The notes under the pieces were generated by a model. It ran no database searches. It worked only from the letters and a program-made list of their open reading frames with translations, and had not been told where the DNA came from. From the NCBI GenBank assembly GCA_028716705.1, contig JAQUPI010000014.1, positions 1 through 36,527 of the forward strand: DNA of 36,527 nucleotides, written 5' to 3'. Origin of the DNA: Candidatus Omnitrophota bacterium (GTDB lineage: Bacteria; Omnitrophota; Gorgyraeia; Gygaellales; Profunditerraquicolaceae). The position numbers were made by a program, and so were the translations under genes. Each line of letters starts with the position of its first letter. The first letter of the stretch is position 1. Positions 1 to 36,527 of the stretch are shown here, piece after piece.

Positions 1-299
1 AAATCGTAAGTATTATCGCTGTCCGCGATGATTATGTACCTGCCTCGCGCTTCCCGGATGCCTTTCAGGTACGCCGCGCCGTAACCGTGCCTTGGCTCAA
101 GGACCACTTTCGCCCCGCGGGACTCCGCGACCTCCCTTGACCGGTCAATCGAACCGTTGTCCGCGACGATCACCTCTCCCGCGATACCTTCCCTGGCGAA
201 CGTTTCTTTGATCTTGTCCACGCAGATGCCGACGGCCTGTTCTTCGTCCAGGCAGGGCAGCACTACCGATACATCAATATTATCATTTTGCTTTACCAT
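1..299 (-). CDS. Glycosyltransferase family 2 (DPM1/polyprenyl-phosphate sugar transferase-like), C-terminus truncated by window edge
   Basis: Manual translation from ATG at 299: MVKQNDNIDVSVVLPCLDEEQAVGICVDKIKETFAREGIAGEVIVADNGSIDRSREVAESRGAKVVLEPRHGYGAAYLKGIREARGRYIIIADSDNTYDF; GT-A N-terminal pattern and D-x-D-like ADSDNTY. Start overlaps the stop of the upstream STT3-like gene (ATGGTAA). Confidence 0.85.
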   Translation of the reverse strand, partial: MVKQNDNIDVSVVLPCLDEEQAVGICVDKIKETFAREGIAGEVIVADNGSIDRSREVAESRGAKVVLEPRHGYGAAYLKGIREARGRYIIIADSDNTYD

Positions 300-2806
300 A
301 CGATATTGAAAACCCGGGTATACTTATTGCCTTCTTCCGCTTCTATGAAAGGTTGAAAATGCTTCAATCCCTGGCCATTGAAAAAATAAAGCCGCGTGAA
401 TACGCTGTCGGCCAGCTCCGTGTCGAGCAGGACGCACTTGTAATTCCCTTCTTTCTTGAAAACCAGGGCCGAGAAGCCCAGGTTCGCTTTGGGAAAGGTC
501 GTCTTCGTGAAATTGTTACCCATCAACGTAAAAAGCGCCGCCGGTACCTGGTCACCGGGATTCGAACGGATCGTCTGCTCTTTGGGATTATAAATGAAAT
601 TATTGTCGAAAAAGACCACCCCGTCTTTCTCCTGGCCGTTTGCCAACCCGCTGTAAAACTGGACCCTATGGGAAAGCCAATCGTCTAAATTCCCGGACGT
701 GATCAGGAACGCCTCCTGGTAAAAATGCTGCATCTGCGCCGTATCCCTGCCGAGTTTCTTCAGGTGCTCCATGATCTGGTCTTTTTCTTTCTTCCGGAGG
801 TTATGGGCAATATAGACTTTAGTGAAGTCCCAGTTGCCCAGATACGATATGGCGGGCATCTTGTAAGGCATCGAGTCGTCCACGATGAAACAGGCGTTAG
901 CCGGCCGTTTAAAAAGCGCGGTCATCACTTCTTCCGCGGCGGGAATAGGCAGGAAATCCAACAAGATCTTTTGCGCCTGCTTGGGCGGATAGCCGATTAT
1001 GCTCTCTAAAAGCAGCGCCGACTGAGAAGGGTCTTTAAGGTGTTTATCGATGGTTTCGAACGCTTCGTTTCCTGAATTGTTAAGCATGCGCAAGATCCCG
1101 ATCGCCTTCTTTTCGTCATTGGTCAATAAGGCCCTGGCCATCCAATAGGCCTGCGGGGTATCCTGGCTCTGCCCGTCGAATATTACCCTCCTGCCGGCGG
1201 CGACCTTGAACCAATCCCCGAAATCCCACCAGGAGTTGAGTATCGTGTCCTGCGGTGTCTTCTCCTTCACTATGCTGAGCACCTTATACCAGGAATCGTT
1301 CATAAGAGGGTATATGTTTTCCGCGGTCCGGCGCGCCCTGCCCATAAACCCGAAGGTCAATACGGCGAAGACCGCGAAATACCATACCGCGGCCCATAAC
1401 TTGATGCTCTTTCTCAGGAAAACATAGACATCATTGATCGCCCAACCCAAAAAAACGCCAAGGGGCACCAGTATAAATACCGCGAACCTGATACCCCGGG
1501 TGCTCGCGAAGAACATCGAGATAAACCATAACGCGAGGATGATAAAAGCCCGGCGCTTAAAAACGGGGTATTTCCTGTCAAAAATTACCCGCGCCGATAT
1601 TATCAACAGGCAGGCCAGGGAGAGCCCGAAGATAAAATTTCCTCCCGCTGAACCCGCGATCTCGCGCAGGTTCATCGTCCTCAGTTCCCCGACAGTGGAA
1701 TATACGTTCGGCCAGATGGAGCTCATCAACGGCTTATTCAAAACAAAGGCCATCCTTATCCGTTTATAGAAATCAGACAGCGGCCAAAAGCCGCAAAGTA
1801 AGACGATCCAGGCGGTGCCGCACAACAATAACGCGGAGAGGGAAAACGAATGTTCCTTCAGCGAATAAGCAGTATCGGCTTTAAAGTAAACCTTCCTGAA
1901 GAATAAAGAGCCGATCGCGAGGAATTCGTAGATCACGATTATGGCGGGTATGAACCACCAGTATGTCCAATTCGAGCAGAATATCCCTATCCAGAAACCG
2001 GAAAAAATAAGCCAGGGAAGCTTATCCTTCCTGCTTCGGCCGTCATAAGAGAGAAGGTATCCCCAGGCGGCCATTAACGGGAACAGGAGGTTCAGGATAT
2101 CCTTATCGAACCATCCGGCGGTGCTGCGGGGAAGGAATATGGGGCCCAACCCCGCGAAGAGGCAGGTTAAAGCCGCTCCGGCGGGGCCGCAGTAGCGCAG
2201 TGAAAACAGGTATAAACAGGTAATAAAGACCGCTATGAAAAAAAGGGGAAGATAAAAAAGGAAGGTGAACAGGGGCACGCGCGTAAAAAGCGAGAATAGC
2301 TTATAAAGGAAAGCGCTGAAATAAAAAAGGAACTGGTCCCAGAAAAGATACATCCCTTTAGGCGCGAGCATGAAAAGGTCCAGCTGTTTACCGTAGACCT
2401 TTTCATCTCCCGGATAGCCGTGGCGGATGACATTATCCACATACCTCGCCCAGTGCCAGCAGTCCAATTCCATGAGATAAGTCTGGCCGTTTTCATCCTG
2501 GTACTTATCTTTAAGCTTGGAGTATCCTTCTTCTATCTGCCCGCGCAGGCCGCGGTTGTTTTGCCTGTGGTATTCCCTGATCCTGGATTTTATCAGCCTG
2601 TCCTTTGCCAGGGGATTAAATTGGGGGAATTTCCGGTAAACATCCTGCGCGATCATCTGCTGGGCCACCTGCCTGACCACGTTTTTGGCTGTTTTTCTCA
2701 GCTGGGGGAAATATATCGTGAACGTGCGGAAATAGATGTTCAGCGAAAGGACGAATATCAGCGGAGCGATGAAGAAGATGATCTTTTTTCTATCGGGACG
2801 GGGCAT
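293..2806 (-). CDS. STT3/PglB/AglB-like oligosaccharyltransferase catalytic subunit
   Basis: 837 aa, multi-TM N-terminal half, GWFDKDILNL (EL2 acidic motif like PglB/AglB), LNSWWDFGDWF (WWDxG motif), soluble C-terminal domain. Confidence 0.85.
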   Translation of the reverse strand: MPRPDRKKIIFFIAPLIFVLSLNIYFRTFTIYFPQLRKTAKNVVRQVAQQMIAQDVYRKFPQFNPLAKDRLIKSRIREYHRQNNRGLRGQIEEGYSKLKDKYQDENGQTYLMELDCWHWARYVDNVIRHGYPGDEKVYGKQLDLFMLAPKGMYLFWDQFLFYFSAFLYKLFSLFTRVPLFTFLFYLPLFFIAVFITCLYLFSLRYCGPAGAALTCLFAGLGPIFLPRSTAGWFDKDILNLLFPLMAAWGYLLSYDGRSRKDKLPWLIFSGFWIGIFCSNWTYWWFIPAIIVIYEFLAIGSLFFRKVYFKADTAYSLKEHSFSLSALLLCGTAWIVLLCGFWPLSDFYKRIRMAFVLNKPLMSSIWPNVYSTVGELRTMNLREIAGSAGGNFIFGLSLACLLIISARVIFDRKYPVFKRRAFIILALWFISMFFASTRGIRFAVFILVPLGVFLGWAINDVYVFLRKSIKLWAAVWYFAVFAVLTFGFMGRARRTAENIYPLMNDSWYKVLSIVKEKTPQDTILNSWWDFGDWFKVAAGRRVIFDGQSQDTPQAYWMARALLTNDEKKAIGILRMLNNSGNEAFETIDKHLKDPSQSALLLESIIGYPPKQAQKILLDFLPIPAAEEVMTALFKRPANACFIVDDSMPYKMPAISYLGNWDFTKVYIAHNLRKKEKDQIMEHLKKLGRDTAQMQHFYQEAFLITSGNLDDWLSHRVQFYSGLANGQEKDGVVFFDNNFIYNPKEQTIRSNPGDQVPAALFTLMGNNFTKTTFPKANLGFSALVFKKEGNYKCVLLDTELADSVFTRLYFFNGQGLKHFQPFIEAEEGNKYTRVFNIVW

Positions 2807-2843
2807 ATGGATGAGCTTAACCGGGCGGGGATCGCCTTGGCTG

Positions 2844-3233
2844 TTATTTCTTAAGTTTTTTATGGGTCCTCAGGGTTGATTCCAGGAGCGCCAACCCTTC
2901 CGCGAAATCCTTTCCTTTATAAAATATCCCGGATATCCCGAGTTTGGATATGTCGCCGATACTGGGATCATCGACATAGGCGCTTATTATTATTATCGGC
3001 ACATCCTGGTTGAATTCCCTTATTTCGCGGATGGCTTCCATGCCGCCCATTACGGGCATCCTTATATCCATAAAAATAATGTCGGGGTTGTTGTCTTTCA
3101 ATTGTTTTATGGCGTTTTCCCCGTTATCCGCGGATATGACGGCATATCCTTTCGACTCAAGCCAGAAGGTCATGACCTTCCTGAAATCCGCTTCGTCATC
3201 TACGACCTGGACAAGGATCTTCTTGTCGCTCAT
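2844..3233 (-). CDS. Single-domain response regulator (CheY-like receiver)
   Basis: MSDKKILVQVVDDEADFRKVM...IIFMDIRMPVMGG...IIIISAY...; canonical DD / D / T(S) / K receiver motifs. Start chosen at internal Met of ORF 2844..3260. Confidence 0.9.
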   Translation of the reverse strand: MSDKKILVQVVDDEADFRKVMTFWLESKGYAVISADNGENAIKQLKDNNPDIIFMDIRMPVMGGMEAIREIREFNQDVPIIIISAYVDDPSIGDISKLGISGIFYKGKDFAEGLALLESTLRTHKKLKK

Positions 3234-3274
3234 ATTGCCTCCTTTGCCGGGCGGCCTCACCGCTCAGCACTTCG

Positions 3275-4681
3275 CTATTTTAAGGGCAGAGTGAAAACGA
3301 ACTTTGACCCGTGATGCCCGTCGCTTTCAGCCCAGATCTTTCCTCCGTGGCGGTTCACTATCTCCTTGGCGATGGATAGGCCTATGCCCGTGCCGCTTAT
3401 ATCGGTAGTAGGCCTGTCCGAAACTTGATAGAATTTATCGAAGACCTTTCCGATAACTTCCGGAGGTATGCCTATCCCCGTATCCGCGACGCTCACTTCC
3501 ATCTCCTTCGCCTGGTTTATATTGGCTTCAATAAAGATCTTGCCGTCATTCGGCGTGAATTTAACCGCGTTCCCTATAAGGTTATTCAACACCTGCAATA
3601 TCCTGTCCGTGTCTATGCTCGGCTCGGGAAGGCCCGGAGGGATCCGCATTTCGATCGCGATCGACTTTGTGCCGGCCCAGGCCTTCAGGCTCTCCACTGC
3701 CTCGGTGATCACGCCGGCGATCGACACCGGCTCCGGCTTAAATTGCGTCCGGCCGGCCTCCAGCTTTGAGAGGTCAAGCAGGTCATTGACCAAAAAACCC
3801 AATCTCTTCAGGTTGCGTTCCGCTATATCGAGAAGCTGCCTCTGGTTCTCATTGATCCCGCTGGTATCCTCCCCGAGGATAAGCGATAATGATTTATCGA
3901 TAGCCACCAAAGGGGTGCGCAGCTCATGAGATACGCTGGCGACAAAATTACTTTTGAGCTGGTCCAGCTCTTTCTGCTTGGTAATGTCGCTTAAGACGGA
4001 AACCATGCCTACGGTCTGGCCGTTCTCATTCTCTATGACGGCGCTGCTTGCCCGCAGGATCTTCTTCGTTTCATCGCGTTGGCTGACTACCGTGATCTCC
4101 CTTTCTTCCCTTTCTTCGTCGGATTTAACCAGCGACACCAGCTGCTCTTCCTTGAGGTCCTCCATGAGGGACTTGCCTATTTTTTCTTTCCTGGAGATAC
4201 CGAGCAGCTTTTCCGCCGCCGGGTTCATCATTATGACCTTTCCGTCGGCATCGATCACCACCAGGCCCTCGGCTATGCTGCGTATGACGGCCTCTGTCTT
4301 CTTTTTGTCGGAAAGTATTTTATTGTATTTTTTCCAGGCGATCTCCTCGTTGAGCTTCTGCTCCTTGATGGCTGTTTCATATTTCTTGTTCAGTTCCTGG
4401 GCGGTATTGCTGATCCTTTTCTGGAGCTCTTTGTAAAAAACATCGGAGATCCTCATGGCCGCTTCGTGCCGGGAATCATGTGACTCCACTATATTATCGA
4501 TCGCCTCGAAGATGGTGCGCTTAAGCGGTTCATCGGCAAGGATATCGGCGTCCGGGACCTTTCTCTTTAAATTAACCGCTCTCCTGGAATGGGAGGATAA
4601 TTTCGCCAGATTGACCAAAAGTAAGGCGACCAAAACGCTGAGAACCGCGGTCGCCAGGTATATTAGCATCAAAGGTGACAT
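3275..4681 (-). CDS. PAS-domain sensor histidine kinase
   Basis: N-terminal TM, PAS region (VIDADGKVIMMNPAAEKLLGISRKE), H-box VSHELRTPL, N/G boxes NLIGNAVKFTP, DTGIGIPPE, GTGIGLSIAKEIV. Confidence 0.93.
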   Translation of the reverse strand: MSPLMLIYLATAVLSVLVALLLVNLAKLSSHSRRAVNLKRKVPDADILADEPLKRTIFEAIDNIVESHDSRHEAAMRISDVFYKELQKRISNTAQELNKKYETAIKEQKLNEEIAWKKYNKILSDKKKTEAVIRSIAEGLVVIDADGKVIMMNPAAEKLLGISRKEKIGKSLMEDLKEEQLVSLVKSDEEREEREITVVSQRDETKKILRASSAVIENENGQTVGMVSVLSDITKQKELDQLKSNFVASVSHELRTPLVAIDKSLSLILGEDTSGINENQRQLLDIAERNLKRLGFLVNDLLDLSKLEAGRTQFKPEPVSIAGVITEAVESLKAWAGTKSIAIEMRIPPGLPEPSIDTDRILQVLNNLIGNAVKFTPNDGKIFIEANINQAKEMEVSVADTGIGIPPEVIGKVFDKFYQVSDRPTTDISGTGIGLSIAKEIVNRHGGKIWAESDGHHGSKFVFTLPLK

Positions 4682-4713
4682 CTCTAAAGATTACCTCCGA
4701 TAATTATCATGTA

Positions 4714-4742
4714 ATGGTATCATAAAAGGACCTCTGTCTCAA
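4714..4742 (-). promoter_or_regulatory. Putative sigma70 promoter of the histidine kinase operon
   Basis: Minus strand TTGAGA (4737-4742) -17 nt- TACCAT (4714-4719) upstream of the ORF at 4681. Confidence 0.4.
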
Positions 4743-4753
4743 GAGAAATAATA

Positions 4754-4785
4754 GGGGACGCTTCTATTTTTCAGGAAGCGTCCCC
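4754..4785. repeat. Perfect inverted repeat ggggacgcttc-N10-gaagcgtcccc (hairpin; possible rpoD terminator or REP-like element)
   Basis: 11-bp perfect stem read directly; 24 bp downstream of the rpoD stop codon (4810-4812). Confidence 0.75.
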
Positions 4786-4809
4786 ATGTATGAGCAAACG
4801 GCTGGCGGG

Positions 4810-6375
4810 CTATTCCCTCTGGTGCACGAGGGTCATATCAAGAAAATTACGCAGTCTCCTGGAGCGGGTCGGGTGGCGGAGTTTCTTCAGCGCTTTCGCC
4901 TCGATCTGGCGTACTCTTTCGCGCGTTACTTTAAAAACGTTGCCCACTTCTTCAAGGGTGCGCGGGCAGCCGTCCGTAATACCGAAGCGCAGGACGAGGA
5001 TCTTCTTTTCTTTTTCTGTAAGCGTGCTGAGCACCGAATTCATCTCCTCTTTAAGCATGGTGCGCACGGTGGCGTTCGCCGGGGAAACCGCCTTTTTATC
5101 CTGGATAAAATCACCGAAATGGGTATCGCCTTCGTCTCCTATAGGCATCTGTAATGATATCGGCTCCTGGGCGATCTTTAATATGCCCTTTACCTTTTCC
5201 TGAGGCAATTTTATCTTTTGGGCTACTTCTTCAGGCAAAGGCTCGCGGCCGTTTTCCTGCACAAATATGCGCGAAAGCCTTATTATCTTATTGATAGTTT
5301 CGGTCAAGTGCACCGGTATCCTGATGGTGCGCGCCTGGTCCGCTATGGACCTGGTTATTGCCTGCCTTATCCACCACGTCGCGTAAGTGGAGAATTTATA
5401 GCCTCTTTTATATTCAAACTTTTCCACCGCGCGCATCAAGCCGATATTCCCTTCCTGTATCAAGTCGAGGAAGGAAAGGCCCCTGTTGGTATATTTCTTG
5501 GCGATGCTCACAACAAGCCTGAGGTTAGCCTCGACCAGGAGTTTCTTGGTCCGGTTAAACTTGATATGCGTGGATTTTATCAATTTCATCTGCTCTTTTA
5601 TCTTTGAGTAGGGTTCCCCCAGCCTCCTGAGTATGGCAAGCCTGCGGGACTCGATATGCAGGCGCTTATCTCTGGTCAAAGAACGGCCGGCGGCCATCTT
5701 TTGGCGCTCCAGCTGCTCCATCTCCCTTATCAGCGCCAGCAACCTGCGCACGGCCACTTCTATCACCGAAGTGGTAAAATTGAACTGCAATACGAGGGTC
5801 ATCTGCCGGGATTGGCTGCGCGTTGACCTTAGCTGCTGGACGATCCTTTTCATCCTTTTTAATATATTATTCTTTCTTACCTTGATGCCTTCCTTTACCA
5901 CTTCCTCAAGGTTGATGTTCCCTTCAAGTATGTTGTCGGCTACATCGAGTATCTCGTTTCGGGCGAACCTGGTGGCAATGACCGCCAGTTTGAATTTATC
6001 TTCAGCGGCCTCTATTTTTTTGGCCAGATCGATCTCATCTTCCCTCGAAAGCAGGGATATGGACCCCATTTGCTTAAGGTACATTTTCACCGGGTCATCC
6101 AAAGGCAAAAACCGCTCTTCTATCTTAAGCTGTTCGCTTAAAATTTCCTCTTTGGCTGATGATTCCAGGGGCTTTTCCGCCTCTTTTTCCTCTTCGCTCT
6201 CGATGACCTGGATATCCTCTCCCACCAATATGTCGAGGACGCGGTCTATTTCCTCAGAAGAGGTCACGCCTTCCGGCAGAAGGTCGTTTATTTCGTCATA
6301 AGTAAGAAAGCCCTTTTGCCTGCCCAAAGTGATAATTTTCTCAAAATCTTTTTTGCTGTATTCTTTCTTTTTCAT
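4810..6375 (-). CDS. rpoD: RNA polymerase primary sigma factor RpoD/SigA
   Basis: 521 aa with sigma region 1.1-like N-terminus, region 2 ([74 protein letters not shown]) and region 4 ([31 protein letters not shown]). Confidence 0.98.
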
Positions 6376-6382
6376 ATCGAAC

Positions 6383-8155
6383 CTACCTCTCTTTAATTAG
6401 GCAATGGAATTCCCGCATGAGACGCTGCAGCTTATCCTCGTCCTGCGATAATTGCGCCGCTTTTATCCGCTCATGCAGCTCCTGCTTTTTGGCCTTGAGG
6501 CGGTCATTCTTCAGCCTCCGGACGCAGTCATCTATAATTATGTCTTTGTTTTGTTCTGAGACCTCGGGCAGCAAAGCGGATTCGCGGATAAAACGGGATA
6601 CGGTCTCGTCGTCGATCCGGTTTATCAGTTTGTTCGTTTCTATATTCTTGCCTTGCCCGTTTAATTCGAACATGATGGAAACAACACGGCTGGCGCGCTC
6701 GTCAAGGAAATCCTCGGGGGAAAGCTTGCGCATCATGTCGTCGATCAACCCCTCCTCTTCAAGCATTAATTTAATGAGAAGCCTTTCCGTGGGATTCATC
6801 TCCGGCGCCCGCTTTACGGGCGGATTGTAAGTATCCCCGGGCGTTGCCTGCTTCATCTTGCTTAATTCCTGGAGCAGGGCGTCTTCTCTCAGGTCCAATT
6901 CCTGGGCAAGCCTTTTGATGTATTCTGTTTTTAAGATCGCGTTTTTGAGCCTGTTAATGGTAAGGAGGATCTCCGATGAAATTGCCGCCTTTGATTCGAT
7001 GCTTTTGGCGCCATGGCGCGCCTTTAAGATCTTTAATTTATAATCAAAGATATTTTCCGCGCGGTCGATCCTCTCTTTAAAAGCCGCGAACCCGTTTTTA
7101 CGCACAAAAAGGTCCGGATCAAGCCCCTCGGGGAGCGAAACCACTTTGACATCCATCCCCTCCTCAATAAATATATCGAGATTCCTTAGGGCCGCCATTT
7201 GCCCGGCGTTATCCGCGTCGTAGACCATCACTACATTACTGGTATAGCGTTTTATTAACCTGGCCTGTTCGATGGTGAAGGCGGTGCCGCAAGAGGCGAT
7301 GATATTTTTAAGGCCCGCCTGGTACGGCATGATAAAATCCAGGTACCCCTCCACAACCGCGACCGCGTCATTTTCCCTGACGGCTTCTTTGGAGAAATTC
7401 AGGCCGTAGAGGTTCCTGCCCTTTACATATACGGGCGTTTCAGGGGAATTGACGTATTTCGCCTGTTTCTGCGCCGCTTCCGCCGCGTCAGGCAATATCC
7501 TTGCCCCGAAAGCGATCACCCTGGTTTTAATATCAAATATGGGGAATATTATCCTGTCGCGGAACCTGTCGTAATAACCTCCGCCCTCTTTGGAAAGCAC
7601 AAGCCCGGCTTTCTCGAGCAGGGAAAGATTGAAACCTTTATTTCTCAGGTGGTTTGTCAGCGTTTCCCACCCCTTAGGGGCGTATCCTATCCTGAATGTT
7701 TTTATAGTTTCCTCGTTTAAGCCGCGCTTTAAAAGGTATTTTTTCGCCGGCAAGCCGCCCGGGGAATCCAGGCAGGATACATAATACGAAGCGGCGGCTT
7801 CATTTATTTTTAAAAGCAGCGCGGCAAGGCTGGATGAAGAAGGGTCTTTTCTTTCGTCCCGCGGCAAGGTAACGCCCGCTTTCCTCGCCAGCGTCTCCAC
7901 CGCCTCAGGGAATTCAAGGCGCTCGTATTGCATCAGGAAACCGAAGGCATTGCCTCCGGCGTCGCAGCCGAAGCAATGGAAGATCTGACGGTCAGGGGAA
8001 ACCATGAACGAAGGGGTCTTTTCGTGGTGGAACGGGCAGCAGGCGCGGAAATTCCTCCCCGCGCGCTTAAGGGGGATATAGGCGGAGATCAATTCGACGA
8101 TATCCACCCGGCTTAAAATGTCTTCTAAAATATTTTCCGGGATGCGGCCTGCCAT
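6383..8155 (-). CDS. dnaG: DNA primase DnaG
   Basis: Zinc motif [45 protein letters not shown]...[14 protein letters not shown]; adjacent to rpoD. Confidence 0.98.
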
Positions 8156-8168
8156 ACCTGCATTTTCC

Positions 8169-9044
8169 TTAACGTTTATTCCTTCTTATTCTACGGAATC
8201 CTGAACAATCTATGGTGAGTAATTTCTCTTCTTCCTCTATCCTGTCCAACAGCAGGTTAAGGCCTAAAGTATCGGAGGAAACGTGCCCGGCGATGACCAC
8301 ATTAAGGTCGGCGTCTTTGACTCTCTTAAAATGCTCTTCGCTCAAATGCATGGAAACCAGGGTACGGACACCCGCCTTATACATATTCGGGTATATATCC
8401 TTATTGCCTTCGGTACCCCCGGTCATCTCCAAAAATATCCTGCCTGCCGAGCGCCTTGGGTTTCCCAGTATCACCCGCGGCCCGGAGTTATTGCGCCTGG
8501 CGTCTTCATATTCGGGGATTTTATCTAATAAATCCAGGATATCCTGGACTTTCCCCGGTTTTTCTCTATCAAAGAGTTTTCTTAAGAAATATGCCACGTG
8601 GTTATCCGCGGGGGTATGCACGCACATAAAGGGCAAACCTAAAATAGTCGCGGCATCCGTAGAGCGCATATGGTTCTGGGGCATGACCCTTCTTTCCACT
8701 TCCAGCCGGCGCTCTTCTATCATCTCCCTGGCGGTAGACTCTTCTATCCCCGCTTTTACCAGCATATCTACCTGCAGTCTCATGACCTCATAAAAGTGGG
8801 CGGCGGCCGCACCCTGCGGATGATGGGCAAGGACCAGGTCCAACCCTTCGGATCCGCGTATCTTATCGGCCAGCAGAAGCTCTCCCACATCGATGTCTAT
8901 CCCGACCATGATCTTCCGGACATCCGTGTCGGGGCTTCCGAAGAGAACGGCGGTATCTTCAAAAGACCCGAACTCTTCTTTTTTCCTGGGGTCGCGTTCT
9001 TTACCGAATTTTACCGCGAGCTCATAAAGACGGGAGAGTTTCAT
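8169..9044 (-). CDS. NIF3-like / NGG1p-interacting family protein
   Basis: 291 aa; LVLAHHPQG metal-ligand-like motif and C-terminal VVIAGHVSSDTLGLNLLLD; co-directional with dnaG. Confidence 0.7.
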   Translation of the reverse strand: MKLSRLYELAVKFGKERDPRKKEEFGSFEDTAVLFGSPDTDVRKIMVGIDIDVGELLLADKIRGSEGLDLVLAHHPQGAAAAHFYEVMRLQVDMLVKAGIEESTAREMIEERRLEVERRVMPQNHMRSTDAATILGLPFMCVHTPADNHVAYFLRKLFDREKPGKVQDILDLLDKIPEYEDARRNNSGPRVILGNPRRSAGRIFLEMTGGTEGNKDIYPNMYKAGVRTLVSMHLSEEHFKRVKDADLNVVIAGHVSSDTLGLNLLLDRIEEEEKLLTIDCSGFRRIRRNKR

Positions 9045-9622
9045 TTTTTTGCGAGGTCCTTTTGGATTTTCGTTACCGAATCGTTGAATTTCTCACTGCC
9101 CCTGAATTTGGAGACAACGCTCTGCCAAAGCCAGGTATACGCCCCTGGAGCTATTGCCAGGAGGCGTTTGCCGTAATAAGAATCTCTCACGCTGTGTTTA
9201 AAATAACCCAGCGGGATCACGACAAAAGAAAAGATGATCAGGCTTGCTAACAAAAAAGACCTGGCCAGTCCCAGTATAAGCCCTCCCCATTTGTTCAGCT
9301 TAGGGGCCGCTTCCATCTGCATAAAACGGGAAAGCAGTCTTCCCAGGAAAGCGAAAGAAAAATATCCGAAAAGCGCCAAGGCGGCGAAAGAAAACAAAGC
9401 CAGGTACTCAGGTAAAAAATTTATTTTTACCTGTCCGGTCAGGTAATCCGAAAGATCCACATAATAATGCAGGGAGAGGTAAATAGCGAACAAGGTCCCG
9501 AGCAGCTTGAAGAGTTCGGCCGGAAAACCGTTTTTTAAAGCTACATAAGCCACTCGGATGAATATAATTAAGAAAAATATATCCACCCAATTAAATCGCC
9601 GTAAGGCGTTTAACAATGCCAT
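9041..9622 (-). CDS. cvpA: CvpA family membrane protein
   Basis: FNWVDIFFLIIFIRVAYVALKNGFPAELFKLLGTLFAIYLSLHYY; four hydrophobic segments typical of CvpA. Confidence 0.8.
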   Translation of the reverse strand: MALLNALRRFNWVDIFFLIIFIRVAYVALKNGFPAELFKLLGTLFAIYLSLHYYVDLSDYLTGQVKINFLPEYLALFSFAALALFGYFSFAFLGRLLSRFMQMEAAPKLNKWGGLILGLARSFLLASLIIFSFVVIPLGYFKHSVRDSYYGKRLLAIAPGAYTWLWQSVVSKFRGSEKFNDSVTKIQKDLAKK

Positions 9623-9675
9623 TATATTTTATAATTGATTCGAAAGGATGACTAAAGAAAAGACACGCCTGATAA

Positions 9676-9703
9676 AGTATAACACACAAAAACCCAATGT
9701 CAA
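9676..9703 (-). promoter_or_regulatory. Putative sigma70 promoter of cvpA-nif3-dnaG-rpoD operon
   Basis: Minus strand TTGACA (9698-9703) -16 nt- TATACT (9676-9681). Confidence 0.65.
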
Positions 9704-9722
9704 GGAAAGGGCTTTCTTTGTA

Positions 9723-10337
9723 TTATTCTGATTGCGGGACAAAGACTTTCGATTCTAACGCGCTGACCCGTTCTTCCAAGGCCTGGTTCTTTATTTTCAA
9801 TTCTTTAATGGCGTTTAACATCGTCCAGAGGATCGGGTCGCTGTCTATTACCAGGTATCCTTCGCTGTTTTCCCTGACCGCCTCCGGCAAAACACTTGCC
9901 ACTTCCTGCGCTATAAAGCCGATGTGTTCTTTCGAGGGATCGGCTCCGGCAATGTTGTTCTGTTTATACCGGTACCGGACAGGCTTAAGCTCCATGATCT
10001 TGTCCAAGCCGTAGCCGAAATCCCCGACCGCCTCTTTGAGCCTGGCATCCGACAAAACCCCCCAGGTAACGGCGCCGGTCTTATCGGCTGTATTGCTGTT
10101 CACCGCCAAAGAGCCGTTTACGTATAATTTGTAAACTCCCGGGGCTGCCGTCCCTACGCCGACTTTTCCCGCGGCCGCGGTTGCCAGATAAGTATTGCCC
10201 GTTGAGGTTAATTCATTGTAGCTTCCGTATGGCGAGGGGTAATATGTGGTAATGACCATTTCTTCGCAGAAGGCGGGAAAAAATAAAGCCGGCAAAAAAG
10301 AAAAGACGGCTAGAAGAACGGCGGTTTTCTTGCTCAT
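9723..10337 (-). CDS. Secreted short stalk protein with C-terminal S74-type intramolecular chaperone (CIMCD) domain
   Basis: Signal peptide MSKKTAVLLAVFSFLPALFFPAFC; VITTYYPSPYGSYNEL; LSDARLKEAVGDFGYGLDKIMELKPVRYRYK...HIGFIAQEVASVLPEAV; C-terminal coiled coil. Confidence 0.85.
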   Translation of the reverse strand: MSKKTAVLLAVFSFLPALFFPAFCEEMVITTYYPSPYGSYNELTSTGNTYLATAAAGKVGVGTAAPGVYKLYVNGSLAVNSNTADKTGAVTWGVLSDARLKEAVGDFGYGLDKIMELKPVRYRYKQNNIAGADPSKEHIGFIAQEVASVLPEAVRENSEGYLVIDSDPILWTMLNAIKELKIKNQALEERVSALESKVFVPQSE

Positions 10338-10394
10338 GTCATTTCTCCTTTTTTTTAGAAGCCCTGGTTTAAAACGCTCCCCGATGCTACCATT

Positions 10395-11669
10395 TTACAA
10401 CAAAGCCGCTTCAATGCAATCATTTGTTATCTTCTTTAATTTTACTTTTATGAGCTGGTTTTTCAGTTCTTTCGCGGAGCCTGATCTGACCTTGAGATAA
10501 TTGCCGGTATACCCCTCCCATAATTTATTGTCGGACTTGTGCCGCCTTTCAAAAAGTACCTCAACGGGCTTGTTTAAGAATTGTTTCGCGTACTTAAAAG
10601 CGCATTTTTCCGCCACAACCTTAAGGCGCGAGATCCTCGCGCTGATCGCCCGGCCGTTGATCTGGCCCTTTAAACAGGACGCGAAGGTGCCCGGTCTTCT
10701 GCTGTAAGGGAATACGTGCACCCGCAACGGCGCGATCCTCCTGACCAGATTTACCGTATTTTCAAAATTCCTTTCAGTCTCTCCGGGAAACCCGACCATA
10801 ACGTCGGTGGTTACCGCTATTTTCGGGATATTTTTTTTGACTTGCCTAATGAGCGCCAGGTAATCTTCTGAACGGTAGCGGCGGTTCATTTTTCTTAGTA
10901 TCTCGTTGTCGCCGCTCTGAATAGGGATATGCAGGTGCCGGCAAAGTTTTTTTGACAGGGCCATCTTCCTGATCAGGCGCGCTTTAACGTCTCCGGCTTC
11001 TATGGAGCTCAGCCTTATGCGCAATAGCCCTTCGATCTTTTCGAGCGCGCCTATTACGTCTATGAGATCGATCTTCCTGGAAAGGTCCCTCCCGTAAGCC
11101 CCTAGGCAAATACCGCACAATACTATTTCCTTAAAACCTTTTTTTACCAGCTGGCATGCCTCCCTCTTGATCTCGTTTAAAGGGCGGCTGCGCGAGCGGC
11201 CCCTGGCTAAAGGCACCTTACAGTAAGAACAGAAGTTGTCGCAGCCGTCCTGTATTTTCAAAAAAGCCCGGGTATGGCCCTGAAAACCGCGGATCATTCC
11301 CTTATCCTCTTTATTTCCGCAGCCCCGGCTTAAAAAATCAAGGATCCTGCCCTTATCCTGGTTTTTAATTATGTGCGTTACGCCGGTGATCCCAGCGATC
11401 TCTTCGCCGTTTAGCTGCGCGTAGCAGCCGGTAACGATAATTTTCGCCCGGGGGTTCTCGCGAATGGCCCGGCGGACCGCATGGCGTGATTTGCCGTCTG
11501 CGGTTGCCGTTACCGTGCAGGTATTTACGACATAGATATCCGCCTTGCAGCCGTTTAATATCTCTTTGTAATTACGGCGCAGGAACTGTTCTCTTATGCT
11601 TTGGGTATCGTACTGGTTTACCTTGCAGCCTAATGTGATGAATTTAACTGTTTCCATACTGAGGGTCAT
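10395..11669 (-). CDS. mtaB: tRNA (N6-L-threonylcarbamoyladenosine(37)-C2)-methylthiotransferase MtaB
   Basis: UPF0004 KFITLGCKVNQYDTQ; radical SAM DGCDNFCSYCKVPLARGRSRSR; TRAM-like C-terminus. Start may be the internal Met at 11657. Confidence 0.9.
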   Translation of the reverse strand: MTLSMETVKFITLGCKVNQYDTQSIREQFLRRNYKEILNGCKADIYVVNTCTVTATADGKSRHAVRRAIRENPRAKIIVTGCYAQLNGEEIAGITGVTHIIKNQDKGRILDFLSRGCGNKEDKGMIRGFQGHTRAFLKIQDGCDNFCSYCKVPLARGRSRSRPLNEIKREACQLVKKGFKEIVLCGICLGAYGRDLSRKIDLIDVIGALEKIEGLLRIRLSSIEAGDVKARLIRKMALSKKLCRHLHIPIQSGDNEILRKMNRRYRSEDYLALIRQVKKNIPKIAVTTDVMVGFPGETERNFENTVNLVRRIAPLRVHVFPYSRRPGTFASCLKGQINGRAISARISRLKVVAEKCAFKYAKQFLNKPVEVLFERRHKSDNKLWEGYTGNYLKVRSGSAKELKNQLIKVKLKKITNDCIEAALL

Positions 11670-12390
11670 AATAAAACCGGATAAACGCCGCTGCCGCGGA
11701 GGCGGCTGTATCCACGCGTAAGACCAATTCTCCCAATGAAACCGGGATGAATCCCGCCTTTTGAGAAGCCCGGACCTCCCCGGGGGTGAAATCGCCCTCC
11801 GGACCGATCAATACCAAAACGCTCTTCGGTTTTATTTTCTCCAGGGCGCATTTCAACCCTATCCTGTTCCCGGAAAGAGTGGGGATCAGCTTCAAGTCGA
11901 ACCCTGCCGCCTCCGTCAATAATTCGCCTAATTTCTTTACCGTGTCTACCACAGGCAGGACATTCCTTTGGCTCTGGAGGCTGGCGCTAAAGGCGATCTT
12001 CTCCCAGCGCTTTTGTTTCATATATTTCTTTTCCCTGCTCAATTTCACGACCACGCGCTCGGTTTCCAATGGGATGATCCGGCTGACACCCAGCTGCGTC
12101 AGCTTGTCGATGATATCATCCATCCTCGGCCCCTTGGGGATAGCGCACCCGACGGATATTTTTACCGCGGGGGGCGGGACATTACGCTTACTCAATATAT
12201 TAAAAACCATGCCCTTGGAAGACACCCCTTCAAGCGAGCAAAGATACTCATTCCCTTTTCCGTCGGATATCGCCACATTTTCATTTTCTTTCAACCGCAG
12301 GACATCCCTCGCGTGATGCACCTGCTCTTTATCGTCGATGCTTATTTTGGAAACCGAAATATCCCCGGAATGGCAAAATAGACGGTGCAT
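11644..12390 (-). CDS. rsmE: 16S rRNA (uracil(1498)-N(3))-methyltransferase RsmE
   Basis: MHRLFCHSGDI...HHARDVLRLKENENVAISDGKG...LIGPEGDFTPGEV...LGELVLRVDTAASAA; SPOUT trefoil motifs. Confidence 0.95.
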   Translation of the reverse strand: MHRLFCHSGDISVSKISIDDKEQVHHARDVLRLKENENVAISDGKGNEYLCSLEGVSSKGMVFNILSKRNVPPPAVKISVGCAIPKGPRMDDIIDKLTQLGVSRIIPLETERVVVKLSREKKYMKQKRWEKIAFSASLQSQRNVLPVVDTVKKLGELLTEAAGFDLKLIPTLSGNRIGLKCALEKIKPKSVLVLIGPEGDFTPGEVRASQKAGFIPVSLGELVLRVDTAASAAAAFIRFYYDPQYGNS

Positions 12391-13044
12391 TTAAAAAGCC
12401 CTCGAGATCAAATGGACGCCCAAGAGAACGATAATACACCCGCAGGCGCGCTTGAACGCCCGGTAATAAACCGTACTCTTATTTTCCAGCCACCGGGGGA
12501 TCAACCCGGCTAGGACAACCAGCAGTATCAAAGGCGAGATGAACGTGCCTATGCCAAAACAAACAGAATAAACCAGGCTGGAAAACCAGTTTTGTGAGAT
12601 CATACCTAAATAGGAAAGGACCGATAAAAGCGGGGCGCAAGGCAGAAGGCCGATGACCACTCCCGCGGCGATGACGGTTTTCTTGTCGCGGTCCAATATA
12701 CTTTCTCTTAAAAATCGGCAAAACTTAAAGTCCAGGGTTTTACCTAAGGCCATTAATGCCCCGGTGGCGGCTATAAAGGCGCCTCCCGCCGCGAGGACGT
12801 ACTTGTGCGCGCTGCCCAGGAACCCTTCAACCGCGAATTTACTTAATAAAAAAACCGCGACGCCCAGGCACGCGTAAATGAAGATCCTTGCCAGGGAAAA
12901 TAACAGGTAAACGCCGATCGCCGCCTTAGGGCCCTTTTTCATTCCCGCGGCGTAAGTTATAAGGAATGGGCCGCAGGATGCGGCGCAGGGGCCTGAACCA
13001 AAGAATAGGCCTGTGATAAACAGGCTGAAGGAAATACCCAGCAT
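12391..13044 (-). CDS. CcdA/DsbD_2-like (TauE/SafE superfamily-like) polytopic membrane protein with two conserved-type Cys motifs
   Basis: MLGISFSLFITGLFFGSGPCAASCGPFLITYAAG...GLLPCAPLLSVLSYLG...; about six hydrophobic segments. Start set to internal Met just after the upstream stop (ORF 12391..13176). Confidence 0.75.
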   Translation of the reverse strand: MLGISFSLFITGLFFGSGPCAASCGPFLITYAAGMKKGPKAAIGVYLLFSLARIFIYACLGVAVFLLSKFAVEGFLGSAHKYVLAAGGAFIAATGALMALGKTLDFKFCRFLRESILDRDKKTVIAAGVVIGLLPCAPLLSVLSYLGMISQNWFSSLVYSVCFGIGTFISPLILLVVLAGLIPRWLENKSTVYYRAFKRACGCIIVLLGVHLISRAF

Positions 13045-13046
13045 GG

Positions 13047-14507
13047 TTACAATTCCTTTTCCGAAAATACTTCGGCGGTAAAAATGTATATTTCGGTGGA
13101 TTTTTCCTTCCAGGCATTGCGGGACAAGCCCGCTTTCTGGCTGCAAAGTTCGGAAAGAAAATCTTCCTTCGACCATTTCGTTTCTACCGCTACCTGCGGA
13201 AGAAAAACGCCGCTGTTAAATCCGGACCTGACCAGGACTCCATGGGTTCCCATGATTATCTCATCCACCGAATCGACCTTCTTCAAAGGAGAAAGCACGG
13301 AAATCTCGATCTCCACGTCCTCCAATTCATTTTGCGTCAACGGAGAAAAACGGGGGTCATTTAATGCCGCCTCAACCGCCATATCCCTTACCGTAAAGCA
13401 AAGAGGTTGCCGGCCGATGAGGCTGCCTATGCATCCCCGCAGGTTACCCTGTTTATGCAAGGTGACGAAAGAGCCCATTTCTTTATTTAAAAGCGGGTCG
13501 ATGTCCGAAAGTTTACACATTTGCCCCGTATTTAAATAATTTTCGATGGAATTCCGCGCGATCATAAGCAATCTTTTTTTCTGATCTTTATTCAGCATAA
13601 ATATCCCCCTATCCGCGGTTAAGGCACAACTGGAGTATCCCACCGTCCAGGTCCCTTTGGTTTTCCTGCCGGTTACTTCGGCCGAATTGGTATGGCGCAA
13701 GATATACAGCCGGTCGCATCCCAGATCCTTGGCCATGATCAGCGTTGTTACCGCGGCAACCCCTCCGCACAGCTGCAGCCGGTTTTCTTCTAAGCCTTCA
13801 TAGAGCCCCGGCGCGTCCATTTTTTCCAGGTAAGAGAGGGTCAGGCCGTCGATCAGATCCGCCTGGTCGTGATCGTAACCGTGGTACATATCGGTTGAGG
13901 CGATCACGAGTACGTCTTTACGCCCTCCTATAGCCTCTTTCAACAAGCCGGCTAATCTTTGGCAGGCGGCGAGGCTGGCGTTGCCCGTGACAATGGGAAC
14001 GATTTTGATCCCGGGAAAAACCTTCTGCAAAAAAGGAAGCTGGACCTCGACTGAATGTTCTTTCTCAAAAGCAGCCGGCTCAAAATAGATATCCTTATCT
14101 TTATAAAGCAGTTTTTCCGCGAGATCCTTATCAATTTCCAGCTCGCCCAGCGGCGTCCGGAATGACCCTTGCGGGTATATTGACACTCCCCTGAAACCCA
14201 GATGGTGAGACGGCCCGATGACAACGGCAGTCTTGTAAGGCCTGCCCTTGACCAGCTTATAGCCAAAAGCCGCCGCCTGCCCTGAGAAAGCGTAACCGGC
14301 GTGAGGACAGATCAAAGCCGTAATATCGGCTTCCACAGGCCGCGGGTCCGCGCTGTCCAAGAAATTATCGATTTCCCTGGATAATTCCCGCGGATCATCC
14401 GGATAAAAGGCGCCGGCGACATTGGGTTCTTTTACTTCTTGAGCGCTAAGGTTACAAGCGTAAAGAAAAAAAAGCAAAGAAATTAAATTACCGCCAAATA
14501 CCCGCAA
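13047..14507 (-). CDS. AmmeMemoRadiSam system: Memo-like (protein B) - AMMECR1 (protein A) fusion, with N-terminal signal-like sequence
   Basis: Memo half: VAGAFYPDDPRELSREI, CPHAGYAFSGQAAAFGY, VIGPSHHLGFRGVS; AMMECR1 half: GSFVTLHKQGNLRGCIGS...ALNDPRFSPLTQNELEDVEIEISVLSPL. Starts with TTG preceded by GGAG, overlapping the radical SAM stop. Confidence 0.92.
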   Translation of the reverse strand: MRVFGGNLISLLFFLYACNLSAQEVKEPNVAGAFYPDDPRELSREIDNFLDSADPRPVEADITALICPHAGYAFSGQAAAFGYKLVKGRPYKTAVVIGPSHHLGFRGVSIYPQGSFRTPLGELEIDKDLAEKLLYKDKDIYFEPAAFEKEHSVEVQLPFLQKVFPGIKIVPIVTGNASLAACQRLAGLLKEAIGGRKDVLVIASTDMYHGYDHDQADLIDGLTLSYLEKMDAPGLYEGLEENRLQLCGGVAAVTTLIMAKDLGCDRLYILRHTNSAEVTGRKTKGTWTVGYSSCALTADRGIFMLNKDQKKRLLMIARNSIENYLNTGQMCKLSDIDPLLNKEMGSFVTLHKQGNLRGCIGSLIGRQPLCFTVRDMAVEAALNDPRFSPLTQNELEDVEIEISVLSPLKKVDSVDEIIMGTHGVLVRSGFNSGVFLPQVAVETKWSKEDFLSELCSQKAGLSRNAWKEKSTEIYIFTAEVFSEKEL

Positions 14508-15600
14508 TGCTTTCTCCGCAAAATTTGCATTTTCCGCCGGTTAGGTCATTCGAAAGTATTGTGTAGCCGACCCGTTTTACCACGATCCCGTTGCACCTAG
14601 GGCAATATGTATTCTCCGCCGGGTTTCCTCCCAGATTGCCGATATACACGTATTTCAGGCCGCGGTCCAGAGCTATCTGCCTTGCCTTGTTCAGGGTTTC
14701 GACCGGTGTCGGGTTGATCGAAGTAAGCTTATGCACCGGGAAAGCCCTGGAAAAATGCAAAGGCGTATCCGCCCCCAAATTCTCTTTTATCCAAAGGCAC
14801 ATCTTCCCTATTATTTCCGGATCATCGTTATAACCGGATATGACAAGGTTCGTGATCTCTAAATGAACGCCTTCCTCCCTTAATATCTTCAGGGTCCTGA
14901 GCACCGGCTCCAGCGTGCCTTCGGACATCCTGGCGTAATAATCGTCGCTGAAACCTTTAAGGTCGATGTTGGCCGCGTCTAAATATTTTGCCAGCTGCCT
15001 TAAGGGCTCCTCATTTATATAACCGGCCGAATGCATAATATTTTTTATGCCTTTTCGCCTGGCCGCCTTGGCGGTTTCAAGCATATATTCATAGAAGATA
15101 GTCGGCTCGGTATAGGTATAGGCGATGGTCGGGCATCCCGATGCTTCTATTTGCGCGATCACTTCTTCCGGCTCCGCGTAAACGTATCGCAGCTCTTCGG
15201 GAAGCCGTTGCGATATCTCCCAGTTCTGGCAGAATTTACACCGTAAATTACATCCAGCGGTGGCGATGGAAAAAGCGGTTGTCCCGGGCAAAAAATGGAA
15301 CAACGGCTTCTTTTCAATAGGGTCTATATGGACGGCCACCGGTTTGGCGTAAACCAGGGAATACAATACTCCGTCGCGGTTTTTCCTTACCCCGCAGAAC
15401 CCGCGCCTGCCTTCGGCTAAAACACATTTCCGGGGGCATAACCCGCATTGTACGGCCTTTCCTTCCAGCTTTTCATAATAAAGGGCTTCCTTGAGCCCCT
15501 CCGGAGCGGGGACCGCGGTTAAGGCGGGCAAATAAATACTGGCGCAGATCAACACCGACAAAAAGAATAAACCCGCGGATAATCTTACCAGGTTTTTCAT
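14488..15600 (-). CDS. AmmeMemoRadiSam system radical SAM enzyme, with N-terminal signal/TM-like segment
   Basis: QCGLCPRKCVLAEGRRGFCGVR; CX3CX2C in ATAGCNLRCKFCQNWEISQ; C-terminal Zn-ribbon-like CPRCNG...CKFCGESI; N-term MKNLVRLSAGLFFLSVLICASIYLPALTA. Confidence 0.93.
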   Translation of the reverse strand: MKNLVRLSAGLFFLSVLICASIYLPALTAVPAPEGLKEALYYEKLEGKAVQCGLCPRKCVLAEGRRGFCGVRKNRDGVLYSLVYAKPVAVHIDPIEKKPLFHFLPGTTAFSIATAGCNLRCKFCQNWEISQRLPEELRYVYAEPEEVIAQIEASGCPTIAYTYTEPTIFYEYMLETAKAARRKGIKNIMHSAGYINEEPLRQLAKYLDAANIDLKGFSDDYYARMSEGTLEPVLRTLKILREEGVHLEITNLVISGYNDDPEIIGKMCLWIKENLGADTPLHFSRAFPVHKLTSINPTPVETLNKARQIALDRGLKYVYIGNLGGNPAENTYCPRCNGIVVKRVGYTILSNDLTGGKCKFCGESIAGIWR

Positions 15601-15646
15601 ATTATTCTACGCGTGGTTTGCCGCTCTTGAGAGGCTGGAGGATAAG

Positions 15647-15719
15647 TGGAGCAGAGGAGGATCGAACTCCCGGCCTTCGCGATGCGAACGCGACGCTCTC
15701 CCAGCTGAGCTACTGCCCC
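15647..15719 (-). tRNA. tRNA-Ala (anticodon CGC)
   Basis: Minus strand GGGGCAG TA GCTC AGCTGGGA GAGC G TCGCG TTCGCAT CGCGA AGGCC GGGAG TTCGATC CTCCT CTGCTCC A; full cloverleaf, G3:U70 alanine identity pair, loop TT-CGC-AT; no encoded CCA. Confidence 0.95.
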
Positions 15720-15788
15720 GAAAGATTTCGCTGCCTTACTGTCCCGCGGCTCAATTTCACTTCGTTCGCTAAGCGCGGTTTCACATAA

Positions 15789-15816
15789 ATTTAACACAAC
15801 TTAACGCATTTATCAA
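15789..15816 (-). promoter_or_regulatory. Putative promoter of tRNA-Ala
   Basis: Minus strand TTGATA (15811-15816) -16 nt- TTAAAT (15789-15794). Confidence 0.4.
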
Positions 15817-15841
15817 ATAAAAAGTGCTTCGACGAAAGTAT

Positions 15842-16417
15842 TTAATTAGTGGAAACGAACGGCATAGAGATGCGATTTCTCAGGGAAAGGACTGGATTTT
15901 CAGGGGAACCGCAGGCATTCGGGGTCTCGTCGGGATCCCAACAGGTGGTCAATTGAACCTGTAAAAAATTATCGGCCTGGTCATAATCGGCTGAAAAAGA
16001 AAAAACCTTGCGGCTGATCACCTCGTAAGAACCCGGGTAAGCGGCGTAGTAACGCATCTCTTTATCCTCATCGTCAAATTCATAAGCGGTCCAACGGTCG
16101 CCCTGCGTCGCCCTTTTTCCGTCGCCCGCGGAAGAACCGTCAACGGCGAGGTCAATATAGGCCTTGACCCTGCGGTTGGAATCTTCAATGACGATAGCGC
16201 TGTTATCGGCGTCTCCAACGGCCCGGTTGATCCGGCTTGCCATGTCTTCTAAAATATAAAAAGCGTCGTTTTGTAAGCTTATTTTGCGGTCGGAACTAAG
16301 CAGATGGTAATGGCTGTAGATTTCGATGCTGGAAATGCCTATGATGATAACGGCGACAATGGTCGCGGCCAGTAATAATTCCATCAGCGTCAATCCCCGG
16401 TTTTTGATGCGTCTCAT
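15842..16417 (-). CDS. Type II/IV minor pseudopilin with class III prepilin signal
   Basis: MRRIKNRGLTLMELLLAATIVAVIIIGISSIEIYSHYHL; G/LTLMEL prepilin cleavage pattern. Confidence 0.85.
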   Translation of the reverse strand: MRRIKNRGLTLMELLLAATIVAVIIIGISSIEIYSHYHLLSSDRKISLQNDAFYILEDMASRINRAVGDADNSAIVIEDSNRRVKAYIDLAVDGSSAGDGKRATQGDRWTAYEFDDEDKEMRYYAAYPGSYEVISRKVFSFSADYDQADNFLQVQLTTCWDPDETPNACGSPENPVLSLRNRISMPFVSTN

Positions 16418-16418
16418 T

Positions 16419-16799
16419 TTAAACCGCGGGCTGCTCTGTCCAAGATATCCTTAATCTGACCTTGATCAGAGAAGTAGCCGCGAAACCCGGCGTGCGCTCA
16501 TACGTCGGCGTAAAAGTCATGCCGTCTATTTCCTGGGCGCCCGGGCATCCGGAGCCTGCGCTTAAACAATTGCTGCCCCAGAGGTCCTGCCTTACGTCCA
16601 TCTGTAAAGGCGCGAGAAAGAACCTGCCTAATTCCACCGACTGGACCCGCGTGCGCGTTCCCAAAAGATGCTTCCTTCCGGCCAGAAAAACGCCTGAAAG
16701 GCCCAAGGTGACAAGGGACATAATGAGGCTGGCGACTAAGATTTCGGTTAAGGTGAGCGCTTGGTTACGGGCAGCTTTCATTGGGGGAGGGCTCTTCAC
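16419..16799 (-). CDS. Minor pseudopilin with prepilin N-terminus
   Basis: NQALTLTEILVASLIMSLVTLGLSGVFLAGR; start possibly the internal Met (MKAARNQ..., 16781). Confidence 0.8.
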   Translation of the reverse strand: MKSPPPMKAARNQALTLTEILVASLIMSLVTLGLSGVFLAGRKHLLGTRTRVQSVELGRFFLAPLQMDVRQDLWGSNCLSAGSGCPGAQEIDGMTFTPTYERTPGFAATSLIKVRLRISWTEQPAV

Positions 16800-17202
16800 C
16801 GCTGAAGACCATTGTATATACGCAGCCTGAATAAGCTCCGCCCGTTCTTGAGGCGGTAGCGCTTGAATCGGTTGAACTTACCTCGTAATCCCAATTCCTG
16901 GACCCCGCTTCGGGTATGGCAAGCCTGAGATAATCATTTATCTGCCCTATATCGTTTTCTGAACCGGCGCCGACGGGGAAGTAAGCGTTCGCTTCCAGGC
17001 GGTATATTTTCTCCGCGGCCGTGATAAGCTTAAGGTTGGCGATAGCCTCTCTTCCTATGGCGCGCTCTTTGGCTTTGTTGTACTGCGGCAAGGCGATAGC
17101 CGTTAAGATACCGACGATCAGAACGACTAATAACAGTTCCATCAGGTTGAACCCCCGCCTGTTTTTAAGGATACCTTCCTCCTTGTCTGCCGCTATGGAC
17201 AA
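16765..17202 (-). CDS. Type IV pilin/pseudopilin
   Basis: NRRGFNLMELLLVVLIVGILTAIALPQYNKAKERAIGREAIANLKLITAAEKIYR. Confidence 0.9.
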   Translation of the reverse strand: MSIAADKEEGILKNRRGFNLMELLLVVLIVGILTAIALPQYNKAKERAIGREAIANLKLITAAEKIYRLEANAYFPVGAGSENDIGQINDYLRLAIPEAGSRNWDYEVSSTDSSATASRTGGAYSGCVYTMVFSGEEPSPNESCP

Positions 17203-17600
17203 CTGGGATTACATATATCCGCGCCGCAGGACGCGCGTTTGGAACTTTGAAAGCACATACCGTAACTCTTCCTCGTGCCGCATCCCGCCCCCGGGCAGCT
17301 TCTCGCGGCCTGGGCGTATCCGGAGCTGGCGTCGGCGGAGGGAACGCTGAAAGTAAAATTCGAACTGGAAGGCGCGCTTTCAAATATATCTAAATCAGTC
17401 AACGTGGTAGTGTAGGCGCTGTTTTCCATGTAATACCTGTTTTCGGAGGCGGAAATCTCCGCTAACATGGAATAAGCTTCCGCGGCCCGCGCGCTTTCGG
17501 GAGCCTGAGCGTAATTAGCGATAGCTACCAGCACCAAAAGCCCGATCACGACCACGACGACGATCAATTCTATGAATGTGAAAGCCGGACTTTTCCTCAA
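17193..17600 (-). CDS. Type IV pilin/pseudopilin with Cys-rich C-terminus
   Basis: SPAFTFIELIVVVVVIGLLVLVAIANYAQAPESARAAEAYSML...; C-terminal RSCPGAGCGTRKSYGMCFQSSKRASCGADICNPSCP. Confidence 0.88.
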   Translation of the reverse strand: MRKSPAFTFIELIVVVVVIGLLVLVAIANYAQAPESARAAEAYSMLAEISASENRYYMENSAYTTTLTDLDIFESAPSSSNFTFSVPSADASSGYAQAARSCPGAGCGTRKSYGMCFQSSKRASCGADICNPSCP

Positions 17601-17640
17601 CTGAACCTCTGATTTATTTCTAAATTATAATCGGAACCGG

Positions 17641-18036
17641 CTAATATGAACTAATGGTACCCGACTGGTAATCGATACGCCAGTTGCTTACACCGCTGCC
17701 TGCCGTACCGCTCTTCGCGGCCTGTCCCCTGCCGGCGGCTCCATCCGAAGTAAAAGTAAAATCCGCGACTGTAGGCGTCCGGAAATTCACGTCATTAGTA
17801 CCATCATTGTCTAGATCCACGGCTATGTCCACCGGGTCAGCGGCATCTGTCGGCCATGAGCCGTTAAGGCTTTGATAAGCGAACGCGGCTTTCCTCATTT
17901 CGCCTAAGACCGCCTTTGCCTGGGAATTCTTGGCGTTAGCTATGGCCTTCGTGTATTGGCCTATGCCCACTGTTGCCAATAAGCCTATGATGATTACTAC
18001 GATGATCAGTTCCAACAGCGTAAAACCTTTTCTCAT
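17641..18036 (-). CDS. Type IV pilin / GspG-like major pseudopilin
   Basis: MRKGFTLLELIIVVIIIGLLATVGIGQYTKAIANAKNSQAKAVLGEMRKAAFAYQ; canonical G/FTLLE; good SD (GGAGG). Confidence 0.92.
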   Translation of the reverse strand: MRKGFTLLELIIVVIIIGLLATVGIGQYTKAIANAKNSQAKAVLGEMRKAAFAYQSLNGSWPTDAADPVDIAVDLDNDGTNDVNFRTPTVADFTFTSDGAAGRGQAAKSGTAGSGVSNWRIDYQSGTISSY

Positions 18037-18157
18037 GATCCCTCCTTTTTGCGTATATTTAGCTGAAGCGTGATTTTTATATCTTTTTATGCGGCTTTCT
18101 ATGGTTACACCTCCTTTTTATTATATTTAAGATAACTGTTGAGGTCAAATCTTTTCT

Positions 18158-19399
18158 TTAGCCTGCCGCGCCTAATGACGCTATCTGGAATATCGGCAAA
18201 AACATGCCGATTACCATTATTCCTATGACCGCGCCCATGAATACGAGCATGATCGGCTCGAACATGGAAGTAAAGCGGGACAAAAATGTCTCGGTATATT
18301 CTTCGTAGAACGTGTTTATACGCTTAAGCATCTGCGGCAGTTCCCCGATCTCTTCCCCGATAGTGATCATTTGTATCACCATCGGCTCGAAAAATTTACT
18401 TTTGTCAAGGCTGGAGTTCAGGGGTTTACCCTGGCGCACGTCGTCCTTGACCTTACGGATCAACTCCGCCATGACGGAATTGTTCACGCTATGCTCAGTT
18501 ATTTCCAGGGAGTATAAAAGGGGGACGCCGCTCTCGATCAGTGTCGACATTTCCGAAGAGAACCTTTCCACGACGAGCGAGCGGAAGAGTTCACCGAACA
18601 AAGGAAGGCGGAATTGTAATTGCTCGTACCTTTTCCTGCCCTCTTTTGTGCGCACGTACCTTTTGAACAGGAAAAACAGCACAGTGCCGGCGCCTAAAAC
18701 GGCCCATATGCTCTGCCTTACAAAATTGCTGATTTGTATGAGCGCCCGGGTCATAAGAGGCAGCTGGACATTAAACCCTTTGAACAGCTCCGCGAAAGTG
18801 GGAATGATCTTTACGGTCAGAAAAAAAAGCGCGCCCAACCCGACAAACATTAACATCGCCGGATAAACCAGGGCCGAGATTATCTTCCTTTTGAAAGCCG
18901 CCTTTTTCTCCAGATACGTCGCCAGGCGGCTTAAAACTACCGCCAAATTACCGCTTGCCTCGCCGCTTTCCACCAGGTTGATCCATAGATCGGAGAATAC
19001 CCTCGGGAATCTTGACATGGCTTCGTGGAAACTTAAACCAGCTTCCATATGTTTCTGCAGTTCAACCAGCGTGTTATAAAATTTACGGCTGTATACCTGC
19101 TTTGAGATTATGTTCAAACTCTTTAATATAGTTATACCGGCGCCCAACAGGGTAGCTAACTGCCTGGCAAAGACTACCAGGTCGTCCCCGCTGACCCCCC
19201 GGCGCTTGAACTTGCGCTGTTTGCCAGCGGCCCTGGGCAAAGTTGGCGGCCCCTCTTCCCTGGCCTCGGGAAGGACGTTCACTACGGTTAAATTCCTCAG
19301 TTGCAGCCTTCCGATCAACTCATCGGAAGACGGGGCCTCTTCGCTTCCCGTGATCTTTACACCTCTGCTATCCCTGGCAATGTAAGCGAATTTCGGCAT
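18158..19399 (-). CDS. Type II secretion / type IV pilus inner membrane platform protein (GspF/PilC)
   Basis: 413 aa, two GspF domains (FARQLATLLGAGITILKSLNIIS..., FSSEMSTLIESGVPLLYSLEIT), three TMs. Confidence 0.95.
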   Translation of the reverse strand: MPKFAYIARDSRGVKITGSEEAPSSDELIGRLQLRNLTVVNVLPEAREEGPPTLPRAAGKQRKFKRRGVSGDDLVVFARQLATLLGAGITILKSLNIISKQVYSRKFYNTLVELQKHMEAGLSFHEAMSRFPRVFSDLWINLVESGEASGNLAVVLSRLATYLEKKAAFKRKIISALVYPAMLMFVGLGALFFLTVKIIPTFAELFKGFNVQLPLMTRALIQISNFVRQSIWAVLGAGTVLFFLFKRYVRTKEGRKRYEQLQFRLPLFGELFRSLVVERFSSEMSTLIESGVPLLYSLEITEHSVNNSVMAELIRKVKDDVRQGKPLNSSLDKSKFFEPMVIQMITIGEEIGELPQMLKRINTFYEEYTETFLSRFTSMFEPIMLVFMGAVIGIMVIGMFLPIFQIASLGAAG

Positions 19400-21118
19400 T
19401 TAGTCCGCACCTATGGTGATGGATAGCGCCTCTTCCAAAGAAGTGATCCCGTCTTCGACTTTTTTCAAGCCGGATTCGTAAAGCGTGACCATTCCGCTTT
19501 CTTTAGCGGCATCTCTTATCTTCTGAAAAGAAACGCCTTGACTGACCAGTTCTCGCAGCGCTTCATTGATTACCATTACCTCGGAAATACAGGTCCTGCC
19601 CCGGTACCCCAGCTGCCCGCATTTCGCGCAGCCCTTTGGCCTGTAGATCAGGTCCGCTTTTATGGCTATCCCGCCGGTAAGTTCGGGCGTCGGCTCATAA
19701 GCCTCCTTGCAATCCGGGCATAATTTCCTGAGCAGGCGCTGAGCTACTACCATTAACAAGGAAGGCGCGACCATGTAAGGGGCGATGCCGATGTCGATAA
19801 GTCGGCTCACGGCTGAAGGGGCGTCGTTAGTATGCAAAGTGCTCAAAACCAAATGGCCGGTTAAGGCCGCGCGTATGCAGATCTCGGCGGTCTCCAGGTC
19901 TCTGGTCTCTCCTACCAGCATTATATCCGGGTCCTGTCTTAAGAAACTGCGCAGGGCATTTGCGAAAGTAAGCCCTATTTCAGGTTTGACCTGGACCTGA
20001 TTGACGCTGTCCAGTTTGTATTCTACCGGGTCCTCCACGGTTATGATATTCTTGGTCGGGCTTTTTATCTCGCTTAACACGGCGTATAAAGTTGTCGTCT
20101 TTCCGCTGCCGGTAGGCCCTGTCAAGAGGACAAGCCCATAAGGCATATTTATAACACGCCGGATATGTTCGAGTTGCTTGGCCTCAAAACCCAGCCTGTC
20201 CAGATCCAAGACTACGGAGCTCCTGTCCAATATCCTTAAAACAACTTTTTCCCCGTATATCGTGGGGATAGTAGAGACTCTCAGGTCTATCGGCCGGTCT
20301 TCGAGCCTGACCAGGAATGCCCCGTCCTGCGGAAGCCGTTTTTCGGCGATATCCAATTTGCTCAGGATCTTTATACGGGAGATGATCGGCAGATGCAACT
20401 GCCTCGCCGGAGGGGGTATTTCATATAATTTACCGTCTATCCGGTATCTTAAGGATATCCTCTCCTTGAACGGCTCGATATGTATATCGGATGCCCTCTC
20501 GTCGATGGCCTGGCGTATGATCAGGTCGACCAGTTTTACGACCGGCGCTTCTTCCGCGCGGGCGATCAGCTTATCCAGGCTCAACTCCTGGTCGCCTTCG
20601 GCTTCCTCTCCCGCCGCAACCACGGGAACGTTCACATAAGAAGCCTCCACCGCCTCTTCGAACATTTTGGACTTACCGTAAAAATTCTCGATCGCCTTTA
20701 GGATGTCCGACCTTGTCGCGATCACCGGGTTTATCTCGCAGGCGGTAAGCTTTCTTAGATTATCTATGAGTATAAGGTCCAATGGATCGGCCATGGCTAC
20801 GGTGAGCGACCTCAGGGTGCGCGAAAGAGGGAGTACCGTATATCTTAACGCGAAATCTTTAGGGACCAGTTGTTCCAGATTCTGGTCGGGCGCGGGCTTT
20901 AACTCCGTGCCCAGGTTAAAATAGGGGATATTCAGCTGTTTCCCCAGGATAGCTACAGCCTGCTCTTCCCTGAGGATCCCCATCTTGACGAGTATCTCGC
21001 CTAACCTGCCCCCATCCTGCCTTTGCACGTTGATCGCTTTCTCAAGCTGTGCCTGGGTAATAATGCCTTCTTTGATGAGGAGCTCCCCTAATCTCAAGTA
21101 TTTTTCTTTAGCGCACAT
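19400..21118 (-). CDS. Type II/IV secretion ATPase (GspE/PilB)
   Basis: N-terminal GspEII domain; ASDIHIEPF, Walker A GPTGSGKTTTLYAVL, Walker B DPDIMLVGETRD, CxxC pairs CPDCKE / CAKCGQ. Confidence 0.97.
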   Translation of the reverse strand: MCAKEKYLRLGELLIKEGIITQAQLEKAINVQRQDGGRLGEILVKMGILREEQAVAILGKQLNIPYFNLGTELKPAPDQNLEQLVPKDFALRYTVLPLSRTLRSLTVAMADPLDLILIDNLRKLTACEINPVIATRSDILKAIENFYGKSKMFEEAVEASYVNVPVVAAGEEAEGDQELSLDKLIARAEEAPVVKLVDLIIRQAIDERASDIHIEPFKERISLRYRIDGKLYEIPPPARQLHLPIISRIKILSKLDIAEKRLPQDGAFLVRLEDRPIDLRVSTIPTIYGEKVVLRILDRSSVVLDLDRLGFEAKQLEHIRRVINMPYGLVLLTGPTGSGKTTTLYAVLSEIKSPTKNIITVEDPVEYKLDSVNQVQVKPEIGLTFANALRSFLRQDPDIMLVGETRDLETAEICIRAALTGHLVLSTLHTNDAPSAVSRLIDIGIAPYMVAPSLLMVVAQRLLRKLCPDCKEAYEPTPELTGGIAIKADLIYRPKGCAKCGQLGYRGRTCISEVMVINEALRELVSQGVSFQKIRDAAKESGMVTLYESGLKKVEDGITSLEEALSITIGAD

Positions 21119-21122
21119 ATTC

Positions 21123-22622
21123 CTATTTTATTTTCTCAAAGCTGTTTAGGCTGCTTTCTATGGCTGACATCCGTTCAGGCGGCGCCATGGCTATCCGCTC
21201 TTCTTTTATTTCTGGCGCGCTTGTCTGGTAAAATCCCAGGCCGTTTTCTTTGACAATACGCGGGGTGATGAAAACTATCAGTTCGCGCTCCCTGTCTTTT
21301 GACTTGTCCTTATGCCTGAAAAGGAACCCCGCCAGCGGGATGTCACCAAGGATGGGTATCTTAGATACATCCTGGCTAAACTCATTGCGGATCAACCCCC
21401 CCAGGAGCACAGTCTGGTTATCCCTGACCCTGACCACTGATTTGGTGCTCCGCGTCTCCGGGTCCCTGAATTGAAAAGATTGACCGTCGGAGGTTAAGAC
21501 ATTTCCTTGTGTAGCCTCGCTGACTTCGGGGTAAATGAACATGGTGATCTCTCCCGTTTCAATATTAGCTTGCGGAGTGATCCTTAGCAACACGCCTGTT
21601 TCCTCGCGTTCCGGCTGAGACTGGGTAGTGCCTGAAGTCGCTTCCGTAGTAGTCTCTATGCCGATGGATTCTTTCGTAGTGATCTTTATCTCCGCCGTCT
21701 CATTATTCAAGGTAAGGAGCCGGGGCCTGGCCAGGAATTTCGTATCCGTGCGGGTACGCAGGAAATCCAAGGTATTGGCAAAGGTGCGGCCAAGGACAAC
21801 GGCGCCGGCCGTAGAGGAACTGATATCACGCGCCCCCCTGAGGGCGACATCCCCCAGAAAGAACTTTGAACCGGGCCTGGTCCCCGGGAGGATCACGGTA
21901 AAGGGGTTAGCGCCCAGGTCAAACCCCATTCGATCTATAAGGTTCTTGCTCACGTCCAGCATCTCGACTTCAAGCATTATTTGCGGCGAAGCTACGTCCA
22001 AAGAAGCGATCAATTTTTCAATGACCGGGAGCCGGCTGGGGATATCCATAACGATGAGGCTGTTTGTGCGGAAATCTTCGATTACTGATCCGGCGGAAGA
22101 AAGATTTTTCTTTATGGCCTCGGTAAGCCCTATGGTCCTTGCCGAACCTCCTCCGCCTGCCGCGCCTAATTCCCCTTCAGCGCTGCTTCCGGCGCTGCCG
22201 CCTCCTCCAATATAGGTAGATACCTCCTGTATCAGAGAAGATGAGGACACGGTAGCGTATTTAAGGTTAAATACCCTTGTAACCGTTTCTATCGGCATTT
22301 TGCCCCAATCCTTCACCACAAAGATCTTCGCGTTTTCATCCAGCTCGTAAGTAAGGTTATTGGCTATAAATAGCTTATCCATCGCCTCCTTCAAAGGGAC
22401 TTTATCCAGGAAAAGGGTTACCTTGCGGTCCTGCACCCCTTCGGACGCGATGAAATTCAGGCCTGACTGGATGGAAAAGATCTTAAGAATATCCCTGAGG
22501 CTGGCGTCCTGGAAATCCATGGATATGACAGCGCTGGGCGGCTGGTCCGCGGCAGGCAAATCCATCGGCAATAAAGAAAAAATGATCATTAAAGATATAA
22601 AAACGTTAGGATGGCTGCGCAT
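21123..22622 (-). CDS. Secretin (GspD/PilQ family)
   Basis: Signal peptide, STN-like/secretin N domains, C-terminal secretin region TVLLGGLIRNEFSQDVSKIPILGDIPLAGFLFRHKDKSKDRERELIVFITPRIV; Gly/Ser-rich linker. Confidence 0.95.
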   Translation of the reverse strand: MRSHPNVFISLMIIFSLLPMDLPAADQPPSAVISMDFQDASLRDILKIFSIQSGLNFIASEGVQDRKVTLFLDKVPLKEAMDKLFIANNLTYELDENAKIFVVKDWGKMPIETVTRVFNLKYATVSSSSLIQEVSTYIGGGGSAGSSAEGELGAAGGGGSARTIGLTEAIKKNLSSAGSVIEDFRTNSLIVMDIPSRLPVIEKLIASLDVASPQIMLEVEMLDVSKNLIDRMGFDLGANPFTVILPGTRPGSKFFLGDVALRGARDISSSTAGAVVLGRTFANTLDFLRTRTDTKFLARPRLLTLNNETAEIKITTKESIGIETTTEATSGTTQSQPEREETGVLLRITPQANIETGEITMFIYPEVSEATQGNVLTSDGQSFQFRDPETRSTKSVVRVRDNQTVLLGGLIRNEFSQDVSKIPILGDIPLAGFLFRHKDKSKDRERELIVFITPRIVKENGLGFYQTSAPEIKEERIAMAPPERMSAIESSLNSFEKIK

Positions 22623-22642
22623 TTTTCCTCCCTCTAGGTTTT

Positions 22643-23107
22643 TTATTTAGTTTGGGGGCTTGGCGGAGAAACTAACCCTTGCCCCTGCCCTTCTTTTTTA
22701 CTATCTTGCGCGCTTAATGGTGAAACTTTCATTAAGGTATATTGCTGGTTATCGAAAATTACGGTTATGCCGTCTCTATTAATACCTGAAATTTTTACGC
22801 CCTGGATCTCGTCTCCAACCTTTAAGACCTTGTTATTTACGATCGCCTGAGGTATCTTCGTGCCCCAGACTACACCTTGAATTATAAGCTCGGGTAAGGG
22901 CTTTGTCTCCTTAACCGCTTCGGGTTTGCGTATTTCCTGCTTTTCCCGCTCAAAAGGGTCCCGCAGTTTTTCGGACATGTACTCGAATTTACCCGCCTGC
23001 TCCCCGGCAGCCGCGCTTTGCGCCGCTTCTTGCGCTGAAGATATCGCCGATACAAAGAAAAGGCCGGCAAAAAAGATGCCTATAATGTAACCCTTCGGCC
23101 TGGCCAT
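22643..23107 (-). CDS. PilP/GspB-GspC-like pilus assembly periplasmic protein
   Basis: Signal peptide; LRDPFE motif; LPELIIQGVVWGTKIPQAIVNNKVLKVGDEIQGVKISGINRDGITVIFDNQQYTL. Confidence 0.7.
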   Translation of the reverse strand: MARPKGYIIGIFFAGLFFVSAISSAQEAAQSAAAGEQAGKFEYMSEKLRDPFEREKQEIRKPEAVKETKPLPELIIQGVVWGTKIPQAIVNNKVLKVGDEIQGVKISGINRDGITVIFDNQQYTLMKVSPLSAQDSKKEGQGQGLVSPPSPQTK

Positions 23108-23109
23108 GG

Positions 23110-23637
23110 CTAACTCCTGAATGAAATTACGCTTATAGTCAAATTAACCGTCAGCGCCGCCTTACTTTGATCCGCGCCGGTCTTTTGCCTCTGGATATCT
23201 ACTGTATCAATAGCGTAAAATTCGCGCTGATTTTCTACACCGCTTATAAATCTGCCCGCGTCATGGTAACTATCGGCTTCCAGGATAAAAGCAAGCCGGT
23301 ACTTGTTATAAAGGGGCCCTGCTTCTTCGGGCTGCGGCTTGACGGAGACCACCCGTAATTTTGACGCTTCCGCCATATCCGTAAGCGCTTCCATAGCTGA
23401 AGCCAGGTCACTGCTGAAGAGGCCTTTATAGGAACCGATCTTTTTCTCAAGGCGGTTCACCTCGGTCAGGAGCCCGTTCCTCTTCGCCTCTTCTTCCTTT
23501 TGAAAGCGCAGCGATTCAAATCTTTGGGAATAATGCTTGAAGGTGACGGAGGCCGCGATCAAAGTAAGCGCCGCTATGGCTATGCTTATTGACCGTTTTT
23601 TCGCCATGGGAAACAGGTCCGTTAATATTATTTTCAT
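23110..23637 (-). CDS. PilO/GspM-like assembly protein
   Basis: One TM then coiled coil and ferredoxin-like region (LTDMAEASKLRVVSVKPQP...YRLAFILEADSYHDAGRFISGVE); position between PilMN and PilP. Confidence 0.7.
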   Translation of the reverse strand: MKIILTDLFPMAKKRSISIAIAALTLIAASVTFKHYSQRFESLRFQKEEEAKRNGLLTEVNRLEKKIGSYKGLFSSDLASAMEALTDMAEASKLRVVSVKPQPEEAGPLYNKYRLAFILEADSYHDAGRFISGVENQREFYAIDTVDIQRQKTGADQSKAALTVNLTISVISFRS

Positions 23638-23640
23638 GCC

Positions 23641-25176
23641 TTATTTACCCTTTTTATTACCAGCCGATCCGCAGAAGATCACAAAATAAGTGGAGATTAT
23701 TTCCTCCGATTCCTGCGTTCCCGAGGAAACAAGCCCGACCTCCTGAAAATATTTAGCGATAACCGGGTTTTCTTTCAGCCGGGTAAGGAAAATATTGATC
23801 AATTCACGCTGCTTATCGATGTTGCCGGAGTAAGCGCTTCCGTTCAGGGTAAGCTCTTTCTTTTCTCCCGCCTTTTTAAAAGATACCGTGTCCAGATTCA
23901 TGCCCTTTAAGACGACCCTCGGTATGGAATCAAAAATCGGCGTAAGAACTACCCTGTCTTTTAAGATCCCTTCCATAGTCCGCGCTTTTATATCATATCC
24001 GGACTTTATTTTTAAGAGTTCTTCGTAACTTAATCCGCTTATAGCCCGGGGGGCTTCCGGCCTCATGCTCACTATCCCTTTTATTTCATTCTCTAAAGGG
24101 GCCATCCTGCGGGATGAGAACGCGAAAACAGATATATATACCAGTAGGCATACCGCGGCGGTAATCAGTTCCGGCTTGTAATTGGCGATCAGTGACGGGG
24201 AAACCGGCAGTTCTTTCGCTTCCTTTTTCGTGACTCTTTCTTTGGCCGAAAGCAGGTTTATCTTGACCCCGGTATTTATCATGGATAAAGATCCGGAGAA
24301 GCTCTTTACAAAGGGCAGGGAAAACGGTATAGGCCTGTTGATATGCTTATTGATGTCTATGAAGTTAACGCTCAAACCTAAATCTTTGACGAACCCTTCC
24401 AATTCGGCCCGGTAGTTGGGGTTAGTGATAAAGAATATTTTAAGGATATTCTTCCCTGGGAATTTACGGTCGTAATAATCGAGGGATATCTGGATCTCCC
24501 TTTTTAACTTTTCCAATAGCGTGTTGCGCTCGGATTCCTCAACTTTAGCCTGTTCTTCATACCCTCCCATCAAACTTATATCCCGGCTGAAAAGAGGAAA
24601 ACCGCCCTCCAGGACGACGAAATTGGCTTCGTCTTCTTTCAGCAGGTCTATATTTACAACGGCTATAATATCTTTTTCCCTTATATTGGCTAATTTAAGG
24701 AGCCTTAAAATACTGAACGCAGAGTATTCTACCGATCTGGGCCTGATCCCAAGCTGCCTCAGGACCTCAAGATAATTATTCAGCGCCTCTTTTTTTATCC
24801 CTACGAACAAAACGCGCGTCTTTTGGACGGTTTTATCCAGCTTATATTCGAAATCCGAGAACAATTCTTCTACTTTAAAGGGGATATATTTCTTCGCTTC
24901 AAAGTTTACGGCGGAGTTCAATTCCTGGGCCGGTAAAATGGGCATCTCAAATGTCCTTACGATCAGGTCTTTCCCGGAAATACTGACTATTGCCTCTGCC
25001 GGTTCTATGCCGTTTTGCGTCATCGCTTCCTTGATCATGGCGGCAAGCTTGATGTGCCCGGGGACCTTTTCTTCCAGGGAATAGGCGGGTTGCGCCAGGT
25101 GAAAATACTTGCCCGGGCTTTTGCCTTTGCTTTCTACGACAGAAACAACTTGAGGGCCGAAATAAATACCGAGCAT
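23641..25176 (-). CDS. PilM-PilN fusion pilus assembly protein
   Basis: PilM-like actin-fold half (MLGIYFGPQVVSVVESKG...FEMPILPAQELNSAVNFEAKKYIPFKVEEL), then TM (ELITAAVCLLVYISVFAF) and PilN-like C-terminus. Start set to internal Met adjoining the HTH gene stop. Confidence 0.8.
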   Translation of the reverse strand: MLGIYFGPQVVSVVESKGKSPGKYFHLAQPAYSLEEKVPGHIKLAAMIKEAMTQNGIEPAEAIVSISGKDLIVRTFEMPILPAQELNSAVNFEAKKYIPFKVEELFSDFEYKLDKTVQKTRVLFVGIKKEALNNYLEVLRQLGIRPRSVEYSAFSILRLLKLANIREKDIIAVVNIDLLKEDEANFVVLEGGFPLFSRDISLMGGYEEQAKVEESERNTLLEKLKREIQISLDYYDRKFPGKNILKIFFITNPNYRAELEGFVKDLGLSVNFIDINKHINRPIPFSLPFVKSFSGSLSMINTGVKINLLSAKERVTKKEAKELPVSPSLIANYKPELITAAVCLLVYISVFAFSSRRMAPLENEIKGIVSMRPEAPRAISGLSYEELLKIKSGYDIKARTMEGILKDRVVLTPIFDSIPRVVLKGMNLDTVSFKKAGEKKELTLNGSAYSGNIDKQRELINIFLTRLKENPVIAKYFQEVGLVSSGTQESEEIISTYFVIFCGSAGNKKGK

Positions 25177-25177
25177 A

Positions 25178-25372
25178 TTATGGGGTTTCTCCGCCAGTTT
25201 TAGACACGCGCCTTCTGCTGCGCAGCCAGGAATCGATGTCCCTGCGGTCAAACCTCCAGACCCCTCCGACCTTGATCCCCGTGATCTTTCCCTGGTTTAG
25301 CCAGTTATAGATCGTTTGCTTTTTGAGTTTTAGATAATCCGCCAGTTCATCGATATCAATAAGTCTTGACAT
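25178..25372 (-). CDS. Excisionase-family (HTH_17/MerR-like) helix-turn-helix protein
   Basis: MSRLIDIDELADYLKLKKQTIYNWLNQGKITGIKVGGVWRFDRRDIDSWL; first gene of the pilus operon. Confidence 0.9.
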   Translation of the reverse strand: MSRLIDIDELADYLKLKKQTIYNWLNQGKITGIKVGGVWRFDRRDIDSWLRSRRRVSKTGGETP

Positions 25373-25443
25373 AGGTAAGGCTCCTCTTACTCGTCAAAAT
25401 CGTCGCCATTTCCGTATTGTTACTTCCTTAATGGTGAAGTTAA

Positions 25444-25472
25444 TTAAAACATAAAATAATTAATTTGTCAAG
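25444..25472 (-). promoter_or_regulatory. Sigma70-type promoter of the pilus/secretion operon
   Basis: Minus strand TTGACA (25467-25472) -17 nt- TTTAAT (25444-25449), ~72 bp upstream of the HTH start codon. Confidence 0.7.
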
Positions 25473-25489
25473 TGTTTTCTTATGTAGTC

Positions 25490-25517
25490 TTACCTAAACT
25501 TACTCGCAATAGGTAAG
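25490..25517. promoter_or_regulatory. Operator-like inverted repeat CTTACCT-N14-AGGTAAG upstream of the pilus operon promoter
   Basis: Direct reading: cttacct aaacttactcgcaat/aggtaag; related words (GAGTAAG / CTTACCTAT) recur around the HTH start codon (25371-25393). Confidence 0.5.
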
Positions 25518-25573
25518 TGTACTTTCAAGGCAGGAACGCCCAAGCTTAAGTAATTGAGGTATATTACCGGAAA

Positions 25574-25936
25574 TTAATACGTGGAGTTGATTCTGATGCG
25601 GCGGCCGACACCGTCAATGGATGTACCCGGGTCAAAAATCTCAATTCTCACCGGATAAGCGATGTCGCTGTCATTAACGTCGGGAGCGCTGCAGCCGGAT
25701 TGGCAAAGATTGTAGACTCCCGTAGCCCAGGCGCCTGCTCTGAGTTTCTCAAAAGCCAAATTCGTTGCCGCCATGTTGGAATAGTGGGCTCGGATACGGT
25801 CCCTTTTATGAGCGGTAAATGTGGCCTGGCTTAAGATCAGGCTCATTATTACGCTGGCCATCGCCGCGACTACTACGAGGACCCCCAGAACAATAAAGAG
25901 GATAACGCCTTTATTATCTATACTGTTTTTAGGCAC
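25574..25936 (-). CDS. PilX-like small membrane-anchored pilus assembly protein
   Basis: NKGVILFIVLGVLVVVAAMASVIMSLILSQATFTAHKRDRIRAHYSNMAATNLAFEKLRAG; PilX-N-like architecture. Confidence 0.65.
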   Translation of the reverse strand: MPKNSIDNKGVILFIVLGVLVVVAAMASVIMSLILSQATFTAHKRDRIRAHYSNMAATNLAFEKLRAGAWATGVYNLCQSGCSAPDVNDSDIAYPVRIEIFDPGTSIDGVGRRIRINSTY

Positions 25937-26135
25937 TTTTCAGGCTGATCTTATAATCGCTGCTTCCTATCTGTTGAAGGATAACATGACCTTCACGGGC
26001 AAGCCACCCCAGACTCATTAATATGTTATCCCTCGGCCTGTCGATGCCTTTGATGAGGTACGAGAGCGTTACCTCTCCGTGGCTGTCGAGAAAATGCCAG
26101 ATATCGCCGGCCACAATGCCTATTTCGGTAATCAT
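25929..26135 (-). CDS. Winged helix-turn-helix protein (DUF2582-like)
   Basis: MITEIGIVAGDIWHFLDSHGEVTLSYLIKGIDRPRDNILMSLGWLAREGHVILQQ; wHTH pattern. Confidence 0.7.
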   Translation of the reverse strand: MITEIGIVAGDIWHFLDSHGEVTLSYLIKGIDRPRDNILMSLGWLAREGHVILQQIGSSDYKISLKSA

Positions 26136-26174
26136 CTTTTCCTCCTTTTAAGTATAATCTATTTTTATTTTAAA

Positions 26175-26417
26175 TCAACCCCCGCTTATGTCAACTGATT
26201 TCTTATTATAGCTTCCGCATCTGGGGCAAACGGAGATCAGGTCCTGCTTTGTGTTGACATATGTGTAGGCGCATACGGAGCAAAACCAGATGAATTTATC
26301 GTCCAGGTTCAGATCCCGGTCTTTTTGCTTTTTATTAGAAAGCCATACCGCTAAAACTGCCCCCAGGAAGATAATGACATATAAGGCAACGGCTAAAGAG
26401 AAATCTATATTAATCAT
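26175..26417 (-). CDS. Small TM protein with C-terminal zinc-ribbon-like CxxC...CxxC
   Basis: One TM then WFCSVCAYTYVNTKQDLISVCPRCGSYN. Confidence 0.65.
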   Translation of the reverse strand: MINIDFSLAVALYVIIFLGAVLAVWLSNKKQKDRDLNLDDKFIWFCSVCAYTYVNTKQDLISVCPRCGSYNKKSVDISGG

Positions 26418-27036
26418 CCAGGGTCGACAGGTCTATCTTGACCGTCTGCCACTTTTCCGAAGGAAATTGACGCTGGGCTAAAAGATACCGGTTGATATAG
26501 CGCATGCTTAAAAGATCCGCCTCTAAATTACCCGAAGAGATCTTTCTTTTCACCAAAAGCGGGGTCCTTTTATCCGCGGAAAGCGACCGGAAAGCCAGCT
26601 CAATGTGGGCTGTCTGCCTGCCTTTAAAATAGAGCGCGAAGTGATAAGGAAGCCTTGGATAGAACATTATCGCCGGCTCCCTGCTCCTTAATCCGGCCGG
26701 TAAGGGTGTAGGCCCTTGCGGCAGGACCGGCTTCTCCCCTTCCAACAGGGATCTAACCGGGGGTTTTTGATATCCTGAAAGCGCGAAAAGGCCGGTTTCC
26801 TTATTTTTATCCAGCGTGGATATCTCCGCCTTAGGGACAAACGCGCTTGTCCGCGCGTTACCGGGCTTAGGGCCGCTAACCAGGTCCCTGCCCTGCAGGA
26901 TCGCTCCCCAAAAACTAACTTGCGAAAAACCGGCCTGAGGGATCCTGCGGCCAAACGAAAGGCTGAAAAAACTGAATAAGGCTATGTGTCCGGCCGCGGA
27001 GATGACCAAACTCTGCCTTAAGAGGGGGCCTGTCAT
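26410..27036 (-). CDS. TonB-position protein of unknown family (N-terminal TM, Pro-rich linker, small C-terminal domain)
   Basis: MTGPLLRQSLVISAAGHIALFSFFSLSFG; immediately downstream of exbD; start chosen at Met overlapping the exbD stop (ORF 26410..27093). Confidence 0.5.
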   Translation of the reverse strand: MTGPLLRQSLVISAAGHIALFSFFSLSFGRRIPQAGFSQVSFWGAILQGRDLVSGPKPGNARTSAFVPKAEISTLDKNKETGLFALSGYQKPPVRSLLEGEKPVLPQGPTPLPAGLRSREPAIMFYPRLPYHFALYFKGRQTAHIELAFRSLSADKRTPLLVKRKISSGNLEADLLSMRYINRYLLAQRQFPSEKWQTVKIDLSTLDD

Positions 27037-27434
27037 TGTTGGTTCGTGGCTATATTTATCTGGGATATCCCTAGATCCCTGCACATATCCCAAACTTCCA
27101 CGATCCTGCCTAAGGAAGCGCGTTTATCCGCTTTTATCAAGATCGAACCCTTGACTTTCGCTGTCTGTTTGAGCATTCCCTTTAATTCCGACAGGGTAAC
27201 CACTTTGCCGTTCGAATAGATCACATTCTCGCTGGATATGTCTACCTCGACGTTCTCCTGTTTCACCACTTCACTCGTTACCGCCCTCGGCAGATTGACC
27301 CTTATCCCCGGCTGCATAATGAAACTCGAGGTAAGCATGAAGAAAATGAGGAGCTGGAATATCATGTCTATCAGCGGCGCGATATCAATCGGCTTAAGGC
27401 CGTGCTCTAATTCGGTATGCCGTTTAAATCTCAT
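27033..27434 (-). CDS. Biopolymer transport protein ExbD/TolR
   Basis: GLKPIDIAPLIDMIFQLLIFFMLTSSFIMQPGIRVNLPRA; conserved D in TM. Confidence 0.95.
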   Translation of the reverse strand: MRFKRHTELEHGLKPIDIAPLIDMIFQLLIFFMLTSSFIMQPGIRVNLPRAVTSEVVKQENVEVDISSENVIYSNGKVVTLSELKGMLKQTAKVKGSILIKADKRASLGRIVEVWDMCRDLGISQINIATNQQ

Positions 27435-27456
27435 TTTGATCTCCGGTTCCTAAGGG

Positions 27457-28089
27457 TCATTCTGTAAGAAAATTAACCAGTTCCGTGGAAGCTTTTTCCA
27501 TCTCCAAAACGGAATTATTCACCCGGTTTACGAGGTAATTATAAGCTATAAAACAAGGTATAGCGAGGGTCAAACCGGCTACGGTAGTGAGCAGGGCTTC
27601 CCAAATGCCGCCCGCGAGGTCCCCCGGGGAAACCGGATGGAAAGCCGAAGATTTTACCTGGATGGTCTGGAAACACCTTACCATCCCGGTGACTGTCCCG
27701 AGAAGGCCTAAAAGCGGGGAGATATGCGCTATGGTAGCCAGCATGGAAAGGTTCCTCTCCAATTTCGGGATCTCGTATAAAGACGCGTCTTCTATGGCCT
27801 CCTTGATCTGCGGCCGCGGCCGGTCATATTTCAGGATACCCGCCTTTAATATATGCGCGATCGGGCTCTTTGTCTTCTCGCATATATCCAGAGCTTCCCT
27901 TACCTGGTGGTGCTTCATCCTGCTTAAAATGCTGCTCAAGAAATCCTGCATGTCTATCTTTATTTTGTGCATATACCAGAATTTCTCCAGGATTATCGCC
28001 ATAGCGAATACGGAACCCAAAAGTATCGGCCACATTACCGGCCCGCCGGCGAGAAACGTCTGCCACAGACTCATCTTCCAAAGATCCAT
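27457..28089 (-). CDS. MotA/TolQ/ExbB proton channel family protein
   Basis: LSMLATIAHISPLLGLLGTVTGMVRCFQTI...GGIWEALLTTVAGLTLAIPCFIAYNYL. Confidence 0.95.
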   Translation of the reverse strand: MDLWKMSLWQTFLAGGPVMWPILLGSVFAMAIILEKFWYMHKIKIDMQDFLSSILSRMKHHQVREALDICEKTKSPIAHILKAGILKYDRPRPQIKEAIEDASLYEIPKLERNLSMLATIAHISPLLGLLGTVTGMVRCFQTIQVKSSAFHPVSPGDLAGGIWEALLTTVAGLTLAIPCFIAYNYLVNRVNNSVLEMEKASTELVNFLTE

Positions 28090-28114
28090 TTTCTTTCCCC
28101 CTTTTCTCTGTTGC

Positions 28115-30607
28115 TCATTTTATGTGCGCGTTTATCCAGTCCATCCTTTCCTCGGCGAATTTCGCCTCCTGGACATCCATAGTATTGACCCTCCTGTAAA
28201 TATTCATCGCTTCCTTGAAGTCCTCTTTATCTTCATAGATAGCGGCTACCCTCAGGAGCGCCTTCACCGCTAGATCATTGTTCTCGGAGTAAAGGTATGT
28301 AACCTTCAGGTATTCGCCGATGGCCTCATCCGTTCCGCCCTGCGCCTGGAGGGTCTCGGCGATCTTGAATTGTATGAGCGCAACTTCTTTCGCCGGGACC
28401 ACTTCAAGGGATTTATGGTAATAGTTCAACGATTCCGGATAATTATTCTGAACGCCGAACAGGCCGGCGATCTTCGGGTAGATGAGGCTGACAAGGTTAG
28501 GGTAATCTTTTACGGCCTCATTGTAAGCGGCAAGGGCCTGTTCGGCCTTGCCCTGCCTGGCGTATATGTCCGCTATCGCGATATTTGCCGTTCCGGCAAG
28601 GTCCGACCTGCCCAACTCCAATACTTTTTTAAAATTCTCAACGGCTTCCGCGTATTTGTCCTCCTGAGCGTAAGTAATCCCTATGGCGTAATAAGCGTCC
28701 GGGATCAGGTTATTTTTCGGGAAGTCGCTTATCAATGAGGAAAAATACCTGCGCGACAGGTTTAATTCATTATGCCTGTAATAATATTCCCCGAGCCACC
28801 ACATGACCTCGGGCGTAAGCTTGGAATCCGGATATTTCGAACGCAGTACCTTGAACCTTTCCATAGCTTCTTTTTCGTTCCCCATCTGGTAATAGCAGTC
28901 GGCGATCTCATATTCGGCTTTTTGGACCGTCTCTATGTCCTGGCCGTATTGCCTGATGATGTCTTTGAATACTTCGAGCGCCTGGGTATAGTCGGCTAAA
29001 TTAAAGAGGCTCGTTCCTAAAAGATAGGCGCTTTCCGCGCTTAAGTTGCTCTCTTTGAATTCATTCCTGAATTTCTCAAAAATCTCCCTGCTGGATTTGT
29101 AATCCTGCCTTTGGAAGTATGTCAAACCCAGGGCGTAAGTGGCGTCGTCCAGCAGCTTGGAACCGGGAAAATTCTTTTTCACGGCCAGAAAAGCCATTAT
29201 CGCTCCGTCGTAGTTCGAGGCCTTCAATAAAGTAATGCCTAATTGATACTGTATATAATCGCTGTACAAACTGTCAGGGTAATTTTTTAATATCCCGTCG
29301 TAAGTTTCCGCGGCTTTATTGTAATCACCCGAATCCTGATAAGCGTCTCCTATCTGGCAGAGGGCGGCAACCTTGAATATCTTATCTTCCGTGTGTTTAG
29401 CGATCTTCTGGAACTCATCTATCGCCTTTTTAAATTCGCCTTCCTTGAGGAAAGACCAGGCCAGGCCATAGTGGAGCTTATCCGTATTTTCCCCCGAAGC
29501 GCCTTCCGGTTCTTTCAGGAGCGCCTCTTCGTATACTTTTATGGCTTTGCTGTATTCCGTCAGGTTGTATAAGGCGTCCGCCAGGCCCAAATACGCCTGG
29601 ATCAGGATCTCGGGAGAGGACGCCTTTCTGGTAAGTTCCCGGTAAAGCTTTTCGGCTTCCCTGAAATCTTTCTCCTCTAAACGCAGCGTCGCCTTGCCCA
29701 ATAAATGAATGTTCTCATTCTTTGGGTCAAGGCTCTCCTGTTTTACCAATAGAAAATTATCCCCGGCTTCCTTGTAGCGTTTTAATTTAAGGTAGGACCA
29801 GGCTATGCCCAATCCCGAAAGGGCCTGCAGCCTTTCATCAGCCGACCCGGCGATGACCCTGGAATAGCCGCTTATCGCCTCTTCAAAATTATTCAGGTAG
29901 TAATCGGCCTCCGCTCCGTAAAAATACAAATACGGAAGGCGGACATTGTCCTTTAAATATGCCTTAAGGTAATTTTTCAGGTTATTTTTCAATCCGGAAT
30001 AATCCTTTGAATTATAAAGGCATTCGATTATTTTGAACTGGGAATCGAGCCGGGGCTCTCCCGGGTACTTTTCTTCGACGATCCTGAAATATTTAATGGC
30101 TTCCTCAAACCTGGACTCCTGGAATAAACACCAGCCCAGCGAATAGCAGGCGTGCATCGCGTACTCCGATTTTGGGAACTCCTCGATAATGGATTTATAA
30201 AAATCCCCCGCCTTGCTGAAATTGTTGCCCTTAAAGTGTACCTCGGCCATCCAATAAAATATGGCGTCCTTCAGGCCGCCCGCCTGCGGCCGGGAAAGGA
30301 GCTCTTCGAACTTCGTCAGGGCCTCGATGAACCGGTTCTGGCGGAAATAGCATTGTCCTATAAGCAGGTTGACTTCCGGTTCCTGCGGAGAATCCGGGTA
30401 ATTCTTTAGAAACCTGTCTAAAAGGCCCAACGCCACATCGTAGAAGCCGTCTTCGAACGCCTTTTTGGCGACGAACAAAGCCTCTTCCTCCTTGGACTGT
30501 TCCCGGGCAAAAGAAAGATTGAAAGAATGGAAGGTAATAAGGGGGGCGAGAAGGAAAATAAAAAAATATAAAACTTTTTTTCTTGGCTTATTGGTTTTCG
30601 GGCCCAT
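28115..30607 (-). CDS. Large secreted tetratricopeptide repeat protein
   Basis: Signal/TM N-terminus then many TPR units (e.g. YYSLGWCLFQESRFEEAIKYFRIVEEKYPGEP, AAETYDGILKNYPDSLYSDYIQYQLG). Confidence 0.93.
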   Translation of the reverse strand: MGPKTNKPRKKVLYFFIFLLAPLITFHSFNLSFAREQSKEEEALFVAKKAFEDGFYDVALGLLDRFLKNYPDSPQEPEVNLLIGQCYFRQNRFIEALTKFEELLSRPQAGGLKDAIFYWMAEVHFKGNNFSKAGDFYKSIIEEFPKSEYAMHACYSLGWCLFQESRFEEAIKYFRIVEEKYPGEPRLDSQFKIIECLYNSKDYSGLKNNLKNYLKAYLKDNVRLPYLYFYGAEADYYLNNFEEAISGYSRVIAGSADERLQALSGLGIAWSYLKLKRYKEAGDNFLLVKQESLDPKNENIHLLGKATLRLEEKDFREAEKLYRELTRKASSPEILIQAYLGLADALYNLTEYSKAIKVYEEALLKEPEGASGENTDKLHYGLAWSFLKEGEFKKAIDEFQKIAKHTEDKIFKVAALCQIGDAYQDSGDYNKAAETYDGILKNYPDSLYSDYIQYQLGITLLKASNYDGAIMAFLAVKKNFPGSKLLDDATYALGLTYFQRQDYKSSREIFEKFRNEFKESNLSAESAYLLGTSLFNLADYTQALEVFKDIIRQYGQDIETVQKAEYEIADCYYQMGNEKEAMERFKVLRSKYPDSKLTPEVMWWLGEYYYRHNELNLSRRYFSSLISDFPKNNLIPDAYYAIGITYAQEDKYAEAVENFKKVLELGRSDLAGTANIAIADIYARQGKAEQALAAYNEAVKDYPNLVSLIYPKIAGLFGVQNNYPESLNYYHKSLEVVPAKEVALIQFKIAETLQAQGGTDEAIGEYLKVTYLYSENNDLAVKALLRVAAIYEDKEDFKEAMNIYRRVNTMDVQEAKFAEERMDWINAHIK

Positions 30608-30631
30608 TTTGTAATAAACTATATCACTACT

Positions 30632-33418
30632 TTACTCTCTATTCAATGCCTTTCTTAAGAACTGGGCCGTGAAAGACGCTTTATTCTCAAGAAGCTCTTC
30701 AGGGCTGCCCGCGCAGACGAGCCTTCCGCCGTTATCTCCGCCTTCCGGGCCCAGGTCAATGACATAATCGGCGCACTTTATCACTTCCAGATTATGTTCG
30801 ACCACTAAAACGCTGTTGCCCTTATCTACAAGCCGCTGTAATACCGAAAGGAGCCTGCTTACGTCGGCAAAATGCAGCGCTGTCGTCGTCTCGTCCAAAA
30901 GGTAGAGGGTTTTTCCAGTAGAACGCTTACTTAACTCAGATGAGAGCTTAAGGCGCTGCGCCTCCCCTCCGGAGAGCGTGGTCGCGGCCTGGCCGAGCTG
31001 GATATAACCTAACCCCACATCGTAGAGCGTAACCAGTATGTTTTTAATCTTGGGGATGTTCGCAAACAGGTCAAGCGCTTCTTCAACGGTCATTTCCAGG
31101 CATTCGGAGATAGTCCTGCCTTTATATTTGATCTCCAGTGTCGCCTCGTTAAAACGCCTTCCTTTACAGACATCGCACTTTACATATACATCCGGGAGAA
31201 AATGCATTTCGATCTTCTTTATGCCGTCCCCCGAACAGGCTTCGCAGCGTCCGCCTTTTACGTTAAAGGAAAACCTTCCCGGTTTATAGCCCCGGGCGCG
31301 CGCCTCGGGAAGCTTGCTGAAGATATCCCGGATATGGCTGAAAACCCCGGCGTAAGTAGCCGGGTTAGAGCGGGGCGTCCTGCCGATGGGCGACTGGTCG
31401 ACCACAATGACTTTATCGATATTCTCAACGCCGGTTACCCCGGAATGCAGCCCGGGCTTTTCCTGCGATTTATATAACTTCTGCGCCAGGCTTCGGTACA
31501 ATATTTCATCTATGAGCGTGGATTTACCTGACCCGGAGACCCCTGTCACGCAAATAAAAAGCCCCAACGGGAATTTTACGTCTATGTTTTTCAAGTTGTG
31601 CTCTCTTGCCCCGTTTACCCCGATGTACGGCCTGCCCCGCCATTGCCTTCTTTTGGAAGGAATATCTATTTTGAGTTCTTTTCTCAGGTACTTCGCGGTA
31701 AGCGAACGGGTGTCATTCACCAACTCTTCCCTGGTCCCTGAAAAAATAACCTCTCCCCCATGCCTTCCCGCGCCGGGCCCCAGGTCTACGATGTAATCCG
31801 CGGACAGGATCGTGACTTCATCGTGCTCGACCACAACTAACGTATTCCCCAGATCCCTCAGGGCCTTCAATGTCGAGATCAATTTCGCGTTATCCCTTTG
31901 ATGCAAGCCGATACTCGGTTCATCCAATATGTACAATACGCCCACTAATCCGGACCCGACTTGCGTAGCCAGCCTTATACGCTGCGCTTCCCCTCCGGAA
32001 AGGGTAGAGCTCCTTCGATCTAAAGTAAGGTATTCCAGGCCGACGTTGATGCAAAACTGCAGCTTCTGGGTTACTCCCTTAAGCGCCTGCTGGGCGATTA
32101 TCCTCTGTTTTTCGGTCAACTCTAAAGTAGAAAAGAAATCTTTCGCCTCTTTTATGGTCATGCGCGTTACTTCCCAGATATTCCTGCCATTGATCTTAAC
32201 CGCCAGGGCCTCTTTCTTCAATCTCGCCCCGCCGCACGCCGGGCACGGCTGGCTGGACATGAAACGGGTGATCTCCTCTTTCAGGTAATCGCTCTCCGTC
32301 TGGCGGAACAGCCTCTCCAAGTGCGGGATCACTCCTTCGTAACGCTTTCCCCAGACATATTCATCAGCGCCGTATAGGACAGCCTTTTGTATATTCTTAG
32401 GCAATTTATTGAAGGCCGTATCCAGGCTAAAACGCATGACCGAAGCCAACTCTCTTATGAGCGCGCGATAATAAAGAATATAACCCCTGCCGCCTCTCTT
32501 CCAGGGTTCTATCACCCCGCCGTTTATGGATTTGGTTTTATCCGGGATAACCAGGTCAGGGTCAAATTCCAATTTATTCCCGAGCCCATTACATTCGAGA
32601 CAGGCGCCGAAAGGTGAATTGAAGGAAAATATCCTCGGCTCTACTTCCGGATAACTGATACCGCATTCAGGGCAGGCATACTGCTCGCTGAAGACCATGT
32701 CCGTCTTTCCGTTTACAATAACCGATCCTTTCCCCACCTTAAGCGCGGTCTCTATGGAATCAGTCAGCCTGCTCTTAACCTCCGCGCTTATCTTAAGCCT
32801 GTCCACTACTATCTCGATATTATGGATCTTATACTTTTGAAGTTTTATCTTGGCCGGCAGATCGTAAATGTTCCCGTCAACGCGCGCCCTGACGAAACCC
32901 GCCTTTTGTATCTGTGTAAATACATCCTTATACTCGCCTTTTCTCCCCCGGATCATGGGCGCGAGTACCTGTATTTGCGTACCTTCAGCCAAAGATAAAA
33001 CCTTCTGCACTATCTCTTGAGCGCTCTGCTTCTCGACAGGAGCCTGGCACTGATAACAGAGTATCTTTCCTACCCTCGCGAATAATAACCTCAGGTAATC
33101 ATAGATCTCCGTCTGAGTGCCGACTGTCGAACGGGGGTTGCCTCCGGCCGTCCTTTGCTCTATGGCTATCGCCGGAGAGAGGCCCTCTATGTATTCGACA
33201 TCAGGCTTCTGCAATTGTTCAAGGAACTGGCGGGCGTAACTTGAAAGGCTCTCCGCGTAGCGCCTCTGTCCCTCAGCGTAAATAGTGTCGAATGCCAGGC
33301 TGGATTTTCCGGAGCCGGAAAGACCCGTGACCACGATAAGTTTATTGCGGGGCAGCTTCAGGCTGATATTCTTGAGGTTGTGCTCCTTTGCCCCACGTAT
33401 TATAATCGAATCTTCCAT
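30632..33418 (-). CDS. uvrA: Excinuclease ABC subunit A (UvrA)
   Basis: 928 aa; [50 protein letters not shown], two ABC signature LSGGEAQR, Zn motifs [13 protein letters not shown]. Confidence 0.98.
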
Positions 33419-33437
33419 GATAATTAACTCTGTTGTT

Positions 33438-33629
33438 AGAATTTTAGGTTCATTCTCGCGTCCTCAGCTTCGTTGAGATATTTTTGCTGTCTGCTGCGGT
33501 TTACTCGCCGTTTACGCAACGACTTACGCTGGTAAGATACTGCTCCAACGGCTCGTAAATCCTTGCAGACTTTGATTTATAGCCGGAGCAAAAAAATTTC
33601 TTACCGCTGCGAATGAACCGTAAAATTCT
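33438..33629. repeat. ~192-bp extended imperfect palindrome (MITE-like element or structured RNA/leader)
   Basis: Outer arms agaattttaggttcattc (33438-33455) / gaatgaaccgtaaaattct (33611-33629) with nested complementary segments (tttttgct/agcaaaaa; gtctgc/gcagac; gccgtt/aacggc; cttac/gtaag). Confidence 0.6.
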
Positions 33630-33674
33630 CGCAGAGCTACTTGTTTGCCAGCATTACTGTTTATAAATTATAGC

Positions 33675-33718
33675 AAAAAAGAAAGCCCCTGTAAACGAAG
33701 TGCAGGGGCTTTCTTTTT
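33675..33718. terminator. Rho-independent terminator (for the minus-strand small protein; symmetric)
   Basis: aaagcccctg (33682-33691) / caggggcttt (33703-33712) with T tracts on both strands. Confidence 0.9.
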
Positions 33719-33732
33719 ACAAAAAAGCGCGG

Positions 33733-33978
33733 TTATCTCTTCTTCTTTTTCTTGGTTCCGCCAACCTTCATCTTGGCGCAACAGACGTCGCCTTTTTTGT
33801 CGATAAAGTAAAGGTAACCTTTCTTTTTCTTGATGCCGCATGCCTCTACTTTTTTAGGGTTGCCTCCTTTTTTGTTTCCTCTCGCCATTTTCGCGCAGGA
33901 GACATCGCCTTTTTTGTCGATAAAGTAAAGGTAACCTTTCTGCCTTTTGATTCCCAACTTTACCACCTTTTCTGCCAT
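33733..33978 (-). CDS. Small Lys-rich protein with tandem duplicated KGYLYFIDKKGDVxCAKM module
   Basis: MAEKVVKLGIKRQKGYLYFIDKKGDVSCAKMARGNKKGGNPKKVEACGIKKKKGYLYFIDKKGDVCCAKMKVGGTKKKKKR; strong SD GGAGGTG before this ATG; followed by a terminator. Confidence 0.85.
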   Translation of the reverse strand: MAEKVVKLGIKRQKGYLYFIDKKGDVSCAKMARGNKKGGNPKKVEACGIKKKKGYLYFIDKKGDVCCAKMKVGGTKKKKKR

Positions 33979-34027
33979 ATTATTTTTCACCTCCTTCCAA
34001 CTATTTTATACACTCGATGCCTGTCGT

Positions 34028-34846
34028 TTATGTCCCTATTTTGACAGGCTCTAAGATCTGCCTCAAAGTACCTATTGCCGAAAGAACGGCAAGATAACTT
34101 GTTTTTGGGTTCTCGGGATGGATCTCGTTCTCGGAGCGGCAGACTATCCGTCCGGCATCAGATTCTACTTCTATCTCGTGTACATTCCGGGTTACGGATG
34201 GCGAAGCGACAATGCGCACGATCGTATTTTCGGGACCTATGCCCGCCAGGCTCAATGTCGCCGCGACATTGATATTCTGCGGGAAGGCCCTTGTTGCCTG
34301 GGAGGCGTTGCCTTCAAAGATCAGGGTATCTTCTTTTATATCGTCGAGTTTTATCTTCTTCTTCAGCACATACGCGACGCCTAAAAATGCCTTTGGAGGT
34401 TTTCTTGTGGTCAGGGTCACACTTTTTATGCCGGAGCATTTGGCGGCTTTCAATCCGTCTATACCGCAGATCGCCCCGGAAGGGATATAGACGCGGGCTC
34501 TCTTCTCTTCGGCCAGGGCTTTTAATTCATTATAATGCTCGATCAGCCCTCCGACGCTCATGATCATAATATCCTTTGAAAAAGAAAGCGCGCTCCTGGC
34601 GATATCGTAAGACGAAGCTACCTTCGAAGCTTCGATGACCAGGTCGGCCTTGTTGATCAGCTCCTCTAAATTTAACACCGCGATCTTCAGGCCTAATTTG
34701 TTCGCCAGGCTATAGGCCTTCTCTGTTTCAACGTCGAAAAGACCGGTTAATTCCGCTTTTCCGGTGAAATCGGCCGCGACGGACTTTGCCAAAGAAGAAC
34801 CGATCGCTCCGCATCCGGCTATCCCGATCCTGAGTAATTTACGCAT
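34028..34846 (-). CDS. Aspartate dehydrogenase (NadX)-like oxidoreductase
   Basis: RIGIAGCGAIGSSLAKSV Rossmann; DLVIEAS; MIMSVGGL; YIPSGAICGIDGLKAA; C-terminal NPKTSYLAVLSAIGTLRQI. Confidence 0.85.
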   Translation of the reverse strand: MRKLLRIGIAGCGAIGSSLAKSVAADFTGKAELTGLFDVETEKAYSLANKLGLKIAVLNLEELINKADLVIEASKVASSYDIARSALSFSKDIMIMSVGGLIEHYNELKALAEEKRARVYIPSGAICGIDGLKAAKCSGIKSVTLTTRKPPKAFLGVAYVLKKKIKLDDIKEDTLIFEGNASQATRAFPQNINVAATLSLAGIGPENTIVRIVASPSVTRNVHEIEVESDAGRIVCRSENEIHPENPKTSYLAVLSAIGTLRQILEPVKIGT

Positions 34847-35690
34847 TTCTGTTCACCATTATGTTATCTATCAGCCTTACGCCGCCTATTTTCACGGCAA
34901 GCATGACCAGCGCCTTGCCTGTTATTTTATGTAAGGGCCGCAGGCTTCGCGGGTCAACAACACAGACATATTGGATCTTGACCGATCTCTTGGAATTTAT
35001 TAATTCCTTCATCTTCCGGACAATAAGCGAGGTATCGTTGAACCTTCTTTTGAGCAGGTCTTTAGCCAATGTTAAAGCCTGAAATAACACGGCGGCATCC
35101 GACCGTTCACGGTCATTTAAATAAGCGTTCCGGGAGCTCATCGCCAGGCCGTCTTTTTCCCTGACGGTCGGCAGGACTTTTATCGTTACCGGCATGTTCA
35201 GTTCCCCGGCCATCTTCTTTACGATGACTGCCTGTTGGGCGTCCTTTTGCCCGAAGTAAGCCGTATCCGGATCAACTATATTGAATAGCTTGGCCACGAC
35301 TGTGGTCACCCCCTTGAAATGCCCCGGCCGTAATTTCCCGCACAGGATATCGCTTAAGCCCTCGACGCACACATGTGTCCCGTGTCCGGAGGAGTACATA
35401 GAGCGCTCATCGGGAAAGAATATCGCGTCCGCCCCAGCCTGGCCGCATAAGCGCGCGTCGGCTTTAAGGTTTCTCGGATAACGCCGGTAATCTTCTTTCG
35501 GCCCAAATTGGATAGGATTGACGAATACGCTTACGAAGACCGCGTCATTTTCTTTCCTGGCGCGCTGGATCAGGCTCAAGTGGCCTTTATGTAACGCCCC
35601 CATCGTGGGGACAAGGCCTACGCGCTTCTTTTCTTCATGCGCCTTTCGCGAAAGTTCCCGCATTTCTTTTATGCCCCGGATGATCTTCAT
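34839..35690 (-). CDS. panC: Pantothenate synthetase
   Basis: GLVPTMGALHKGHLSLI, VFVNPIQFGPKEDYRRYPR, FGQKDAQQ, REKDGLAMSSRNAYL. Confidence 0.98.
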   Translation of the reverse strand: MKIIRGIKEMRELSRKAHEEKKRVGLVPTMGALHKGHLSLIQRARKENDAVFVSVFVNPIQFGPKEDYRRYPRNLKADARLCGQAGADAIFFPDERSMYSSGHGTHVCVEGLSDILCGKLRPGHFKGVTTVVAKLFNIVDPDTAYFGQKDAQQAVIVKKMAGELNMPVTIKVLPTVREKDGLAMSSRNAYLNDRERSDAAVLFQALTLAKDLLKRRFNDTSLIVRKMKELINSKRSVKIQYVCVVDPRSLRPLHKITGKALVMLAVKIGGVRLIDNIMVNRNA

Positions 35691-36085
35691 ATTATTTCCC
35701 TTAAAGGCCTCAAGACAAAATCGCGCTCGAACATGCGCGGATGCGGGACCACCAGGCCTTTTTTCTTTATGGTTTTACCGGCATATAATAGTATATCCAG
35801 GTCTATGGTCCGCGGCCCGAAACGAACGGTTTTTTCCCGGCCCATATCTTTTTCTATTTTTTTTAAGTATTTAAGGAGTGAAAAGGGAGGCAGCGAAGTT
35901 TTGATCTTTAACGCGGCGTTCAGGTATTTTCCCTGGGCAGGCCCGCCCTGGCTTTTTGTTTCATAAATTCGGGAAATTTTCTCTATTTTTATACCCCCGG
36001 CTTTTAAAAGAGACAGTGCCCGCCTGATGTTCTTTTTCCTGTCCCCTAAATTAGAACCTACGCCCAGATAAGAAACTTGTGTCAA
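35687..36085 (-). CDS. folK: 2-amino-4-hydroxy-6-hydroxymethyldihydropteridine diphosphokinase
   Basis: SYLGVGSNLGDRKKNI, RFGPRTIDLDILLY, VVPHPRMFERDFVLRPL. Confidence 0.97.
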   Translation of the reverse strand: MTQVSYLGVGSNLGDRKKNIRRALSLLKAGGIKIEKISRIYETKSQGGPAQGKYLNAALKIKTSLPPFSLLKYLKKIEKDMGREKTVRFGPRTIDLDILLYAGKTIKKKGLVVPHPRMFERDFVLRPLREII

Positions 36086-36527
36086 AGGATTTTCTTTAAC
36101 CGTTGAACAGCCTCCAGGATCCTCTCTTTGGGCACGGTTAAGGCCATGCGTATATATCCTTCGCCGTTTTTGCCGAAACCTACGCCCGGAGTAACGACAA
36201 TATTCGCTTTTTCCAACAGTAATTCCGAGAATTTGATCGAACTGATCTTTTCGGGTATCTTCAACCAGGCGTAAAAAGTAGCCTTCGGCGCGTCAGCCCG
36301 CCAACCCAGGGAATTCAATCCGGAGATCAACAGGTCCCTGCGCCCCTGATAAAGCCGGCACATATCTTCTATATGCTGTTTTGAACCCTCCAAGGCCGTT
36401 ACCCCCGCCAATTGAATGGCGGAAAAGATCCCGGAATCGATATTGGATTTGACCTTTGCCAGGGCGGATACTAATTCGGCGCTGCCGCAGGCCCACCCTA
36501 CCCGCCATCCGGTCATGTTGCAGGTCT
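36082..36527 (-). CDS. Class I/II PLP aminotransferase (LL-diaminopimelate/aspartate aminotransferase-like), N-terminus truncated by window edge
   Basis: TCNMTGWRVGWACGSAELVSALAKVKSNIDSGIF...APKATFYAWLKIP; frame remains open to the window end. Confidence 0.88.
   Translation of the reverse strand, partial: TCNMTGWRVGWACGSAELVSALAKVKSNIDSGIFSAIQLAGVTALEGSKQHIEDMCRLYQGRRDLLISGLNSLGWRADAPKATFYAWLKIPEKISSIKFSELLLEKANIVVTPGVGFGKNGEGYIRMALTVPKERILEAVQRLKKIL

Follow-up and report, generated by a model that had tools for sequence, protein, structure and literature searches.

Gene layout of the cassette

The window, i.e., the whole stretch of 36,527 nucleotides that was analyzed, carries a run of five genes on its minus strand: a radical SAM enzyme, a Memo-AMMECR1 fusion, a DsbD_2-type membrane protein, and, with no gap after the last of these, rsmE and mtaB. 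The genes at the locus are listed below.

15646..15719, minus strand: tRNA-Ala(CGC), whose end lies 45 bp upstream of the ATG of the radical SAM gene
14488..15600, minus strand: radical SAM enzyme (AmmeMemoSam_rS), 370 aa, with a predicted Sec-type leader; TIGR04337 (373 bits) and PF04055; placed in the exported clade of the tree
13047..14507, minus strand: Memo-AMMECR1 fusion, 486 aa, TTG start, leader-bearing; TIGR04336 and TIGR04335, PF01875 and PF01871
12391..13044, minus strand: DsbD_2/CcdA-like polytopic membrane protein, 217 aa; PF13386 (72.8 bits); three invariant cysteines
11644..12390, minus strand: RsmE, 16S rRNA m3U1498 methyltransferase; PF04452/TIGR00046; abuts the stop of the DsbD_2 gene
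10395..11669, minus strand: MtaB, tRNA ms2t6A methylthiotransferase; TIGR01579 (432 bits); overlaps rsmE by 26 bp

The first two genes constitute an AmmeMemoRadiSam cassette, as an initial annotation of this DNA had proposed, since all three domains pass their family cut-offs and adjoin. The radical SAM protein exceeds the TIGR04337 cut-off of 220 bits with an intact CxxxCxxC, and a profile search gave 246 bits (TIGR04336) and 186 bits (TIGR04335) for the Memo and AMMECR1 domains encoded beside it. The same annotation had noted a 20-bp overlap between the radical SAM gene and the fusion gene and a spacing of about 2 bp between the fusion stop and the membrane gene, and both agree with the coordinates, the membrane gene starting with the ATG at 13044. 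A longer 261-aa open reading frame for that gene was rejected as an over-extension into the fusion. RsmE and MtaB, which the initial annotation did not mention as part of the run, are probably housekeeping enzymes.

The radical SAM protein and the Memo-AMMECR1 fusion

The radical SAM protein has eleven clustered cysteines downstream of its leader.

15514..15600, minus strand: leader, residues 1-29 MKNLVRLSAGLFFLSVLICASIYLPALTA; net charge of +2 ahead of the hydrophobic core and a cleavage-like end, LTA^VPA; homologous leaders in relatives
15394..15447, minus strand: N-terminal cysteine motif C52, C55, C59, C69 (conservation analysis)
15229..15252, minus strand: radical SAM CxxxCxxC, i.e., C117, C121, C124 (conservation analysis)
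14518..14604, minus strand: C-terminal CxxC...CxxC, i.e., C333, C336, C358, C361 (conservation analysis)

The N-terminal motif is kept in every radical SAM row compared, whether exported (123), leaderless (17), or cytosolic (9). The CxxxCxxC is intact in all 123 exported rows, and the C-terminal pairs are 97-99% conserved among the exported forms. Extra cysteines specific to Sec-type enzymes were rejected because C268 alone was enriched (95% of Sec-type, 64% of Tat-type, and 0% of cytosolic forms), and its enrichment as a Sec-type feature is suggestive at most. The reading frame opens two codons after a stop. The only other in-frame starts preceding the first Fe-S cysteine (TTG14, GTG16, TTG17, and TTG24) all fall within the hydrophobic stretch and were rejected.

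The fusion is preceded by a plausible ribosome-binding element and carries its own leader.

14514..14517, minus strand: GGAG Shine-Dalgarno-like element, 6 nt ahead of the fusion TTG start
14439..14507, minus strand: fusion leader, residues 1-23 MRVFGGNLISLLFFLYACNLSAQ; close relatives keep the TTG at the same place
13632..14429, minus strand: Memo domain (PF01875), with predicted metal ligands H69, H101, and C247
13065..13565, minus strand: AMMECR1 domain (PF01871)

The 6-nt spacing bears out the earlier description of a TTG start with a well-spaced GGAG. The AMMECR1 domain has PDB relatives 1vaj, 1zq7, and 1wsc. Across 103 Memo domains, H69, H101, and C247 are conserved in 100, 100, and 97%, respectively. 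They match by motif H49, H81, and C244 of human MEMO1, the ligands through which that protein holds Fe and Cu (PMC11081632). Binding of both Fe(II) and Cu(I) is described for Memo proteins (PMC11081632, PMC9477392). In one relative (G082/L088), the radical SAM, Memo, and AMMECR1 domains form a single chain under one leader.

Evidence for export

Are the two leaders genuine export signals? Leaders were called by hydropathy, charge, cleavage-motif, and comparative criteria rather than by SignalP. By these criteria, both proteins have a charged n-region, a hydrophobic core, and a small-residue cleavage site, all kept in orthologues, as expected for predicted Sec export. The signal-like segments that the initial annotation saw at both N-termini recur at the same place in relatives. 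Among 98 relatives, 62 of 65 fusions bear a leader. So do 64 of 68 exported-clade radical SAM rows of Omnitrophota relatives, a count that takes in L067 and L161, which were read by eye, whereas none of the radical SAM paralogues that the same genomes have in the leaderless clade does. Missing leaders or starts displaced downstream, the two weaknesses foreseen in that annotation, were thus not what was found. The sequence of the radical SAM leader diverges among relatives though strong leaders hold the same position. The window genome also encodes a leaderless Memo protein (C8) and a leaderless TIGR04337 enzyme (C21), which serve as internal controls: same families, same genome, no leaders. 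The Sec-type radical SAM leaders have a mean net charge of +1.95 before the core and −0.04 over the 15 residues after it, an asymmetry that fits an N-in/C-out orientation. A loose AxA-like site is present in 98% of them and in 30% under a strict rule.

Independent evidence for export comes from orthologues that carry Tat signals and lie beside tatC. Many radical SAM orthologues begin with SRRQFLK, SRRDFLK, TRRQFVK, SRREFLK, or TRKEFLK variants; for several Tat or KR leaders with a weak core, the type was assigned by eye, and L182 and L204, with hydrophobic MRK leaders, were set to Sec by hand. In L157, L158, and L160, a tatC gene (PF00902, 213 bits) immediately precedes the radical SAM gene; in L161, L163, and L179, one lies near it. 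TatC is encoded by 15 of 17 relative genomes with a Tat-leader enzyme and by 6 of about 44 with a Sec-leader enzyme, all six of which carry DsbD_2. Window-type genomes mostly lack TatC and have Sec leaders on the radical SAM protein. In keeping with this, inspection of the window leader found no RR motif for Tat, and a search of the window genome (93.6% complete) found no match to TatC. The use of two export routes within one orthologous group makes a chance hydrophobic N-terminus very unlikely. Export of the cassette proteins is well supported by sequence comparison.

Do the leader-bearing enzymes form a clade, as the initial annotation asked? One large clade was indeed recovered, but several Sec/Tat switches occur in it and leader loss is nested inside. 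In the nested clade (L195, L200, L091, L095, L234, and others), leaderless radical SAM enzymes that may work in the cytoplasm sit beside leader-bearing fusions. In other words, export is not universal, and the enzyme and the fusion need not always share a compartment. A genome-contig scan placed exported radical SAM enzymes (Sec and Tat types together) in at least 17 named phyla, some of whose labels may be wrong because nearly all of the genomes are metagenome-assembled. They include Bacteroidota, Planctomycetota, Acidobacteriota, Zixiibacteriota, Latescibacterota, Myxococcota, Ignavibacteriota, Chloroflexota, Elusimicrobiota, Lentisphaerota, and Auribacterota. One cultured bacterium with the exported type is Mangrovibacterium marinum (L225). 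A leader-bearing Memo-AMMECR1 protein, sometimes with a lipobox, accompanies many of these enzymes. The exported form is broader than the initial annotation had thought.

The DsbD_2 protein and its linkage to the probably exported enzyme

The membrane protein contains the motifs GPCAASCGP (residues 18-26) and LLPCAPLL (residues 133-140).

12973..12987, minus strand: first-helix CxxxC (C20, C24); invariant; helix broken here in the model
12637..12639, minus strand: C136 of LLPCAPLL, opening the second half; invariant; helix broken here in the model

An alignment of 14 homologues shows no change at C20, C24, or C136, so that both halves have conserved cysteines in their first helix. Together with a PF13386 score far above the cut-off of 24.9 bits, this upholds the earlier description of the protein as CcdA/DsbD-like. 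A PDB fold search with the model (pLDDT 81) gave no significant match (best E 0.08).

Window-type DsbD_2 homologues occur in 43 of the 98 relatives, and about 38 of the 43 adjoin the fusion or an exported radical SAM gene or sit at a contig end (manual tally). The linkage of the CcdA-like gene, on which the initial annotation had staked its proposal, thus held in relatives. DsbD_2 also lies beside exported radical SAM genes in Elusimicrobiota, Lentisphaerota, and Auribacterota. By count, its association with Sec-type enzymes is strong: it accompanies 41 of 58 Sec-type versus 2 of 65 Tat/KR-type rows (Fisher p ~2e-16, kinship ignored). For the other 17 Sec-type rows, some of them on truncated contigs, the stretch retrieved contains no DsbD_2. 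A tree-corrected test had five supported independent contrasts, of which one or two were informative; they pointed in the same direction and were not significant. With so few independent switches, a causal reading of the association is provisional. An absolute rule that Tat means no DsbD_2 was rejected, both because of the Tat-type loci L131 and L133, which have DsbD_2, and because the pattern is not significant after phylogenetic correction.

Several neighborhoods suggest that electrons are delivered across the membrane. In L181, a 563-aa protein that combines DsbD_2, FMN_bind, and Fer4_5 ends just upstream of an exported radical SAM gene. L169 and L170 contain a run of a polyferredoxin-like gene, a DsbD_2-like gene, a gene for a membrane spermidine-synthase-like protein, and the radical SAM gene, and this polyferredoxin-like gene clusters with the Fer4_5 proteins of L131 and L133. 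L155 has two exported radical SAM enzymes with a Fer4_5 polyferredoxin, and genes for a BadF/HgdC-type activator and HGD-D, which are low-potential electron devices, lie beside its lipoprotein-type enzyme. In L140, the same kind of DsbD_2 adjoins a second, different lipoprotein-type radical SAM gene.

A model for the cassette

These findings are best explained, with reasonable though far from complete confidence, by an extracytoplasmic AmmeMemoRadiSam system in which the DsbD_2 protein reduces the thiols or the cluster of a Sec-exported radical SAM enzyme. The leaders in relatives, the Tat orthologues, and the DsbD_2 linkage support the original proposal of an exported cassette with a membrane partner. 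In this model, the radical SAM enzyme and the fusion would be made with signal peptides, exported through Sec because the organism apparently lacks Tat, and act in the periplasm or at the outer surface of the cytoplasmic membrane. An enzyme exported unfolded would have to acquire its [4Fe-4S] cluster(s) after leaving the cytoplasm, and its eleven clustered cysteines would need to be kept reduced. DsbD_2 may be the dedicated partner that relays cytoplasmic thiol electrons to the enzyme outside, where they would serve to reduce its cysteines or to load or reduce its cluster; where the enzyme would be exported folded by Tat, DsbD_2 is usually absent. The fusion would bind Fe(II) or Cu(I) via H69, H101, and C247 and act with the radical SAM enzyme on an envelope substrate. 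Actual export, an outward direction of electron flow, the role of DsbD_2 as reductant, and the use of SAM outside the cytoplasm are what we infer from these patterns. Several points count against the model: we know of no source of SAM outside the cytoplasm, the window operon showed no periplasmic relay of the thioredoxin type, and the DsbD_2 model matched nothing significantly in the PDB. To these come the nested clade with leaderless enzymes, the Sec-type rows without DsbD_2, the two Tat-type loci with it, and the non-significant tree-corrected test.

Could DsbD_2 instead transport metal ions (Fe, Cu, or Ni) or some different small substrate and load Memo or the Fe-S cluster of an exported system? 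Transporter is a frequent annotation among PF13386 relatives, and the metal binding of Memo proteins would suit such a role. However, the three invariant cysteines are placed as in CcdA-type thiol carriers, a relative is fused to FMN_bind/Fer4_5 redox modules, the DsbD_2 of L140 partners a second radical SAM enzyme without Memo, and reduction or maturation explains the Sec/Tat pattern better. Metal transport is accordingly regarded as unlikely. Somewhat less likely still is that the radical SAM leader does no more than anchor the enzyme in the membrane, so that it faces the cytoplasm or is used before export while the fusion alone acts outside. The cytoplasm is where SAM, reductant, and Fe-S assembly are found, and the nested clade does pair leaderless enzymes with exported fusions. 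Yet the positive-inside bias predicts C-out, AxA-like cleavage sites are common, Tat signals with a linked tatC would be useless to a cytoplasmic enzyme, and the single chain of L088 has all three domains under one leader. The gene order might also be an inherited housekeeping neighborhood with a functionally unlinked DsbD_2, given that rsmE-mtaB follow in most relatives and rsmE lies within 51 of 64 fusion loci. This is very improbable, as DsbD_2 accompanies the radical SAM gene alone at other genomic places, the fusion being elsewhere (L151, L152, L153, L154, L156), is linked to it in other phyla (L217, L235, L181), and occurs on either side of it and beside another exported radical SAM type.

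Returning to the reductant model, a wider and more tentative proposal, held with a little less than even confidence, is that extracytoplasmic radical SAM chemistry exists in many phyla, solved either by folded export through Tat or by unfolded export through Sec with DsbD_2, sometimes with NapH/FMN_bind modules. Such chemistry would need [4Fe-4S] maturation, SAM, and low-potential electrons outside the cytoplasm. To our knowledge, no radical SAM enzyme is established as acting there, and no paper on one was found in the literature searched. If true, a widespread exported form would require that SAM, reductant, and Fe-S maturation be available beyond the membrane. It would also assign Memo and AMMECR1, two protein families that have human relatives and have long lacked a function, to a compartment and to redox partners that can be tested. 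For one Fe-S enzyme, moreover, nature would have set Sec and Tat export side by side for comparison.

Comparison with known systems

The cassette resembles the AmmeMemoRadiSam system (TIGR04335/04336/04337) in that all three domains are above cut-off, adjacent, and keep their catalytic motifs. It differs in bearing leaders and in having a dedicated membrane protein. No description of an exported form was found in the literature searched, though Burroughs et al. 2019, which reportedly treats Memo-AMMECR1 systems, may mention one. The membrane protein resembles CcdA/DsbD thiol-electron carriers (PF13386, DsbD_2 branch) in being polytopic, with a CxxxC in helix 1, a PC opening the second half, and model helix breaks at both. 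Unlike them, it is linked to radical SAM and Memo-AMMECR1 genes rather than to cytochrome c maturation or DsbC/G, and no periplasmic thioredoxin domain lies near it.

NosR/NapH-type membrane polyferredoxins are absent from the window operon but lie beside exported radical SAM genes in L131, L133, L169, L170, and L155, and Fer4_5 and FMN_bind modules are fused to DsbD_2 in L181. Tat-exported Fe-S proteins of the NrfC/HybA type are a further parallel, as orthologues elsewhere have SRRxFLK leaders beside tatC. The radical SAM enzyme of the window, in contrast, has a predicted Sec leader, which implies that its cluster would be assembled after export.

Single-chain and leaderless forms

In one compared locus, L088 (genome and contig G082:C15), the radical SAM enzyme and both of its partner domains are encoded as one polypeptide.

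L088, 3253-5803, minus strand: radical SAM-Memo-AMMECR1 fusion, ~850 aa, with one Sec-type leader

Because this is a single chain under a single Sec-type leader, it is direct evidence that all three domains share one working compartment. In loci L195, L198, L200, L091, L095, and L234, an exported-clade radical SAM enzyme without a leader adjoins a leader-bearing Memo-AMMECR1 fusion. Export of these leaderless enzymes has been lost secondarily. In L157 and L158, two Tat-leader radical SAM paralogues lie in tandem immediately after tatC.

Membrane and electron-transfer neighbors

In 43 of 73 cross-phylum loci, the exported-clade radical SAM gene has as an adjacent or nearby neighbor a gene for a polytopic membrane protein of ~750 aa, which contains a spermidine-synthase-like domain (PF01564, NF037959-like). 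The window genome encodes such a protein too, unlinked to its radical SAM gene.

L167:1163-3439 and L151:6159-8561: examples at radical SAM loci
G000:C34:9804-12020: window-genome protein
L181:1744-3435: DsbD_2-FMN_bind-Fer4_5 fusion directly upstream of an exported radical SAM gene, Auribacterota MAG

A second radical SAM protein type carries a lipoprotein leader (L140:4717-5754 in G048; L252 in G062), and in L140 its gene adjoins a DsbD_2 gene. In L155 (G062:C41, 96-9277), two Sec-leader AmmeMemoRadiSam enzymes cluster with the lipoprotein-type L252, a Fer4_5 polyferredoxin, and a BadF/HgdC-type activator with an HGD-D component.

Surroundings of the cassette

Window 15842-25251: gene cluster for a type IV pilus/type II secretion system, including PilM, a T2SSE ATPase and several pilin-like genes
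Window 10395-12390: rsmE and mtaB, next after the cassette with no gap
Window 9723-10337: protein with a signal-peptide-like start and a Peptidase_S74 endosialidase-chaperone domain

rsmE is present in 51 of 64 fusion loci. The Peptidase_S74 domain is best known from phage tail proteins.
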